Shown here: piece by piece, positions 1 through 64,000 of the stretch
Layout of the letters: every line of letters begins with the position of its first letter
Position numbering within the stretch: position 1 is the stretch's first letter
DNA from: Chloroflexota bacterium
GTDB lineage: Bacteria > Chloroflexota > UBA6077 > FW602-bin22 > CADDYW01
Direction of reading: 5' to 3'
Assembly (NCBI GenBank): GCA_021324795.1
Contig: JAJPIK010000030.1
Location: 186,001-250,000, forward strand
DNA length: 64,000 nucleotides
Notes under the pieces: generated by a model
Told to the model about the DNA's origin: nothing
What the model saw: only the letters and a program-made list of their open reading frames with translations
The model's database searches: none
Made by a program: the position numbers and the translations under genes

Positions 1-1065
1 GCCCAGCAAGGCATAACCACGGGTGACCTGGAAGTTGCCGCGCTCTTGCGGCAGACGAATAAGCCGGTGCTGGTAGTCGCGAACAAAGCCGATACTGCGA
101 ATCGACGCCTTGAATCAGCCGAGTTTTACCGGCTGGGGTTGAGAGAGGTCTACCCGATCTCGTCGCTCCATGGGACAGGGACCGGCGATTTGCTGGACGC
201 GGTGGTTGCTCACTTACCCTCGATACCAACCGAAGCGCCAACGAGTGAAGAAGGGGTGCGCGTTGCCTTCGTCGGCCGACCGAACGTGGGGAAATCATCT
301 CTCCTCAACGCGATCGTTGGACGCGAGCGTGCCGTCGTCACCGAAATTCCAGGAACCACCCGCGACACGATCGATACAAGCCTGGAAATAGACGGACGCC
401 GCTTGACATTAGTTGACACTGCGGGCGTGCGTCGCCGGGGCCGCATCGAGGCCGGAATCGAGCGCTACAGCGTGATCCGTTCAATTCGAGCAATCGAGCG
501 GGCTGACATCATCGCGGTTATTCTGGATGCCAGTGAAGGGGTCACCGCTCAGGATACGCATCTGGCCGGCTTTGCTCGTGACGAGGCAAAAGGTATCTTA
601 CTGGTAGTAAACAAGTGGGATCTGGTGCCGCAGACGAGCCAGGTGAAAGAAGAGTGGACGCTCCAAGTCCGGGAGGAGTTCAAGTTCATCCCATATTCCC
701 CGCTGCTCTTCGTTTCGGCGAAACAGCGCTGGCAGATCAGCGACATCGTCAACACGGTTTTTCAGATATCCGAACAACGGTACAAACGGGTGTCAACTGC
801 GGCCTTGAACGACGTCATCGAGGAAGCACTCCACGCTCATTCGCCAGGGACAAGTCGTGGCCGACAGCTCAAGATCTACTACGTCACGCAGGTGTCGGTC
901 AATCCGCCGACCTTCGTCTTCTTCGTGAACGATGCGGCCCTCCTTCAGTTTTCTTACCAACGTTACCTTGAAAACCGCATCCGTCGGGCATTCGGATTTG
1001 AAGGCACCGCGGTGCGAATGATCTTTCGCACCCGGGTGGCAAATCAGTTGGAAAAGAGGGCATGA
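1..1065 (+). CDS. der: Ribosome biogenesis GTPase Der (EngA), 5' end missing
   Basis: The reading frame is open from the first base, so the N-terminal part lies outside the window. The visible part begins near the end of GTPase domain 1 (its G4 motif is NKAD, encoded near position 85). The complete second GTPase domain follows: P-loop GRPNVGKSS, the TRDT switch, DTAG and NKWD. The KH-like C-terminal domain ends in a basic tail. Der is a tandem-GTPase protein that acts in 50S subunit maturation. Its stop codon overlaps the plsY start (ATGA), a der-plsY order seen in many bacteria. Identification is firm; only the 5' end is unknown. Confidence 0.97.
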   Translation, partial: AQQGITTGDLEVAALLRQTNKPVLVVANKADTANRRLESAEFYRLGLREVYPISSLHGTGTGDLLDAVVAHLPSIPTEAPTSEEGVRVAFVGRPNVGKSSLLNAIVGRERAVVTEIPGTTRDTIDTSLEIDGRRLTLVDTAGVRRRGRIEAGIERYSVIRSIRAIERADIIAVILDASEGVTAQDTHLAGFARDEAKGILLVVNKWDLVPQTSQVKEEWTLQVREEFKFIPYSPLLFVSAKQRWQISDIVNTVFQISEQRYKRVSTAALNDVIEEALHAHSPGTSRGRQLKIYYVTQVSVNPPTFVFFVNDAALLQFSYQRYLENRIRRAFGFEGTAVRMIFRTRVANQLEKRA

Positions 1066-1697
1066 TCGTCATCAGCGCGGCGATCGTCATCGCCAGCTAT
1101 CTTCTCGGGGCGATCCCTTTTGGACTGCTGGTTGCCCGCTGGCAACGTGGAATCGATATTCGCAAATACGGTAGCGGTAGCACGGGCGCCACGAACGTTC
1201 TGCGTACCCTTGGCTGGCGCGCCTCGGCAATCGTTTTCGCAAGTGACTTAGCCAAGACAATCGTACCGGTGCTCGTGGCTCGGTTACTTACCGGTTCTGC
1301 CTGGGTCGAGTCACTCTGCGCGGTCGCAGCGATCGCTGGTCATTGCTGGCCCGTCTACAGCAACTGGTCCGGCGGTCGGGGCGTGACGAGTTCCCTCGGC
1401 GGCTTAATCGTTCTCCAGCCGATTTTGGCGGTTGCCTGCCTCGCCGTCACCGCGATCGTTGTCTCCGTGTCGCGCTTCGTCTCGCTGGGATCCCTCGCAG
1501 GGGTTGCTTTTGGAACGGTAGTGATGGCAATTTTGGTCGCGACCGGCTCGGTGCCGACCGGCTACGTCGTGATGGTCCTCGGCTCACCCTTGATTGTCTT
1601 TATCCGCCATCGGGAGAATATTCTGCGCTTGCTGGCCGGTACAGAGAGGAAAATCGGTCAGACGAGCGAAGGTGCCCGCCCCCAAACCCAAACCTGA
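1062..1697 (+). CDS. plsY: Glycerol-3-phosphate acyltransferase PlsY
   Basis: This 211-residue polytopic membrane protein has the PlsY signatures: GAIPFGLLVA near residue 17, GSGSTGATNVLRTLG near residue 37, GHCWPVY near residue 93 and GGRGVTSSLGG near residue 103. PlsY transfers the acyl group from acyl-phosphate to glycerol-3-phosphate, the first step of phospholipid synthesis. The start ATG overlaps the der stop, so translation is probably coupled. Its partner plsX, which makes acyl-phosphate, is encoded at about 12 kb on the other strand. Confidence 0.95.
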   Translation: MIVISAAIVIASYLLGAIPFGLLVARWQRGIDIRKYGSGSTGATNVLRTLGWRASAIVFASDLAKTIVPVLVARLLTGSAWVESLCAVAAIAGHCWPVYSNWSGGRGVTSSLGGLIVLQPILAVACLAVTAIVVSVSRFVSLGSLAGVAFGTVVMAILVATGSVPTGYVVMVLGSPLIVFIRHRENILRLLAGTERKIGQTSEGARPQTQT

Positions 1698-1742
1698 GCG
1701 CCAGCGTAGTCGATAAAGGTACGCCTCGCCCCCAGCCCCCTT

Positions 1743-2063
1743 TTATGCCGAGCGTGGCAGACGACGACGAGGTGCCCCCCCGGTGAAGACCGCCGCTACC
1801 AGCGCCGCGGGCCAAAGGAGCCACGCGCGCAGTCCTGCTGGGCTCGAGATAGACCGCTTTGTCCCGGCACGCCGGGCGCGCAGTTTTGCCAGGATCTCCT
1901 GTCTTTGTGCCTGTAAAGCGATGATCTGGCTGTCGTGAAAGTCCGAGCCAAAGCGATAACGGCGGAAAAGGCGATCCTCGCGCTTGATCCGGTCGATCTC
2001 AGCATCCACCTCTCGCAACTCATTCCGCAGACGCGCCAAAGCAAAGCGATCAACTTCATCCAT
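1743..2063 (-). CDS. Small coiled-coil protein with one C-terminal membrane segment
   Basis: I do not recognise a family. The protein of about 106 residues has a charged, heptad-like helical N-terminal half (residues 5-65, rich in Arg, Glu and Leu). A basic linker follows, then one hydrophobic stretch (about residues 80-97, WLLWPAALVAAVF) and an arginine-rich tail. A GAGG sequence lies about 12 bases before the ATG at 2063; a GTG one codon upstream is an alternative start. It converges with plsY. The 275 bases upstream are AT-rich and show no other gene. Confidence 0.55.
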   Translation of the reverse strand: MDEVDRFALARLRNELREVDAEIDRIKREDRLFRRYRFGSDFHDSQIIALQAQRQEILAKLRARRAGTKRSISSPAGLRAWLLWPAALVAAVFTGGAPRRRLPRSA

Positions 2064-2338
2064 CACGTCAGCAACCTCAGTAGCGCGAAAGATAGAACAA
2101 ACCCTTGACTGTGATCTTGGTAAGAATTAACTCACGAAATGCACTTTGTTTCTTTGGGCCGGCAACATTGCCGTCTCGGTTCGGAGAAGGAAACCAGCGG
2201 CGCGATTATAGCATTATCTGATTCGCGCAACAATCCGCTCTACTGGCTGTTTAACGTTTCCCTAATACTCTCGCTACTCTTTATCCTTTGTTATTCTGCC
2301 GAAGTGCTGAGATATTAAATATTAACTTCTCCACAACG

Positions 2339-3247
2339 TCAAAGAATCGTCTGACCAAAAGCAGAGAGGATCAGATCGGTCGCCAAGCGTCCTGTTTGGT
2401 TTTCGTGATCGCGGAACGAGTTCACTTCAACCGCTTCGATTGATCCGAGAATTCCGGTCTGCGCTACCATTTCGAGTGCCAAGTGAGCTTCGCGAATCGT
2501 GATGCCGCCGGCAACCGGCGTACCGACGCCCGGAGCGGAGTGCGGATCGACAACATCGAGATCTAAGCTGAGATGAAGCTGGCCCGGCTGGGGATTGAGG
2601 CGGTCGAGCACACGCTGCATGATCTCATACATGCCATAGCGATCGATGTCAGCCACGGTATAAACGCAGATCCCCAAGTGCCGAATCAACTCGCGCTCCC
2701 CTGGGTCCGTGCGGCGCAAGCCAACGATCGCGACGCGCTCTGGGGTCAGCACGCGACTTTCCCAATCGAGCCCAGGCAGGAGCTCAGGCACCTGGCCGAG
2801 AGCAATTGCCAGCGGCATGCCATGGATATTGCCACTCGGTGTGGTGGCCGGGGTGTTCAAATCCGGATGAGCATCCAGCCAAAGAACCTTTGTCTCCGGC
2901 CGCTGGTCCAGTACACCCCGCAGCGAGCCCGCAGCAAGTGAATGGTCACCGCCGAGGATAATCGGCGTCGCTCCCCCCGCCAGAGTGTCACTCACCCGAC
3001 TCCGAACCGTTTGACAAACCTGAGCAACGACCTCGCTGTAGCGGGCAGTGGGATTTCCGACCGGGACTTCCGCCGCGATCTGAATTGGCAGATTCCCCCC
3101 GTCGACCACGTCGTAGCCAAGCTCACGGAGTCGAGGAATTAGCCCAGCGTGTCGCATCGCGGATGGACCGACGTCCACACCTCGCAAACCCGCGCCGAGA
3201 TCCATCGGGACTCCGAGAACCTCGATCCTCCCCAAGGACTTGTTCAT
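2339..3247 (-). CDS. rocF: Arginase
   Basis: This 302-residue protein of the ureohydrolase family hydrolyses arginine to ornithine and urea. The manganese-binding motifs are all present: GGDHS near residue 98, DAHPDLN near residue 125 and SLDLDVVDP near residue 227. A long loop with GVGTPVAGG and a late Glu (EAVEVN) match arginase rather than agmatinase. A NIPSNAP-family gene lies 16 bases upstream in the same direction, so the two are probably cotranscribed. Confidence 0.93.
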   Translation of the reverse strand: MNKSLGRIEVLGVPMDLGAGLRGVDVGPSAMRHAGLIPRLRELGYDVVDGGNLPIQIAAEVPVGNPTARYSEVVAQVCQTVRSRVSDTLAGGATPIILGGDHSLAAGSLRGVLDQRPETKVLWLDAHPDLNTPATTPSGNIHGMPLAIALGQVPELLPGLDWESRVLTPERVAIVGLRRTDPGERELIRHLGICVYTVADIDRYGMYEIMQRVLDRLNPQPGQLHLSLDLDVVDPHSAPGVGTPVAGGITIREAHLALEMVAQTGILGSIEAVEVNSFRDHENQTGRLATDLILSAFGQTIL

Positions 3248-3263
3248 TTGTGCTTACTCGTGC

Positions 3264-3587
3264 CTATTGTAGTGGTGAATACGTCGTCGGTTTCATGAAG
3301 GTTGAGATCACACGCGCGACGATGGGTCCGTCTTCTTCCGACTTAGCTCGAGCCGCGATCCACTCCGGATCCGCTTGAAAAGCGTTCCACAACCGCTCTC
3401 GCTGCGCCATGTCTTCCCAGGCGAGGACGTAAGTTAAACGATTACTGACACCGATCACGTCTTCCCAGAAGGCCACGGGCTTGATGCCGTGCCGCTCGAA
3501 AATGCGGCAGGTTGTCGTCGCGAATCGTTGGTGAAGGTTCCCCATTTTTCCTGGAACTGCTTCGTAGATCCGGAGTTCGTAAATCAT
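3264..3587 (-). CDS. NIPSNAP family protein
   Basis: About 107 residues starting MIYELRIYE, the typical N-terminus of NIPSNAP proteins (dimeric alpha-beta barrel fold). Later parts such as [11 protein letters not shown] and LTYVLAWED also fit. I chose the internal ATG at 3587 because AGGAG lies 10 bases upstream and because the family starts here; the frame extends a further 11 codons upstream without a ribosome-binding site. The biochemical function of the family is unclear. Arginase follows after 16 bases. Confidence 0.82.
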
Positions 3588-3637
3588 CCCCTTATCACTC
3601 CTCGCACGGCATTCAGCCACAGTATACTACAAACCCA

Positions 3638-3646
3638 TGATATAAT
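3638..3646 (+). promoter_or_regulatory. Extended -10 promoter for gcvH-mobA
   Basis: TGATATAAT is a perfect -10 hexamer preceded by the TGn extension. It lies 53 bases before the gcvH GTG. No good -35 is visible, as expected for extended -10 promoters. The hisA upstream region has the same TGnTATAATCGGC arrangement. Confidence 0.6.
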
Positions 3647-3698
3647 CGGCCCCGATAGCCCGCAGCTCGAGCAAGGGAATGGCGGGTATGGAGGGAGC

Positions 3699-4076
3699 GT
3701 GTATCCCCAAGATCTACGGTATACTAAGGACCACGAATGGATCCGCGTAGAGGGCGCGCGGGGGGTCGTGGGGATTACTTACTTCGCTCAGGAACAACTT
3801 GGCGACGTCGTGTTTGTCGAGCTACCGAAGGTCGGAACCCGGGTCGAGCAAGGGAAGACGTTTGGGGTGGTCGAGTCGGTCAAGACTGCCTCGGATCTCT
3901 TCGCTCCGGTGAGTGGGACAGTGGTAGAAGTGAATGAGAAGCTCATCGACCGCCCCGAGCTCGTCAACCAGGATCCATATGGCGAGGGGTGGATGATCGT
4001 GGTCGAGATGTCTGATCCATCACAAGTCGCCTCACTCTTGACCGCCGAGCAGTACGAAGCCCTTCTTCCGAAGTGA
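3699..4076 (+). CDS. gcvH: Glycine cleavage system H protein
   Basis: About 125 residues; starts [14 protein letters not shown]. It carries the lipoyl domain motif [18 protein letters not shown], in which the Lys of ESVKTASD is the lipoylation site. H protein shuttles the aminomethyl group between the P, T and L proteins. The GTG at 3699 was chosen because a GGAGGG sequence sits just upstream and the family starts here; the frame is open for another 70 codons upstream without homologous sequence. No gcvP or gcvT is nearby. Its stop overlaps the mobA GTG. Confidence 0.93.
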
Positions 4077-4732
4077 CCGCGCCAATCAGCGTCGTGATCA
4101 TCGCCGGGGGCAAGAGCCGTCGTCTCGGCATCGACAAGCGAAAACTGCTTCTCGCCAATGGTCGAACTCTGCTCGAGGAAACGGTCGCACGATTGACTCG
4201 GCTCAGCGACGACATCGCGGTCGTGGCTGGCTTTGGTGAAGTATTGACCAGCATCCAGGGTGCCCGGATCTATTCGGACCAGGTAGACAATGCCGGGCCA
4301 CTCGCCGGCCTCGCCGTCGGGCTTTCGGTTGTTCGGCATGAGTTCGCTCTTGTCGTCGCCGTGGATTTACCGTTCTTGGATTTGACTCTTCTCCGCTGGC
4401 TGATTGCCCAACCCCGTGACTATGATCTGCTGCTCCCTCGCCACCGCGATGGCCGCTGTGAACCACTCCAGGCAATTTACCGGACGACCTGCCTGCCAGT
4501 GATCCAGAATCGACTCCGCCTTGGCCAACTCAAGCTCCTCGATCTGACGGTGGAGCTTCGCGTGCATTTTGTCGATGAAGTCGACGACGTCGCGTGTGGC
4601 CCAGACGCGTTCTTTAATCTCAACACTCCCGAAGACCTCCAGCGAGTCCGCCCACTCCTCGCCTGCACTCACGGCCTGGACTGGTATAACTTATGCCAGC
4701 TTTGCTATCGACCAGACCAGCCGGGTAACTGA
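4073..4732 (+). CDS. mobA: Molybdenum cofactor guanylyltransferase-like protein
   Basis: This 219-residue nucleotidyltransferase-fold protein has the MobA nucleotide-binding motif [12 protein letters not shown] at residues 11-22, an acidic metal site in VVAVDLPFL near residue 101, and [10 protein letters not shown] near residue 182. MobA joins GMP to molybdopterin. The GTG start overlaps the gcvH stop by 4 bases. The last 25 residues (three Cys in a short tail) are not typical of MobA. A related NTP transferase role (MocA-like) cannot be excluded. Confidence 0.8.
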
Positions 4733-4825
4733 CGGTCTACGAGCGTCTGCTCGGATGGCCAAAGCAAAAATGCCGCGAACTAGATATAATGTAAAGCGAC
4801 CAGTGACTTTCTCTAGGGAGGAGCT

Positions 4826-5593
4826 TTGGGAGAGGACAGGTCTGCCATCCGGATCGCGGCAATTGCCGACGTTCATTGTTACGATGAGCTACAAGGGCGC
4901 TTGCGACACGAGTTAGAACCAGTCAATGACGAGGCCGATGTCCTGGTAATTGCCGGTGACGTCACCCTCAATGGCAAGGTCGAGGAAGCCCGCATTCTTA
5001 CTGAAGAGATTTCCGTCGTGCATATACCAATTGTCGGCGTACTCGGAAATCATGATTATGAAAAGAACCAGGAAAACGCTATTGCTGTTGAGCTAAGCCG
5101 GGCTGGCGTCATCGTGCTCGACGGTCACACCTTTGTGATGAACTGCCGCGGCCGTACCGTTGGGTTTACGGGAGTGAAGGGTTTCTGTGGCGGCTTTGGC
5201 GATCGATTAGTAGCACCGTTTGGTGAGCTACCCCTGAAAGATTTCGTCCGGGCCGGTCAGATCGAAGCCAACAAGCTTGACGCCGGTTTACGAACGCTGC
5301 GCGTTACTGATTCAACTGATTTTGTCGTCGCAGTGGTGCATTATGCTCCCGTGCGCGACACAGTGATCGGAGAGTCACCGGAGCTTTTTCCATTCCTTGG
5401 TAACAGCAGTCTGAGTGAACCGGTTGATCGGTACGAGGCAGACGTCGTCTTCCACGGTCATGCCCACTATGGCTCGCCGGTTGGGCGCACACCACGGGGT
5501 ATTCCCGTCTATAACGTCGCACGCCCGCTTGTTCGCTCGTTCGTGGTGCACTACCTCGCGGAGAGTAGAGTACCATCCTTCGCCCGCTCCTAA
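4826..5593 (+). CDS. Metallophosphoesterase
   Basis: A 255-residue calcineurin-like phosphoesterase. The metal-binding motifs are in order: ADVHCY near residue 14, AGDVTLNGK near residue 41, GNHDYEK near residue 72, a late HY, and FHGHAHYGSP near residue 195. The substrate cannot be read from the sequence. The start is TTG at 4826, supported by GGAGGAG 5 bases upstream. A TATAAT at 4785-4790 may be its own -10, but no -35 is clear. Confidence 0.85.
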   Translation: MGEDRSAIRIAAIADVHCYDELQGRLRHELEPVNDEADVLVIAGDVTLNGKVEEARILTEEISVVHIPIVGVLGNHDYEKNQENAIAVELSRAGVIVLDGHTFVMNCRGRTVGFTGVKGFCGGFGDRLVAPFGELPLKDFVRAGQIEANKLDAGLRTLRVTDSTDFVVAVVHYAPVRDTVIGESPELFPFLGNSSLSEPVDRYEADVVFHGHAHYGSPVGRTPRGIPVYNVARPLVRSFVVHYLAESRVPSFARS

Positions 5594-5597
5594 ACTT

Positions 5598-5662
5598 GTC
5601 AGGCGCGGGCTGCACAAGAAGAGATCGGGTGGCAGCGAGCTTCTTGCTGCCACAAGCCTGAC
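5598..5662. terminator. Nested hairpin between convergent genes
   Basis: Two nested perfect stems: outer GTCAGGC (5598-5604) with GCCTGAC (5656-5662), inner GTGGCAGC (5629-5636) with GCTGCCAC (5646-5653). It lies directly after the phosphoesterase stop and before the stop of the converging nucleotidyltransferase. There is no clear U-tract, so the terminator role is inferred from position. Confidence 0.45.
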
Positions 5663-5695
5663 CGTGCCGCCTTCCAGACGTGCTCCCGGCCTACT

Positions 5696-6526
5696 TCAGG
5701 CCACCCGGTCTGGTCGGACCAACCCTTCTTTCACCATGTGTGCCGCTTCGGCCCGGTCCAGATCGAGGTCATGAGCAGTCCAGCCTTGGGCCACTGCCCA
5801 GGGTAAGCGGGCGTCACGCAGCCCTTCCTCGATATCGATCAAGTACGAAAAGCGATCGAGTAACGTTCCGCGGCAAACCGGTGGCTCAGACGACACGAAA
5901 TGAGCCTGGTATCGCCACCGCTCTTCCAGCTCGTGAAGGAACCAGGCGGGAAAATCCGAGCGGTCGCCGGGATAGACAAACTGGTACAGGTTGACGTAGA
6001 ACATCAACACTTGCCAACATGGCTCGAACCGTTCGAGGAGGTGCTGCCAGTCCATCGTCGCGTGGCACGATCGAATCAGGTGCAGAATGTCGGCGCCGTC
6101 AAAGCGCTCGCGGTGCGCTACGTAGGCTTTGATCCAGATCATCTCCTCGACTGGCGCGATCCGTACCGGCTGACCGAGGATAGACGCTGGCAGACCTCGG
6201 GCGTACCATTGCTCATCAATCGTCGCCCGCCAGCCACCGAACCCAAAGATAAGGTCAACATAATACTTACCACGAGCAGCGGCCGCCAGCCAATGGGGAG
6301 CGCTGACCCTAACCCAATAACCATTTGTCGCGAGCACGGCCAGCGCGTTGGTAACGTCGCTCGGCACCAGAAAAAGATCGAGATCCTTGGTGTCTCGCCA
6401 AACTCCGGTATAGTGGCCGATGGCTGCCGCACCGGCTACGACGTAGTGAATGTTGTGCTGATTGAGAAGTCGAAGCGCCTGGCGATGTACTTCCTGCTCT
6501 TCTAACGACACACTCAATAGTTGCAT
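5696..6526 (-). CDS. Nucleotidyltransferase-fold protein
   Basis: A 276-residue protein whose first 100 residues resemble a minimal nucleotidyltransferase domain. HYVVAGAAAIGHYTGVWRDTKDLDLFL near residue 27 holds the G-[AS] helix and the D-x-D metal ligands (KDLDLF). The C-terminal 150 residues are helical and rich in Trp and aromatic residues. A GAGGGA sequence is 5 bases before the ATG. Such domains occur in antitoxin-like and small-molecule-modifying enzymes; the actual substrate is unknown. No HEPN partner gene is adjacent. Confidence 0.7.
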   Translation of the reverse strand: MQLLSVSLEEQEVHRQALRLLNQHNIHYVVAGAAAIGHYTGVWRDTKDLDLFLVPSDVTNALAVLATNGYWVRVSAPHWLAAAARGKYYVDLIFGFGGWRATIDEQWYARGLPASILGQPVRIAPVEEMIWIKAYVAHRERFDGADILHLIRSCHATMDWQHLLERFEPCWQVLMFYVNLYQFVYPGDRSDFPAWFLHELEERWRYQAHFVSSEPPVCRGTLLDRFSYLIDIEEGLRDARLPWAVAQGWTAHDLDLDRAEAAHMVKEGLVRPDRVA

Positions 6527-6731
6527 CCAGGTCCCTCAAACCAACGTCGTGGCGATAAGTGTTGGTGGCCGCAATGAACGTGCCAAAAAAGAGCCTTGGA
6601 CTCAGACGATCCGGGCAGGCCAGATCTGCTGAGGGGTGGAGGACCCTCTGCAACAGGCAGCCAGGCCGCGCGGCACGGATTTTGCGTCTGCGAGTAACCG
6701 ATATCGTTGGCTTTGGTGAGGAGGATCAACG

Positions 6732-7028
6732 ATGCAGACTTCCAACCTGCCACCCTTTGTGGGGTCACGTCCTAGTACACCCTCAGCCGTTTCCAGTGAT
6801 CGTTCTCGGCGGATCGTCCACTCGGCAGAGCAAACGTTGTTCCTCCAGCGCTTTCAGACGCTGTTGTCAAAACGACAACAACACGTTGGTAATCTGCGGC
6901 CGGACGATTGGCGCATGAGACTGATTGACAAAGCCCTTTATTCGACGTACCTTGATTGTCTGCAGCTTGACGTTCGGGATGAGGTCCGCGAAATTCTACG
7001 CCGATGCCGTGTCGAGAAGTCAGTATAG
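6732..7028 (+). CDS. Small uncharacterised protein
   Basis: 98 residues with no family I can name. Support for translation is a strong GAGGAGG 7 bases before the ATG and codon use like the neighbours. The N-terminal 30 residues are Ser/Pro/Arg-rich and probably disordered. Residues 35-95 look helical and charged (FLQRFQTLLSKR, DVRDEVREILRR). The SRPBCC gene begins 54 bases downstream on the same strand. Confidence 0.5.
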   Translation: MQTSNLPPFVGSRPSTPSAVSSDRSRRIVHSAEQTLFLQRFQTLLSKRQQHVGNLRPDDWRMRLIDKALYSTYLDCLQLDVRDEVREILRRCRVEKSV

Positions 7029-7082
7029 CCACGGCGCTGGATCAAATATTTATCAATGGCCCCGACTGGGCAATGGGTGAGT

Positions 7083-7538
7083 ATGGCTTTCGTGGAAGAG
7101 CGCGCCGTCATCGCGGCGCCGATTACCGCGGTCTTCGAAGCGATCAGTGACGTCCGGCGCGCTCGTACGTGGCTGGAAGGATTTAGTCAATTTGACCTAC
7201 TGCCCGGCCCAGAACGTGGCCGTGGCGCGCGCGTGCGTGCCGCCGGCAATCTGCTTGGATTTTCGATCGAGACGATCCTGGAGATCGTCGAATATACGCC
7301 ACCTACTCGGCTCGTCTCGCGATCGAGCGCGCCAATCCGAAGCCAGACCACTTGGGAATTGAAGGAAATCCCAGGGGGTACCCTCGTCACTTACACGGGC
7401 GAATATCATCTGCCACTTGCGCTGCGGATCTTCGGCGACCGAGCGGTCGCTAGCCTTGTCTCGACCCAGACTCGACAGTCCTTGGAAAACCTCCGTCGGA
7501 TCCTCGAACCCACTGCATCCTCTCCAGAAACCTGCTAG
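7083..7538 (+). CDS. SRPBCC-family lipid/small-molecule binding protein
   Basis: About 151 residues. The pattern FVEERAVIAAPITAVFEAISDVRRARTWLEGF is the typical first strand and helix of the Bet v 1/START-like (SRPBCC) fold, and the long C-terminal helix ends near SLENLRRILE. The family binds hydrophobic ligands or acts as a cyclase/aromatase-like scaffold; nothing here defines the ligand. The start is uncertain: ATG at 7083, GTG at 7077 and ATG at 7056 are all in frame. Confidence 0.75.
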   Translation: MAFVEERAVIAAPITAVFEAISDVRRARTWLEGFSQFDLLPGPERGRGARVRAAGNLLGFSIETILEIVEYTPPTRLVSRSSAPIRSQTTWELKEIPGGTLVTYTGEYHLPLALRIFGDRAVASLVSTQTRQSLENLRRILEPTASSPETC

Positions 7539-7579
7539 AATTATCTCTACTTCGTTCCGTGGGGTCGAAAAGTCTGGTG

Positions 7580-7771
7580 ATGACAACGTTTCGTAACCTA
7601 GTTAGTCGACATCCGATGCTCATCGCCTGGGTCGTTTTGGCGATTGGCATGGTTGCAATGCTCCTCTATGCGGCGAAGGACGTTGCGCTGTTACCATCCC
7701 AGATGGCTGTTCTCATCATAGCCACGGTCTTGCTAGCCGGTGCCTGTGTCTGGATCCTTACCTGGGAGTAG
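7580..7771 (+). CDS. Small two-helix membrane protein
   Basis: About 63 residues made almost entirely of two hydrophobic segments (about residues 16-34, LIAWVVLAIGMVAMLLYAA, and 42-60, MAVLIIATVLLAGACVWIL). No family is recognised. It lies between the SRPBCC gene and the CorA-like gene on the same strand. The ATG at 7580 is preferred, but a GTG at 7559 is also in frame. Confidence 0.5.
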   Translation: MTTFRNLVSRHPMLIAWVVLAIGMVAMLLYAAKDVALLPSQMAVLIIATVLLAGACVWILTWE

Positions 7772-7804
7772 TCGCCATCGCACCTCCGAGCCAATGCCAC
7801 TGCC

Positions 7805-8746
7805 ATGTCTGCTGAAATTGCTGTCTCGGAATCGGCGGTTCAGTCTATTCAAAGCCACGGCATCACCTGGTTCGACGTTGAGCGTCCTACCAAGCGAGAT
7901 TGTGCCCGACTGGCTGAAGCGCATCAGCTTTTGACCCGAGATAGCGAGACCTTCCTTGACCGCAGTCGCCTCTCGAGTTTCACTCGTCGCGACGGATACG
8001 ATCTTCTCGTCCTGCAAGTGCCAATCGTCGCAACGAGTCGCCGACGAGCCAATCCGTCAATTAGTCCAGTCAGCATCGTGATCGGACCAGACTACGCTCT
8101 GACCATCCATTACGGTGACGTTCGCCCCTTGATTCGCTTTTTCCGAGAGTTGGAAACGGACGATCGGGCACGGGGCGAAACGTTCGGCAGAGGTGTGCCA
8201 ACTCTTATCCTCGCTATCGTCCAGCGCTTGATTGACGCAACCATTGGATCACGCGGCTACCTTGAGCGAGCGATCACCGCGCAAGAGGAATTGATCAATC
8301 ACAATGATGGAGGGAACGACCTGACCGGTACGGCACTACGCCTCCGCAAGGAGGTGCAAAGATTGCGGCGGATCACCATACCCGCGGTATCGGTACTCCG
8401 GGAGCTTCGGCAAAGCAGGCCGGTTGACGAGTTAGATCAGGATTGGGAGATGCTTACCGCCCGTTTGGACGCACTGCTCACCAGTCTTGACGACGATTTA
8501 TCCGCCCTCGACGGCGTCTTGCTCGCCGCGAGCGCGGTTGCCCAGCTCCGAATGAGCCGCTACCTGCGTGCCCTCCTCGCTCTGTCAGTCCTCGCGTTGC
8601 CCGTCCTCGTGGTAACGACGACCCTCGGCATGACCGTGAATAGCCCTCTCACTGGCCAGCCCTATGGCTTCACGATCGGACTGGCGATTGCCGGGGTCGT
8701 CTTCTTGGTGGCATTATTCATGGCTCGCTACAGCCGACTGATCTGA
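7805..8746 (+). CDS. CorA-family divalent cation transporter, variant pore motif
   Basis: 313 residues with the CorA architecture: soluble alpha/beta N-terminal domain (1-150), long helices (150-250, with a basic RLRKEVQRLRR segment) and two C-terminal membrane segments (about 256-276 and 288-308). CorA proteins form pentameric Mg2+/Co2+ channels. The usual GMN selectivity motif at the end of the first membrane helix reads GMTVN here, so the ion selected is uncertain. The start ATG has no clear ribosome-binding site. Confidence 0.8.
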   Translation: MSAEIAVSESAVQSIQSHGITWFDVERPTKRDCARLAEAHQLLTRDSETFLDRSRLSSFTRRDGYDLLVLQVPIVATSRRRANPSISPVSIVIGPDYALTIHYGDVRPLIRFFRELETDDRARGETFGRGVPTLILAIVQRLIDATIGSRGYLERAITAQEELINHNDGGNDLTGTALRLRKEVQRLRRITIPAVSVLRELRQSRPVDELDQDWEMLTARLDALLTSLDDDLSALDGVLLAASAVAQLRMSRYLRALLALSVLALPVLVVTTTLGMTVNSPLTGQPYGFTIGLAIAGVVFLVALFMARYSRLI

Positions 8747-8764
8747 GCGTGGGCGTAATCCGCA

Positions 8765-9589
8765 TCAGGAGATAATCTCTTCGATTCGGTAGCGAACGAT
8801 CCCGATTGGCGCGGCAACTTCGACTTCGTCGCCCACTTGGCGATCTAGCAGAGCACGTCCGACCGGTGAAGCAGTAGAGATTCGTCCCGCCTTCGGATTG
8901 GCTTCGCTCGTGCCCACCAGAGTATAAGTCAGTTCTTCGTCGTGGGTTAGATCCTTCAAGCGTACCGTCGAGCCAATCCCGACCTGATGCCTCTCACCGA
9001 TCGATTGATCGACGATCTGGGCAACCGCGAGGGTATGCTCGAGCTGCCGAATACGGGCCTCAACCTCGGCCTGGTGCTGTTTCGCCGCGTCGTATGGCGC
9101 ATTCTCGCGAAAGTCTTTGTCGATGCGCGCCTCGTAAAGGTCACGGGCGATTTCTGCACGCTTGACCGTCGTCAGATATTCAAGTTCTTGCTTCAGGTTT
9201 TGGTAGCCTTCGCTCGTCACCTGAATGATGCCATCTTCGGCCGGAGCAGCGCTTCGAACCGATTTGCGGACCGCGACCCGAGCTCCCATCGAGCGCCGCG
9301 CCTTAATCAAGCGGCCCAGATTGGTTTCTGTTCCATTCTGCTTATAAACAAAGGTCAAAAAATTCTTGATCGGACCGAGCTTGCTGGCGGCATCAACCCC
9401 GGTTCGTTCGACCCGTTCTTGATAATCCTCAACGTCGATCGGTCGCAGACTTGAAGTTCGCAAATCGCTACCGAAGTGGCGAACGAATCGATTCAGCTCG
9501 GCCTGGGCTTGCGCTCGCTCGTCTTCTTTCAGCATCGCCAGAAAACGGCCGGCTGCTTCGGAAAGCGTCATTTCTGAGTTCGTAGCCAT
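8765..9589 (-). CDS. greA: GreA-type transcription cleavage factor fused to an N-terminal recombinase-like (SAM-like) domain
   Basis: A 274-residue protein. Residues 120-274 form a complete GreA: the coiled coil with the acidic tip (KDFRENAPYDAAKQHQ, tip Asp and Glu kept) and the C-terminal FKBP-like domain (IGSTVRLKDL, SPVGRALLDRQVGDEVEV). GreA rescues backtracked RNA polymerase by stimulating transcript cleavage. Residues 1-85 are additional: a four-helix domain resembling the core-binding domain of tyrosine recombinases (FVRHFGSDLRTSSLRPIDVEDYQERV, IKNFLTFVYK). The start overlaps the upstream NERD gene by 22 bases. Confidence 0.88.
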   Translation of the reverse strand: MATNSEMTLSEAAGRFLAMLKEDERAQAQAELNRFVRHFGSDLRTSSLRPIDVEDYQERVERTGVDAASKLGPIKNFLTFVYKQNGTETNLGRLIKARRSMGARVAVRKSVRSAAPAEDGIIQVTSEGYQNLKQELEYLTTVKRAEIARDLYEARIDKDFRENAPYDAAKQHQAEVEARIRQLEHTLAVAQIVDQSIGERHQVGIGSTVRLKDLTHDEELTYTLVGTSEANPKAGRISTASPVGRALLDRQVGDEVEVAAPIGIVRYRIEEIIS

Positions 9590-10341
9590 GTGTTACTCCG
9601 CGTGGATGAAACTTGGCTGCCCTGGGACGCTGGCTCCCACTGCAGCATATTGACAATTCTGCGTTGGACGTCAGCAGGTAAGCGCGGCGCCTCTTTGAGC
9701 TGACGTAGACCGCCGCGCAAGTCCGCGAGCTTCACGACCGGCACCACCGGATCCGTCACGTCGAGTTTGACCCGCGGGTTGGTCATCACAATGATCGGCA
9801 AGACGATGACTTTGCTGCCAATTTCATCGCCGAGACGCTCTTTGAGCAAGTTCTGAACTGCTTCCGTGTCACGTTGGGCTTCCTTCGTCGGATTGCCCAA
9901 GCCACCATCGCTAAAGTAATGGAAGAATCCGCCCAATGTCGCCGGCCGCCGCCATCGACTGTCTTTGTGAATGATCTCGCCAAAGAATGGCCTGGTCTCT
10001 AAGACAATCACTCCAAAAGGAGTAACGAGTAAATGGTCGACCGGAATGGTCGGCACGAAATTGTACAGATGGTATCGATGATCGAAACCCTTCAGCGCTT
10101 GGGCAATTGCCTTATCGACCCGAGGATTCGTTCCCCAGCGCATCGAGTTATATTTACCGACATTTAAGAGAATGATCCCGATGATCAAGGTGAACCAGGG
10201 AACGAGAAATTGCCCTGTTTGCTGGGGTGGCTGCAGAGAGATGTACATTCCCACGATGAGCACAACAAATCCGAGGATGGTGCACCATCGGCCGATTAAG
10301 CTACGGCGGCTGACAAATGATTCGTTGGTAGTTACCTGCAC
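9568..10341 (-). CDS. Membrane-anchored NERD-like (nuclease-related) domain protein
   Basis: About 257 residues. Two hydrophobic segments near the N-terminus (about residues 19-36 and 44-61) are followed by a soluble domain. DHLLVTPFGVIVLETRPFFGEI near residue 106 resembles the core of the NERD/restriction-endonuclease fold, where the usual E-[TV]-K is ETR here. Function in the cell is unknown. I start it at the GTG at 10341 (GGGAAGG upstream) because a longer reading would overlap fabF; it begins 23 bases after the fabF stop and overlaps greA. Confidence 0.65.
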   Translation of the reverse strand: MQVTTNESFVSRRSLIGRWCTILGFVVLIVGMYISLQPPQQTGQFLVPWFTLIIGIILLNVGKYNSMRWGTNPRVDKAIAQALKGFDHRYHLYNFVPTIPVDHLLVTPFGVIVLETRPFFGEIIHKDSRWRRPATLGGFFHYFSDGGLGNPTKEAQRDTEAVQNLLKERLGDEIGSKVIVLPIIVMTNPRVKLDVTDPVVPVVKLADLRGGLRQLKEAPRLPADVQRRIVNMLQWEPASQGSQVSSTRSNTWLRTQK

Positions 10342-10364
10342 TGTGCCTTCCCAGAACCGTCTGG

Positions 10365-11630
10365 TTAACTTGCCTCGTAACGAGAAAAAACAAGCACCGA
10401 ATTGTGTCCACCGAAAGCAAATGAATTCGAGAGCACAACCGACACCGGCCAGTTCCGTGCCTGATTCGGAACGTAGTCCAAGTCGCACTCTGGATCTGGC
10501 GTCTCGTAATTGATTGTCGGGTGAAGCTTTCCGTCCCGGATCGAAAGGACCGAAACGAGGGCCTCAATCGCTCCTGCTGCCCCCATGGCATGACCGATCA
10601 TCGACTTCGTCGAGCTTATCGGCAACTGATACGCATAATCACCGAACACTTGCTTGATTGCCCGAGTTTCAGCGACGTCTCCCAGGACCGTGCCCGTACC
10701 ATGCGCGTTGATGTAGCTGACATCGGTTGGCTCTTGTCCCGCGTTCACCAAAGCACGCGTTATTGCACGCGCCGCTCCCCGACCATCTGGACGGGGCGCG
10801 ACGACGTGATAGGCGTCTGACGAGACGCCATAGCCACTCACCTCTGCGAAGATCGGGGCGCCCCGCCGCAGCGCGTGCTCAAGTGATTCAAGGATCAGAA
10901 TCGCTGCCCCCTCGGCGGCGACCATACCATCCCGCTCGGCGTCGAAAGGTCGTGAGGCGGCTGGTGGATCTTCGTTCCGCGAGCTGAGGGCGCGAATGAC
11001 ACAAAAGCTCGCCAGCCCGAGCTCACACACCGATGCCTCACTGCCACCGGCGATCATCACTTCGGCTGCCCCGCGTCGAATCACTTCGGTCGCTTCGCCA
11101 ATTGCTTGGCTTCCACTCGCACAGGCTGTTTGAACATTCGCGGTATAGCCGTGAGCGCCGAACAGGCGGCTGATCTGTGCCGAGGCCATGTTGCCGAGCA
11201 TCATCGGCAACAGGAAAGGGTTCATGCGCATCCCGCCACGATCGAACATAACTTTGGACTCATGCTCGACCGTCGTCAGGCTGCCGATCGCCGAGCCGAC
11301 TAGAACCCCAACGTCATCCGCTTCGGCCTCGTTAATCGTGAAAGCCGCACACTTGAGAGCTTCGTCGGTTGCAGCCAGTGCCAGCAACTCAAAACGCGAC
11401 ATCCGTCGCGCCTCCTTGCCATCCAGGAAGCTCGGCGGACGAAAATCTTTCACTTCGGCGGCAATCGTCGAGGGATAGCCGGTCGGATCGAATTGAGTAA
11501 TTCGACCGACACCACTCCGGCCAGCCAGGAGGTTACGCCACGTCTCCTCGGCATTCAAACCGACGGCAGTCACTGCGCCCAATCCGGTGACAACCACTCG
11601 TCGTCGCTCTCGAACCGGTTTGACGGTCAT
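10365..11630 (-). CDS. fabF: 3-oxoacyl-[acyl-carrier-protein] synthase II
   Basis: A 421-residue thiolase-fold condensing enzyme of fatty acid elongation. The catalytic triad is visible: Cys in TACASGSQAIGEA near residue 169, His in INAHGTGT near residue 308 and His in IGHAMGAAGA near residue 345. The N-terminus RRVVVTGLGAVTAVG is typical. ATG at 11630 has AAGG 6 bases upstream; a TTG two codons earlier is possible. It directly follows plsX (gap 2-8 bases), coupling phospholipid and fatty acid synthesis. Confidence 0.95.
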   Translation of the reverse strand: MTVKPVRERRRVVVTGLGAVTAVGLNAEETWRNLLAGRSGVGRITQFDPTGYPSTIAAEVKDFRPPSFLDGKEARRMSRFELLALAATDEALKCAAFTINEAEADDVGVLVGSAIGSLTTVEHESKVMFDRGGMRMNPFLLPMMLGNMASAQISRLFGAHGYTANVQTACASGSQAIGEATEVIRRGAAEVMIAGGSEASVCELGLASFCVIRALSSRNEDPPAASRPFDAERDGMVAAEGAAILILESLEHALRRGAPIFAEVSGYGVSSDAYHVVAPRPDGRGAARAITRALVNAGQEPTDVSYINAHGTGTVLGDVAETRAIKQVFGDYAYQLPISSTKSMIGHAMGAAGAIEALVSVLSIRDGKLHPTINYETPDPECDLDYVPNQARNWPVSVVLSNSFAFGGHNSVLVFSRYEAS

Positions 11631-11638
11631 TTCCAACC

Positions 11639-12661
11639 TTACCCTTCCGCCTTTAATGGAGGGAGCTTCGGAGGCACTGCCAACATTGATTCCGCCAGCG
11701 CTTTGGTAAGGTTACCTTGGATCGCTTGCGCCGCGACGCTGATCGCGTTCCGCACGGCTCGGGCGCGGCTACGCCCATGCGCGACGATGACGATCCCGTC
11801 TAAGCCCAAGACTGGTGCCCCCCCGTACTCCTGGTAATCCACCCGACGTTTGATACGCCGCAGGGCTGGACGCAAAAGGAGCGCCCCGAGCAGGCCAATT
11901 GGGCTAGCACCGATCTCGTCACGCAACAAGGAAAAAGTGAATTCGCCGATTCCCTCGGCGAGCTTAATCAGAACATTACCGACGAATCCATCGCAGACAA
12001 CAACGTCGGTCAAGCCACGCGGCACATCTTTTCCTTCAACGTTACCGACGAAGTTGAGATCTGCACCTTTCAGAAGCTGATGTGCCTCTTGGACGAGCAA
12101 GCTCCCTTTGCTTTCTTCCTCCCCGTTACTCAAGAGCCCCACCCGTGGTGAGGAAATGCCCAATACCGTTCGCGCATAGCGATCGCCCATCAGCGCGAAC
12201 TGCAACAGGTGATGCGGACGGCAATCCGCATTTGCCCCGATGTCCAAAATCAGACAATGCCCCTTCGCCGTGGGGAAGATGGTCGCGAGCGCCGGACGGT
12301 CTACCCCGGGCAGGCGGCCAAGACCGAATAAACCGGCGACGACCGCGGCACCAGTGTTTCCGGCGGTGACAAAAGCGCCGGCGTGACCTTCTTTGACCAA
12401 GCGGATGCCAACATTCATCGACGCCCCGGGACGACGTCGTACGGCCTGAACGGGATGGTCAGCCATGTCAATCTGGTCAGGCGCGTCAACGACGTCGACT
12501 GGCAACGAATCGTGAGAATATCGCGCCAACTCCGCACTGACGACCACCCGGGGGCCAACGAGCGTGACCGGGATGCCTAATTCCCGCGCAGCCATCACCG
12601 CCCCAGCCACTGGCTCAGTCGGCGCTTGATCCCCTCCCATCGCGTCGAGCGCGATGCGCAA
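11639..12661 (-). CDS. plsX: Phosphate acyltransferase PlsX
   Basis: A 340-residue protein beginning MRIALDAMGGDQAP, the PlsX hallmark. It continues with VDAPDQIDMADHPVQAVRRR near residue 60, GNTGAAVVAG near residue 103 and ILDIGANADCRP near residue 139. PlsX converts acyl-ACP to acyl-phosphate for PlsY. The start is TTG at 12661 with GAGG 7 bases upstream. It is first in the plsX-fabF-NERD-greA cluster and has a recognisable promoter at 12701-12730. Confidence 0.95.
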   Translation of the reverse strand: MRIALDAMGGDQAPTEPVAGAVMAARELGIPVTLVGPRVVVSAELARYSHDSLPVDVVDAPDQIDMADHPVQAVRRRPGASMNVGIRLVKEGHAGAFVTAGNTGAAVVAGLFGLGRLPGVDRPALATIFPTAKGHCLILDIGANADCRPHHLLQFALMGDRYARTVLGISSPRVGLLSNGEEESKGSLLVQEAHQLLKGADLNFVGNVEGKDVPRGLTDVVVCDGFVGNVLIKLAEGIGEFTFSLLRDEIGASPIGLLGALLLRPALRRIKRRVDYQEYGGAPVLGLDGIVIVAHGRSRARAVRNAISVAAQAIQGNLTKALAESMLAVPPKLPPLKAEG

Positions 12662-12700
12662 GTTCGTTCCTCGTATCGTGAATTATTTCCGCTCACCCGA

Positions 12701-12730
12701 AGTATACCTGGTTTGTTCACGCTTTGTCGA
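12701..12730 (-). promoter_or_regulatory. Promoter of the plsX-fabF cluster
   Basis: On the minus strand, TCGACA (12730-12725), an 18-base spacer and TATACT (12706-12701) match the housekeeping sigma consensus closely. It lies 40 bases before the plsX start codon. Confidence 0.6.
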
Positions 12731-12770
12731 GGGGGCGCGGCGGCTGCCAGTCTTGGGGGTTAAATCTCCC

Positions 12771-12799
12771 TTGAATTGACACTGCCGAGATGCTATACT
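12771..12799 (+). promoter_or_regulatory. tRNA-Ser promoter
   Basis: TTGAAT (12771-12776), a 17-base spacer and TATACT (12794-12799), ending 14 bases before the tRNA. Another TTGACA at 12776-12781 is too close to this -10 (12 bases). Confidence 0.65.
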
Positions 12800-12813
12800 G
12801 ATTTTGTTCAGTT

Positions 12814-12908
12814 GGAGGGATCGCATAGTTGGTCTAGTGCGGCCGCCTGCTAAGCGGTTAAGGGGCCTTAAAGCTCCTTCCCGGGTTCGAATCCCGGTCC
12901 CTCCGCCA
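12814..12908 (+). tRNA. tRNA-Ser (anticodon GCT)
   Basis: Acceptor stem GGAGGGA/TCCCTCC, discriminator G and encoded CCA. The anticodon loop CTGCTAA between GCCGC and GCGGT gives anticodon GCT. The long variable arm is typical of type II tRNAs, and the T-arm contains GGGTTCGAATCCC. Total 95 bases including CCA. Confidence 0.95.
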
Positions 12909-12913
12909 AGCGC

Positions 12914-12970
12914 GTCCGAGGAGTCAAAAGGCCCCGGGAACTACCCCCGGGGCCTTTTGACTCCTCGGAC
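12914..12970. terminator. Bidirectional terminator with a perfect 25-bp stem
   Basis: Positions 12914-12938 are exactly complementary to 12946-12970 with a 7-base loop. The upper part is the classic AAAAGGCCCCGGG/CCCGGGGCCTTTT type, giving an A-run on one side and U-run on the other in both directions. It lies 5 bases after the tRNA-Ser CCA and 11 bases from the stop of the converging MerR-like gene, so it can serve both. Confidence 0.85.
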
Positions 12971-12981
12971 ACTTCCTTCCC

Positions 12982-13449
12982 CTAACCAAATGGCCAACGC
13001 CGCCGCCCAGTACTGGTCGACTCTTCGGTCGTTTGATTGGCTTGAAGATTCGTGATCTCCTGACGGAGCGCACTGATCTCTTTCTCTAAGCGATCAATGC
13101 GCTCAAGCCACGGCTGAGCGATCCGGTCTAGGATAGCCTGGACGAAACGCTCGGCTGCTTCTCGCTCGTCCGAAGTGGGAGTCGACGCTTTAGCCGGCGG
13201 CTCGGCTGGTGCACTCGCGAGTAACCCTTCCTCGGACAAGTGCCGGCGCACTTGCGCGTAGGTCACATCCGGATCCGCAAGGATTTCTCGGACACGCCGC
13301 AAGATGCGCTGATCGTGTCCATTGAACTCACGTGGTCGGCCGTCTCCACCGCGCGCATCTGGCGAAAGGGCCTCCGCAAATTCCTGTGTCCAGCGCCGGA
13401 GGGTCGGCACTGGAACTCCGAGATTGCGAGCGACAACGCCGATCTTCAC
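12982..13449 (-). CDS. MerR-like helix-turn-helix protein with coiled coil
   Basis: 155 residues. The N-terminal part (IGVVARNLGVPVPTLRRWTQEF, then HDQRILRRVREILADPDVTYAQVRRHL) is a MerR-type winged helix with the RRW/Y recognition feature. Residues 65-90 are a Pro/Ala-rich linker, and residues 95-140 form a coiled coil (LERIDRLEKEISALRQEITNLQ) likely used to dimerise. No effector-binding Cys motif is present. GTG start. A perfect 6+1+6 palindrome 37 bases upstream may be its operator. Confidence 0.75.
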   Translation of the reverse strand: MKIGVVARNLGVPVPTLRRWTQEFAEALSPDARGGDGRPREFNGHDQRILRRVREILADPDVTYAQVRRHLSEEGLLASAPAEPPAKASTPTSDEREAAERFVQAILDRIAQPWLERIDRLEKEISALRQEITNLQANQTTEESTSTGRRRWPFG

Positions 13450-13485
13450 CGCATCACCCCGCGAACGGGCATCGATATCGGGTGC

Positions 13486-13498
13486 ATCGTGTCACGAT
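13486..13498. promoter_or_regulatory. Possible autoregulatory operator of the MerR-like gene
   Basis: ATCGTGTCACGAT is a perfect inverted repeat (6+1+6) located 37 bases before the MerR-like start, in the interval between it and the ferredoxin gene. Function is inferred from symmetry and position only. Confidence 0.4.
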
Positions 13499-13569
13499 TA
13501 ATCACGTCTTCGCACGGTTAGGCAAGGTACAATCGACCATGAGACGTCAAGCGTGGGTGAAAAGCCGAA

Positions 13570-13860
13570 TCAGGAGGCAGGTTTGATCTGATTAACCATC
13601 GCCCGTGCGGCCTCGGGATCTTCATACCACTTCGCGTTGATCACCTTGAAAATCTCGGAGGCTTCCGGCACCGCGTCCTCGGGATAGATCGCTGTCACCG
13701 GACAGGCTGGCTCACAGGCACCACAATCGATACATTCCTCGGGATTGATATAAAGCATCCGGTCACTGCCTTCCTCAAAGTGAATGCAGTCGACCGGACA
13801 AACGTCGACACAGGACTTGTCCATGGTTCCAATGCAAGGTTCGGTGATGACGTACGTCAC
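13570..13860 (-). CDS. fdxA: 7Fe ferredoxin ([3Fe-4S][4Fe-4S])
   Basis: 96 residues beginning VTYVITEPC. The cysteine pattern [17 protein letters not shown] (C-x6-C-x3-CP, then C) followed by [13 protein letters not shown] matches the FdxA type, in which one cluster is 3Fe-4S and the other 4Fe-4S. These ferredoxins donate electrons to various oxidoreductases. The GTG at 13860 has AGGAG 7 bases upstream; the longer frame upstream has no homologous sequence. Confidence 0.92.
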
Positions 13861-14317
13861 TCGGGTCTCCTTATTCCCTTCCGTCGTTGCTGCCGTAACC
13901 GCGTCCCAACCTCTCCGGACTGACACCAGCCGTGATCAAGTAGACCCGGCACGGTTGGCGCCAGTAGGGCACCACGCGCATTGTACCATCTTTAGAAAAT
14001 GGCGCAAAGAGGAAAAGGAAACAAGGACCAAAAGAAAGCGCGTTCCCCGGCTATTCCGGGGAACGCGGGTTGGTGGGGAAGTGGACCTGACAGCCGGAAA
14101 GTGCTGAGGACTATCGCCAGCAAAGCCTCGGCGTACGACCGGGATACCGATCAAGCTTTCACCGTCGGCACAGACTGAGCAGCTTTCCGCTCATCTGCGA
14201 GGTCCTAGTCCTTACGCTGCGCGTTCCTGACGTCATATGGTGTCCTCAACGCCAGCCCCAGTGTACGCAGCGTTTTGTGAACGGGGCATTAACGAGTGAC
14301 AGCCCACAATAAACAAT
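13861..14317. other. 457-base intergenic region
   Basis: Holds the ferredoxin upstream region and, on the far side, the downstream region of the OmpR-type regulator gene. Apart from the terminator at 14026-14067 I see no gene or known RNA. A 72-codon open frame here (13936-14154, minus) has biased composition and no ribosome-binding site. Confidence 0.4.
14026..14067 (-). terminator. Rho-independent terminator
   Basis: A perfect 12-bp stem (14039-14050 with 14056-14067, loop of 5). On the minus strand it is followed by CTTTCTTTTGG. It lies downstream of the regulator gene ending at 14318, though 250 bases away. Confidence 0.6.
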
Positions 14318-15016
14318 TCATGAATGGGTCAGAGCGGCGTCTCGAAACCGGTAGCCGGCTCGTGCCTCGGTGAGGATATACTGGGGATCGGACGGATCGG
14401 ATTCGATCTTCCGCCGCAAGCGACGGATGAAAACGCGAAGATAGTCAAGTTCGTTACGATACTCGGGTCCCCAGACACGCTGAAGCAGCACCGAGTGAGT
14501 CATCAATTTCCCCGGATTGCTCGCCAATTGCTCCAATAGGCCGTACTCCGTCGGCGTCAGGCGAACTTCTGCACCATTCACTGTGACGAGTCGCCGCTCG
14601 AAGTCGATCCGAATTCGCCCATCTTCAAGTACGCTGGTCGGTGATGTCGACTGCCGAGCGCGTCGGAGAAGTGCCCGGATACGCGCCAAGAACTCATCGC
14701 GACTAAACGGCTTAGTCAGATAATCGTCGGCGCCGAGGTCAAGAGCGCGCACTTTATCCTGGTCGGATTGGCGCCCGCTCAGAACTAAGATCGGCACGAT
14801 CGACTGCTGACGGATCTGCCGGCATAGCGCGAACCCGTCGAGACCATTCATCACTAGGTCAAGGACAATGAGATCGGCTGGCCAGTCTTCGAGGATTTGG
14901 AGAGCCTCTTGACCGTTCCGTGCGCCCCGCGTATCGTAAGTTTTTCCGAGCAGATTACGAATCAGGGAAATCAGCTCTGGATCGTCATCGACTACGAGTA
15001 CGCGAATCTTGTGCAT
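14318..15016 (-). CDS. OmpR/PhoB-family response regulator
   Basis: 232 residues. The receiver domain (1-120) has the acidic pair in VVDDDPEL, the phosphoacceptor Asp in LIVLDLVMNGLDGF, Ser in LVLSGR and Lys in YLTKPF. The C-terminal winged helix (140-230) ends RRLRRKIESDP...GYRF as in KdpE-like members. ATG at 15016 follows AGGGGG; the frame continues 90 codons upstream but is not receiver-like there. No histidine kinase is adjacent, so its partner is unknown. Confidence 0.9.
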   Translation of the reverse strand: MHKIRVLVVDDDPELISLIRNLLGKTYDTRGARNGQEALQILEDWPADLIVLDLVMNGLDGFALCRQIRQQSIVPILVLSGRQSDQDKVRALDLGADDYLTKPFSRDEFLARIRALLRRARQSTSPTSVLEDGRIRIDFERRLVTVNGAEVRLTPTEYGLLEQLASNPGKLMTHSVLLQRVWGPEYRNELDYLRVFIRRLRRKIESDPSDPQYILTEARAGYRFRDAALTHS

Positions 15017-15118
15017 TATCCCCCTCTCTGGCTGACTGGTCCCCGACTTTAACGACGCCGGGTGTATTCCGGAGAACGTGTCACCCCCGGTAAGCAGCCC
15101 CTTTCTTCTGGATAAAGC

Positions 15119-15142
15119 TTCGACATAGCTTTCGACATAGCT
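15119..15142. repeat. Tandem 12-base direct repeat
   Basis: Two exact head-to-tail copies of TTCGACATAGCT, about 105-125 bases upstream of the response regulator start. OmpR/PhoB-type regulators bind tandem direct repeats of about 11 bases, so autoregulation is a plausible reading. Confidence 0.5.
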
Positions 15143-15237
15143 GAAGACTGCCTCTTGTGTGGAGTCGCAGGGCGCCCGGGAACTGTCAGGCGGTCTAATC
15201 CATCCCTCCCAGACGGGGGTAACCGGTCGCTCGATAG

Positions 15238-15305
15238 GAGCAGGAGAAAAACTGCTCGGAGACCAGAGTAAGCTTCTGGTGAACAAGCGCCCTACCTTGG
15301 TCTCC
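15238..15305. ncRNA. Candidate structured RNA element
   Basis: Three perfect helices can be drawn: GAGCAG/CTGCTC (15238-15243 with 15252-15257), GGAGACCA/TGGTCTCC (15258-15265 with 15298-15305), and CCAGA/TCTGG (15263-15267 with 15275-15279). The last two share bases, so they are mutually exclusive, as in switching leaders. The strand is not certain; minus would make it part of the response regulator leader. It matches no riboswitch family I recognise. Confidence 0.3.
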
Positions 15306-15523
15306 AGTAACAGTCAACGCCTAACACCCTCGGGACTGTCGTCCTCCGGCGCCGGCGTTCTTGCGGCGCAATCTATTCCGAGCTCCGTGCCTTCAAACCT
15401 CATCGGCACAAACAGCTCACAATTAAGCCAAGTGAATTGTCATTATCCAACAGGAAGGCTGTTTGCAGGAAGCCAACTATAGGGAGCCAACCCACCTGGC
15501 AGAGCCAGCAATCGGCACAATCC

Positions 15524-15718
15524 TTAAGCTGCGCGCCGCGCTGCCTTCAACATCCGCTTTCGCTGGGCCCGCTGAATCTTTGCCCGGAGCTTCTGGCTTT
15601 TGCTCATAAAGCTCTGGTGTCGCTTGTACTCGCTGATGATTCCATGCTTAGCAACCCCCGAGCGGAAGCGTTTCAGCAGCGAGTCAAAGGTTTCCCCTTG
15701 GCGCAAACTTACCTGCAT
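15524..15718 (-). CDS. rpsU: 30S ribosomal protein bS21
   Basis: About 64 residues: MQVSLRQGETFDSLLKRFRSGVAKHGII, then a highly basic tail rich in Lys and Arg ending KMLKAARRAA-like. Size and sequence fit bS21, which joins the 30S subunit platform and helps initiation. The ATG at 15718 was chosen over one 6 codons upstream because the family starts at this point. A near-consensus promoter lies 81 bases upstream. Confidence 0.9.
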   Translation of the reverse strand: MQVSLRQGETFDSLLKRFRSGVAKHGIISEYKRHQSFMSKSQKLRAKIQRAQRKRMLKAARRAA

Positions 15719-15798
15719 ATGCCTAATCACCCCCATTCCGTCGCCGGCCCTTGCTCGCTTGTTTCCGAGCACCGGGCCTCGCAACTGAAGCCAGTACA

Positions 15799-15827
15799 AT
15801 TTTAAGACCCACTCGCCTCAACGTCAA
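15799..15827 (-). promoter_or_regulatory. rpsU promoter
   Basis: On the minus strand TTGACG (15827-15822), exactly 17 bases, TAAAAT (15804-15799). The leader to the rpsU ATG would be about 75 bases. Confidence 0.7.
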
Positions 15828-15980
15828 TCGAGTCGGGAGGGCTTTGGGGAGCATTTCATGATCCCGAATAAGAAATTGTGTAAAGATTCTGTTAGAGAAT
15901 TCTTTTCCGCCCTCTAGCAGGGGCGGTGGCAAGACAAATCGGTTGCAGCACGCTCCTTTTTCGGTTACAATGGCCACGCT

Positions 15981-17312
15981 GTGGTGAAGAAGGTAGAAGC
16001 TGGCCTTGTCCGTTTCTTGCCTGATCTGCATCCCCCAAGGCTGGGATTCGTGGATAGCGCGATGATGGCGAGTGACGTAATGGTGCCCGTGACCGAAAGC
16101 ACCGTGCAATCCAACACCCGGATCTATCATCCCTATCGCGTACTCAAATTAGCTCCAACCTCGTTTTTCGCTGACTACGGCTGCCACGTGCGGATTTATG
16201 AAGAAGCCGTGGCCTTGCGACGGCAGGGGAGCAAGGTTGTCATCTGCACCTATCCGGCCGGTCGGGACATCGAAGGTGTCCGAATCGAGAGGTCGATTGG
16301 GTTGCCCGGCGGACGGGAAATCCGGGTTGGCGCATCGAGTCATAAACTGTACTTGGATCTTTTGCTTTCTGCCAAGGGATTACGCACTGCTATCGGGTTC
16401 CAACCTGACATTGTTCACGGACACCTGCACGAAGGCGCCTTTATCGGTTGGCCGGTCAGCCGCGCAATGGGCTGTCCTCTCGTTTTTGACTTTCAGGGCA
16501 GCTTGACTGCTGAAATGCTCGATCATAATTTTCTTTCGTCGCGGTCCTTCGCCTATCGCCCCTTTCGCTGGCTTGAGCGCACGATCAATCATCTCGCGGA
16601 TGCGATTATCACGAGCAGTCGGCCAGCTGCGGACCTACTCATCCGGGAGTTTGGCTGCTCGGCGGCGAAGATCTTTTCCGTCATAGACGGCGTCGACACC
16701 GAGGTATTCCAGCCAGTGTGGGCATATACCGACCAAGAGCGAAACCGATTGCGTCAGGCTCTGGGAATCCCACCTGGTCGTCGGGTCGTAGTCTACCTGG
16801 GACTACTCGCCGAATACCAAGGCTGCACCCATCTCCTTAAAGCAGCCGCGCGCATTCTTCGCCACCGCAACGACGTGCACTTCCTGCTGATGGGCTACCC
16901 CGGTGAGAATCGCTATCGGGCCCTCGCCGAGCGTCTCGACGTCGCTTCCTGGGTGACCTTCACCGGTCGGGTTCCTTACGAACGCGCGCCACGTTATCTA
17001 TCGGCAGGTGACGTCGCCGTCGCCCCCAAGCTCGCGACCACCGAAGCCAATGGCAAGCTCTTGAACTACATGGCGCTCGGTCTCCCCACGGTTGCCTTTG
17101 ACCTACCGGTGAATCGCGACGTTCTCGGTCCGGCCGGCGTTTACGCGCCAGTTGGCGATGTGGATGCTTTGGCGCAAAAGCTGCTGGACGTTCTAGAAGA
17201 TCAGTCTGACGCGGTCGCTCGTGGCCATGAGCTACGACGTCGCGCGGTCGAGCAGTTTTCCTGGGATTTGGCCATCCGGCAGATCCTCGAGGTATATCAG
17301 CAGCTCGCGTAG
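15981..17312 (+). CDS. GT4-family glycosyltransferase
   Basis: Up to 443 residues with two Rossmann-like domains (GT-B). The N-terminal acceptor domain has VLKLAPTSFFADYGCHVRIYEEA; the C-terminal domain has VVYLGLLAEYQGCTHLLKAA and VTFTGRVPYERAPRYLSAGDVAVAP. The donor-binding segment reads TTEANGKLLNYMALGLPTV in place of the usual E-x7-E. The family transfers sugars from nucleotide donors to lipids or polysaccharides. The start is uncertain: GTG 15981 gives the longest form, but GTG 16050 (AAGG upstream) or ATG 16062 fits the family better. Confidence 0.85.
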   Translation: MVKKVEAGLVRFLPDLHPPRLGFVDSAMMASDVMVPVTESTVQSNTRIYHPYRVLKLAPTSFFADYGCHVRIYEEAVALRRQGSKVVICTYPAGRDIEGVRIERSIGLPGGREIRVGASSHKLYLDLLLSAKGLRTAIGFQPDIVHGHLHEGAFIGWPVSRAMGCPLVFDFQGSLTAEMLDHNFLSSRSFAYRPFRWLERTINHLADAIITSSRPAADLLIREFGCSAAKIFSVIDGVDTEVFQPVWAYTDQERNRLRQALGIPPGRRVVVYLGLLAEYQGCTHLLKAAARILRHRNDVHFLLMGYPGENRYRALAERLDVASWVTFTGRVPYERAPRYLSAGDVAVAPKLATTEANGKLLNYMALGLPTVAFDLPVNRDVLGPAGVYAPVGDVDALAQKLLDVLEDQSDAVARGHELRRRAVEQFSWDLAIRQILEVYQQLA

Positions 17313-17388
17313 CCGCAATGCCCACCGCCCAAGTCGGCGGTTCAGTAGTCATTAGGCTAGCCTGCTCCGTGAAAGGAATCAACCTCTC

Positions 17389-17892
17389 GTGAATCGTCTG
17401 TGGACGCCATGGCGCATGGCCTTCATTCAAGGGGAGAAACCGACCGGCTGCATCTTTTGCTTGAAACCGAAAGAAGGAAACGATCGCGCCAACTATATCC
17501 TCGCACGCGGTCGTCATAACTTCGTGATGCTCAATGCCTACCCATACACCACCGGTCACCTCATGGTCGTACCCTACGCGCACGTGGCTTCGATCGAGGA
17601 TCTGCCTCCGGAGGCGGCTGCCGAGATGATGGCCCTCGCGAAGCACGCGGTTTCCGTGCTGCGGCGTGCCGAAAAGGCGACGGCTTTCAACGTCGGAATC
17701 AATATCGGGAAGGCGGCTGGCGCGGGCATCGCGGACCACGTCCATTTACACGTCGTACCGCGCTGGGAAGGCGATAGCAATTTCATGCCGGTCATTGGCG
17801 ACACCCGCCTACTTCCCGAAACGCTCGATACTACTTACGCAAAGCTGAGCAGGGCCGGCATTGCTACCCTGCCCGAGGGACAATCCGACTGA
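17389..17892 (+). CDS. HIT family nucleotide hydrolase/phosphorylase
   Basis: 167 residues beginning VNRLWTPWRMAFI. CIFC near residue 23 is a zinc-ribbon half, and HVHLHVVPRW near residue 118 is the histidine triad whose central His is the nucleotidylated residue. This subgroup resembles Ap4A phosphorylase-like HIT proteins of actinobacteria and Chloroflexota. GTG start with AAGGA 11 bases upstream. It converges with the receiver gene 16 bases away. Confidence 0.88.
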   Translation: MNRLWTPWRMAFIQGEKPTGCIFCLKPKEGNDRANYILARGRHNFVMLNAYPYTTGHLMVVPYAHVASIEDLPPEAAAEMMALAKHAVSVLRRAEKATAFNVGINIGKAAGAGIADHVHLHVVPRWEGDSNFMPVIGDTRLLPETLDTTYAKLSRAGIATLPEGQSD

Positions 17893-17908
17893 TTCTGCCT
17901 AAGGATGC

Positions 17909-18322
17909 CTAAGGAGTCCGGTGCTCAACCACCGCCATAACCGCGCCGATCAGATCCGCCAACTCAAAAGGTTTCGAGAGAACCTCAACGACCTGCCCAT
18001 TTGGCGTCAGACCGCCGCTACAGGCCGAAATGATCACCACGGGGATATGTTTGGTGGCTGGATCTTCCGCAAGCTCGCGAAGAACCATTCGGCCATCTTT
18101 CAGTGGAAGATTCAGATCGAGGGTGATGACGTCTGGTTTCAGCGCTCGAACCAAGTTCGTCGCTTCTGAACCATCGCGTGCGACGAACGTTTGGAAGCCT
18201 AGCGGTTGAAGAACGTCACTCAAAAGCTCGCTAATCTCGAGTTGATCTTCCACAATCAACACGCGCCAAGGTTGATGTAAATTGGGAGTCTTATGCACCG
18301 AGTGGGAGACAGTCAACGTCAT
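17909..18322 (-). CDS. Stand-alone receiver-domain protein
   Basis: About 137 residues: a single CheY-like domain with the acidic pocket in LIVEDQLEI, phosphoacceptor Asp in VITLDLNLPLKDG, Ser in VVIISAC and Lys in VLSKPFEL. There is no output domain, so it probably relays phosphate or binds a partner protein. ATG at 18322 has GAGG 7 bases upstream; TTG 18328 is an alternative. No kinase is nearby. Confidence 0.85.
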   Translation of the reverse strand: MTLTVSHSVHKTPNLHQPWRVLIVEDQLEISELLSDVLQPLGFQTFVARDGSEATNLVRALKPDVITLDLNLPLKDGRMVLRELAEDPATKHIPVVIISACSGGLTPNGQVVEVLSKPFELADLIGAVMAVVEHRTP

Positions 18323-18663
18323 CCACAAACCTCATATCCCACCGCTGAGTGGCGATTATGATAGACTTTTGCGTGATCGCGATGCTTTGCATCATGCATG
18401 ATCCATTCATAACCGTCACCATGCCTCACTTAACACCACATTAATCGATACGAGCACGAGAGCACTCCCCAAGCCGTGACCGAACCGTCCCCACACGGAT
18501 ACAAGCCAATCACTAGCATACACGACATGTCATTAAAAAATCGTTGAAATGTCGTGGCTTTTATGAAAATAGCGTTGGAAAATGCCGGTCTGGCCCCGGA
18601 TGCCAACGATTCGGGGCAAGTGTTCTGACGAACAAGCACACCATGTACTGAAGCGAGGAATTG
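18323..18663. other. 341-base intergenic region
   Basis: No gene is supported. It contains an imperfect hairpin in which CACGACAT pairs with ATGTCGTG around an AT-rich loop (about 18520-18557). It separates the receiver gene from the tRNA terminator. Confidence 0.4.
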
Positions 18664-18705
18664 AGAAGAAACAAACAAAGCAAGAGCCGGCCTTGGGCCG
18701 GCTCT
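18664..18705 (-). terminator. Terminator of the tRNA-Ala/tRNA-Leu unit
   Basis: Perfect 10-bp stem AGAGCCGGCC/GGCCGGCTCT (18683-18705, loop of 3). On the minus strand it is followed by a T-rich tail (TGCTTTGTTTGTTTCTTC). It begins 3 bases after the tRNA-Leu CCA. Confidence 0.85.
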
Positions 18706-18707
18706 GC

Positions 18708-18794
18708 TGGTGCCGAAGGGGAGATTTGAACTCCCACGGGCGAATGCCCACTACGCCCTGAACGTAGCGCGTCTGCCGATTCCGCCACTTCGGC
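18708..18794 (-). tRNA. tRNA-Leu (anticodon CAG)
   Basis: Acceptor stem GCCGAAG/CTTCGGC, discriminator A and encoded CCA. Anticodon loop TTCAGGG between CTACG and CGTAG gives CAG. The long variable arm and 87-base length are typical of tRNA-Leu. It lies 4 bases downstream of tRNA-Ala and shares its transcript. Confidence 0.95.
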
Positions 18795-18798
18795 TCGG

Positions 18799-18871
18799 TG
18801 GAGCTGAGGGGACTCGAACCCCTGACCTCAACACTGCCAGCGTTGCGCTCTCCCAGTTGAGCTACAGCCCC
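18799..18871 (-). tRNA. tRNA-Ala (anticodon GGC)
   Basis: Acceptor stem GGGGCTG/CAGCTCC holds the G3-U70 pair that identifies alanine tRNAs. The loop CTGGCAG gives anticodon GGC. After discriminator A the DNA reads CCG, so the final A of CCA is not encoded and must be added by CCA-adding enzyme, unlike the other three tRNAs here. Confidence 0.95.
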
Positions 18872-18908
18872 GTGACCACCAGTCATCATCTTTCGCAGTT
18901 CGCAACAG

Positions 18909-18938
18909 ATTATAGCATGAGTCCCGATCCACGTGCAA
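18909..18938 (-). promoter_or_regulatory. Probable promoter of the tRNA pair
   Basis: A perfect TATAAT on the minus strand (18914-18909) sits 37 bases before tRNA-Ala. The candidate -35 (TTGCAC, 18 bases further) is weak. Confidence 0.5.
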
Positions 18939-18954
18939 ACCTTCGCGACTCGCT

Positions 18955-20469
18955 TCAGGACGTTGTCTCACCCCAATACTTTCTAAGCTCCCGGCGCAGT
19001 AGCTTACCGGCCGCGTTGCGTGGCAGCCCGACAACCATGCGGATCTCCCGCGGCACTTTGTAGCTAGCCAATCGCTCCCGACAAAAGGCACGGAGCGCCT
19101 CGACGTCGAGATCATGCTCTCGTTTAGGTTTAACGAGGGCGACCGGCACCTGGCCCCAATCCGGGTCCGGCACCCCAATAACGCCCACCTCGTCAACCGC
19201 AGGGTGGGCAAGGAGAGCCGCCTCGACCTCAGTCGGATAGACGTTCTCACCACCCGATAGGATCAAGTCGTCGCGTCGATCGACCACGTAGAGATACCCC
19301 TCGTCATCGAGATAACCAAGGTCACCGGTATGCAACCAACCATCTCGAAACGCGGAGGCGGTCGCTTCGGGTCGATTGAAATAACCAACCGTGACACTCG
19401 GCCCACGGACCACAATCTCCCCCACCGTGCCGGCCGATGCGGCCTGGCTGGCTGACTCGATGCGTAGCTCATTGGGAAAAAGCGGCTTTCCCGCCGATCC
19501 TAGCTTGCGCAGGGCATCCTCCGGGGCAAGGGTCGCAACCTGAGATGCCGTCTCGGTCAAGCCATACGTTTGAACCACCGGCACGCTAAGTGCCGCGGCA
19601 CGTTCGAGTAACGGCTCCGGCACTGGCCCACCGCCGATCAAGACGCAGCGCAACGAATTGGGATACGGACGCTCGCCGTGTGCGTCGAGCATTCGCTGAA
19701 GCATCGTGCTGACGACCGAAACAATCGACACGCCTTGCTCGTCGATCGCACGATTGACCGCCAGAGCGTCAAACCCGTGATGGATGACCGTGGCGATGCC
19801 ATAGATCACACTACGCAAGGGAATGGACAAGCCACCAACGTGAAACAACGGCAAACAGGCCAGCCAACGATCGTCAGCACGTAGCCCCAGGTTCAATGCC
19901 GAGCCCATCGCGCTCCACCAGAAGTTTCCGTTGGTCAACATCGCGCCTTTGGGCTGGCCGGTAGTCCCCGAGGTATAGATGATACTGTGAGGACGATCAA
20001 GCACCATCGAATCAGCCAGTGCGACCTCGGCCTGATCGACTCCATTCAAAGCACCGAGTTGGCCAGACTCGGCAAGGACCGCCGTGCGCAGTTCTGGACG
20101 GGAGCCACCAATTGCCACCGCCGTGTCCCGGTGTGCCTCATCGTGGACAAGCAGGACTACCTCGGCGTCAGTTAATTGCCACGCCAACTCCGGTACAGTC
20201 AACCGTGCGTTCAAAGGAACGAGCGTCGCCCGCAAGCGCACGAGTGCGTGAACGATAACGACGAATTCGGGACAGTTCCACGAGAGTACGGCGACACGAT
20301 CGCCTTCGCCAATGCCAAGCGAGGCGAGCTGGCGCGCGGTAGCGGTCGCGCGCTCGTCGAGCTCACGATAGGTCCAGGTCACCCCTTCACCGATCACCGC
20401 TAATCGCGAGCCGGTCAAACGTGCCCGCTGTCGAAGCCACTCCGGAACCCGATCGCTGTGTTCTTCCAT
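18955..20469 (-). CDS. menE: o-Succinylbenzoate-CoA ligase
   Basis: About 504 residues of the ANL adenylating superfamily. SIIYTSGTTGQPKGAMLT near residue 150 is the AMP/phosphate loop, QTYGLTETAS near residue 300 and GWLHTGDLGYLDDEG near residue 365 are further core motifs, and the C-terminal Lys in GKLLRRELR is the adenylation lysine. The family has many substrates; the assignment to MenE rests on its place at the end of the men operon. ATG at 20469 is chosen. A palindromic repeat separates it from menA. Confidence 0.88.
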   Translation of the reverse strand: MEEHSDRVPEWLRQRARLTGSRLAVIGEGVTWTYRELDERATATARQLASLGIGEGDRVAVLSWNCPEFVVIVHALVRLRATLVPLNARLTVPELAWQLTDAEVVLLVHDEAHRDTAVAIGGSRPELRTAVLAESGQLGALNGVDQAEVALADSMVLDRPHSIIYTSGTTGQPKGAMLTNGNFWWSAMGSALNLGLRADDRWLACLPLFHVGGLSIPLRSVIYGIATVIHHGFDALAVNRAIDEQGVSIVSVVSTMLQRMLDAHGERPYPNSLRCVLIGGGPVPEPLLERAAALSVPVVQTYGLTETASQVATLAPEDALRKLGSAGKPLFPNELRIESASQAASAGTVGEIVVRGPSVTVGYFNRPEATASAFRDGWLHTGDLGYLDDEGYLYVVDRRDDLILSGGENVYPTEVEAALLAHPAVDEVGVIGVPDPDWGQVPVALVKPKREHDLDVEALRAFCRERLASYKVPREIRMVVGLPRNAAGKLLRRELRKYWGETTS

Positions 20470-20512
20470 GGATACGAGTTTGATCACCTCGTTAATGTTC
20501 CCGCTGCCCTCT

Positions 20513-20591
20513 GTCATGCTGAATGGCGAAGCGACAAAGAATCTTCCTCTTGGGCCGGGAATTCTCGCTCTCGCTGGGCGCTCAGAATGAC
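20513..20591. repeat. Intergenic palindromic repeat element
   Basis: The ends form a long imperfect inverted repeat: GTCATGCTGAATGGCGAAGC on the left and, in reverse complement, GTCATTCTGAGCGCCCAGCG on the right. The middle has further dyads. It sits between menA and menE. An element with similar ends lies at 45049-45143. Confidence 0.6.
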
Positions 20592-20617
20592 CACGCTATT
20601 CAGGTCCGACTGGAATA

Positions 20618-21586
20618 TTAGAAAACCATACTCACCGCGAAGAGCACACCGAACAAAAGATGTAATTGTCCGGTTCGCTTCAAGGCTTGATTGAGGCTGG
20701 GCCCATCATCGGCTCGCCCAACGGTCCGAATGAGCGATGCTGCGAGGGGCAAAGTAAGCCAGGGAAGCCAGAACATTCCTCCCAGCCAGCCGAGCCACCA
20801 GAGGCCAAGCGGGACCAGATAAGAGACCATCAACAGCGCGGCGTACTGCCCGCGTGTCGCCGAGCGACCGATCCGAACGGCGAGGGTTCGCTTTCCAGCC
20901 GCGTGGTCGGTGTCGATGTCCCGGAGATTATTCACGACGAGGATCGCAGTCACCAGGAAGCCGACCGGGACCGCCGCGGCGATCGCTAATGGCGTAATTG
21001 TATTCGTCTGAACGAATGCGCTGCCGACGACCGCGACCAGGCCAAAGAAGAGAAAGACGAAAACGTCGCCGAGGCCATGGTAGCCCAAGGGCCAGGGACC
21101 GCCGGTGTACGCTACACCACAGAGGATCGACAAGATACCAACCACCAGAATCGACCAACCGCTGACCGCGACGAGATAGAGGCCGACTAACACTGCCAAC
21201 CCAAAGGTAAAGTAGGTCGCCAGCGCGACCTGATGGAGCGTCACCAGTCCACTTTGACTGATTCGCCGCGGGCCAAGTCGCTCGGTGGTATCCGCTCCCT
21301 TCTGAAAGTCGAACAGATCGTTGGCGAAGTTCGTTCCGATCTGGATCAAAAGGGCGGCGACCAACGCCGCGAGAAACGACCATGGACGCAGCGTTCCATG
21401 CCCTGGTGCCGCGGCTGTCCCCACGACGACCGGCACAAACGCCGCCGGTAAAGTTGCCGGCCGCGCCGCTTGGAGCCAAGCCAGAAAATAATTTGGCTCC
21501 TCCTGTGAAATTCCCTCTCCTCCGGGGGAAGAGGGAGAGCTTACTCTGAACAGAGCGAAAGGGTGAGGGCGGCCTGTCAATTTCAT
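20618..21586 (-). CDS. menA: 1,4-Dihydroxy-2-naphthoate polyprenyltransferase
   Basis: A UbiA-family membrane protein with about 8-9 helices. [19 protein letters not shown] near residue 40, the first Asp-rich motif [14 protein letters not shown] near residue 88 and the second, [16 protein letters not shown] near residue 214, bind the prenyl diphosphate through Mg2+. It attaches the isoprenoid tail in menaquinone synthesis. The start is unclear: the only ATG (21586) would place about 28 residues encoded by a palindromic repeat at the N-terminus, while AGGAGGAG at about 21495-21503 points to a later non-ATG start near 21480-21490. Confidence 0.9.
21513..21535. repeat. Repeat-derived hairpin at the menA start
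   Basis: CCCTCT (21513-21518) and AGAGGG (21530-21535) flank a C/G-rich loop inside a purine/pyrimidine-skewed segment that reads on to about 21570. It looks like an intergenic repeat rather than coding sequence and overlaps the first codons of the longest menA reading. Confidence 0.45.
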
Positions 21587-21620
21587 CTACTCATGGGAAC
21601 CAATGGACGATCCGTAACTC

Positions 21621-22439
21621 CTATGGAAATCTCGGAAACTTCGAAAAATCCGGCTTCCGCTTTTCGAGAAAGGCGTTGCGACCTTCTTTTGCTTCGTCAG
21701 TGAGATAGTACAAAAGCGTTGCATCGCCGGCGAGGTGCTGGAGCCCGGCCAAGCCATCGGTATCGGCCAGGAAGGCCGCTTTGAGAAAGCGAATCGCGGT
21801 TGGGCTCTTTTCTAGAATCTCGCGCGCCCATTGGATCGCCTCATCTTCCAGGCGATCGAGCGGCACGACGGTATTTACCAATCCCATTTGGAGCGCTTCC
21901 TGGGCCGAATATTGCCGGCAGAGGTACCAGATTTCGCGTGCCTTCTTATGACCAACCACCCGCGCGAGATAAGTCGCTCCGTAACCAGCGTCGAAACTCC
22001 CAACTTTCGGACCCGTCTGACCAAACACTGCGTTGTCGGCGGCGATGGTGAGATCGCAAACCAGGTGCAACACGTGTCCACCGCCGATGGCGTATCCAGC
22101 GACGACGGCAATCACGACCTTGGGAATCGTTCGGATCTTATTCTGCAGATCAAGTACATTCAACCGCGGCACGCCGTCGTCGCCGACGTAGCCTCCTTCT
22201 CCACGCACTCGCTGATCTCCGCCCGAGCAGAACGCCTTCGTACCCGCTCCCGTAAGCAAGATCACGCCAATGTTCGGATCCTCGTGGGCGTGATTGAATG
22301 CATCCATCAGTTCGAAGAGGGTTTGTGGGCGAAAGGCATTCCGCACTTCCGGACGGTTGATCGTGAGCTTCGCAATCCCTTCGAAATGCTCGTAAATGAT
22401 GTCCTGATAATCCTTTACCTTCTGCCATTCAACCGGCAT
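21621..22439 (-). CDS. menB: 1,4-Dihydroxy-2-naphthoyl-CoA synthase
   Basis: A 272-residue crotonase-fold enzyme that closes the naphthoate ring of o-succinylbenzoyl-CoA. MenB-specific features are [17 protein letters not shown] near residue 70, the oxyanion-hole region [21 protein letters not shown] near residue 113 and [15 protein letters not shown] near residue 140. Only 2 bases separate it from menH upstream. Confidence 0.96.
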
Positions 22440-22441
22440 GG

Positions 22442-23266
22442 TTACTTCTCCTTTCGGTCAAGAAAATCGACAACGAGGCGGTTGAACAGGTCGGGGCGCT
22501 CGAGATGGACGGCATGGCCGGCCTCGGGCACGATCACTAATCGGGCAGAGGGAACTCGCGCAACGAGGTCGCGGCCAACACCTAGATATTTCGTGTCGAG
22601 CGCTCCGACGATAGCTAACATGGGGCGTTTGATTTGATCCAGGCTTGGCTGCAGCGCTGGCATCCGACCGGCGCCGATACCACGCAAGCTGTTGGCAAGC
22701 CCCCGGGGATTGCCTCGGAGCCGCTGGGCGCGCAAACGGGCGCGGACATCGGCGGGAAGGGTGGCTTGGCTTGCAAAGAGGGGCATACGCTCCCAGCGAT
22801 CGACGAATGCAAGGATGCCTTCCTCTTCGAGAACTTTCGCCAGATCTTCATCGCTGGCGATTCGTGCCTGGCGTTCGGCGGGATCGAGAATGCCAGGCGA
22901 AACACTTTCCAGGATCAAGCTTCGAACGCGTTCCAATGCGGCGAGAGTCAAGTGCAGAGCTACTCGCCCACCGAGTGAATACCCGAGAAGATCGAATGCG
23001 TGGAAACCGAGTCGATCGGCCACGGCTAGAATGTCTGCCACCGCGTACTCGACCCGATAACGCTCCGGATCATCTGGAGCATCTGAATCGCCATGGCCGA
23101 GCAGGTCGATAGCGACGACGGTTCGCCGCCTGCCCCAATCAGCTAAGAAAGGCGACCACGTTTCTACGCTGCCGGTGAAGCCGTGCAAAACGATCAAAGC
23201 CGATCCTTTACCATTACCATGCACGACAACGTTCAAGGACAGGTCACCAAGCATCAAACGACTCAT
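22442..23266 (-). CDS. menH: Alpha/beta hydrolase, SHCHC synthase-like
   Basis: About 274 residues. The fold markers are [11 protein letters not shown] near residue 28, [11 protein letters not shown] near residue 54, the nucleophile elbow [10 protein letters not shown] near residue 95 and the catalytic His in EAGHAVHLE near residue 250. MenH eliminates pyruvate to give SHCHC. The ATG at 23266 overlaps the last base of the menD stop, so the two are translationally coupled; the frame continues 18 codons further inside menD. Confidence 0.9.
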
Positions 23267-25095
23267 CACGCTTCCATCACGATTCGCTCGTTCGCCAATG
23301 CCGCCGTCACGGCTCGCCAAACCTCTCGGTGCAGTGCTACGTTGCGAACCCGCTCCGTCTTCAGCTCGATCACCGACAGGCCACGTGCTGCGACCCCCTC
23401 TCGTACCGCTGCTCGAAATCCTGCCCAGGTTGTCTCCTGGCGGAACCTCCCACCATACATTTCGACAACCGGCGAGAACTCCAGTCCGTGAGGCGTGCCA
23501 AACAGCTTTTCGAACTGCTCGGGATAGTCGGCCTGCGGCAGGAAGCTAAAAATTCCGCCGCCGTCGTTGTTGAGGAGAACGATTGTCAGGGAAAGATCGT
23601 GCAGTTTGGCGGCAAGCAACCCGTTCAGGTCATGATAAAAAGACAAATCGCCAATGACCAGGACGACCGGGGCGCGACTTACTGCCGCCGCGCCGAGCGC
23701 ACTCGAGACGATGCCGTCGATACCACTCGCCCCACGGTTACCAAGCAGCTTGATCTGCCGTTCACGGATTGGAAAAAAAGTATCCAGGTCACGCACCGGC
23801 ATGCTATTGCCAGCGTAGAGCGTCGCGCCATCGGGCAGGAGGTCGCCGAGCTCGGCAAATACCTTGCCTTCAAATGGTTCTTCGAGCGAGGCCAAAAACT
23901 GATCAATCGCCACGCGCGTGCGGTGATTGATTCGTCGCCACTGCTCGCTCCAAGAGAGTTCGGCTCCGACATCCAGATCTCCCAACCGATACGGGAGCCT
24001 TCGCTCGGGCATCGTACTGAAAGCGTCGACCAGCGCCTGGCAAAGCATCACCGGATCAGAATGGATCATCTCAGCGGCCTGAAGGGTCGGATCGTTCCAG
24101 CCGGCGCCGCCGTCGACGACAATCTGGCGGCTGGCGGTGTGACGTTGGAGAAAGAGCAGAAGCGGCTTAGACACGGGCATCGCCCCAAAGCGCAGGACGC
24201 AGATCGGCGCCAGGGCATCCACGATGCGGTGATCACGTAGGAAAGCGTCGTAGGCGTCAACGAACAACTCCGGCTCGGTCGCGCCTCCACGCAAGAGAGA
24301 CAATGGATCCACCAGAACTGGCCAAGCTAGGTGCCTCGCCAGTGCTGTTACCGCGCGGGCCAGAGCGAGATCATCCTGTGGTCCGACGACGATCAGTCCA
24401 CGCGCTATTTGGCTGAACTCCGTGGCAAGGCTTCTGACAGCTGAGGGAGCCAGCGATCGACGGCTCTGTGGGACCGAGACGTATGGCTCACCATTCGGTC
24501 GTCCTTGACGCGTGGCGAGATCCGCCCTTGGTAAGAGCTCACCCCCGGCCAGCGGCACCAACGGCTCCCGGAATGGGAAGTTCACGTGAACCGGACCAGC
24601 CGGCTCACTTCGAACGAGTGCCGCGGCCCGACCAGCTACCGTCCGGACGTAGCGGAGCAGATCCGCATTTGCCTCGGCAACGGGCATCTGGACAAACCAT
24701 TTGACTCGATCTCCGTAGAGATGCCATTGATCGATTGTCTGTGAGGCACCAACCTCCTGGAGCTCCGGTGGCCGATCGGCGGTGAGCACCAATAAAGAAA
24801 CGCGCGCGTAGCGCGCTTCGATAATCGCGGGGTAGAAGTTAGCCGCGGCAGTTCCCGAGGTACAAACGACCACGACCGGCTCCCGGAGTTGCTTGGCAAT
24901 ACCGAGCGCGAAGAATGCCGCCGAGCGCTCGTCGAGGTGCATCCACAGCTTCACCGCAGGATGCTCAGCGAAGAGCATCGCCAGGGGGGTCGAGCGAGAC
25001 CCCGGGCACACCACGACCTGGTGGACCCCCGACCGAGCAAGCTCGTCAACGAAAGCGCCAGCGACGAGATGGGTGATGTGCTGAACCGATTCCAC
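23266..25095 (-). CDS. menD: SEPHCHC synthase
   Basis: A 609-residue thiamine-diphosphate enzyme joining isochorismate and 2-oxoglutarate. MenD markers: VCPGSRSTPLA near residue 29, DERSAAFFALGIAK near residue 57, CTSGTAAANFYPAIIEA near residue 78, LLGNRGASGIDG near residue 447 and the ThDP motif GDLSFYHDLNGL...NNDGGGIFSFLPQ near residues 480-520. The GTG start directly abuts the menF stop. Confidence 0.97.
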   Translation of the reverse strand: MESVQHITHLVAGAFVDELARSGVHQVVVCPGSRSTPLAMLFAEHPAVKLWMHLDERSAAFFALGIAKQLREPVVVVCTSGTAAANFYPAIIEARYARVSLLVLTADRPPELQEVGASQTIDQWHLYGDRVKWFVQMPVAEANADLLRYVRTVAGRAAALVRSEPAGPVHVNFPFREPLVPLAGGELLPRADLATRQGRPNGEPYVSVPQSRRSLAPSAVRSLATEFSQIARGLIVVGPQDDLALARAVTALARHLAWPVLVDPLSLLRGGATEPELFVDAYDAFLRDHRIVDALAPICVLRFGAMPVSKPLLLFLQRHTASRQIVVDGGAGWNDPTLQAAEMIHSDPVMLCQALVDAFSTMPERRLPYRLGDLDVGAELSWSEQWRRINHRTRVAIDQFLASLEEPFEGKVFAELGDLLPDGATLYAGNSMPVRDLDTFFPIRERQIKLLGNRGASGIDGIVSSALGAAAVSRAPVVLVIGDLSFYHDLNGLLAAKLHDLSLTIVLLNNDGGGIFSFLPQADYPEQFEKLFGTPHGLEFSPVVEMYGGRFRQETTWAGFRAAVREGVAARGLSVIELKTERVRNVALHREVWRAVTAALANERIVMEA

Positions 25096-26523
25096 CTAGC
25101 GCACCCGCAGGGCCGAACGCATCGGCTGGAGCTTGAGGCAAGACTCCTCGTACTCGGCTTCCGGCACTGATTCGGCGACAATCCCGCACCCGGCAAACAA
25201 GACTGCTTCCGAACCGCGTAACAAAGCCGAGCGAATCGCGACCACGAAGTCGCCATCGCCACGCTGGTCAATCCAGCCGATCGGACCAGCGTACCAGCCC
25301 CGATCGAGCCCTTCGGTGCGTCGAATCAGGTCCAGGGCGACCTCGCGCGGGAATCCACCCACTGCCGGGGTTGGATGTAATCGCTCGACGACGTCGAGCA
25401 CCGTCTGCCCAGGCCGTAAGCGGCCGGCAAGCGGCGTATAAAGGTGCTGAACGTTGCGAAACTTCAACAAGACCGGGCACTCCGGTGCGACGAGCTCGCT
25501 GCACAAATCGCCAAGGTTTTGTCGGAGAATGCGAGCGACGATGCCATGCTCGGCTCGATTCTTGTGACTGGCCAGAAGCCTTTCCCCTAAACGATCATCC
25601 TCGTCGCTGGTTTGTCCCCGGCCGGTCGTACCAGCCAGGCAGCTCACTTTGACCTGACCATCCTTCAACTGCACCAATCGCTCGGGCGTCGCCCCGAGAA
25701 AACACGCTCGTCGCCGGGCAACCGCGAAGACAGTACAGCCAGGATAATCCTCACGCAGTCGTTCGAGGACCGGCTCAGGCCGAAAGACACGACGTGCTAA
25801 AATACTTTCCGCGCGTGCCAGAACAACCTTCTCGACTTCGCCGCGTCGCGCCGCCGCCGCCGTCTTCTCAACCAACGCTTTCCAATCGCTAGCACTCACG
25901 TGCATGCGCTCGGCAACCACCGGGACGGGTAGCCCTGGATCACGCCCGGTGTCCTGCCTCTCGATCAGTAGATCGACTTGCTCGACGAACTCGCTGGCCA
26001 GTGTTTCAGAGTCTTCCTCGCCCCGGACCAATCGATTCATCGTCAGCCAGGCATTATCCGCCTGACGAGTCAGAACCAGGCGAGGCACCACCAACCGTCC
26101 GGCGGGGAAGCCTTCCCACCAAAGGCCGTAACTATCTTCCGGCTCGAATGCAAAGCCACCGACCAGCACCGGACCGACGGCTACCTTTGACGTTGCTTCG
26201 GCCTCGATCAATGAATCACTCAGGAGGCAGCGCCAAGCCTGAGCGGCCTCAATGAAACGTAGCGAGTCATGCAGGCGCACCACGCGAACCGAACCAAGGC
26301 CCACCAGTGATACCTGATCAGCCGGGCGTTCCCAATAAAAGCGATCGATATCGAGCCGCCGCCCGCGACCAAAAAACACCAAAGGATCGACCGTTGGACA
26401 AGGTGAGGAATAACTAACCAGCACCACGCGGCGTTGCCGTCGCGCGGTTTGAACTGCTTCCGCCAAGACCCGGCGCAGCCGAAGGCTCGCCCCGCTAATC
26501 ACGTTCACCATCAACGCGTTCAT
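25096..26523 (-). CDS. menF: Isochorismate synthase
   Basis: About 475 residues of the chorismate-utilising family. The C-terminal half carries KVVLARAE, FLGATPERLV, CLAGTTGRG, KFRNVQHLYTPL, LHPTPAVGGFPR and WYAGPIGWID, which build the Mg2+/chorismate site. It converts chorismate to isochorismate, the committed step of menaquinone synthesis, and heads the men operon. ATG at 26523 was chosen; a TTG 18 codons upstream is in frame. Neither has a clear ribosome-binding site. Confidence 0.93.
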   Translation of the reverse strand: MNALMVNVISGASLRLRRVLAEAVQTARRQRRVVLVSYSSPCPTVDPLVFFGRGRRLDIDRFYWERPADQVSLVGLGSVRVVRLHDSLRFIEAAQAWRCLLSDSLIEAEATSKVAVGPVLVGGFAFEPEDSYGLWWEGFPAGRLVVPRLVLTRQADNAWLTMNRLVRGEEDSETLASEFVEQVDLLIERQDTGRDPGLPVPVVAERMHVSASDWKALVEKTAAAARRGEVEKVVLARAESILARRVFRPEPVLERLREDYPGCTVFAVARRRACFLGATPERLVQLKDGQVKVSCLAGTTGRGQTSDEDDRLGERLLASHKNRAEHGIVARILRQNLGDLCSELVAPECPVLLKFRNVQHLYTPLAGRLRPGQTVLDVVERLHPTPAVGGFPREVALDLIRRTEGLDRGWYAGPIGWIDQRGDGDFVVAIRSALLRGSEAVLFAGCGIVAESVPEAEYEESCLKLQPMRSALRVR

Positions 26524-26647
26524 GATAGCGCCCGGGCGGCCCGGCGACAAGCTTTGTTCGCAGAGGGGATAACGCAAGATCGTAGGAGGGGGTAGAATTG
26601 ATCCTACTGAAGCGATTATCTCACTCTTGCCACTGAGGAGGCTGCCA

Positions 26648-27442
26648 ATGCCAGTCGTCGATAGTCACTGCCACGTATCACCAACCTGGTACGAGCCAGT
26701 CGAGGTCTTGCTCTTCCAAATGGACCGCAATAGAGTCGACAACGCGGTCCTGATTCAGATGAAAGGACAGGCCAATAACGAATATCAGACCGAGTGTGTT
26801 CGCCGCTATCCGGGGCGTTTCGCTTCCGTAGTCGTCGTCGACGAGAAGCGCGAAGATGCTTCGCGGATTCTCGAGCGACTCGCCGAGCAAGGAGCGAGCG
26901 GCCTGCGCCTCGGTCCAACGGATCGCTCGTCCGGGAGCGATCCGTTGGCAATTTGGCGTACCGCTGAGCGACTAGGCTTAGCGGTGAGTTGCGGAGGTCG
27001 AGCGAGCGACTTCGCAGCTCCGGAATTCACGGCGCTGGTGCAGGCATTGCCCGGCCTCACAATTGTCATTGAGCACCTGGGCAATTTGAACCATCCCACC
27101 AACGCGAATGACGAGCAACTCCGCGCAAGAGTTTTCGGGCTCTCCCGCTTCCCCAACGTCTATATGAAGATCCACGGACTTGGCGAGTTTTGTGAGAGGG
27201 CAATGCCGGTTACCGAGCCCTTTCCTTTTAGACAGCCAATTCCCACTTTGCTTGAGCAGGCATATCAGGCATTCGGCCCACGGCGGTTGATGTGGGGAAG
27301 CGATTATCCGCCGGTGAGTGGTCGCGAAGGTTATCGCAATGCCTTGCATCTGACGATGGAGCAATTTGCCGGCAAGAGCACCGCCGATCGTGACGAGATC
27401 TTCGGCGGCACGGCATTGCGTGTGTTCCCGATTCGCCACTGA
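26648..27442 (+). CDS. Amidohydrolase (metal-dependent hydrolase, TIM barrel)
   Basis: 264 residues of the amidohydrolase-2 group. The metal site is suggested by VVDSHCHV at the N-terminus, IVIEHLGNLNHP near residue 140 and the late Asp in LMWGSDYPPVSG near residue 218. Members include decarboxylases and lactone hydrolases; the substrate is not clear. The ATG at 26648 has GAGGAGG 7 bases upstream. A PoxB-like gene follows 205 bases later. Confidence 0.85.
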   Translation: MPVVDSHCHVSPTWYEPVEVLLFQMDRNRVDNAVLIQMKGQANNEYQTECVRRYPGRFASVVVVDEKREDASRILERLAEQGASGLRLGPTDRSSGSDPLAIWRTAERLGLAVSCGGRASDFAAPEFTALVQALPGLTIVIEHLGNLNHPTNANDEQLRARVFGLSRFPNVYMKIHGLGEFCERAMPVTEPFPFRQPIPTLLEQAYQAFGPRRLMWGSDYPPVSGREGYRNALHLTMEQFAGKSTADRDEIFGGTALRVFPIRH

Positions 27443-27647
27443 GCGATTCTGCTACCACGACTGGTCGTCCTGGCACGTGATCTGCTCGCTGCGAACTGAC
27501 CGTGTCCGGCATGAGGAGGGTAAGCGACCTACCCCTGGTTGCTCGCCCTCCGACCCTGGCGTTGATTCCAAGGCGTCGTCGCCGCGCGCCAGGAGTCACA
27601 ACGCTGGCCACTGGTTTTAGCCAGCCTATCGAGGTGAGGAAGAATCA

Positions 27648-29312
27648 ATGGCCACTCTACCAGCGCACGCCCCCGCTGTTACCAAGCGGAACGTTGCCGA
27701 GTTTATCATCGCTCAGCTCGGATTGTGGGGCGTTCAGCAGATCTTTGGCGTGCCCGGTCGGAGCATTCTTGGCATTCTCGACGCGGTGCGTCGCCAGGAT
27801 GCGATAGGTTACATCGAAACGAGGCAGGAAGAAGCAGCCGCGATCATGGCTTCCGCCTATGCGAAGCTGACCGGTCGCCTATCGGTCTGCCTTGGCTCAT
27901 CCGGCCCAGGTACGACGAACCTGCTGACTGGTCTCGTCGACGCTCAGTTCGATGGCGTGCCAGTGCTCGCGCTGTGCGGCCAGGTTAGTCGAAGCGTATC
28001 AGGCCGCGGCGCTTACCAAGCACTCGATCAGCACGCGATTTTCGAGAGCTGCTGCACGTTCAATCACGACCTCGCCGACCGAAGCCAAGTTCCCGAGCTG
28101 CTCATGCTTGCTAGTAAGACGGCGATTGAGCAACGCGGAGTTAGCCGTCTGGGTATCCCCGGAGATCTGGAACAGCAGACGATTGGCGAGACCGTGATCG
28201 GGCCAGCCGGACACTTGGTGACAGAGCAATGGGCAGCACCTCCTCAGAGTATTGCCGAAGCTGTGGAGATGCTCGCTGGAGCCCAGCGACCAGCCATTCT
28301 AGCAGGCTGGGGTGCTCGCAATTGCCGAGACGTAATCACGTGCTGTGCCGAGCTCTTTGACGCGCCCATCGCTACGACCTGTCGAGCAAAAGGTCTATTG
28401 ACCGACGATCATCCCCTGGCTTTGGGGGTTGCCGGTCGCTTCGGTAGTTCACTTGCCGACGACGTGATCCGTCATGCCGACGTTCTGCTCGTCGTCGGGT
28501 GCTCGCTTTCGGAGAACACGACCGAAGGTTGGAGTCTAATCTCGAAAGACACTCGAATTGCCCAGATCGATCTCTCGCCCGAGAATATTGGACGTAACTA
28601 TCCTGTTACCCTGCCCATGGTTGGCGATGCCTTCCTCACCTTGGACCAGATCACCCGACAAGCAATGCCGAACCATCATCCCGATTATCGCAAGCAAATC
28701 GAGGACCGCAAGCGGGATTGGATCGCCCGAATTGACCAGAAAGCGGAAAGCGATGCCTGCCCGATCCTGCCACAACGGGCAATTCGTGAGTTATCCAACG
28801 TCTGCGCCGATGACGCGATCATCGCCCTCGACGTCGGCAACCATGCTGTCTTCTTCTGTCAGCAGTTCCGCGTGCGCAATCAGACAGTCGTGACGTCCGG
28901 TCACATGGGGGTGCTTGGATTCTCAACTCCGGCCGCGAACGCTGCCCAGCTCGCCTTCCCGAATCGTCAGGTTATCGCTCTTTGTGGTGACGGCGGATTC
29001 AGCGCAATTATGGGCGAATTTCTCACTGCCGTGCAGTACAAACTGCCAATTACCGTTGTCGTTTTGAACAACGGCGAATTCGGTATGACGCGGAGCGAAG
29101 AGGAACACGATCAGTTCAGTCCGGCCGGCTTTTACACTGGTTTGGCGAGTTGCAACTTCGCCGCTTTTGCCAGGGCATGTGGCGGCCATGGTGCTCGGGC
29201 GACGAAACCTGAAGAGGTTCACGATACTCTCGAACAAGCGTTGGCGATGAACACACCGTCGCTGGTTCAAATCGACATAAATCCAGACGAGCGGCCAACG
29301 TTCCAAGCGTAG
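27648..29312 (+). CDS. Thiamine diphosphate enzyme, pyruvate oxidase (PoxB)-like
   Basis: 554 residues with the three domains of the acetolactate synthase/pyruvate oxidase family. The catalytic Glu is in TRQEEAAAIMASAYAKLTG near residue 60, and the ThDP motif GDGGFSAIMGEFLTAVQYKLPIT...NNGEFGM runs from about residue 447. GEF/LP details favour PoxB over acetolactate synthase, and no IlvH partner is present. Either pyruvate oxidation or another 2-oxoacid reaction is possible. GAGGTGAGGAAG precedes the ATG. Confidence 0.8.
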   Translation: MATLPAHAPAVTKRNVAEFIIAQLGLWGVQQIFGVPGRSILGILDAVRRQDAIGYIETRQEEAAAIMASAYAKLTGRLSVCLGSSGPGTTNLLTGLVDAQFDGVPVLALCGQVSRSVSGRGAYQALDQHAIFESCCTFNHDLADRSQVPELLMLASKTAIEQRGVSRLGIPGDLEQQTIGETVIGPAGHLVTEQWAAPPQSIAEAVEMLAGAQRPAILAGWGARNCRDVITCCAELFDAPIATTCRAKGLLTDDHPLALGVAGRFGSSLADDVIRHADVLLVVGCSLSENTTEGWSLISKDTRIAQIDLSPENIGRNYPVTLPMVGDAFLTLDQITRQAMPNHHPDYRKQIEDRKRDWIARIDQKAESDACPILPQRAIRELSNVCADDAIIALDVGNHAVFFCQQFRVRNQTVVTSGHMGVLGFSTPAANAAQLAFPNRQVIALCGDGGFSAIMGEFLTAVQYKLPITVVVLNNGEFGMTRSEEEHDQFSPAGFYTGLASCNFAAFARACGGHGARATKPEEVHDTLEQALAMNTPSLVQIDINPDERPTFQA

Positions 29313-29381
29313 ATTGACTTTTCGCGCTCACGCAACCACAATTCAAGAGCAAGAGAACGCTTTCAAGGGGAGTGAGCGCGG

Positions 29382-32201
29382 TTGGCTTTTCGGGCCGCCT
29401 CGACCGTCAATACGTCGGACGACGATCGCCCAATAGCGGAGGCAAAAACGGGCGATCGTCGCTTTCAAGATCAATTTCAACATCAATGGGAGGCGAGTGC
29501 ACTTACTCTTCTCCTCCTCTTCACCGCCTATGCGCTGCGCACCTGGCGTCTTGGCAGTCAGAGTTTCTGGTGGGACGACGCCTATTCGACGATGGTGGCG
29601 AGTCGCTCTCTTAGCGACATTGTCGCGACGATCGCCCGAGAGGACTATCACCCACCGCTGCATTACTTTCTGCTCCACTACTGGATGCGATTGGTTGGTC
29701 TAAGCGAGTTTTCTCTCCGCTACCTCTTCGTGGCCGCTGGAGTGCTCACTGTCGCGGTTGGCAGCGCGGTTGGTCGTCGTCTGGTCGGCCCACGCGCCGG
29801 AGTGATCGTCGCGGTAGTTTTCGCTTTTTCACCTTATCTTTTCTACTACTCCCAAGAAGCGCGACCGTTTGCCTTAGTCGCATTTTGGGGGATTTTAAGC
29901 CTCTACTTTTTCATCCGAGCAGTCGATGATCCGAGTTGGCGCCACTGGCTCGGCTACACTGCCGCTCTTGCCCTGGGCTTCTATGACCTGTATTACGCGC
30001 TGTTCTTGCCCTTCGCCTTCGGCGGCTGGCTTCTCCTCACGCGACCGACCCGCTGGCGAGAATTCGGACGCTGGCTCGTCGCTACTCTCGCCGCGTTCGT
30101 GCTCTTTTTGCCCTGGGTTCCGATCTTTCTCGGCCGGGCCAGCGTCTGGTCGTCGACCATGCCACCGGACAACGGGCCGGCTAAGATTGTCTACTGGTCG
30201 TGGCTCGACTTCTTCATCGGTCTTCCCACTCTCGATCTGTATGGTCAACCGCTTCCGATGACCCTGCTGAGCCTCGGGGCTGTGCTGACCTTCGCAGGGA
30301 TTGCCTTTATCTGGCGGTGCCGGTCGAAGCAGCCACTCCTCATTCTACCGATTCTCGCCTTTGCTGCACCGTTACTGGCAATGGCAGTGGTTTCAGCGCT
30401 TAAACCGATCTTCCATCCACGGTACGCTATGCCCGCGGCACCCGGCTTGTATCTCCTGCTGGGTATCGCGATTACCATGACTACTGACCGGGACAGGCGA
30501 CGGTGGCGTATCCTGGGTTCAGCCCTTGCCGCCGTCAGCGCATTATCGTTCGCTTATGGGCTTGCCCACCTCGAATTCGATCCCACCTATGCGCGCGACA
30601 ACTACCGCGGCGCGCTCGCCTACGTCAAGGGAATTGAAGCCCCGGGCGATACGATCATCGACAACGCCATTCCGCCAGTCTGGTACTACTATCACGGACC
30701 GGCGCCGACAACCTACTTTCCTTCGGGCGACTACAGCGAAGCACACGTCGTCAAAGGCCTCAACAGTCTGACTGCAAATCACCCACGTCTCTGGTACATC
30801 CAGAATCTTCTCATTCCGAGCGACCCGGATAATTTCGTGGAAACCCAGCTCCGCCTTCACGCGCAGCTCATCCACGAAGCCTGGTTTGGAGCCATTCGTG
30901 TTCAGCTTTGGGGAATCCCCCATCCGGACGTCTTCAGCACGACGACCTTCACCCCGGTCACTCTCAACTTGGCAGACGGACTAACGATTGATGGTTATGC
31001 GATGAACGGTGAGGCTAAGGGAAGTGAAACAGTAGACGTGGAGCTCGACCTACAAACGCGACAAACACCCTCGACCGACGATGGTTTTTGGGTTGGAATC
31101 GACGACCAGCAAGGAAACGAGTGGGGTCGTGCCGACGTGCGACCGCGGGATGCAAATCTCCGTCTGAGTAGCGGCTGGACGGCCGGAGAGAGAGTCGTCG
31201 TGCGCTTCGACTTGCCCATCGCCCCCGGCACGCCCCCGGGCCACTATCAGCTCGTCGCCGGCGCCTATCGCTTGTCTGATCTGGCCGGGGTGAACGTGCT
31301 CGACGCCAGTAACCATCCGATCGGCCAGCGTGCGCCTCTCGGCACTGTCGAGGTGATCCAGGCCGACCACGCCCAAACCGATCCCAAGCTAACTAAGCAA
31401 TACGATTCCGCGGTAGCTCCCGGTCTGATCCTGGCCGCAGCCGAACTTCGCCCAACCACGCTGGCGCCGGGTGACCAACTTCCGGTGACTCTGCTCTGGC
31501 GTTCGACACGTCCGCTGAACGGGATCTCGGCCAGCCTCAAGCTGGCAAGCGCTTCCGGGCAAACGCTCCTCGCGGCCAGTGCGCCGGTTGGCGGAGCTTA
31601 TCCAAGCACTCGCTGGACGGTTGGGGATCTCATCCGTGAGCAGCGTACTCTGGTGCTTCCGGCGAACATCTCTGCCGGTCCGGCCGATGTACTGCTCGTG
31701 GTCAGTGGTAGTCCGCCGATCAAGCTGGGATCAGTTACCATTTTGGCGATCAATCGCTCGTTCAGCGCCAGCAAGCTTCCGACCGCAACCGACGTGAATT
31801 TCGGCGACACGATTGCCCTGGTCGGCTACGGCATATCCAGTCAGCAGGTAACCCCCGGCGGCCAGCTTACCGTCTCATTGGATTGGCACGCGCTGCGGGA
31901 AACCAAGCAGAGTTATCACGTCTTCGTCCATCTGCTCGACGCGCACAACCAAGTCTGGGCCCAGTGGGACGGCGTGCCCCACAATTGGACCTACCCAACG
32001 AGCGCCTGGGTGACTGGTGAGTATGTCCTCGATCAGCCAGTCCTCCAACTTCCCAATCGCGTCCCCGACGGCGACCTGACCTTAGAAATTGGCCTGTACA
32101 ATCCGACAACCGACCAACGTCTCCCCGCGTCGGATTCGTCCGGAAAGCTTGCTGACGACCGCTTTGTACTCGGACAGATCGCGGTGGCGAAGGCACACTA
32201 G
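29382..32201 (+). CDS. GT39-like membrane glycosyltransferase with large C-terminal domain
   Basis: 939 residues. The first 40 are cytosolic; about 10 membrane helices follow (residues 40-430). WWDDAYSTMVA near residue 64 holds the acidic pair of the first loop that binds the donor/metal, and REDYHPPLHYFLLHYW near residue 86 is typical of lipid-linked-sugar transferases (PMT/ArnT group). Residues 450-939 are extracytoplasmic and beta-rich, with repeated segments such as APGDQLPVTLLWRS and TPGGQLTVSLDWHA that suggest sandwich domains. TTG start with GGGGAG upstream. It converges with the selenoprotein gene; stop codons overlap. Confidence 0.85.
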   Translation: MAFRAASTVNTSDDDRPIAEAKTGDRRFQDQFQHQWEASALTLLLLFTAYALRTWRLGSQSFWWDDAYSTMVASRSLSDIVATIAREDYHPPLHYFLLHYWMRLVGLSEFSLRYLFVAAGVLTVAVGSAVGRRLVGPRAGVIVAVVFAFSPYLFYYSQEARPFALVAFWGILSLYFFIRAVDDPSWRHWLGYTAALALGFYDLYYALFLPFAFGGWLLLTRPTRWREFGRWLVATLAAFVLFLPWVPIFLGRASVWSSTMPPDNGPAKIVYWSWLDFFIGLPTLDLYGQPLPMTLLSLGAVLTFAGIAFIWRCRSKQPLLILPILAFAAPLLAMAVVSALKPIFHPRYAMPAAPGLYLLLGIAITMTTDRDRRRWRILGSALAAVSALSFAYGLAHLEFDPTYARDNYRGALAYVKGIEAPGDTIIDNAIPPVWYYYHGPAPTTYFPSGDYSEAHVVKGLNSLTANHPRLWYIQNLLIPSDPDNFVETQLRLHAQLIHEAWFGAIRVQLWGIPHPDVFSTTTFTPVTLNLADGLTIDGYAMNGEAKGSETVDVELDLQTRQTPSTDDGFWVGIDDQQGNEWGRADVRPRDANLRLSSGWTAGERVVVRFDLPIAPGTPPGHYQLVAGAYRLSDLAGVNVLDASNHPIGQRAPLGTVEVIQADHAQTDPKLTKQYDSAVAPGLILAAAELRPTTLAPGDQLPVTLLWRSTRPLNGISASLKLASASGQTLLAASAPVGGAYPSTRWTVGDLIREQRTLVLPANISAGPADVLLVVSGSPPIKLGSVTILAINRSFSASKLPTATDVNFGDTIALVGYGISSQQVTPGGQLTVSLDWHALRETKQSYHVFVHLLDAHNQVWAQWDGVPHNWTYPTSAWVTGEYVLDQPVLQLPNRVPDGDLTLEIGLYNPTTDQRLPASDSSGKLADDRFVLGQIAVAKAH

Positions 32202-33685
32202 GATGAATGCAATTGCAGCGTGCCAACCGCTCCATTCAACAGATCCACCACCCGAATCAGATTGTTGTTGGTGTCAGCGACGTACAAGCGGCCGCTAGCT
32301 ATGCTGACTCCGGACGGCTCACGAAAACGCGCCAGGGGGCCAAGGCCATCCTGATCTCCCGGCTGTCCGTTTCCAGCAAAGGTTATCGAGGTGCGCGTCC
32401 GTGGATCGATCCGTTTGACCTTATTATTGTAACTGTCGGCAACGAGCAACACGCCTTCGTCCCAGGCAACGCCAAGCGGATGCTGCAGACGCACGACGTC
32501 GCCGGTGCCATCGATGTCGCCAAACTCAAATAATCCCACGCCAACGATCGTTCGCACCTGCCCACTGGCACCGAGGTCGACCTCGCGAATCGAACTCGTT
32601 TCCGCATCGGCGACGTAGAGTTCGTTCGGTCCCATGGCCAAGCCGCTCGGCTGAGCGAACCAGGCTACCTCGCGAGATCCGTCCTCTAGTCCTTCGTGGC
32701 CGGTACCGGCAAACGGGCAAATGATCCCGGCTACCAGGTCGAGCGTCCAGATCTGGTGAAATCCCGCCATTGCAATGTAAAGCGTATCGTCTCGCAGAGC
32801 AACATCCCACGGCGAATTCAGCGGAAGGCCGCGCGCCGGTCCGCCACGATGAAAATGGGGGGCTTGCTCACCAGTGCCTGCCAGCGTCGTAACCTCGCGG
32901 GTAGTGAAGTCGATCCGGCGGATCGCGTGGTTTTCCAGGTCGGCAAGGTACAGCACGTCGTCGCCGATCGCCATCCCCTGGGGCGCCTGAAACCGCGCGG
33001 TTGCAAAATCACCATCCCGGAAACCCGGCTGACCACAGCCAATCGACTCTCGGATCACACCATCAAATCCAGTAACAATTAACAGGTTGTGGCCGGAGTC
33101 GGCGATGAAAAGCCGCTGACTCCGTGAATCAGCAAGAACCTTCCCCGGGAACAGGAGCGGCGACTCCCGCTCGAGAGTTTTCTCAAGACGAGTCGGAAGC
33201 GGCTGGTGGGTAAGCAAGCCTTTCCGCTCGAACTCGGCGATCATGTCAGCGACGACGTGATCGAGTTGCTGAAAGGAGATTTCGCCCTCATGCCGACCAA
33301 TCACCTTCCCAGCCGGATCGATGAAATAGACCGTTGGCCAGGCGCGTCCGGCGTACGCCTGCCAGACCCGAAAGTCGCGATCGTTGACAACCGGGTGTTC
33401 AATACCATAGCGCATAATCGCCGCGCGAAGATTTTCCGTCTCACGCTCGGCCGGAAATTTTGGTGAGTGAACACCGATCACCACAACCTCATTCGGATAC
33501 TTCCGCTCGACTTTCCGCAACTGCGGAAAGATGTGCATGCAGTTGATTCAGCAAAAGGTCCAGAAGTCAAGGATGACGATCCGCCCGCGCAGATCGGCCA
33601 TGTGCAATGGCCGCGTCACATTGAGCCAATCGAGTCCCGAGGGAAAATCCGGCGCACGGATGGAACCTAACCAGCGATCTTGCAT
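32198..33685 (-). CDS. Thioredoxin-NHL repeat selenoprotein (UGA read as Sec46)
   Basis: 495 residues if UGA at 33548-33550 is decoded as selenocysteine. Residues 1-145 are a thioredoxin-like domain: [35 protein letters not shown] and [12 protein letters not shown] with the cis-Pro. Relatives such as NHLRC2 have CCINC where this gene encodes C-UGA-INC, giving a U-x-x-C redox pair. Residues 150-495 form an NHL beta-propeller (repeats such as [39 protein letters not shown]). The ATG at 33685 has AGAGGAGG 6 bases upstream. The frame is intact otherwise and follows lacI by 24 bases. Reading from the next ATG (33538) would lose the whole active site. Confidence 0.85.
33511..33530 (-). promoter_or_regulatory. 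Bacterial SECIS-like hairpin
   Basis: On the minus strand a perfect 8-bp stem, CTTTCCGC and GCGGAAAG, closes the 4-base loop AGTT. The stem begins 17 bases after the UGA and the loop 25 bases after it, inside the window used by bacterial SelB-binding hairpins. A G in the first loop positions is a known requirement and is present. Confidence 0.7.
33548..33550 (-). other. In-frame UGA, predicted selenocysteine codon
   Basis: TGA at codon 46 of the thioredoxin-NHL gene, at the position where relatives have the second Cys of CCINC. Coding similarity continues without a break on both sides. Confidence 0.8.
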
Positions 33686-33709
33686 CGCATCCTCCTCTGA
33701 GAATCTCTC

Positions 33710-34783
33710 TCAGCGGGAATTCGCACGAGCCTCATTTTTTTCGGGTGGGGGTGCCGTAGATCGTCTGATGACCAAATCGACACCGAGCACGACGTCACGG
33801 ACCGGACCTCGTCTCTCGATCAGATCAATCAGCAATTGCATAGCCATCACGCCCATCTCCCGAGCGGGGGTGTGGACACTGGTTAGCGGTGGATCGGCCA
33901 TTTCCGCGAAGAGCGTGTCGTTGAAGCTCACCACGGAAACGTCCTCGGGAACGCGCAGGCCGCGATCCTTAATGATCCGAATTCCGCCGACCGCAAGCTC
34001 GTCGGTCGGATAAAAGATCGCGGTCGGCGGTTCAGAAAGATCGAGGAAGTGTCGGGTCGCGGCCATTCCATCGGCAGGTTCGAAATCTCCCCCGGCGGTC
34101 AGCGCGGGATCCGGAGTCATGCCCCAGTTACGCAAGGCTTCTTGATAGCCGCGCTGCCGTTCGCTGCCGGCTTCAGACTGCGGATCGCCCAGCACCGAGG
34201 CGATGCGCCGGTGGCCAAGCTTGAGAAGATGCTCGACCGCCAATTTTGCCCCGACACAGTGATCGATCGTTACGGAGGGAAAGATTCCGCCCGCGGCCTT
34301 GCGTCCGACAACCACGGTTGGAATCGAGCAAACACGCTGAGAAAACTCCCGGTCGCTTTGCTTGCCCGCTCCGATCATGAGAACTCCCGATACCGCGAAT
34401 TGGGACATCAGATCGCCAAACATGAGCTCTTTGGCCGCTTGACGATAGGAATTGCCGATCATGACCGCGTAGCCGTGGCGGCTTGCCACCGATTCGATAC
34501 CTTCAGCCATCAACATGAAGAGGGCGTGAGCCATATCGGGAATGAGAATGCCAATTGCCTCGATCGAGCGCTTACTCAACGCGCGCCCAACCGGATTCGG
34601 TCGGTAACCGACCTGGGCAATGACCGATTTCACCCGCTCGCGGGACGTCGGGCTAACGTCTGGATGATCATTCAGCACCCGAGAGACCGTTCCTCGTGAC
34701 ACCCCAGCCAGTCGAGCCACATCGCGAATACTGAGCCGGCGGCCATCGCGCACCTCCACCTGAGCGTCGTCGGTGTCATTCAT
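33710..34783 (-). CDS. LacI-family transcriptional regulator
   Basis: About 357 residues. The helix-turn-helix and hinge (SIRDVARLAGVSRGTVSRVLNDHPDVSPTSRERV, then GYRPNPVGRAL) are followed by a periplasmic-binding-protein-like sensor domain. LacI proteins bind palindromic operators and sense sugars. ATG at 34783 is chosen with GGAGGA further upstream; an ATG 12 codons earlier is possible. It is divergent from the ABC importer and likely controls that promoter. The selenoprotein gene follows it on the same transcript. Confidence 0.9.
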   Translation of the reverse strand: MNDTDDAQVEVRDGRRLSIRDVARLAGVSRGTVSRVLNDHPDVSPTSRERVKSVIAQVGYRPNPVGRALSKRSIEAIGILIPDMAHALFMLMAEGIESVASRHGYAVMIGNSYRQAAKELMFGDLMSQFAVSGVLMIGAGKQSDREFSQRVCSIPTVVVGRKAAGGIFPSVTIDHCVGAKLAVEHLLKLGHRRIASVLGDPQSEAGSERQRGYQEALRNWGMTPDPALTAGGDFEPADGMAATRHFLDLSEPPTAIFYPTDELAVGGIRIIKDRGLRVPEDVSVVSFNDTLFAEMADPPLTSVHTPAREMGVMAMQLLIDLIERRGPVRDVVLGVDLVIRRSTAPPPEKNEARANSR

Positions 34784-34855
34784 CACGACAATGGTCCTCC
34801 ACGTACGCAGATCGGTCATTTCGCTCGCTGGTGTCGCTACCGCTCAGCATGATAG

Positions 34856-34894
34856 CTCGGCATGACCCGTGGCATAGACTTGGCAGATGCACCA
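34856..34894 (+). repeat. Dispersed 39-base repeat, copy 1
   Basis: 34 of 39 bases match positions 45133-45171 in the same orientation (core CGTGGCATRGACTTGGCAGA). It lies in the lacI-ABC intergenic region, just after a CTCAGCATGA partial palindrome end. Confidence 0.65.
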
Positions 34895-34961
34895 GTTAGC
34901 CCTATTCAAGAATTACCCATATCCTACAGGGACGGACGCGCAAGTTCAAGCGAATTGCTGT

Positions 34962-35071
34962 AAGCTGGGACCGCTCTCGGTTCACCTCAAAGCCTCGAGA
35001 CGGTTAACCAAGACACTCTTGACACGCACACCACCGCCCACTATACTTCAAACCGTGAACGGTCCCAGCTT
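34962..35071. promoter_or_regulatory. Inverted repeats flanking the ABC operon promoter
   Basis: AAGCTGGGACCG (34962-34973) and its exact complement CGGTCCCAGCTT (35060-35071) bracket the promoter. Next to them, GTTCAC (34980-34985) and GTGAAC (35055-35060) are also complementary. The spacing would allow a DNA loop held by the divergent LacI protein; this role is inferred. Confidence 0.45.
35019..35047 (+). promoter_or_regulatory. Promoter of the ABC/glycyl-radical operon
   Basis: TTGACA (35019-35024), 17 bases, TATACT (35042-35047): a near-perfect housekeeping promoter 127 bases before the binding-protein start. Such strength suggests that control is by repression. Confidence 0.75.
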
Positions 35072-35173
35072 TCGCTCGCATTTCGTCGCGTGTCTTATCT
35101 TTCGCCGCCTGCTGACCGTCGTTTCCCCGGTCAGCCCGAAGGCTTGATTGGATGCTCTCTCTGGAGAGAAAGG

Positions 35174-36664
35174 ATGAATCAGATGCCAGGTCAGCGATCG
35201 AATTCCCTTTCGCGGCGCGCTCTGCTCAGGTTCACCGGAGCGATCACTCTCCTTGCCGTGACGCCTCTCGTCCAAGCTTGCTCGAGCTCCCCGGGAGCGA
35301 CGCCGCCTTCCGGTAGTGGTTCAGCCGGCGCGACCACCAGCCAGCCCACCGCAGCCAAACCGGCGGGCACCGCAGCCAGCGGGACTTCCGCGGCACCCGC
35401 GACGCAGGGAAACACGGCTTCCGGTGGTAAGCAAACCGTCGAGGTCTGGACCGGCTACGGCCAAGGCCGGATGGCAACTGCCCGCGAAGACGCGATCAAT
35501 CACTTCAACCAGACCAACCCTAAGTTCGAGGCCAAACACGTGCTCGTCCCCTGGGGGAACATCCACGACAAGGTGATCGCCGCGACCGCGGCCAAAAATC
35601 CCCCGGACGTCTATCGCGGTTGGTCCTGGATCGTTGGCACCGACGCCCCGATCGGCGGCTTGACTCAGCTCGACGACTACATCAAGGCGGAGACAAACTT
35701 CAATCTGGACGACTTTTGGCCGCCCACCCTGTACCAGATGAAGTATCAGGGCAAGATTTTCGCGGTCTCCTGCTCGACGATCGTCAATCTTCTTTTTTAC
35801 AATAAGGACCGTATGCAGCAGGCCGGTCTCGACACGACCAGCCTGCCCACCGATCTGGAGGGGTGGGAAGCCTACGGCAGCAAGATGATGGAGATGAATG
35901 GCGGCCGACTCGCCAAGATTGGCTTCATTCCGTTCATTCCTCCCTCGGATGCCTACAGTCTCTTCAACTGGGGGGCAGCGTTTGGCGGCACGTTCTACAA
36001 CGATGATACCTCGAAAGTGACGGCGAATGATCCGGCGAACGTTAAGGTCTTACAATGGTTCAAGACCTACGCCGACAAGTACGGCGCTGCCAACATCCAG
36101 GCCTTCGTCTCGAGCTACGGCGGGAACAACTTTGGTCGAAACACCCCCGATGGGGTCTACTATACCGGCCTGCTGGCGATCTGGAACATCGGCTGCTGGA
36201 ACTACAATGACATGAAGGAGTATGGGCCCAAGGTCAACTTTGGGGTGACCAAGATGCCCATGCCGAAGGGAGTCCAAGGAAAACCCGGTCAGCTCAACGC
36301 GAACATGTATCTGGTTCCGAAGGGTGCCAAGAATCCCGAGGGCGGATTCGCGATCTGCAAGTTCATGTCGAGTGATCCCTGGGTCGCCGCGCACTTCGAG
36401 GGCGTCCCTGACTCGGTCCCTCCATCACGACAGAGCCTTGCCACCAGTGGTGAGGTGGCGAAGCTCGCCCCATGGTTTAGCTTGATGATCGACGCGCTGC
36501 ACCAAGCGCTGCCTTTCCCGAGCATGCCCGGCGTGAATCCGTACTTCCAATCGCTCAGCGAGGCCGTGCAGTCGGTGCTTTTCAAAAATGCGAATCCCCA
36601 ACAGGTGCTCGATGAGGTCACCAAGAAGACCCAACAGGACGTCGACAAGGCGCTCAAGAAGTAG
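35174..36664 (+). CDS. ABC transporter extracellular solute-binding lipoprotein (sugar type)
   Basis: About 496 residues of binding-protein family 1. The N-terminus has a twin-arginine-like SRRALLRF, a hydrophobic stretch and the lipobox VQAC, followed by a Ser/Gly/Pro/Ala-rich linker (residues 35-75), so it is a lipoprotein anchored on the outer face of the membrane. The mature part (VEVWTGYGQGRMATAREDAINHFNQTNP) is typical of MalE-like proteins. ATG at 35174 was chosen because the signal peptide begins here. Confidence 0.92.
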   Translation: MNQMPGQRSNSLSRRALLRFTGAITLLAVTPLVQACSSSPGATPPSGSGSAGATTSQPTAAKPAGTAASGTSAAPATQGNTASGGKQTVEVWTGYGQGRMATAREDAINHFNQTNPKFEAKHVLVPWGNIHDKVIAATAAKNPPDVYRGWSWIVGTDAPIGGLTQLDDYIKAETNFNLDDFWPPTLYQMKYQGKIFAVSCSTIVNLLFYNKDRMQQAGLDTTSLPTDLEGWEAYGSKMMEMNGGRLAKIGFIPFIPPSDAYSLFNWGAAFGGTFYNDDTSKVTANDPANVKVLQWFKTYADKYGAANIQAFVSSYGGNNFGRNTPDGVYYTGLLAIWNIGCWNYNDMKEYGPKVNFGVTKMPMPKGVQGKPGQLNANMYLVPKGAKNPEGGFAICKFMSSDPWVAAHFEGVPDSVPPSRQSLATSGEVAKLAPWFSLMIDALHQALPFPSMPGVNPYFQSLSEAVQSVLFKNANPQQVLDEVTKKTQQDVDKALKK

Positions 36665-36699
36665 ACAGAGGAGTCAAGGGCGAGCGGAAGGAGAAGCCA

Positions 36700-37584
36700 A
36701 TGACCCGCAGGGAATGGCAGCGTCTGCGCTGGGGGGTGTTCTTCATCTCCCCGTGGATTATCGGCTTTCTTGCTTTCACGCTCTATCCGATCGTCGCCTC
36801 ATTCGTGTTCAGTTTCACTGATTTCAACGCGATCAACTTTTCACCATCGTGGGTCGGGCTGGACAATTACACGTCACTCTTGACGGATGACAACCGGTTC
36901 TGGGTATCCCTTCAGAACACGCTCACCTACGCTGGTATCCTGATCCCGGTGGCGACCATCTTCAACGTCTTCACCGCCGTGCTCCTGAACCTCGACGTTC
37001 GCGGTCGTTCGGTCTACCGAACGATCTTTTTCCTACCGGTTCTTGTTCCGTCGGTCGCCGCGGCCATGACCTGGGTCTGGATCCTGAACCCGGACCGTGG
37101 CCTGATCAACGGCCTGCTCTCCTACGTTGGCATCCCCGGGCCGCTCTGGCTCGCGTCACCATCTACCGCCCTGCTGTCGCTCGTTCTCATCGCGATCTGG
37201 GGTGGAGGTCAAGCAATTGTGATCTACCTGGCCGGCCTGCAAGACATTCCGCGTCACCTCTACGAAGCCGCCGAGATCGACGGGGCCAATGCTTGGAACC
37301 GGGCCATTCACGTTACCGTTCCCCTGCTGACGCCGCAGGTTCTCTTCAATGTGATTACCCTGCTGATCTTTTCCTTCCAAGCGTTTGCCGAGCCATTCAT
37401 TATGACTGGCGGCGGTCCCGCCGACTCGACGTTGCTCTACGCCCTAAATCTGTACCAGCGTGCCTTCCAGGACCTCAAGATGGGTTATGCGTCGGCGATG
37501 GCCTGGATTCTTTTCTTGCTCATCCTGACTTTGACCTTGCTGGTCTTCCGGATGGCGCAACGCTGGGTCGTGTACGAGAGATAG
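36700..37584 (+). CDS. ABC transporter permease, MalF type
   Basis: A 294-residue permease with six membrane helices. The cytoplasmic EAA loop, YEAAEIDGANAWNRAIHVTVPLL near residue 188, contacts the ATPase. The N-terminus WGVFFISPWIIGFLAFTLYPI is typical of carbohydrate uptake permeases of the CUT1 family. It follows the binding protein by 35 bases. No ATPase gene is present in the operon. Confidence 0.92.
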   Translation: MTRREWQRLRWGVFFISPWIIGFLAFTLYPIVASFVFSFTDFNAINFSPSWVGLDNYTSLLTDDNRFWVSLQNTLTYAGILIPVATIFNVFTAVLLNLDVRGRSVYRTIFFLPVLVPSVAAAMTWVWILNPDRGLINGLLSYVGIPGPLWLASPSTALLSLVLIAIWGGGQAIVIYLAGLQDIPRHLYEAAEIDGANAWNRAIHVTVPLLTPQVLFNVITLLIFSFQAFAEPFIMTGGGPADSTLLYALNLYQRAFQDLKMGYASAMAWILFLLILTLTLLVFRMAQRWVVYER

Positions 37585-37589
37585 ACCGC

Positions 37590-38504
37590 ATGGCAAAGGA
37601 CGTCGTTGCTCGAGATCTGAACCAGACCGATCTTTCCGCCCAAAACCGGATCAGTACGGGGCGTCTTGCCCGCACTCGGATTCGCCAGTTGGCGCAGAGC
37701 GTCGCCACTCACGTTGTCCTGCTTATGCTTGGCATCACGTTCATGCTGCCGTTCCTCTGGATGGTAACCAGCTCGGTCAAGCCAGACGCGGAATTGTTTC
37801 AGATCCCGCCCACCTTGGTTCCTCAACACTTCCAACCCACGAACTACCTCGAAGCGGTCAGACAGATCAGCTTTGCGGTCTATTTGAAGAACAGCGTCGT
37901 CTACGCCTTGGTAGCGATGCTCGGCGCAATTCTGTCCAATGCCCCCATCGCCTATGGCTTTTCCCGGATTCGCTGGAAAGGCCGGGGCGTTGTCTTCATC
38001 GTCGTCATCTCCACGATGATGTTGCCTTTTCAGGTGCGGATGATTCCCCTCTACGTCGCGTTCGGCCAGATTGGCTGGCTCGATAGCTTGCTGCCGCTGG
38101 TCGTCCCAACCTTCTTCGGCAACGCCTTTTTCATTTTCCTGCTGCGTCAGTTCATGTTGACTCTGCCGACCGACCTGGATGACTCCGCACGGATCGACGG
38201 CTGTTCCGAAGTTGGCATCTTTCGCCAAATCGTTCTGCCCCTCTCAAAGCCGGCGATCACCGTGGTCGCCCTCTTCCAGTTGATGTGGGCCTGGCACGAC
38301 TTCATCGGGCCGCTGATCTATTTGCGGGACCAGAATGGTTACACCCTCTCGGTCGGCCTTCAGCTCTACTTTACTCAACACGGTGCGGAATGGGCGTTGC
38401 TCATGGCCGCGGCGACAATGTTCACATTGCCGATGGTGATCGTCTTTTTCATCGCGCAGCGCGCCTTCATCGAGGGTATCGCGCTCACCGGCATCAAAGG
38501 GTAG
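37590..38504 (+). CDS. ABC transporter permease, MalG type
   Basis: About 304 residues and six membrane helices. The EAA loop reads DDSARIDGCSEVGIFRQIVLPLSKPA near residue 206. TFMLPFLWMVTSSVKPDAELFQIPP near residue 50 is characteristic of the second CUT1 permease. The ATG at 37590 lies 5 bases after the MalF-type stop; the open frame extends upstream inside that gene, but the upstream part is only a shadow. Confidence 0.92.
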   Translation: MAKDVVARDLNQTDLSAQNRISTGRLARTRIRQLAQSVATHVVLLMLGITFMLPFLWMVTSSVKPDAELFQIPPTLVPQHFQPTNYLEAVRQISFAVYLKNSVVYALVAMLGAILSNAPIAYGFSRIRWKGRGVVFIVVISTMMLPFQVRMIPLYVAFGQIGWLDSLLPLVVPTFFGNAFFIFLLRQFMLTLPTDLDDSARIDGCSEVGIFRQIVLPLSKPAITVVALFQLMWAWHDFIGPLIYLRDQNGYTLSVGLQLYFTQHGAEWALLMAAATMFTLPMVIVFFIAQRAFIEGIALTGIKG

Positions 38505-38514
38505 GAGGGTTCTC

Positions 38515-40977
38515 GTGGCGATTATCTCTCAATCAACCAACAATTCCTCGTTGGCCACGGCCACACGCGATATAGCACGTCCTTGGAGCGAGCGAATCGA
38601 TCGGATTCGCCAGCGTTCGCTGGCCTTCGCCGACAGTCAGCCTCGGGGCGAGCGCCTGCGGCTGGTCACCGAGAGTTACCGACAAACCGAAGGTGAGCCG
38701 GTCATTCTGCGTCGTGCGAAAGCGCTCGCTCACGTGCTCGCTAATAACGTCGTTCGTCTCTACCCGGAGGATCGTCTCGCCGGTCTCCCTCAACGCTTCG
38801 TCTATCACACCGAGGCGCTCCACGCGTTCGATCAACGCGCTCAACTGTTTCGCTCGCTCGACTATCCCGAGCTGAGTGGCGGTCACTTCCCGCACGTCGA
38901 CAAGGTCGAGCCCGAGCTTCGGGAGTGCCTACGCTACTGGCAGGAACAGCCTTCGCCCCGGACAAGCGCGGGCGCCCGCTACCGCCCGGAGATCCGCAAG
39001 GCGGTGCAGCTCGGGGTGATTCAGGGCGGAGGGCTGTTTTCCGGTCACTGCGCGGTCAACTATCGAAAAGTACTCGCGGTTGGCCTCGAAGGTCTAAAGC
39101 AGGAGGCGCAAGGCCGCTTGCGGCAAGGCAACCTTGACGAACGCGGGAAGAATTTTCTCGCGGCAGTCCTGATCGTTTGCGATGCGGTAATCGCCTGGGC
39201 CGAGCGCTATGCCACGCTGGCCGAGCGATATGCTGAGCAAGAGACTGACCTCTTGCAAAAGCGGGAATACTTGGAACTGGCCGAAGTTTGCCGCCGAGTA
39301 CCAGCCCGGCCGCCACGCACGTTTCGGGAAGCGCTCCAAGCGGTCTGGTTCTTGATGCGAGCAATGGAAATCGAGCAAGGTGACGTGACCTCACTCGGTA
39401 TCTCACTTGGTCGGTTAGATCAATATCTCTTTCCGTTCTACCAGGCAGATCTGACCGCGGGCCGCGCTTCAGACCAGGAACTGCGCGAACTCTTCGAAGA
39501 GTTCTATCTGAAGTTTCACCGACCCTATTCCGACGCCCACATTATGGTCGGTGGCTTGAAAGAGGATGGCAGCGGCGAAGACGGAACCAACGCTCTGTCT
39601 TTCGAGATTCTGGACGTCGCACAGACTCACCGCCTCCTGATCGATCTGGGAGCGCGAGTCCATCGCGGCAGCTCGCGCGCGTTTCTGCGGAAGTGCGCCG
39701 AGGTGTCGGCATGCAACATCGGTTTTTCGGTCTTTGGCGACGAAGCGGCCATCACCTCGCTGATGCGAGTCGGCGTGCCCAAGGAGGACGCCGTGCGCTA
39801 CACGATTGTCGGCTGCGTCGAGACGATCATTCCCGGCGTGGCAGTACCGCGGACGATGGAGTACACAATCAATCTCGATAAGTGCTTCGAGCTGGCCTTG
39901 AACGATGGAAAGTGCCGACTCACTGGTGAGCAGCTTGGACCGAGGACCGGCGATCCCCGGCAGTTTACCGATTTCGCACGTGTGTTCCAGGCATTCACCC
40001 AGCAAGTCAACTACTTCACTGGCTTGGCCACGGAAATGGTAAAGATTGGCTGGGAAGTCAGTCCGGAGTTCGTGCCCGTGCCGTTCCTATCCGCCACCTG
40101 GGATGACTGCATCGCCAAGGCGCGCGACCTGACCGAGGGCGGGGCGCGGATCAGCACCAGTGGGGTCAACGACTGTGGCATCTCCACCGTTACTGATTCA
40201 CTGGCCGCGATCAAGTACCTTGTCTTTGACCAACACATCACCGACATGTCAACCTTGATCGATGCCCTCGATCGAAATTGGCAGGGTTACGATTGGTTGC
40301 GCGAGCGCGCTTTGGCAGCGCCGAAGTACGGGAATGCCGAGCCGTACGTCGATCAGATCGCCCGTGACGTCGCCCAAGTTCATTACACCGCACTCGAACA
40401 GCATCGGACACTCGACGGCGGCCGTTTCTGGCGGCTGATCTTTCAGATCAACGCGAATTGCGTGATCGGGTTGTCATCGCGCACGGCCGCGTCGCCAGAC
40501 GGACGATACGCTCAGGATCCCATTGGGATCTCCCTCTCACCCTCGGCCGGCCAAGACGTGAACGGTCCATACGCGGCCCTCGATTCGATTCTCGCCATCG
40601 ATCAAACATCGATCCCGGGCGGCGCGTCCTACATTATGGAGCTGAACTCCCAGCACATCTGTAAGGAGACCACCCCTAGTGAGATCGATGTCAACAAGCT
40701 CACTGACATCATTCAGTACTTCGTCGATCATGAAGGAGTAAACCTGGCAATTAACGTGCTGGATCCCGAGCCACTTCGCTTGGCAACTACTCTGCCGGGT
40801 CAATACGCTGGTCCCTCGGCACGGATGTATGGCCAGAGTCTGTATCTTGCTCAGATGGATCGACGGCTCCAGGAGTTTTTGATTGCGCGGACCGACCGCG
40901 AGCCGGCCCGGCAGCGACGATTTGGCTCGGAAAGTAAATCCGAACGTGTCGGACAGTCTCAAGCGACCAAAGCGTAG
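38515..40977 (+). CDS. Glycyl-radical-enzyme (PFL-like) family protein
   Basis: 820 residues with the pyruvate formate-lyase/diol dehydratase barrel. YTIVGCVETIIPG near residue 435 holds the thiyl Cys and the Glu of the C-x-E motif. The C-terminal segment ARMYGQSLYLAQMDRRLQEFLIART aligns with the glycyl loop RVSGYSAFFVNL...LQDEIIART, keeping the Arg, the Gly and the Ser but changing VSGYSA to MYGQSL. No radical-SAM activase is nearby. The reaction is unknown; a polyol or sugar-acid dehydratase is plausible given the transport genes. GTG start with AGGAGGG upstream. Confidence 0.82.
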   Translation: MAIISQSTNNSSLATATRDIARPWSERIDRIRQRSLAFADSQPRGERLRLVTESYRQTEGEPVILRRAKALAHVLANNVVRLYPEDRLAGLPQRFVYHTEALHAFDQRAQLFRSLDYPELSGGHFPHVDKVEPELRECLRYWQEQPSPRTSAGARYRPEIRKAVQLGVIQGGGLFSGHCAVNYRKVLAVGLEGLKQEAQGRLRQGNLDERGKNFLAAVLIVCDAVIAWAERYATLAERYAEQETDLLQKREYLELAEVCRRVPARPPRTFREALQAVWFLMRAMEIEQGDVTSLGISLGRLDQYLFPFYQADLTAGRASDQELRELFEEFYLKFHRPYSDAHIMVGGLKEDGSGEDGTNALSFEILDVAQTHRLLIDLGARVHRGSSRAFLRKCAEVSACNIGFSVFGDEAAITSLMRVGVPKEDAVRYTIVGCVETIIPGVAVPRTMEYTINLDKCFELALNDGKCRLTGEQLGPRTGDPRQFTDFARVFQAFTQQVNYFTGLATEMVKIGWEVSPEFVPVPFLSATWDDCIAKARDLTEGGARISTSGVNDCGISTVTDSLAAIKYLVFDQHITDMSTLIDALDRNWQGYDWLRERALAAPKYGNAEPYVDQIARDVAQVHYTALEQHRTLDGGRFWRLIFQINANCVIGLSSRTAASPDGRYAQDPIGISLSPSAGQDVNGPYAALDSILAIDQTSIPGGASYIMELNSQHICKETTPSEIDVNKLTDIIQYFVDHEGVNLAINVLDPEPLRLATTLPGQYAGPSARMYGQSLYLAQMDRRLQEFLIARTDREPARQRRFGSESKSERVGQSQATKA

Positions 40978-41017
40978 TAAGACGCGGGACGCAAAATCAT
41001 CGGCGGAGCACGGCACG

Positions 41018-41494
41018 TTGCCTAGCGACGGCATCTGGGTCAGCGTTCTTCTGGAAGCAAGTCTCGCGGTCGGGACTGCGCAGCGCGTGGTCATCGGTCC
41101 ACTCAGTCTCATTGTCGGCCGCACCGATGAAATAGTGTTTGCCGCGCTCGACGTCTGTCCTCATTTGGAGCTACCGTTCAGCTCCTTTGGAACGCTGACC
41201 TTGCGGAATAATCGACTCGTCTGTCCGTGGCACTACTGGGAGTTCGACGTGCAGAGCGGCCAGTGTGAATACGCAGCGCTGTACCGGGATGATGAAATGT
41301 TCTTCTTTCAGATCGAGGGAAAGAATTATCCGATCGGCGATACCGCTGGTGGCTTACGTCGCTTTCCGACACAGACGTCAGATGGTTGGATCCAAGTACG
41401 ACTGCCAACGCATCTAGTCAACCTAGCAGGGGACAAGGTGGCAGAGTGTCAGCCGACCAGCATGGAAGAAAACGCTGAGAGGACGCAGGAGTGA
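41018..41494 (+). CDS. Rieske-type [2Fe-2S] ferredoxin
   Basis: About 158 residues. ALDVCPHLELPF and LVCPWHYWEFDVQSG supply the C-x-H and C-x2-H ligands of a Rieske cluster. No oxygenase domain or signal peptide is seen, so it is a soluble electron carrier. The N-terminus is uncertain: TTG at 41018 has GGAG upstream, but the frame is open back to 40883, inside the preceding gene. Its stop overlaps the aroQ GTG. Confidence 0.8.
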   Translation: MPSDGIWVSVLLEASLAVGTAQRVVIGPLSLIVGRTDEIVFAALDVCPHLELPFSSFGTLTLRNNRLVCPWHYWEFDVQSGQCEYAALYRDDEMFFFQIEGKNYPIGDTAGGLRRFPTQTSDGWIQVRLPTHLVNLAGDKVAECQPTSMEENAERTQE

Positions 41495-42000
41495 GCAAGC
41501 ATTTGAGAATACTTGTGCTGCACGGACCGAACATCAACCTATTTGGTCGGCGCGAGCCGCAGATCTACGGAACGGTCACCCTCGACCAAATCAACGAGCG
41601 CATCCACGCGCTGGCGAAGGATCTGGAGGTTGAGGTCGAGATATTCCAGTCCAACCACGAAGGTGCCTTGCTCGACCAGATCCACTCGCACATCGACAAC
41701 GTCCAGGGCTGCGTCCTGAATCCGGGCGCGCTCACCCAATACAGCGTAGGTCTTTACGATGCGATCAAGGCGATGCCATTTCCTGTTGTCGAAGTTCACC
41801 TCTCGAATCTCCACCAGCGTGAGGAGTGGCGCCGGCATTCACTCATTGGCCAAGCGGCAAAGGCAACGATCCAGGGACTGGGGTGGCGGAGCTATACCAT
41901 GGCCTTGCGGGCGCTGGTCGAAATCCTTCGCGAAGCCGACACCGATCGCCCGCCACCTCTCGTCGATGGAATGGTCTCGAAGACAACGCCGTTGACCTGA
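41491..42000 (+). CDS. aroQ: Type II 3-dehydroquinate dehydratase
   Basis: 169 residues. VLHGPNINLFGRREPQIYG (active-site Asn, Arg and Tyr), IFQSNHEGALLDQIH, LNPGALTQYSVGLYDAI and VEVHLSNLHQREEWRRHS are all AroQ signatures; the last two contain the catalytic-site Asn and His. It dehydrates 3-dehydroquinate to 3-dehydroshikimate, reversibly in some catabolic routes. Presence at the end of a transport/glycyl-radical operon without other aro genes suggests a catabolic role such as quinate-like substrates. GTG start overlaps the Rieske stop by 4 bases. Confidence 0.93.
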   Translation: MSKHLRILVLHGPNINLFGRREPQIYGTVTLDQINERIHALAKDLEVEVEIFQSNHEGALLDQIHSHIDNVQGCVLNPGALTQYSVGLYDAIKAMPFPVVEVHLSNLHQREEWRRHSLIGQAAKATIQGLGWRSYTMALRALVEILREADTDRPPPLVDGMVSKTTPLT

Positions 42001-42005
42001 GTAGC

Positions 42006-43313
42006 TCAACGTACTGGCCGATGGGCAACTCGGGAGGCGAAGTCTCCAAGACGACCAGCCAGCGTCGGAACACGCTCGGCCAGGCGCAAACGGATCGTGA
42101 CAGTAGTCCCCAAACCGAGCGTGCTCGTCAAGGAAAGCTGGCCATGGTGCGCCTGAATCAGCGAATTGGCGATCGCAAGACCGAGTCCAGTTCCACCGTG
42201 TGCTCGTGAGCGCGCTCGGTCAACTCGGTAGAAGCGATCGACGACCCGAGGAAGATGTTCAGGAGGAATTCCCTCTCCGGTATCGATAACCTGAAGTAGA
42301 ACGTCAGCGCCATGCCGCTTTCCGGCGATCGTTACCCTGCCACCCGCTGACGTGTGCTTGAGAGCATTGTCGATCAAGATCACGAGCACTTGCTGTAGAC
42401 GATCAGGATCCCCCTCGACGACGAGTGGGGAATCGGGCGCACTCACCACGAGAGAAACTTCCTGCTTCGTCGCAAGGGGCGACATTCGGCGGACAACGTC
42501 CGCCGCCAACGCCATGAGGTCGACGTCACCGACGGCCAAGTCGAATTCGCCAAGGTCAGAGCGTGCAAGTGTGAGCAAGTCGGTTGCCAGTCGCTCCAGG
42601 CGAACAATCTCCTGGCACAAGTCGTCGAACAGCTCTTGGTTCGCCTCGAGCGGCTCGTTCCGATGTCGGCTCAGGACGTCGGTGGTAGCACGCAACACGG
42701 TAAGCGGGGTGCGCAGCTCGTGGGAGGCATCCGCGACGAACTCTTGCTGCTGGCTAAAAGCCTTCTGAATCGGGATCAATGCACGGCCGGCGAGAAACCA
42801 CGCACCGAAGACAGAGAGAACCAATCCCAGTGCTCCACCGGCCAAGAGCACAAAGAGCAGACGTCCCAAGACGTCGATTTGTGGTTGGATGCTCTGTCCG
42901 ACAACTAGGTACTGCGGAGATGGACCGAACCGGCCGTAATACGTTTCGTATAGCCGAACCTGCTCCCCATTTAGGGTGATTGTTCGAAAGATTGGGGTTG
43001 GAAGTTGGCCAGGAGACCAAGGTAGACGAGCAAGATAGACAGCTTGCGGGTTAGCAATTATCCGCCCGTCTGGCGCCGCGAGAAGGAAGAACATGCCCCC
43101 GCGGTACCCTCCATGGTCGACGAATGCCCGTCCCTCGACAAGATCGTGATGATCCACGGCGACTTCGTTTCCGCGCAGCTCCAGACTTTCATCAACCCCA
43201 TCAATCAGATGATTGGCCAGGGTGACGTAGATCGCGACGCCAACCAGCGTCAAGACGAGCGCCAAAACGAGGACGCTCCAGCCGACCAGCTTCCAGCGGA
43301 TCTGGGAGAACAC
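42006..43313 (-). CDS. Sensor histidine kinase
   Basis: 435 residues. Membrane segments at about 12-33 and 155-180 enclose an extracytoplasmic sensor region. HisKA follows with the phosphorylated His in FVADASHELRTPLTVLRA, then the ATPase domain with N box LIDNALKHTSAGG, G1 DTGEGIPPEH and G2 GGTGLGLAIANSL. It pairs with the OmpR-type regulator 6 bases upstream. The GTG start has AAGGAG upstream. The signal sensed cannot be inferred; SCO1 and cupredoxin genes lie just beyond. Confidence 0.92.
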   Translation of the reverse strand: MFSQIRWKLVGWSVLVLALVLTLVGVAIYVTLANHLIDGVDESLELRGNEVAVDHHDLVEGRAFVDHGGYRGGMFFLLAAPDGRIIANPQAVYLARLPWSPGQLPTPIFRTITLNGEQVRLYETYYGRFGPSPQYLVVGQSIQPQIDVLGRLLFVLLAGGALGLVLSVFGAWFLAGRALIPIQKAFSQQQEFVADASHELRTPLTVLRATTDVLSRHRNEPLEANQELFDDLCQEIVRLERLATDLLTLARSDLGEFDLAVGDVDLMALAADVVRRMSPLATKQEVSLVVSAPDSPLVVEGDPDRLQQVLVILIDNALKHTSAGGRVTIAGKRHGADVLLQVIDTGEGIPPEHLPRVVDRFYRVDRARSRAHGGTGLGLAIANSLIQAHHGQLSLTSTLGLGTTVTIRLRLAERVPTLAGRLGDFASRVAHRPVR

Positions 43314-43319
43314 GTCAGC

Positions 43320-43991
43320 CTACTCCTTCAACGTGTAGCCGAGGCCCCGAATCGTTCGAATCAGGGGACGTGGCGAGTCTCGATCCACCTTGTTCCGCAA
43401 ATAATGGACGTAGGTATCCACCACGTTCGATGTCGTGTCGGTGTCATAACCCCAGACGTGATCAGCGATCTGGGTGCGCGAGAGCACTCGACCAGCGTTC
43501 CGCATGAGATACTCAAGCAAGCGAAACTCCTTCAAGGTGAGATCGATCCGTCGGTCGCCGCGGGTGACCTCGTGGCGAATGACGTCGAGACGGAGGTCAC
43601 CAAGGGTCAAGACCTCATCACCTTGTTCCGAGCTTGCGCGCCGTCCAAGCGCCCGAACCCGGGCGAGGAGCTCTTCAAGGGCAAATGGCTTGGTCAAGTA
43701 GTCATCGGCTCCGGCGTCTAGCCCTCGCACGCGGTCGGGAATCGCGTCACGAGCGGTCAACATAAGCACGGGCGTACTAACGTTCTTTCGTCGTAGTTCG
43801 CGACAGAGATCAAGGCCGTCAAGTTTTGGTAACATGACGTCGAGCACGACGACGTCGAACGTTCCCCCTAGCACCTGTTCGAGTCCAGATATTCCGTCGC
43901 TCGCGACCTCCACACGATGGCCGGCGTCACGCAGCCCTCGCTCGACGACACGGGCCACCCGTGGATCGTCTTCTACCACCAGAACGTTCAC
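43320..43991 (-). CDS. OmpR-family response regulator
   Basis: About 223 residues. Receiver: LVVEDDPRVARVVERGL, phosphoacceptor in VVVLDVMLPKLDGLDL, Thr in LMLTARDA and Lys in YLTKPFALEEL. DNA-binding domain: KEFRLLEYLMRNAGRVLSRTQIADHVWGYD, then YVHYLRNKVDR. I chose the GTG at 43991 because GGAG lies 9 bases upstream and the family starts here; the frame runs 25 codons further. First gene of the two-component pair. Confidence 0.92.
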   Translation of the reverse strand: MNVLVVEDDPRVARVVERGLRDAGHRVEVASDGISGLEQVLGGTFDVVVLDVMLPKLDGLDLCRELRRKNVSTPVLMLTARDAIPDRVRGLDAGADDYLTKPFALEELLARVRALGRRASSEQGDEVLTLGDLRLDVIRHEVTRGDRRIDLTLKEFRLLEYLMRNAGRVLSRTQIADHVWGYDTDTTSNVVDTYVHYLRNKVDRDSPRPLIRTIRGLGYTLKE

Positions 43992-44227
43992 GTACTTTTT
44001 CTCCGAAGGATTCGGCCGAATAGCGACTGCTGGATGAAGTATAGAATGATTCTCAGGCATTTCCAATTTCGTTGGCTTACTATCATAAGTAAGAGTGGGC
44101 AGACGCCGAAGCCTCCGCCCCGTGCGTGTACCTGAGCACGTTTTCCGGAAATCGTGACCGCAGTGGTGAAGGCGGATTTAGTGGAGAAGGTAACCAAGGC
44201 GGCCCATCTCTATAAACCATAGCGCAT

Positions 44228-44950
44228 TTAGGCGCCGGCCAGCAAAGCATGCACGTCGTCGACGAGATCCTGGGGGTTGAAGTTGACATCTAGAATAGTT
44301 CGCTCGCGCCCGGACGGATCAATCACGAAGACCGGCGCGGAATGGTCGATCACTGCGCTGCTGGTCACCGTTGGCACCAAGCCTCCCTGGCTGCTTGCGC
44401 CGGTTGGAGTAGCATCCATCCCGGTCGTATCCGGGGCCGCGGCGACGCCGTACAGATTCCAGATCGGCGATAACTGGTTTGCTGCCCCGACCAGGAAGTG
44501 CCACTTTTGTAGCATGTCCTTTTCGACCGAGTAAGTACGGACTTGCGCAACCGTGTCACGCACCGGGTCGACGGTCACTGCCAGGATGGCTAAATGTGCA
44601 GTATCCGGACCGAGTTGGGTGTAGGCTTGGTGAAGCTTCTCGGTAATGATCGGACAGGCATCAGGACAATTGGTGTAGAGGAAAGTCAAGACCACGACTT
44701 TGCCACGAAAATCGCTGAGTGCCACTGGTTGGCCGAACTGATCCTCAAGGCGAAAGTTAGGAGCCGGCACCGGTGGGGTAAGCAAAGCACCATTGAGCGA
44801 TGGCGTTCGGTTGAGATACCAACGGATCCCAAAGATCGCGACCACGGCGACAATCAAAACAACTCCGGCTCCGACGAGCCACTGTGACAGCCAATCGCTG
44901 CGACGCTCCGGACTTTTCTTCGCGGGCGGCTTTGAGGTCGCGGTTTTCAA
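44228..44950 (-). CDS. SCO1/SenC-family copper chaperone-like protein
   Basis: 240 residues. A membrane anchor at about 24-43 is followed by a thioredoxin-like domain with the copper-binding YTNCPDACPII (C-x3-C) near residue 92 and a later His in AVIDHSAPVFVIDPSG near residue 206. SCO proteins deliver copper to the CuA site of cytochrome oxidase or act as thiol reductases. A loop of about 35 residues (GATPTGASSQGGLVPT region) is longer than usual. TTG start with AGGAGG upstream. Confidence 0.9.
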   Translation of the reverse strand: MKTATSKPPAKKSPERRSDWLSQWLVGAGVVLIVAVVAIFGIRWYLNRTPSLNGALLTPPVPAPNFRLEDQFGQPVALSDFRGKVVVLTFLYTNCPDACPIITEKLHQAYTQLGPDTAHLAILAVTVDPVRDTVAQVRTYSVEKDMLQKWHFLVGAANQLSPIWNLYGVAAAPDTTGMDATPTGASSQGGLVPTVTSSAVIDHSAPVFVIDPSGRERTILDVNFNPQDLVDDVHALLAGA

Positions 44951-45048
44951 AGTATCCTCCTGAATCGACAGCGAATAGTTGATCCTATTCTACCGCCGGA
45001 AACGGGTCTTGTCCCTTATTGGTCTATCCACCAAAAATGCCGCACATG

Positions 45049-45143
45049 GTCATGCTAAGCAATAGTAAAGCATCTCCTGGTACATGCCACGGGAGATGCT
45101 TTGCGGAGTTTGCTCTTGAGTGAAGCGACGGGCTCAGTATGAC
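45049..45143. repeat. Palindromic repeat element
   Basis: Outer ends GTCATGCTAAG and CTCAGTATGAC form an imperfect inverted repeat. Inside, AAAGCATCTCC and GGAGATGCTTT form a perfect 11-bp stem around a short loop. Its ends are like those of the element at 20513-20591. Confidence 0.65.
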
Positions 45144-45171
45144 ACGTGGCATGGACTTGGCAGATACACCA
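45133..45171 (+). repeat. Dispersed 39-base repeat, copy 2
   Basis: Matches 34856-34894 at 34 of 39 positions, same orientation. It starts within the end of the palindromic element, as copy 1 also follows a palindrome-end-like sequence. Confidence 0.65.
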
Positions 45172-45231
45172 CCTATCAGTAACTGAAAAGTTTACTTGCC
45201 CGTGCCGCGGCTCCCTGCCTTGATGGCGTTT

Positions 45232-45274
45232 GACAAAACAGGCAGTTATACCCCTACCTAGCGCAGGGATAACT
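45232..45274 (-). terminator. Terminator of the cupredoxin gene
   Basis: An imperfect stem: AGTTATCCCT pairs with AGGGGTATAACT on the minus strand, followed by GCCTGTTTTGTC. It begins 15 bases after the cupredoxin stop. Confidence 0.5.
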
Positions 45275-45288
45275 CTCTGGCCTAAAGC

Positions 45289-46383
45289 TCAGGAGCCAGG
45301 CAGGCGCCGCAGCGCCATTCCGATGCCAACAAGGCCAAGGCCAAGCAGACCAACGGCGCCAAGTCCAACGTCGCCCGACCTTGGCAAAGTTCCTTCCTCC
45401 CTCGCCAGTACCTGAATCGTACCAGTCATGCCGAGGTTTGCATGGAGCAAACACTCGTACGCAAAAACGCCAGCCTGGGCAAAGGTTAAGGAGTAGGCTC
45501 GCTGGTCTGGCAACGGAGCACGCGCCGGGTTCAGGATGCCTGAATTGAAGAACCCGGTACCGTTGTAAACCGAGCCACCGGCGGGAGCCGTGGCTTGAGG
45601 ATTGATCTGGCCATTTGGCAAAATATATGAAACATTTTGACCAGGATTCAGAAACGACACGGTATGGACCTCGTCCGGGTCATTGTTGACCCAGGTTACC
45701 GTGTCGCCAACGTGGATGGTTAGCGAGTCCGCACCGAAGCGCATCAGAACGAACGTCTTGCCGTCGCCCAACCCGGCATTCAACGTATAAGTCATCGTAC
45801 CATCGGCGTTCAATTTCGTCGTCACCGTTTGTGATCTGAGCGCTGCTGTACCAGCTTGGATCGCTACCGCGACACGTGGATCACTCGAAGGAGTGTAAGT
45901 CGTATCCGACGCTGGGTAGGGCGCGCCAGCCGGCTGGACGACGATTGTCCCGACCATACCGGGATGGATCAAGCATTGGTAATCGAAAGTTCCCGTACTC
46001 GTGAAGGTGAGCGCATAGCCTGGACCAGGCCCCGGTGGAATCAACCCCGAGCTGACAAAGCCAGTCCCATCATAGCTCTTACCTCCGGCCGGCGCGGTCA
46101 CTCTTGGATCGTTCAAAAGAAACGGTGGCGTTCCGAACGAGACAGTATGACGCTCACCCGCGCCTTCGGTCCAGGTAACGATGTCCCCGACGTCGACGGT
46201 GAGGGTGGCTGGGTAGAATTGAATGACTTGCACAGCCTGGTCGGGTGTTGCTGTCCCTGCCTGAACCTTCAAGGTCGACTGTGCCCCGGCAGTCACAACT
46301 CCCAGGAACAAACAAGCAACCGTCAGGGCGAAGCCAACGCCAACGCGAATCCCTCTTCTCATCACCCCTGCCAAGGCGAACAA
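45289..46383 (-). CDS. Exported two-domain cupredoxin with LPxxG-like C-terminal anchor
   Basis: 364 residues. A signal peptide (about 8-35, cleaved near AGAQS) is followed by two plastocyanin-like domains. Each has a type 1 copper site: RHTVSF with YQCLIHPGM (first) and VHTVSF with YECLLHANLGM (second). Both also share TAPAGG-x-YNGTGF-type loops, so the protein arose by duplication. The C-terminus LPRSGDVG, then a hydrophobic helix and RRLPGS, resembles a sortase/anchor signal. The TTG at 46383 or ATG at 46362 may start it. It probably carries electrons outside the membrane. Confidence 0.85.
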   Translation of the reverse strand: MFALAGVMRRGIRVGVGFALTVACLFLGVVTAGAQSTLKVQAGTATPDQAVQVIQFYPATLTVDVGDIVTWTEGAGERHTVSFGTPPFLLNDPRVTAPAGGKSYDGTGFVSSGLIPPGPGPGYALTFTSTGTFDYQCLIHPGMVGTIVVQPAGAPYPASDTTYTPSSDPRVAVAIQAGTAALRSQTVTTKLNADGTMTYTLNAGLGDGKTFVLMRFGADSLTIHVGDTVTWVNNDPDEVHTVSFLNPGQNVSYILPNGQINPQATAPAGGSVYNGTGFFNSGILNPARAPLPDQRAYSLTFAQAGVFAYECLLHANLGMTGTIQVLAREEGTLPRSGDVGLGAVGLLGLGLVGIGMALRRLPGS

Positions 46384-46830
46384 ACGCCTGACCGGTTCCG
46401 ATCATAGCACGAGTAGAAGGAAAGTTGCAAACTCTGACAAACTGCCATTGTCCTGAAAGGATTCAATCGAAAGTGTCCAAAACCTGGCTGCGGCTCCAAT
46501 ACCTTGCATTGGCCGTCGACACGATTGTCAACGATATCTGCGTCGCGACGAAACCATCCCCGCCGAATCCTACCAGTACGACGACCGACCCATTTGGCGT
46601 GCTGATCTTCCACGATTCGCCCATTCGGCCAATGCACCAGATCAATCATAAGCTGTGCACAGATCGCTTGGGCATCAATACAGCGAACGGTTCAGCAGAC
46701 TTTGATCGGAAGGGCAAGACAGTTGAGACTACGGAGAGGATCACGACAATGGGCACTAAGAGAAGCAACCAGCTAGGTGAAGAGTGCCGAGCGTATCTGG
46801 TAAGACTGGCATCTTCCAGAAACGTAGAGA
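46384..46830. other. 447-base region without a supported gene
   Basis: It contains overlapping open frames on both strands (for example 46425-46967 plus, 46362-46649 minus), none with a good ribosome-binding site or recognisable domain. The region is less GC-rich than its surroundings. I see no RNA gene or repeat. Confidence 0.4.
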
Positions 46831-47670
46831 CTAATCCGGAGATCGGCGGTACACCACTGCTGATCTCCTCCTTTCCGTGCTATCGAGCAGCCAATCATAT
46901 TGGTCGCCCTCCACCAGCGCCGAGCTCGGCTGGGCTGGATCCAGTCCAGTCTCCTGGAATTCGCTGAGCCGTTCGGCACAGAAACTCACCGCGCGGGCCG
47001 AAATGTCGCACCCGACGAAGCGGCAACGGCGGCGAAGGGCAGCAATAGCCGAGGAACCGCTCCCAACAAACGGATCACACACGACGTCCCCGGGCTCGAC
47101 CGATCCGGCCAGCATCGCTTCGAAGAGCTCAACTGGCTTTTGGGTTGGATAACGGGGTGGATGAATCCGCCGGAAACGCCACACGTCCGGCAAATCTCGC
47201 CGACTGAGCTTGCGTGCTCCCTTGGTTGCGAAGACGACAAACTCGTGACGACGTCGAAAGTAGTGTCCCATGCCGAGCTTGACTTTGTCCCAGACGATCA
47301 CGCTCTTCACGGCGAAATAGTCGCGAACGAGCGCTCCGAGGGTGAGTAGTGAGTAGGAATCGAACATAACGTAAAGGTGTCGGTTCGGACGAAGGACACG
47401 ACAACACTCTGCGAGGAAATGTCGATAGGTGATCGGATCGTCGTGGAACTCACGAAACCAGCGGGGATTATCGTCCGAGCGGTACTCACCAACGATTCGG
47501 CCACGTCCGAATCTCATGTGCTGATTCATGCCCGAATAGGCTGGATCGGTCACAATGATGTCGACCGATGAATCTGGCAGTCCATTCAAGAACTCGAGAC
47601 AGTCTCGCTGTTCGATCTTCACCTCTGGACCGATAATCGCCCTTGTCGCGACGTCGGCCCGTCCGGTCAT
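46831..47670 (-). CDS. Site-specific DNA methyltransferase (N4-C/N6-A, beta class order)
   Basis: 279 residues. The catalytic motif IV is IIVTDPAYSG near residue 41 (DPAY in place of DPPY). The S-adenosylmethionine motif I, VCDPFVGSGSSAIAAL, comes later near residue 197, which is the beta-class order. TQKPVELFEAML and FVGCDISARAVSF are also typical. No restriction enzyme is adjacent, so it looks like a solitary methylase. The ATG overlaps the stop of the upstream Rieske/helical gene by 4 bases. Confidence 0.88.
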   Translation of the reverse strand: MTGRADVATRAIIGPEVKIEQRDCLEFLNGLPDSSVDIIVTDPAYSGMNQHMRFGRGRIVGEYRSDDNPRWFREFHDDPITYRHFLAECCRVLRPNRHLYVMFDSYSLLTLGALVRDYFAVKSVIVWDKVKLGMGHYFRRRHEFVVFATKGARKLSRRDLPDVWRFRRIHPPRYPTQKPVELFEAMLAGSVEPGDVVCDPFVGSGSSAIAALRRRCRFVGCDISARAVSFCAERLSEFQETGLDPAQPSSALVEGDQYDWLLDSTERRRSAVVYRRSPD

Positions 47671-49445
47671 CCGTCCTCCGCCTGAGTCACATCTTCACCG
47701 CGGTGCAGTCTTTGGGCGATCCGCGCGGTCTGCAGCATCGAGCGCGCGGTTGGCGAGTGAGCAGCCAGATAGCGAGCACAGCCGACCAACATGACGACGG
47801 CGAGGTAGGGGTATCGCGGCTGCAATTCCTGGTACTGCCGAACGCTCGCTTCGAACATTTGATAACTGTGAAACTCGGCATCCTCGCGCAGCAGGGCACG
47901 GCCAAGGGTTTGGATCAGGGATTCGACCGGCGCGCCAGTAGCCAGATAGCGATAGACCAGTACACCCGCGGGATTTACCTGCTGCTGGCGATCGAGCACA
48001 GTCAGTAGCTCGTCGAGGATGCGCTCAGCATCGCCGGCGTGGGAATCCGCCGCTCCCTGATCTTCCGGGCCGGGCAGGCGCGCGCTCGGGACGTTGAGGA
48101 ACCGATCAAGATACAAGCGCATCGCGCCGTGGAAGACACCACGCATTCCCTCGGCCGATGGCGCTCGTTTGAGAAGTTGCTGGAGCGCACTGGCGTAGCT
48201 GAACGTATGGAGGACAGTGATCCAATCGCCGAATTCATTACTGGTATGGAATCGGGCAACTCGTAGTCCTGCTGCTGCCGCCAAGGCGGTCGCTAGATCA
48301 AGAGGCACGACACCTGATTCAAGGGCTGCTTCAAGTGCCTTGACAATCGCCACCGGATCATCACCAAGCAAAATTTCCACAATCCGGTTGAGCTCCGGCT
48401 CAGCCAGGGATACAGTTCCTGCTCGCTTGACCAGCTCACCCAGGCGACCAAGAACCGGCTCGACCAGGTCGATCAAATCGATGGGATGTCGCCAGGCGTT
48501 ACTCTCTTCACTGCGTTGGGCCCGACAAAGTCCGGTGATCAGGCTCGGCAAGATCTCCGAGGCGTGATCCCAGCCAGCGCAATCAAGGAACTCGAATGCC
48601 TTGTTGAGAAAATCGATGGTGTGTCCGCCATTCAGAAAGTAATGATCGGTCGCGGCGGCGAGCATCATGTCGGCGATTTCGCTCGCCGTCATCCCCTCCT
48701 GGATCGCTGTGCGCAGAACCCGCTCGGCGCCGTCGACGTCCCGGACTTCGACAAACTCGCGGAACCAGACCTTGAGGCGTTGCGCCGTGGCATCCGTAGC
48801 TAGCAGGGGATCGCGATCGAAGCGAGGCGGTTGACCCTGGCAGTCGTCGGCTACATGGCTGAGGCCGTGGAAGAGAGCCAATGCTTGCTCGTCCGGGCCA
48901 AGCTGCTTGACGACGTTGGCCATCGCGGTGAGAATCGTCAGCCCTGGTCCCCAACCGGCAGCCCGGTAGGTAGCCCCGAATGCACCCGCGACGGTCAGAA
49001 TTTCACCCGACGAAACGCGCGCATCGAGCAACGTCAGCAAGGATTTCACAATCACCAAGGAAAGATTCTGTTCCAACCCATCGCGCAATCGATCAAATGC
49101 CTTCCGGACGCGGTCACCCGGGGCCGGCTTTAGGTCCACCCAGACGATTCCGTCTTGCACTGCCGTCGGATAAACGCGCACGTCATCGGCAAAAGGATCA
49201 AACGTCCCTCCACTCGCAAGATCGAAGCGCGCGTGGTGCCAATGACAGGTCAGGATTCCGCAGCGCAGGCTTCCCTTGCTGAGCGGAAATCCCATGTGGG
49301 GACAGCGATTGTCAACTGCATAGATTTTTCCTTCGTGATGAAAGACGACAATGCCGTGCCGTCCACCGCTGACCACGACGCGCTCTTTCTCCACCAAATC
49401 GGCGATCGAGCCGACTCGCAGCTTACTACCTTCGCTCTCGCTCAC
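47667..49445 (-). CDS. Rieske domain fused to a long all-helical domain
   Basis: About 592 residues. Residues 5-110 are a Rieske domain: NRCPHMGFPLSKGSLRCGILTCHWHHARFDLASGG provides C-x-H and C-x2-H ligands. The remaining 480 residues are predicted helical and rich in Ala and Leu, with conserved-looking His pairs (LFHGLSHVADDC, ATDHYFLNGGHTIDFLNKAF). I do not know a function. GTG at 49445 was chosen (GGGAG upstream). The reading frame extends 37 codons upstream. It is translationally coupled to the methyltransferase. Confidence 0.8.
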   Translation of the reverse strand: MSESEGSKLRVGSIADLVEKERVVVSGGRHGIVVFHHEGKIYAVDNRCPHMGFPLSKGSLRCGILTCHWHHARFDLASGGTFDPFADDVRVYPTAVQDGIVWVDLKPAPGDRVRKAFDRLRDGLEQNLSLVIVKSLLTLLDARVSSGEILTVAGAFGATYRAAGWGPGLTILTAMANVVKQLGPDEQALALFHGLSHVADDCQGQPPRFDRDPLLATDATAQRLKVWFREFVEVRDVDGAERVLRTAIQEGMTASEIADMMLAAATDHYFLNGGHTIDFLNKAFEFLDCAGWDHASEILPSLITGLCRAQRSEESNAWRHPIDLIDLVEPVLGRLGELVKRAGTVSLAEPELNRIVEILLGDDPVAIVKALEAALESGVVPLDLATALAAAAGLRVARFHTSNEFGDWITVLHTFSYASALQQLLKRAPSAEGMRGVFHGAMRLYLDRFLNVPSARLPGPEDQGAADSHAGDAERILDELLTVLDRQQQVNPAGVLVYRYLATGAPVESLIQTLGRALLREDAEFHSYQMFEASVRQYQELQPRYPYLAVVMLVGCARYLAAHSPTARSMLQTARIAQRLHRGEDVTQAEDG

Positions 49446-49657
49446 GATCGCGCCACTCCCTTTCGTTGCCCCCGTGGGCCGTTGCCCTGCGTACAAAGCG
49501 CAGCACCAACCTCTTCTTCGATCAGATCGCCCCGCCAGGATTCGAGCACAGCGCAAAGCGAGGCACGCTCATATCATTCACCTTGCAGCCGCTCCCACTC
49601 GCGGCAAGTCTTCAGACGGTTCTCGTCTAGACTCCTTCCCGCACCCGCCGGCTCTCT

Positions 49658-52375
49658 CTAGCTCGACTTCTTCACCAGCTCCCGGAGTACGGCGGGCAGA
49701 ATGCCGCCCTGGCGCAAATAGTGGAGCTCGAGCGGCGTGTCAAGACGGACGATCACCGGGATATTGACCTGACTGCCGTCAGACCGCGTCGCCTTCACGA
49801 TGAGTTCCTGACCTGGGCGGAGGCCAGCGGCGATTCCGGGCACATCGTACACCTCAGTGCCGGTCAGGCCATAGGTCGCAGCGTTCTCACCCGCTCGATA
49901 TTGGAGCGGCAAGACCCCCATCCCGATCAAGTTGCTGCGATGAATACGCTCGTAGCTTTCAGCGATAACGGCTTTGACCCCCAAGAGGCGCGGACCCTTT
50001 CCCGCCCAGTCACGTGAGCTACCAGAGCCGTACTCCTTGCCGGCCAGAATCAAGAGCGGGATCTTCTCCCTCTGGTAGCGCATCGAGGCATCGTAAATCC
50101 GCATCACTTCGCCGGTCGGGAAGTGGACCGTCCAGTCACCTTCGCGCCCCGGAACCAACGCATTCTTCAGGCGGATGTTCCCAAAGGTTCCGCGCATCAT
50201 CACCTCGTGATTGCCGCGCCGAGCCCCATAGGTGTTGAAGTCGCGGGGCTCGACACCATGCTCAATCAGGTATTGGCCAGCCGGGCTATCCTTCGGGATC
50301 GAGCCAGCGGGTGAGATATGGTCTGTCGTGACCGAGTCGCCGAGCATGGCCAGTACCCGAGCGCCTCGAATGTCAGCCGGCGGCGTTGGCTCGTGTGAGA
50401 GGTCCTCAAAGAACGGCGGCTCCTGCACGTATGTAGAATCCGCATCCCAGGCGTAGAGCTCACCTTCCGGGACCGGTAGTGTCTTCCAACGCTCGTCACC
50501 CTCGAAGACGTTGCTATACTGTTTCTTGAAGAGGTCCGGGCCGATGGCTTCAGTGATCGCCTCGCGAACCTCGGCAGAAGACGGCCAGATCTCGCGCAGG
50601 AAGACCGGCTCGCCGTTTGGATCATAGCCGAGCGGATCGCGGCTCAGATCAAGGTTCACCGTGCCGGCCAGAGCGTAGGCGACGACCAGGGGCGGCGAGG
50701 CCAGATACGCCGCCCGCACCTGGGGATGGATCCGTCCTTCAAAGTTCCGGTTGCCGCTGAGCACCGCGGCAACCGCCAAATTATTCTCTTGAATCGCCTG
50801 GGCCACCGGCTCGGGCAGGGGACCACTATTACCGATACACGTTGTGCAGCCGTAACCGGCCAGGTGGAAGCCCAGCGCCTCCAGATACGGAAGCAAGCCG
50901 GCCCGCGTCAGATAGTCGGTGACGACCCGCGAGCCGGGAGCCAAGCTCGTTTTGACCGATGGCTTGACGCGCAAGCCACGCTCGACAGCACGCTTTGCCA
51001 GCAGTCCTGCGCCAACCATCACGGTTGGATTAGAGGTGTTCGTACAGCTCGTGATCGCGGCAATCGCGACCGCGCCATCTTCCAGGGAGATCTCTTCCGA
51101 GCCAATCTTGACTTCGACCGGCTCTCTCTGATGGCCGTTCGAGCCATTGCTACCGTTGCCATATGCGTTGATAAAGCTCTGGCGCACACCCGACAGCGGC
51201 ACACGGTCTTGCGGACGTCGCGGGCCGGCCAAGCTAGGCTCGACGGTTGAGAGATCCAGCTCAACCAGGTCGTCGAAGACTGGCTCTGGACCGGCGTCCG
51301 TTCGGAACAGCCCTTGTTCTTTGCAGTATCGCTCGACGAGGTCGACGAGCGCTTCGTCGCGCCCAGTCAAGCGCAAGTAGCGCAATGTCTCGTCGTCGAC
51401 CGGGAAGAGCCCAGCCGTCGCACCGTATTCCGGCGACATATTTCCTAGCGTCGCCCGGTCGGCCAGACTGAGGTAGCTCAGACCTGGTCCAGTGAATTCG
51501 ACAAACTTGTTGACGACGCCTTTCTTGCGGAGAATCTCAGTGACCCGCAGCACGAGGTCGGTCGCGGTGGCACCTTCCGGGAGTTCACCAGAGAAGCGGA
51601 AGCCGACAACGACCGGCGTGGTGATCTCGAGCGGCTGACCCAATAATGCCGCCTCGGCCTCGATTCCACCAACCCCCCAGCCGAGAACACCGAGACCATT
51701 GATCATGGTCGTGTGGGAGTCAGTTCCCACTAGAGTGTCTGGCAGGGCGACCCGGGCGCCCCCCTCGTCACGCGTCTGGACGACCTTAGCGAGATACTCC
51801 AGGTTCACTTGATGGACGATACCGGTGTCCGGCGGCACCAGCTTGAAGTTATCAAAGGCCTGCTGTGCCCAACGCAAGAGCGCATAACGCTCGCGGTTTC
51901 GCGCGTATTCTTGTTCAATATTGAAGCCAAAGGCCAGGATTGAGCCAAAGCGGTCGATCTGAACCGAGTGATCGATCACGAGCTCGGCTGGAATGAGAGG
52001 ATTGATCTGCTTGGGATCCGCTCCCAAGCGCTTGGCCGCCGAACGCATCGCCGCGAGGTCGACGACCGCCGGGACGCCGGTCAAATCCTGCATGAGCACT
52101 CGAGCTGGCCAAAACGGAAATGCCGCGACGTTAGCCTGCCCTGGCTGCCAGCACGCCATTTGGACGACCGTATCTTCGGTCACTTGCTGTCCATCGCAAT
52201 GACGCAGCAGATTCTCGACGAAGATCTTGATCGTGATTGGAAGTCGGGAGAGATTGGCAATACCCTGCTCGGCTAGTCTGGCCAACCGATAATACCCTAT
52301 AGCTCCACTTTTCGTTGACAGTTGCTGACGAGTACCGAAGGCATTCGTACGATTCATTCCCTGCCTGCTGCTCAT
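49658..52375 (-). CDS. acnA: Aconitate hydratase
   Basis: About 905 residues, the normal AcnA length. It starts [19 protein letters not shown]. The three [4Fe-4S] ligand cysteines are in [11 protein letters not shown] near residue 440 and [17 protein letters not shown] near residue 510. The swivel domain near the C-terminus has [34 protein letters not shown]. It interconverts citrate and isocitrate via cis-aconitate. The ATG at 52375 is preferred; the open frame continues 49 codons upstream without homology. A TcuA-like gene lies 147 bases upstream on the same strand. Confidence 0.96.
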
Positions 52376-52522
52376 ACCCCTTTTTTCCTCCCCTCTCCTC
52401 TTCTGCTTCCCTCTAGCGCACTTGACGATGCCAATTCCACCATCAGGCGTTTCAACCGAAAGCTCAGAAGGGCCAAATAATTCAATGTTTGCGATCTGAT
52501 GTCTGCCAGAATGATACTTCAA

Positions 52523-54031
52523 TCACTTTGCCCGCACAAGCTGAAGAGCAGCCTTGGCGGCATTGGTACCGGCAATCCGGCCAAAAGTTGCGCCGGCCAT
52601 CATTCCCGAGCCGGAGGCATAGTTCCAGTGCCACAGGCCGCCAAGCATCTCACCGGCAGTGTAGAGTCCGGGGATCGGCCGACCGGCAACGTGCTGAACC
52701 TGGGCAGTCTTCGGATCGACCTTGAGCCCCCCGAAGGTGAAGGTAATGCCGCAGCAGACGGCATAGCCTTCAAATGGCGGCTCTTCGATACTGATCGAGT
52801 AGTTACTCTTCCGAATTGGGATCCCGGCCGTTCGTTTGCCATCGCCGCGCCAAGGATTCGGATTCAACTCGCCGTGCTGGATCGCCGCGTTGAATTCTCG
52901 CACCGTCCGGACCAAGCCTTCCGGATCGATGCTTAGCTTCTTCGCCAGGTCTTCCAGCGTGTCCGCTTTAGCGCCGGTTGCCCCGACACGGTCATAGGTC
53001 TCCAGGCCGAGTCCGAGCCGCCGGGCCTTTGCATCAAAGATTTGGAAGGCAACACCGCCGGGCTGAGCGAGGATAGCCCGCCCCATCTTCGCGTAGGTGA
53101 GGGCACGGTAATCGTCTGCCTCGTCGACAAATCGCTCGCCGTTCTTATTCACCATGATGCTGTAAGGATAGGCGTATCGCGACCAATCCCCCTGCCCTCG
53201 ACCGTCCGCCTGGTTCGAAGGAAGTCCGAACCATGGTCGGTTGACGTCCTGGGGCGAAGCGTGACAACTGGACCAACTTCCGTAAGCCATGGCGCCAATC
53301 GCTAGCGCCGCTTGCAGCCCATCCCCCGTGTTGTAGGGAACACCGCGCATCTTCACGGTATCCCAGCCCGGGCCCAGATAGCGGGCACGCATCTCGGCAT
53401 TCCCCTCGAAGCCGCCACAGGCAATGACAGTCGCCTTCGCGGAGAACTGCTGATAGCCCTCCGGCAAGAGCACGTTGGCACCGATGACTGCTCCAGTCTT
53501 ATCGGTCATTAATTCGCGAAACGCGGCCTGATAGTAAATGTCGACGTTTCGACTTTCCAGGTACAGAAAGTTCCTTTGCTGGAGACCATAACCTCCGCCA
53601 CTCATGCTAACGACGTTTCCCGCGAGCGGGTTAGCGTAAGACGGCATCCAGGTGTGGCCCTTGCTGCGCAGCCAGAGAACCGTGGGATAAGCTTCCCTTA
53701 CGTGGACTTCGAGAAGCTCAGGATCACTCTGCCCTTGAGTGACGCGCATGACTTCATCCCAGAGATCAGCCTGATCGCGCTTCGGCAGCCGCTCCCGGAT
53801 CGCCTCAATGTCACGATCAGAGGGATTGTCCAGTAATGGCAGCAACTCTTCGACGTTGTTGTAGGGGAAACGCATATGCTCGGTGAGAGCACTGTTGCCA
53901 CCACGCTCTTCCCTTGGCGCCTTTTCCAGCACTGCGACTCGCGCTCCTTCGTCCACGGCCGCGATCGCCGCTGAGAGGGCTGCGCTCCCAGCACCAATCA
54001 CCAGAACATCGTAGGTTCGCTCTTCCGACAC
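52523..54031 (-). CDS. FAD-dependent dehydrogenase, tricarballylate dehydrogenase (TcuA)-like
   Basis: 502 residues of the fumarate reductase flavoprotein group. The FAD site is DVLVIGAGSAALSAAIAAVDEGARVAVLEKA at the N-terminus, with ALTEHMRF, ATVIACGGFEGNAEMRARYLGP and the C-terminal PGLYTAGEMLGGLWHWNYASGSGMMAG. These details resemble TcuA, which oxidises tricarballylate to cis-aconitate. Aconitase downstream fits that reaction. GTG start with AAGGAGA upstream. Another dicarboxylate-type substrate is possible. Confidence 0.82.
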   Translation of the reverse strand: MSEERTYDVLVIGAGSAALSAAIAAVDEGARVAVLEKAPREERGGNSALTEHMRFPYNNVEELLPLLDNPSDRDIEAIRERLPKRDQADLWDEVMRVTQGQSDPELLEVHVREAYPTVLWLRSKGHTWMPSYANPLAGNVVSMSGGGYGLQQRNFLYLESRNVDIYYQAAFRELMTDKTGAVIGANVLLPEGYQQFSAKATVIACGGFEGNAEMRARYLGPGWDTVKMRGVPYNTGDGLQAALAIGAMAYGSWSSCHASPQDVNRPWFGLPSNQADGRGQGDWSRYAYPYSIMVNKNGERFVDEADDYRALTYAKMGRAILAQPGGVAFQIFDAKARRLGLGLETYDRVGATGAKADTLEDLAKKLSIDPEGLVRTVREFNAAIQHGELNPNPWRGDGKRTAGIPIRKSNYSISIEEPPFEGYAVCCGITFTFGGLKVDPKTAQVQHVAGRPIPGLYTAGEMLGGLWHWNYASGSGMMAGATFGRIAGTNAAKAALQLVRAK

Positions 54032-54300
54032 TGACTATCTCCTTCGGATGCTTATTGGAAGGCTTTGGCAACCAACTCGGTCAGGTCACGCACTCGAACC
54101 GTGCCAGCGCCCGGCTTGAACTGTCCGCCCCGCAGCAGAAACCTACGCTGCCCCGAGCGTTTCATCTCGAACCGCTCGGGGGCAATCTGACCAAGACCCT
54201 TCCGCGGGGGGTCAAACCTGCGGATGGACGACTGCTGATAGTCGTGCTTCAAAATATGGAGGCAGTGCATGAGGATCCGCCGAGGACCGAGGGATTTGGC

Positions 54301-54377
54301 TGGTGGGCAATGAGGGATTCGAACCCCCGACCCCGCGGATGTAAGCCGCGTGCTCTGACCGGCTGAGCTAATTGCCC
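54301..54377 (-). tRNA. tRNA-Val (anticodon TAC)
   Basis: Acceptor stem GGGCAAT/ATTGCCC, discriminator A and encoded CCA. The anticodon loop CTTACAT between CGCGG and CCGCG gives TAC. Length 77 bases. Confidence 0.95.
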
Positions 54378-54430
54378 GCATTACTGGCATACATGATAAC
54401 AGACTCCTCGCAGACACACAAACGAGTTGC

Positions 54431-55810
54431 TCAATCGAAAACTTTGCCCGGATTGAGGAGCCCCATCGGATCCACTGTTCGTTTGATTCGGCGTAACAGA
54501 GCAAGCGCGCCTTTGTCCAGACACTGTGACATAAAGTCGCGCTTGAGCATGCCAATCCCGTGCTCGCCGGAGAGCACACCGCAGTTTTCGATCGAGGCAG
54601 CAAAAATGGCTCGCGCCGCGGCGACGACCCGGGTCATCTCGGTGCGATCGCGCAGGTCACAAAGGATATTCGGATGCAGATTGCCGTCACCGATGTGCCC
54701 GAACAGGGGGATGAGCAAATCGTACTCACGCGCGATCGCTTGGACAGCGCGAACCATGGTTGGGACCGCGCTCCGGGGTACTGAGATGTCCTCGCCGAGC
54801 TTGTTGGGCCGTAATCGACCAAACGACGACGACGTCGAGCGTCGCGCGCGCCAGAGACGGGCGCTTTCGGCGTCCGAGGCGGCTGGCTGGACAATAGCGG
54901 CACCGGCCGCTCGGCAAACGTCCGCGACCAAATCGACCTGCAGGCCGACCGCCTCGGTCCCACCATCAACATCGATTAGCAGCATGGCCTCGCTGTCAAT
55001 TGGCAGACCAACCTTCAGATACTCTTCGACGCAGCGCAGCGTCACCTGATCCATCATCTCAAGCGCAAGCGGCACCACCCCTGCGATCAGGATTCTGCTG
55101 ACGGCGTCGCTCGCATCTTCCAAGTGGTTGAAAGCTGCCATCACCGTGCCACGGTGCTCTGGCTTGGGGATCAGGCGTACGGCAACCTCGGTGATCACGC
55201 CCAGGGTCCCTTCTGAGCCAATGAAAGCCTGAAGGAGATGGTGATCGGCCGTCGGCTGGTGGGAGCGGCTGCCTAGCCTCACGACCTCGCCCGAGGCCAG
55301 GACGACTTCGAGCCCCACGACGTAATCTTTCGTCCCGCCGTATTTCAGGCAGCGAGGTCCACTGGCGCTCGTCGCGACATTGCCACCAATTGTCGCCTGA
55401 TTCAAGCTAGCTGGATCTGGTGGGTAGAAGAGGCCAAGCCGTTCAACGGAATTCTGTAACGTAGCGTTCACGACTCCGGGCTGAACGACGGCGATCAGGC
55501 TCGAGCGGTCAATTGCCAGGATTTGATCCATCCGAGTGGTGCTCAAAACGACGCCGCCGCAAGCCGGCACCGCTCCACCAGCCAATCCGGAGCCTGCACC
55601 ACGCGGCACGAGCGGCACTCCGTGCGCACATGCAACCTGGACGATCGCAGCGACATTCGCGGTGGTCCGGGGCACGACGACGACGTCCGGTAAATGATCC
55701 AACCAGGTACCGTCGTACCCGTGAACAATGAGATCTTCCGGACTAGTCAAGACTTGATCGCTAGGGAGACAAGATCGGAGGTCAGCAAGAAAAGCGGCAG
55801 TCACGGTCAT
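54431..55810 (-). CDS. FAD-linked oxidase, glycolate/lactate oxidase GlcD-like
   Basis: About 459 residues. The PCMH FAD-binding domain includes VPLVPRGAGSGLAGGAVP near residue 63, PDPASLNQATIGGNVATSASGPRCLKYGGTKDYV near residue 130 and FIGSEGTLGVITE near residue 190. The C-terminal domain holds FGHIGDGNLHPNI near residue 365 and NCGVLSGEHGIGMLKR near residue 415. It oxidises a 2-hydroxy acid; no glcE or glcF neighbours are seen, so the electron acceptor is unclear. ATG at 55810; the frame runs 32 codons further upstream. Confidence 0.9.
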   Translation of the reverse strand: MTVTAAFLADLRSCLPSDQVLTSPEDLIVHGYDGTWLDHLPDVVVVPRTTANVAAIVQVACAHGVPLVPRGAGSGLAGGAVPACGGVVLSTTRMDQILAIDRSSLIAVVQPGVVNATLQNSVERLGLFYPPDPASLNQATIGGNVATSASGPRCLKYGGTKDYVVGLEVVLASGEVVRLGSRSHQPTADHHLLQAFIGSEGTLGVITEVAVRLIPKPEHRGTVMAAFNHLEDASDAVSRILIAGVVPLALEMMDQVTLRCVEEYLKVGLPIDSEAMLLIDVDGGTEAVGLQVDLVADVCRAAGAAIVQPAASDAESARLWRARRSTSSSFGRLRPNKLGEDISVPRSAVPTMVRAVQAIAREYDLLIPLFGHIGDGNLHPNILCDLRDRTEMTRVVAAARAIFAASIENCGVLSGEHGIGMLKRDFMSQCLDKGALALLRRIKRTVDPMGLLNPGKVFD

Positions 55811-55847
55811 CACGGCCCTGCTTGTGCATAACTGCTGTGCCAGATCG

Positions 55848-55856
55848 TGGTATAAT
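55848..55856 (+). promoter_or_regulatory. Extended -10 promoter for the hisA operon
   Basis: TGGTATAAT, a perfect -10 with TGn extension, lies 102 bases before the hisA start and is followed by CGGC, as at the gcvH promoter. No matching -35 is seen. Confidence 0.6.
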
Positions 55857-55957
55857 CGGCGCGGCGGAGACGCACAGTTCGCGCTTTGTCGCTCGAGCCA
55901 GCCCAAGGGCTCCTCGGTCCCGCGTGATGTGCTGCTTCACCGACGGGAAGGGTAGGT

Positions 55958-56671
55958 ATGCTCATCATTCCGGCCATAGATCTCAAAGACGGTTGCTGCG
56001 TACGATTGTATCAGGGAGACTACGATCGCGTCACGGTCTTTTCTACGCGACCGGCCGACGTGGCACGTCGCTGGGAAAACGAGGGCGCTCGCTGGCTCCA
56101 CGTCGTCGATCTTGATGGTGCCTATCACGGTGAGCCGCGAAATCAACGCGCCATCGCCGACATCGTTCACGCAGTGAGCATTCCGGTTCAGGTAGGTGGT
56201 GGTCTTCGCACTTCTGAGGCAGTTCAAAAGATGCTGGCGCTTGGCGTACGACGGGTTGTGATTGGCACCGCCGCGGTCGAGGACCGCTCCCTTTTTGCTC
56301 ATCTTACCCAGAACTGGCCAGGGCAAATCGCCGTCGCGCTTGATGCTCGCAATGGCACCATGGTGACTCGGGGCTGGCGACAGCCTACCGAGATTCGTGC
56401 AAAGGATCTGGCTCAGGAAGTGGTGAGCCTCGGTGGGGCAACGATCATCTACACCGATGTCGAGCGAGATGGGACACTGACCGAGCCGAATTACACCGCG
56501 ACTGCTGAGATCGTGGCAAGTGTTTCCGTACCGGTCATCGCTTCCGGTGGCGTCGCGACCGTCGAGCACCTCCGCCGCTTGGAAGCGGTGGGAGTCGCCG
56601 GTGCCATTGTTGGCCGTGCGCTCTATGTCGGAGCGATCCGCCTTGCTGACGCGATGGCCCTGGACGATTAG
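55958..56671 (+). CDS. hisA: ProFAR isomerase HisA
   Basis: 237 residues. MLIIPAIDLKDGCCVRLYQGD (catalytic Asp), VQVGGGLRTSEAV, VVIGTAAVEDRSLF, TDVERDGTLTEPN (second catalytic Asp) and VIASGGVATVEHL are HisA motifs of the (beta-alpha)8 barrel. It performs the Amadori rearrangement in histidine synthesis. AAGGG lies 5 bases before the ATG. hisF follows after 17 bases. Confidence 0.96.
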   Translation: MLIIPAIDLKDGCCVRLYQGDYDRVTVFSTRPADVARRWENEGARWLHVVDLDGAYHGEPRNQRAIADIVHAVSIPVQVGGGLRTSEAVQKMLALGVRRVVIGTAAVEDRSLFAHLTQNWPGQIAVALDARNGTMVTRGWRQPTEIRAKDLAQEVVSLGGATIIYTDVERDGTLTEPNYTATAEIVASVSVPVIASGGVATVEHLRRLEAVGVAGAIVGRALYVGAIRLADAMALDD

Positions 56672-56688
56672 GATAAAGGAAGACGTGC

Positions 56689-57459
56689 ATGTTGACCCGT
56701 CGGATCATTCCCTGCTTAGACGTCACCGACGGACGGGTTGTCAAAGGAATCGAATTCGTTCAGTTGCGTGACGCTGGCGATCCGGTGGAAATGGCGGCGT
56801 TCTACAATGCCGAGGGAGCCGACGAGTTGGTGTTTCTCGACATCACCGCGAGCTCGAATCATCGGGAGACGATGGTCGATGTCGTCGAGCGTACCGCAGA
56901 TCAGATCTTTATCCCGCTGACCGTCGGCGGTGGTATCCGTAGCGTTGATGACGTGCGCCGTATGCTCAAGGCGGGTGCGGATAAGGTCGCGATGAATTCC
57001 GCAGCAGTTGCGAATCCCTCGCTCGTTCGCCAGGGCGCAGTCCAGTTCGGAAGTCAATGTATCGTCGTTGCAATCGATGCGCGGCGAGTGGTGGGCTCGC
57101 CTGAGCCGTGCTGGGAAGTTTATACCCACGGTGGGCGTCGGCCAACCGGCATCGACGTGGTCGACTGGGCCAGACAGGTCGCCGAACTGGGTGCCGGCGA
57201 GATTCTCCTGACCTCGATGGACGCCGATGGCACGCGGGCCGGCTATGATCTCGCGCTAACCGCTGCGGTGTCGCGGATGGTACCTATTCCGGTGATTGCT
57301 TCGGGCGGCGCCGGGAATCTTAGCCATCTGTACGATGGCCTGGCCGTTGGTCAGGCCGACGCGGTGCTCGTCGCATCGATCTTCCACTATGGCGAATACC
57401 GGATCCATCAAGCGAAAGAGTATCTGGCCAGTCGTGGCATCCCGGTTCGCCTAGACTGA
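56689..57459 (+). CDS. hisF: Imidazole glycerol phosphate synthase cyclase subunit HisF
   Basis: 256 residues: [32 protein letters not shown] (catalytic Asp), [46 protein letters not shown] (second Asp) and [13 protein letters not shown]. It forms IGP and AICAR with ammonia from HisH. hisH is not in the window. Confidence 0.96.
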
Positions 57460-57478
57460 AGCCGATCGAGGGGAATGC

Positions 57479-58342
57479 ATGTATTTACGCAGCGTCATCA
57501 CCGACGAGATCTCCCAGGATCTCGACGTTGTCTTAGAAACCGCCCGACGTTTCTCCCTCGACGGACTGGAGATTCGATCGATTTGGAACACCCGGATCGA
57601 CGAACTCGATCCGACTTCAGTACGTCGGTTACGTGAAAACGCGAACGCGGCGGGGATGGTCATCTGTGCGGTCGCTCCACCTTTCTACAAGTGTGACATC
57701 GATCGTCCGGAAGAGCGACGGGAGCACCTCGAGATTCTGCGTCGGGCGATTGACGTTGGCCAGCGATTGGGCACGAACTTGATTCGAACGTTCACCTTCT
57801 GGAAAACCCATCCGCTGCCCGAAGTCTGGGATCGTATCGTCGAGTATTATCAGGAGCCGGTCGAGATCGCCCGAGCGGCCGGAGCCATTCTCGCCGTGGA
57901 AAACGAAGCGGCCTGTGAAGTCGCGACCGGCAGTCAGCTTGCTAGATTCCTGGCGGCACTCAACCACCCGGAAGCCCAGGCGCTCTGGGATCCATGCAAC
58001 GCTTTCCACGAGACCGAAGCCGAGTTACCCTATCCGGACGGCTACCTCGCTATCCGTGATCATCTCGTACACGTTCACCTGAAAGACGCGGTGCGCGAGC
58101 CTGGCACGACGAAAGCCAAGCATGCTCCACTTGGCGAAGGTAACGTCCGCGTTGCCGATCAGCTTTCGGCGCTGGTCCGCGACGGGTATAGTGGGTTTGT
58201 TTCGCTCGAAACGCACTGGCGTCCGGAGGAGATCGATGAAGAAACGATGCGCCTCCCCGGTGGCCAACTGTTTTCCGAAAAAGCAGCAGGGGCAACCATC
58301 TATTGCTTGAAAAACTGGGACCGCATGCGCGCAGATGATTGA
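57479..58342 (+). CDS. Sugar phosphate isomerase/epimerase family protein
   Basis: 287 residues, a xylose-isomerase-like TIM barrel: VITDEISQDLDVVLETARRFSLDGLEIRSIW at the N-terminus, AVENEAACEVATG and LWDPCNAFHETEAELPYPDGY in the middle, VHVHLKDAV near residue 200 and VSLETHWRP near residue 241 supply Glu, Asp, His and Glu metal ligands. The substrate is unknown. It follows hisF by 19 bases and precedes a RmlC-like gene. Confidence 0.88.
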   Translation: MYLRSVITDEISQDLDVVLETARRFSLDGLEIRSIWNTRIDELDPTSVRRLRENANAAGMVICAVAPPFYKCDIDRPEERREHLEILRRAIDVGQRLGTNLIRTFTFWKTHPLPEVWDRIVEYYQEPVEIARAAGAILAVENEAACEVATGSQLARFLAALNHPEAQALWDPCNAFHETEAELPYPDGYLAIRDHLVHVHLKDAVREPGTTKAKHAPLGEGNVRVADQLSALVRDGYSGFVSLETHWRPEEIDEETMRLPGGQLFSEKAAGATIYCLKNWDRMRADD

Positions 58343-58363
58343 TATTCGTGGAAGGATAGTAAG

Positions 58364-58822
58364 GTGATTCACGGCGTCGAGATCAAGAAGCTCGTCACTC
58401 ACGTCGACGAGCGCGGCTTCTTTCGGGAGATTATCCGGGTTACCGATGAATTCTTTGGCGAAGGCTTTGGCCAATGGAGTCACAGCCTGATGTATCCCGG
58501 CAGCGCCAAGGCATGGCACATTCATCGCCGCCAGATCGATTGGTGGTACGTGCCAATTGGGACGCTGAAGGTCGCGCTCTACGATACGCGTGAGGACTCA
58601 CCAACCCACGGCAAGCTTCAGGAGCTCTTCCTGGGTGAAAACGCGGAACCGGCGGTACTGAAGATTCCCCCCGGCGTCGCTCATGGCTGCAAGGCAATCG
58701 GTGGGACTGCCCACTTATTCTACGTCACATCTCGGACCTACGATCCTCAAGACGAAGGCCGCATCCCGCATAACGACCCAACCATCGGCTACGACTGGAC
58801 AGCGGGTCCAACGATCAAATAA
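58364..58822 (+). CDS. RmlC-like (dTDP-4-dehydrorhamnose 3,5-epimerase family) cupin
   Basis: 152 residues. THVDERGFFREIIRVTDEFFG, QWSHSLMYPGSAKAWHIHRRQIDWWYVPIGTL and LKIPPGVAHGCKAIGG form the RmlC cupin core with the catalytic His in AWHIH. It is shorter than classical RmlC (about 180) and stands apart from other dTDP-rhamnose genes, so it may act on another keto-sugar. GTG start with GGA/AAGG upstream. Adjacency to the sugar isomerase supports a carbohydrate role. Confidence 0.82.
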   Translation: MIHGVEIKKLVTHVDERGFFREIIRVTDEFFGEGFGQWSHSLMYPGSAKAWHIHRRQIDWWYVPIGTLKVALYDTREDSPTHGKLQELFLGENAEPAVLKIPPGVAHGCKAIGGTAHLFYVTSRTYDPQDEGRIPHNDPTIGYDWTAGPTIK

Positions 58823-58876
58823 AGGATCGGGAGTTCCTGTTCCTGGCTTTTCGGCCAGAGAGCAGGTGCAGGAGGG

Positions 58877-59443
58877 TTACTCTCGTGGCAATCCAAACAG
58901 CGTATATCCCGGTCTCGCTAGATCGGCAGGCTCGTCAATGCGGAGAAATCCGTCTTGACGCGCGAGAGCGGTGTGTATCGCCCACTTGGACAGACTCTGG
59001 ACTTTCTCCATTTGTTCCAGCTCATCGAGTGAGAAGAAGTCGGCGCCAGTGATCTCCTCGCCATCAACGCGTGGCTCGCCACGAATCGGTATCAAACGAA
59101 AGATCACGTACACGTTGGCGCTGGGCGCACCCAGGGAATGGCGCAAGCCGAGCACGCTTTCGACACGGGCCTCGATTCCCGCTTCTTCAAAGACTTCCCG
59201 GACCACCGCTTCGTGAATTGACTCGTCGTGCTCGCAATACCCTCCAGGGATCTGCCACCATCCGCGACGCGGCTCGATACCGCGGCGAATCAAAAGCGCC
59301 TTGCCGTTCTGGATGACCACCCCGCCAACACCAATGCTGAATTCACCAAAATAGACGAAATCGCAGGACGGACAGCTCGGTCGTTCCCGTCCGCCATTCG
59401 GTCGCATGACGAGCTCGGTCGAGCACTTTGGACAGTACTTCAT
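58877..59443 (-). CDS. NUDIX hydrolase with N-terminal zinc ribbon
   Basis: About 188 residues. CPKC and CPSC (residues 4-7 and 24-27) form a zinc ribbon. The NUDIX box GGYCEHDESIHEAVVREVFEEAGIE near residues 65-89 matches G-x5-E-x7-REVxEExG. This arrangement occurs in NADH pyrophosphatase-like and ADP-ribose type enzymes. ATG at 59443 has GAGGA 6 bases upstream; the frame runs 16 codons further. Confidence 0.88.
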   Translation of the reverse strand: MKYCPKCSTELVMRPNGGRERPSCPSCDFVYFGEFSIGVGGVVIQNGKALLIRRGIEPRRGWWQIPGGYCEHDESIHEAVVREVFEEAGIEARVESVLGLRHSLGAPSANVYVIFRLIPIRGEPRVDGEEITGADFFSLDELEQMEKVQSLSKWAIHTALARQDGFLRIDEPADLARPGYTLFGLPRE

Positions 59444-59588
59444 CGAAATCCTCGCTTCGGATGATGTGAGAGGCTGGCCCACGGACGGCAAACCAACGGT
59501 AATCCCGGACGTGTGGTCAGCCTGAGAAGTAGTGTATCACCGTTCCGAATGAGTCCGAATGAGAATCATGCGGGATCATCACTCTCAA

Positions 59589-60329
59589 TCATCCGCTAAA
59601 GCCTAACCGACGCTCGCGCAGGCTAACATAGCCTTGACTGGCGACGATAATGTGGTCGATCACGTCGACATCGAGGAGCTGACCAGCCTCGACGATTAGC
59701 TTGGTTACCCGGATATCCTCTGGAGACGGCGTGGGGTCGCCCGACGGGTGGTTATGCACAACGGCGATCCCCGTGGCATTCTCACGGATCGCCGCTTTAA
59801 AGATCTCAGCGATCCGGACGGTCGACTGGTTTACGCTTCCGGTGTATAGAATGCGAATCGCCAGCAGGTGATTCTTCGTATCGAGGAGGACAATCCGTAA
59901 TTGCTCCTGCTCGAGTGGTGCTATATCAACTTGCACGAGCCGGGCGATGTCTGCGGGGCAAGTAATTTTTGTCCGTTCGGTTGTGTTCTCTTCGATCAAT
60001 CGCTGGGCGATTGCCAGGGCAGCTTTGAGCTGCGCGGCCTTCGCTGGTCCCAGGCCATGGCGTTGCGCGAGCTCCTGCGGAGATGCGCGAGCCAGGCCAC
60101 TCAAGCCGTTGTATTCTCGAAGCAGCTCCCGAGCGAGGTCGGTAACCATCAGACCAACTGTGCCAGTACGCAGCAAGATTGCCAGCAACTCTGCGGTCGA
60201 TAGCGCGGCAGGTCCTCGCTCGAGCAGTCGTTCTCGAGGTCGCTCGGAGGGGTCGAGATCCTTGAGGGTTGTGTTGGAAATATTCTCGGACGCGAAGGGG
60301 GGTTCGGCAACCTTATGTCGGCGAGGCAT
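59589..60329 (-). CDS. radC: RadC family JAB-domain protein
   Basis: 246 residues. N-terminal helix-hairpin-helix part (PRERLLERGPAALSTAELLAILLRTG, then LAQRHGLGPAKAAQL) and C-terminal JAMM metalloprotease-like domain with VVHNHPSGDPTPSPEDIRVT (H-x-H...D). The family was once linked to DNA repair, but its true role is unknown. It stands alone between NUDIX and XRE genes. Confidence 0.93.
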   Translation of the reverse strand: MPRRHKVAEPPFASENISNTTLKDLDPSERPRERLLERGPAALSTAELLAILLRTGTVGLMVTDLARELLREYNGLSGLARASPQELAQRHGLGPAKAAQLKAALAIAQRLIEENTTERTKITCPADIARLVQVDIAPLEQEQLRIVLLDTKNHLLAIRILYTGSVNQSTVRIAEIFKAAIRENATGIAVVHNHPSGDPTPSPEDIRVTKLIVEAGQLLDVDVIDHIIVASQGYVSLRERRLGFSG

Positions 60330-60465
60330 AGATTAATGAACTTCCTCGACGAATATGATTTAGGAAGGGTATTATTCGACGATTTCGCTATCGATCAGTC
60401 TGTCGGTGATTCTACGCAAGCGAGGGATCCAATGCAAGCTTCTTCCCAACCGTTTGCTCACGTCT

Positions 60466-60891
60466 CTACGCTATCAAATCGGCTTGCACGGAAGGACTTG
60501 CGCCTGGATGGGTCAGCCAACGACGCGAGATTGCTTCGATGACCTGCCGATATTCGGCCTTGTCGGACGGAGTGAGTTGCTCGTCGACAAGCACTCGGGC
60601 CACAAGCTGAAGCGTTTCTTCCTGAAGCCCGACTCGAGCAAAAAGTGCTGGGAGATGCCCAGCCGCCGCGAGCAACCGGTCGGTTTCAAGGGGCGAGAGA
60701 TTGAGCGCAGCGGCCAGTTTTTCCGTCACCGCACGGTCCGCAGACCGCTGACCACTTTCCAACCGGTTCACAAAGCTCGGATCCATATTGGCCCTCCGAG
60801 CGAGCGCGCTTTGAGTCAATCCCGCTCGCTCGCGAAAAGCATGAAGGAGGCCGCCAAATGATTCTGTCTCGCTCGTCGATCCCTCTGTCAC
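60466..60891 (-). CDS. XRE-family helix-turn-helix regulator
   Basis: 141 residues. FGGLLHAFRERAGLTQSALARRANMDPSFVNRLESGQRSADRAVTEKLAAAL (residues 12-65) is a Cro/CI-type HTH. The C-terminal half is helical with no known sensor. GTG start. A perfect 14-bp palindrome sits 26-39 bases upstream and is a likely operator. Confidence 0.85.
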   Translation of the reverse strand: MTEGSTSETESFGGLLHAFRERAGLTQSALARRANMDPSFVNRLESGQRSADRAVTEKLAAALNLSPLETDRLLAAAGHLPALFARVGLQEETLQLVARVLVDEQLTPSDKAEYRQVIEAISRRWLTHPGASPSVQADLIA

Positions 60892-60916
60892 CGCATTTCA
60901 TCCTTACCCGCTGCAT

Positions 60917-60930
60917 ATTTGTCGACAAAT
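60917..60930. promoter_or_regulatory. Palindromic operator upstream of the XRE gene
   Basis: ATTTGTCGACAAAT is a perfect 14-base palindrome located 26 bases before the regulator start. A TACAAT -10-like hexamer lies a little further upstream. Autoregulation is inferred. Confidence 0.55.
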
Positions 60931-61092
60931 CTAGACGAGAGATTGTATTAACTATCAGACTATAGCCTGGGTGTCCACCTGCATTGATATTTTTTCATAC
61001 GTTAAGGCAAGCGTCAAGCCCCACCTTGAGGACGTTCTCTTGCTGCCATCAAGATCCATGGCAATCAGGGCGAAGGGAAGCAACGAGCTTGT

Positions 61093-61530
61093 TTACTCGC
61101 GGCGCGCTTTGAGCCATTGGTAGCGCGCGTTGCTGAAATGATCGAAGTTCGCAAAAAGAGTACGCAGGACGCTCGCGTATTCTTTGGCGACCCACCATTC
61201 GCGGGTTTCGGGGTCGAAGCGGCGAGCACTCGCTGGAATCATTTGACGAAAATCGTCGAGCAAGGCTCGATTATAACCAAAGTTCAGGATCCAGCACCGA
61301 CCATCCGGAGAGTCGCGCAGATCGTAGATCCAGCCCTGGAGCTCGTCCATTTTGGCTGGACGCTCGCCCGCCTGCGCCATCTTGAGCTCAATGTTACAGC
61401 GAGGGTCGTCGCGAATGGCCGGGTTCTCACAGCCTCGGAAAGGACAGATCGCCTGGCCGACAACCGGGCAATATGTCTTAGGGTGTGTTGCATACCAAGC
61501 TCGAATATTCTGGCGCGCGGTGCGCGGCAC
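61093..61530 (-). CDS. Uncharacterised protein with a possible HARP-like segment
   Basis: 145 residues. Translation is supported by AAGGAGG 6 bases before the GTG. The N-terminal part has four Cys (YCPVVGQAICPFRGCENPAIRDDPRC) that could bind metal. The C-terminal part ILNFGYNRALLDDFRQMIPASARRFDPETREWWV resembles the HARP/SMARCAL1-type module seen next to helicases, but no helicase is attached. Function is unknown. Confidence 0.6.
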   Translation of the reverse strand: MPRTARQNIRAWYATHPKTYCPVVGQAICPFRGCENPAIRDDPRCNIELKMAQAGERPAKMDELQGWIYDLRDSPDGRCWILNFGYNRALLDDFRQMIPASARRFDPETREWWVAKEYASVLRTLFANFDHFSNARYQWLKARRE

Positions 61531-61632
61531 ATTGGCCTCCTTGATCCGCTTTCCGTCAGGCGAGGTCAGGCGCGAAACGCCCGGGACCGGTCATGGTTAA
61601 GAGATAGTCAAAGAATATTTTAGCGGATCCGC

Positions 61633-62043
61633 TCAAAGCTCGGGAGGTCCCGGCGGCATCTCTTGACCAGCGTCGATTTGCCGCCAGCTTAGCTGGGGAT
61701 TTTCCTCGTCAACCCAAACTTCTTCGTCATTACCAAACATACCCGTTCCGCCGGACCCACTTGGTTTGTGGGGAGCAAGCGCGTTGGCGAGACGATACCA
61801 CAAATCAGACGGAATATCAGAACGCACGACGAAGAGTTGGCGGCTTCCAATAAATGGAAAGAGATCACGACCGATCGGTGGCGCCCCGGGCGGCAGTTCG
61901 CCAAGGCTCAGGAACTCCTGATCGGACGCTGGCTCGGAACGCACCCGTATTTTTTCGAGATCCTGCCTACTTAGATTCAGTCCTTGAATTCGCGGTAAGT
62001 ACTGGACAAATTCAGCGAGAGTCGCATCCCCTGTGTCGCCCAC
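61633..62043 (-). CDS. Uncharacterised acidic protein
   Basis: 136 residues without recognised domains. It is acidic, Pro/Gly-rich at the C-terminus (EMPPGPPEL) and has a moderately hydrophobic middle (GRDLFPFIGSRQLFVVRSDIPSDLWYRLANAL). GGAGG lies 6 bases before the GTG start. A 17-base sequence 45 bases upstream is shared with the nucleotidyltransferase upstream region. Confidence 0.6.
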   Translation of the reverse strand: MGDTGDATLAEFVQYLPRIQGLNLSRQDLEKIRVRSEPASDQEFLSLGELPPGAPPIGRDLFPFIGSRQLFVVRSDIPSDLWYRLANALAPHKPSGSGGTGMFGNDEEVWVDEENPQLSWRQIDAGQEMPPGPPEL

Positions 62044-62108
62044 TCTTTCCTCCGTGGTCGAGTTCTCTTGTTAAAGACGAGAATGGGCGCAATGAACGTG
62101 CCAATCAA

Positions 62109-63227
62109 TTAGATTCGACCGGCCGCGGCAAGAATCCGGTAGCGCGCGATTGGATCGTTGGGCCCACCGGCGGTGAGGCCGAGTAGCTCGCAAACTTCCT
62201 GATCATGCCGCTCCATGAGCACCGTGAGCGCACCAGCAGAAAGCCCAGCTTTTCGATGCTCCGCTTCGATAGCGAGTCTGCGACGTACTTCCTGCACAGC
62301 GAAAGTATCACGCAGCATCTGAGGGCAAATCGGACCACGCTTCCGAAGACCGGCACGCTCGCCGGTCGTTTCGACGATGAGATTCACCGCTCGCACCGAG
62401 ATCGGAAAAAGTCGGTCGCCGATCGCATTCGGCAGATACTGATGCAAAACCGCACGTGCCTGCGGGCCAAGGGGCAACGTGCGGGCGCGGATCCGCCGCG
62501 CTTGATTCGCCGCCCGCACGACCAAGTAGCTGTGCTCGGGCTCGTCAGTATCGAGGAAAACGTCGGCCGGGTGAAGCGCCAGCACTTCGTCCCGTTTCAA
62601 GCCAGTATCAAGCAAAAGAATGATCAACGCTCGCCAAAGGAGACGCTCCGCGGCATCGATCAATCGCTGGGCCTCATCCCGCTCGAGGAACTCCGGAAGG
62701 TGTGGCTCCGCAGAGGGATAGATCAGCGCTTCCGAGGGATCGTCTTCGCGCAATCCCTGACGTTTCAAATAGGCAAAGAATGCCTTGACCGAAGCAATCT
62801 TCCGGCGCAGCGAGCGAGCATCGTTATGCCGCTCCTGCCGCAGCCAGGCGGCAAAGTGGCGAAGGTCATCAAGCCCTACCACTGGAATCGGTCGGTCCTC
62901 GAGGAATCGGACGAGCAATCCCAGGTCGAGCTCGATCGTGCGCATGGTATGCGGGGCGCGGTCAATCGCTGCGCAAAACTCGAGATAGGTCGGCACGATC
63001 TGAGAGAAGCGGAGCGGTCCCTGGACTGGCGTCGGCTCGGACGGACGTTCAGTTCCTGGCACTGGCCCCGCGCCGTGATTGCCTTGGCGTGGTCGAGCCT
63101 CACCCATGGCCAGATCACCGGAACTCGACGCCGGTACCGAGCGATTCTCCGGAGATCGCGCGAGCCCTGGCTCAGTGAACGGCAGAGCAAGCTGTTCAGG
63201 TGGCGGCCTGGTCGAACGCCGCGGCAC
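62109..63227 (-). CDS. Tyrosine-recombinase-like protein with degenerate catalytic residues
   Basis: 372 residues. A Pro/Arg-rich N-terminal 70 residues is followed by a core-binding domain (YLEFCAAIDRAPHTMRTIELDLGLLVRFLEDRPI) and a catalytic-like domain (LPEFLERDEAQRLIDAAERLLWRALIILLLDTGLKRDEVLALHPADV). The usual TGLR-x-x-E reads TGLKRDE, H-x-L-R-H reads QMLRDT, the following HxLGH box is missing and only a late Tyr (IARYRIL) remains. It is probably not an active recombinase and may be a DNA-binding or regulatory derivative. GTG start with GGAGG upstream. Confidence 0.75.
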   Translation of the reverse strand: MPRRSTRPPPEQLALPFTEPGLARSPENRSVPASSSGDLAMGEARPRQGNHGAGPVPGTERPSEPTPVQGPLRFSQIVPTYLEFCAAIDRAPHTMRTIELDLGLLVRFLEDRPIPVVGLDDLRHFAAWLRQERHNDARSLRRKIASVKAFFAYLKRQGLREDDPSEALIYPSAEPHLPEFLERDEAQRLIDAAERLLWRALIILLLDTGLKRDEVLALHPADVFLDTDEPEHSYLVVRAANQARRIRARTLPLGPQARAVLHQYLPNAIGDRLFPISVRAVNLIVETTGERAGLRKRGPICPQMLRDTFAVQEVRRRLAIEAEHRKAGLSAGALTVLMERHDQEVCELLGLTAGGPNDPIARYRILAAAGRI

Positions 63228-63251
63228 CGGTTGCCTCCTCTCGAGACCGAA

Positions 63252-64000
63252 TTACCTCCAAAGAGATTCGGTGCTGCCCGACACTCTTTGGGGCTTGAAC
63301 TGAAGCTCCTCGACAACTTCGATACGCACGTCGGTCCCAAGCCCCGGCTTCGTTGGAAGCTGGAAGTAGCCGTTTTCGATCAGTAACGGATCCGTCACGA
63401 TCCGATTGCGCGATTCTCGCTCATTTTCCATCTGCTCGAGGATCAGAAAGTTTGGAATTGATGCCGCCAGGTGGATCGCGGCGAGTGTTTCCAAGGGCCC
63501 CCCGGAGTTGTGCGGGGCAACCGACACGTAATAAGTATCCGCCAAGCTCGCAATGCGCTTGCACTCGGTGATTCCGCCCGCGTGCATGAGGTCAGGTTGG
63601 ATGATGCGACACCCCTGCTCCTCGAGAATCTCACGGAATTCCCAGCGCGAGAGCAGACGCTCGCCGGTGGCGATCGGAACCGGCAGATCTCGCTGCAACC
63701 GTGCCATCGCCCGCGCATTCTCAAAAGGAATCGGCTCTTCGAACCAGTAGGGCTGCCAAGGTAGAAGCGCTTGCGCACCGAGGATCGCCGTTCTGGGCGA
63801 TAGGTACTCGGCACATTCGATCATGATGTCGGCGTCCGGCCCCGCTCCTGATCGCGCCGCTTCCATGCGTTCCGCGGCCTGACGAAATGCCCGGCCTTCA
63901 CTTTCTCGCAGCAGGACAGGGTTGAAGGGCGACCACTTGAAAGCCGAGAATCCACGCCGAACCGCCTCTTTAGCGCCTGCTTCCGCATCTGATGCTGACT
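63252..64000 (-). CDS. Enolase-superfamily dehydratase (galactonate dehydratase-like), 5' end missing
   Basis: The frame is open to the window edge (the first visible codons encode SASDAEAGAKEAVRRGFSAF, with KW just after), so the N-terminus lies outside. The C-terminal barrel shows WFEEPIPFENA and PIATGERLLSRWEFRE (Glu metal ligands), QPDLMHAGGITECKRIA and the catalytic His of SVAPHNSGGPLETLAA. This matches the mandelate racemase/galactonate dehydratase (DgoD) group, which dehydrates sugar acids. It is not MenC-like. Confidence 0.85.
   Translation of the reverse strand, partial: SASDAEAGAKEAVRRGFSAFKWSPFNPVLLRESEGRAFRQAAERMEAARSGAGPDADIMIECAEYLSPRTAILGAQALLPWQPYWFEEPIPFENARAMARLQRDLPVPIATGERLLSRWEFREILEEQGCRIIQPDLMHAGGITECKRIASLADTYYVSVAPHNSGGPLETLAAIHLAASIPNFLILEQMENERESRNRIVTDPLLIENGYFQLPTKPGLGTDVRIEVVEELQFKPQRVSGSTESLWR

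Follow-up and report, generated by a model that had tools for sequence, protein, structure and literature searches.

A gene on the minus strand of the window (the whole 64,000-nucleotide stretch of Chloroflexota DNA that was analysed) almost certainly encodes a selenoprotein of the NHLRC2/SOQ1 type, in which UGA codon 46 would be read as selenocysteine (Sec) by means of SelB, tRNA-Sec and a hairpin with an AGUU loop, and in which Sec46 would form a couple with Cys49. The frame, the site, the homology, the covarying hairpin, the machinery and the alternation of UGA with Cys codons were established directly; that Sec is incorporated at codon 46 in the cell is what we infer. The features, in window coordinates, are:

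32198 to 33685, minus strand: thioredoxin-NHL predicted selenoprotein gene, 495 aa, with UGA codon 46 as Sec and TAG as stop.
33548 to 33550, minus strand: in-frame TGA, predicted Sec codon 46.
33539 to 33553, minus strand: C-U-I-N-C active-site motif, residues 45-49, with U46-x-x-C49 at the thioredoxin CXXC position.
33511 to 33530, minus strand: putative SECIS hairpin, 8 bp, apical loop AGUU at 33522-33519, UGA-to-loop distance 25 nt.
33691 to 33696, minus strand: Shine-Dalgarno-like AGGAGG, 5 nt before ATG 33685, read directly.
33302 to 33613, minus strand: thioredoxin-like domain (PF00578, residues 25-128; PF13905, residues 34-128).
32216 to 33166, minus strand: NHL beta-propeller, about residues 174-490.

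With TGA read as Sec, the frame encodes 495 residues and ends in TAG, with U46 as the single internal stop. The first-pass annotation had held that a single TGA interrupts the frame from ATG 33685, that thioredoxin sequence continues across it, that it stands at the second Cys of CCINC, that a ribosome-binding site precedes the upstream ATG, and that an ordinary gene call from 33538 discards the active site. All of this was borne out: the only internal stop is U46 at 33550-33548, both sides of it align to SOQ1 (7djj) and NHLRC2 (6gc1), it falls on that Cys in the SOQ1 alignment, AGGAGG lies at 33696-33691 with a 5-nt spacer, and the conventional ORF (32198-33538, 446 aa) loses the active site. 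When residues 1-49 were left out, the Thioredoxin_8 and AhpC-TSA matches dropped from the list of Pfam matches of the window protein. An in-frame UGA aligned with the Cys of homologues, with conserved sequence on either side, is the mark of a selenoprotein gene, and it was found here. For the window gene and the three relatives closest to it, compared in six pairs, dN/dS was 0.06-0.14 upstream of the UGA and 0.05-0.19 downstream, ratios that are rough with dS above 1 in all six pairs. When the window was scanned for other Sec sites, seven candidates came up, of which only the known one was convincing. A genome-wide run of model R1, in which 150 of 1958 first-look candidates were scored, detected no locus but this one. 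The neighbours in the window, a LacI-type regulator, a mannosyltransferase-like protein and a TPP enzyme, suggest no function.

Alternation of Cys and UGA among homologues had been proposed as a check, and it was seen. Among 146 distinct proteins, the window's included, the codon at position 46 was UGA in 64 and a Cys codon in 82 (60 TGC, 22 TGT), and other codons did not occur. Cys49 was present in 146/146. Residue 45 was Ala or Gly in 5/64 Sec forms and Gly in 6/82 Cys forms, so that Cys45 is probably not required for the U46/C49 couple. In all 57 phylum genomes whose match held any in-frame stop, that stop was TGA at the codon 46 position, a pattern not due to chance; 80 genomes of the phylum had a strong match, and these are 57 of them. 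On a tree, every Sec row fell inside one Chloroflexota group, and the Sec/Cys label changed 7 times compared with a shuffled mean of 47.8 (0/500 shuffles as low). This pattern suggests that Sec may have been gained once, either inside a Chloroflexota group or close to its base, with several later reversions to Cys, although counts of label changes alone cannot separate gain from loss. UGA was found in 0/59 loci lacking a Chloroflexota label and not otherwise known to belong to that phylum, among the best 80 of 162 relatives, which were retrieved with six search patterns, one of them spelling Cys at the Sec site. Two loci titled SAR202 (L058 and L064) have Sec forms; SAR202 is largely marine. 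Among 157 loci examined, seven, all of Chloroflexota, carry a co-oriented DsbH/DUF255-type gene at most 1.7 kb downstream, and an eighth match (L205) lies on the opposite strand; the other 149 showed no such neighbour, many of their flanks being about 1 kb and too short for a fair test.

A SECIS element was absent from the first-pass annotation, and a covarying one is present. The loop starts 25 nt past the UGA and reads AGUU in 60/64 UGA forms and CGUU in 4/64. The bSECIS model, as outlined in PMC13188914, has a loop of 3-9 nt with G in its first two positions, a stem of 4-16 bp, a distance of 16-37 nt from the UGA and an energy of at most -7.5 kcal/mol; the window hairpin falls within these limits, with a 4-nt loop with G second, an 8-bp stem, a distance of 25 nt and energies of -12.0 kcal/mol (best 18-26-nt piece) and -13.8 (46 nt). 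By itself it is modestly stable (z -2.04; 11/200 shuffles equally good). Across 57 distinct UGA rows, 94.0% of 399 cells were paired, and the covariation score was 0.317 versus 0.160 in shuffled alignments (0/500 as high) and 0.055-0.131 in slid structures. Four pairs changed on both sides, a number that 74/500 shuffles reach, and the structure slid by +1 matches the true hairpin in both-side changes (4) and in further pair types (11). When eight pairs were counted, 86.6% were paired in 55 distinct UGA rows versus 37.3% in 82 Cys rows, with the outermost pair conserved in just 36% of the UGA rows. Most Cys relatives lack the hairpin, and the 57 nt that follow the codon had a mean energy of -15.1 kcal/mol in 13 UGA rows versus -7.2 kcal/mol in 69 Cys rows. 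In four PALR-type rows, only 3 of 7 positions pair in the fixed columns; refolding of three of these rows (45 nt) gave a shifted hairpin in L166 and other folds in L168 and L178. Cys forms of Ktedonobacteria carry what appear to be remnant SECIS elements, giving a Sec-to-Cys series.

The first-pass annotation had also called for a search of the genome for the sel genes, and selA, selB, tRNA-Sec (selC) and selD were all found. In the source genome, selB scored 352 bits (cut-off 242), selA 565.7 bits, and tRNA-Sec 72.9 bits (threshold 47), with anticodon TCA and an ARAGORN call of tRNA-SeC tca. The selD gene (386.6 bits) has one in-frame TGA and lies on the window's own 319-kb contig. The context of this UGA is SHGAGUACKLG, in which U is at what we take to be the usual Sec site of SelD. 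The motif listed for SelD in PMC13188914 is UxxK. The source genome is a draft with an estimated contamination of 5.99%. Binning contamination was rejected: selD is on the window's contig, and the selB and selC contigs are alike to the window in tetranucleotides (r 0.98 for the initial 20 kb of the selB contig, and 0.964 and 0.979 for two pieces of the selC contig, where 20-kb pieces of the window give 0.979-0.980 against the rest of it). Among the 57 UGA-bearing genomes, selB was found in 54 (and in 30/30 of the subset with completeness of 90% or more and contamination of 5% or less), tRNA-Sec was called in 48, and selA was found in 56, versus 263/343 other phylum genomes (Fisher test); selA is common across the phylum (319/400 genomes). 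The genomes without a match (3, 9 and 1 of 57 for selB, tRNA-Sec and selA) are all drafts of 110-690 contigs, although G171 and G301, in which tRNA-Sec was not found, both pass those same quality limits. Failure to find tRNA-Sec says little, because the scans scored only 150 or 61 first-look candidates per genome. Conversely, a tRNA-Sec call alone is weak because 5/14 control genomes also exceed the threshold; for selB, 2/14 do.

The model of the read-through protein (pLDDT 95.3) has the NHLRC2/SOQ1 fold (TM 0.94-0.95), and the sequence matches SOQ1 (7djj, E 5.7e-135) and NHLRC2 (6gc1, E 4.9e-116). As in that family, a Trx8-type domain is followed by an NHL propeller; the CC(I/V)NC motif at the CXXC site is present as the Sec variant CUINC, not in its Cys-only spelling, and in the predicted model it opens a helix (47-50) of the thioredoxin domain. 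In the mechanism that we propose, SelB and tRNA-Sec would decode UGA codon 46 as Sec, with the AGUU-loop hairpin 25 nt downstream as guide, and Sec46 would replace the N-terminal Cys of the thioredoxin CXXC, giving a U-I-N-C couple with Cys49. More tentatively, Sec46 might act as an attacking selenolate, pairing with Cys49 in a selenenylsulfide, and the predicted enzyme might reduce a substrate that sits in the cleft formed by thioredoxin domain and propeller.

Sec46 could also be real in a protein that is no thiol/selenol oxidoreductase, serving in ligand or metal binding or as a redox sensor while the propeller is the working part. A lipocalin modification seen without SOQ1 is, as reported in PMC6107167, not reversed by DTT, which fits this proposal. 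Nevertheless, we consider it unlikely: Cys49 is kept in every protein, the motif sits at the start of a thioredoxin-domain helix, and many of the predicted selenoproteins surveyed in PMC13188914 are homologues of thiol oxidoreductases or have UxxC/CxxU. Human NHLRC2 is described as essential and was negative in an insulin reduction assay, a result that the authors of its structure read as absence of thiol-disulfide exchange (PMC6107167).

The first-pass annotation knew of no described Sec form of this family. Within the literature searched this holds: judged by titles and abstract openings, no paper on a Sec-containing NHL protein was found, and none of the 119 prokaryotic selenoprotein families tabulated in 2026 is named there as having NHL repeats (PMC13188914). 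Two older thioredoxin-only entries, set apart by their descriptions only, are the Sargasso Sea 'thiol-disulfide isomerase-like protein' (UxxC, Thioredoxin_8) and the 'Redoxin family protein' (UxxC). It is improbable, though conceivable, that the Sec form was already catalogued under such a name, having first been seen as metagenome fragments. MAK15852.1 is given pfam13905 and UxxC in PMC9312934, the window protein matches the same Pfam family, and the SAR202-titled loci have Sec forms; against this, the 2026 table assigns those entries cd02966 and PF08534 with no NHL domain, and 'NHL' occurs 0 times in the main text (PMC13188914).

We rejected, as very improbable, an alternative code or leaky read-through that would place another residue (Cys, Trp) at the UGA. 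Relatives show only UGA or Cys codons, so Cys insertion would also be tolerable, but the SECIS-type hairpin, all four sel genes and the UGA within SelD argue for Sec. UGA also appears to serve as a stop codon, because TGA ends 13/30 of the window's stop-to-stop frames with 300 codons or more, some of which are not genes. That the UGA is a true stop (of a pseudogene, by sequencing error, or ahead of a protein that starts at 33538 without the active site) can be dismissed with near certainty in spite of the ordinary 446-aa ORF, given its recurrence in 64 distinct proteins and in every stop-bearing genome match, the purifying selection on both sides, the conserved hairpin that most Cys relatives lack, and the strong Shine-Dalgarno sequence at the upstream ATG.

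That Sec occupies one, and only one, of the three motif cysteine positions in 57/80 genomes points to reactive chemistry there, and the second CCINC Cys position would then be the reactive one in NHLRC2-type proteins. We give even chances to a wider proposal, in which the Sec form is a family spanning the phylum, Sec was gained once early in Chloroflexota and lost to Cys several times, the second CCINC Cys (human Cys-90) is the nucleophile family-wide, and a specific substrate binds in the cleft. If true, NHLRC2/SOQ1 proteins would be a class of selenol/thiol enzymes and not general disulfide reductases, with an essential, disease-linked human member. With the reactive residue named, a mutant series could be made in bacteria and transferred to the human and plant proteins. 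The protein would also extend the prokaryotic selenoproteome by a family, one easily missed because an ordinary ORF call begins after the UGA.

Known bacterial UxxC selenoproteins of thioredoxin fold (Sec-Trx, thiol-disulfide isomerase-like, Redoxin family, and Prx-like thiol:disulfide oxidoreductase) share UxxC in a thioredoxin-type domain and, as described, a SECIS after the UGA, but none is given an NHL propeller or CUINC in the 119-family table (PMC13188914). The C-terminal part of M. tuberculosis DipZ (2hyx) shares a CINC-type thioredoxin domain (E 2.1e-23, residues 11-165); it matches the thioredoxin part only, and its motif is given as SCINC (PMC6107167). Human NHLRC2 (6gc1) shares the thioredoxin-like domain and the NHL propeller of six blades; the fold alignment shows 40% identity, with a TM of 0.93-0.94 when normalised by query length. 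As described in PMC6107167, it has CCINC at the CXXC position (residues 89-93), with Cys-90 where the window protein would have Sec, and an extra C-terminal beta-stranded domain, for which the 495-aa window protein has no room. The lumenal domains of Arabidopsis SOQ1 give both the best sequence match (7djj) and the best fold match (7djk, TM 0.95, 45% identity); SOQ1 has CCINC and, according to PMC6107167, HAD and transmembrane parts, whereas the window protein lacks both parts and has CUINC.

An earlier first-pass annotation had read the gene described here as a selenoprotein gene, and translation of the frame gave the following features:

32198-33685, minus strand: Trx-NHL gene, ATG 33685 to TAG, 495 residues, single internal stop
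33550-33548, minus strand: in-frame TGA, codon 46, the only internal stop of the translated frame

AGGAGG, read directly in the sequence, stands 5 nt upstream of the ATG. The start in the standard ORF list is 33538, which removes the active site, and when residues 1-49 were left out the thioredoxin domain disappeared from the Pfam listing. The read-through protein aligned with SOQ1 over residues 10-486 (E 5.7e-135) and with NHLRC2 over residues 3-490 (E 4.9e-116); the second Cys of the SOQ1 CCINC motif sits opposite the window UGA. Insertion of selenocysteine (Sec) at codon 46 is very likely.

We then compared codon 46 across relatives. Full-length matches were found in 5 of the 13 genomes of the window's order, with one TGA in each, and the remaining 8 gave partial or distant matches only. 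A scan of 400 genomes of the phylum yielded matches at E <= 1e-60 in 80, 57 of them with one in-frame TGA and 23 without. The TGA fell at codon 46 in all 57, whereas 20 of the TGA-free genomes carried a Cys codon there (site not covered in 3). From a GTDB contig scan the best 80 of 162 relatives were kept; UGA was present in 11 of these, all titled Chloroflexi, SAR202 or Dehalococcoidia, and in 0 of the 59 loci among them whose titles lay outside these groups, Ktedonobacteria and Anaerolinea. When 160 loci were pooled, codon 46 was readable in 157 (matches L212, L219 and L220 do not reach the site), and the proteins of L053-L055, loci titled Chloroflexi, proved to be those of G001-G003, genomes of the window's family, which identifies the scanned phylum as Chloroflexota. 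With identical proteins dropped, 146 distinct proteins, the window's among them, carried TGA (64), TGC (60) or TGT (22). Cys49 is kept in 146/146, but residue 45 varies (Cys 59, Ala 3, Gly 2 in Sec rows; Cys 76, Gly 6 in the 82 Cys rows), so the conserved pair is U/C46-x-x-C49, for which Cys45 is probably dispensable. Sec forms of one group (L195, L196, L199, L202, L213-L218) are 538-577 aa long, about 43-82 aa over the window protein, as if by insertion. Two small thioredoxin-like paralogues from the same order, each with one in-frame TGA, are possibly another Sec thioredoxin:

G007:C4:34586-34951, plus strand: paralogue L045
G005:C36:17486-17812, minus strand: paralogue L036

The window's genome, G000, encodes SelA (565.7 bits), SelB (352 bits, cut-off 242), tRNA-Sec (72.9 bits, threshold 47; ARAGORN anticodon tca) and SelD (386.6 bits), the last with one in-frame TGA and on the same contig, about 40 kb from the Trx-NHL gene:

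G000:C7:177239-178165, minus strand: selD, UGA/Sec form (SHGAGUACKLG), locus L223, lying some 8 kb short of the window start, profile match with in-frame TGA

Folding placed a GUC loop 33 nt past the selD UGA, with G-U at the tip as in the Trx-NHL hairpin. SelB was found in 54 of the 57 UGA genomes, and in 30/30 of those with completeness of 90% or more and contamination of 5% or less; the corresponding counts for tRNA-Sec were 48/57 and 28/30, and a separate scan scoring more candidates still did not find tRNA-Sec in G003 and G006. Among 14 control genomes, 2 passed for selB and 5 for tRNA-Sec, so that tRNA-Sec alone is the weaker sign. SelA was found in 56/57 UGA genomes (all except G328) versus 263/343 others of the phylum (Fisher p 2.4e-5, uncorrected for kinship), a contrast that is no more than supporting, since SelA is frequent in the phylum (319/400).

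The hairpin following the UGA (-12.0 kcal/mol) falls within all four published bSECIS constraints (PMC13188914). Its loop position is AGUU in 60 and CGUU in 4 of the 64 Sec rows, and at the fixed columns of the 7-pair stem all seven pairs form in 53 rows, six in 6 and five in one (L059). Only 3/7 form in the PALR-type rows L166, L167, L168 and L178; refolding of three of these (45 nt given) shifted the hairpin by one register in L166 and gave other folds in L168 and L178. Over 57 distinct 48-nt UGA rows, 94.0% of 399 cells were paired. Covariation was 0.317, versus 0.160 +/- 0.014 in 500 shuffles (0/500 as high); slid versions of the structure reached no more than 0.131. Cells altered on both strands of the stem numbered 32 versus 9.4 in shuffles (0/500). 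The count of double-change pairs was not significant (4, matched by 74/500 shuffles), and the +1 slid structure equals the hairpin in these and in pair types (11). RNAalifold returned 6 pairs, with covariation contributing little (-0.74 of -7.33 kcal/mol), and the window hairpin alone scored z -2.04. An 8-pair structure was paired in 86.6% of cells in UGA rows versus 37.3% in Cys rows. The UGA rows encode PQLR (51), PALR (4), SQLG (3), PQLE (2), AQLR (2), SQLR (1) or PQLG (1) over the stem, and many Cys relatives have PDLK there. The SECIS stem constrains the protein sequence at this place.

We built a tree of the 146 rows by a quick method (LG+G4, midpoint root), excluding the codon-46 site and the SECIS-encoded residues. 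It required 7 Sec/Cys changes versus a shuffled mean of 47.8 (0/500 as low), and its starred branches imply no fewer than 4. The 64 Sec rows all lie inside one 77-row group (13 Cys rows), nested in an 80-row group (16 Cys rows) whose members all have Chloroflexota titles or come from the phylum scan. A single gain of Sec is likely yet unproved, because the supports of these branches (93 and 91) are unstarred and the root is a midpoint. Ktedonobacteria, of the same phylum, have both forms, and four of their Cys rows still form 6/7 SECIS pairs (the coordinates give the 48-nt stretch counted from the Cys codon):

L078, 3136-3183, plus strand: remnant SECIS element, 6/7 pairs
L079, 3127-3174, plus strand: the same
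L083, 3136-3183, plus strand: the same
L088, 3136-3183, plus strand: the same

We read these hairpins as remnants left after Sec-to-Cys change, of a kind reported before for FdhA and for a HesB-like protein (PMC1794560). Cys rows with six pairs were 4/16 in the 80-row group versus 0/66 outside, with a Fisher p of 0.001 that is too kind because three of the four are near-copies in the tree.

An AlphaFold2 model (33-row alignment, Sec as Cys) had pLDDT 95.3 and pTM 0.92; its best solved-structure matches were SOQ1 7djk (TM 0.95) and NHLRC2 6gc1 (TM 0.93-0.94 by query length), and it places C-U-I-N-C at the start of a helix of the thioredoxin domain. We propose a selenol enzyme specific for its substrate, in which Sec46 would attack, Cys49 would resolve and the propeller would select the substrate; the choice of Sec46 as nucleophile follows from the CXXC position and from where UxxC selenoproteins usually carry Sec. 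In NHLRC2 the CCINC motif sits in a cleft shared with the propeller and proposed to accommodate a protein ligand; NHLRC2 did not reduce insulin, and the authors of that study doubt thiol-disulfide exchange (PMC6107167).

In seven Chloroflexota loci the Trx-NHL gene is followed, after 43-1660 nt, by a same-strand gene for a DsbH/DUF255-type thioredoxin protein, a weak lead to the substrate of the Trx-NHL protein:

L056, 4580, plus strand: PF03190 by Pfam
L058, 4516, plus strand: the same
L059, 4771, plus strand: the same
L104, 4570, plus strand: the same
L111, 4645, plus strand: the same
L061 and L067: same gene type, Pfam having been checked in the other five loci

Other genes in the window are:

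27648-29312, plus strand: three-domain TPP enzyme, near the Trx-NHL gene and convergent with it, as also in the relative L054 (5002-6672, minus strand)
35090-38504: ABC transporter genes, directly preceding the next gene
38515-40977, plus strand: pyruvate formate lyase-like glycyl-radical enzyme (PF02901 E 1.1e-148, Gly_radical E 2.2e-7)

Our literature search listed no publication describing the NHLRC2/SOQ1 family with Sec, and the 119-family table of prokaryotic selenoproteins (PMC13188914) has no entry with an NHL domain or a CUINC motif. The NHLRC2 paper picked relatives by CC(I/V)NC (PMC6107167), a selection that would pass over Sec forms by construction. Two Trx-only UxxC entries of the table are described with no NHL domain and are unlikely to be the same protein. 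On this basis the window protein is probably a Sec variant not described before, in a family already known.
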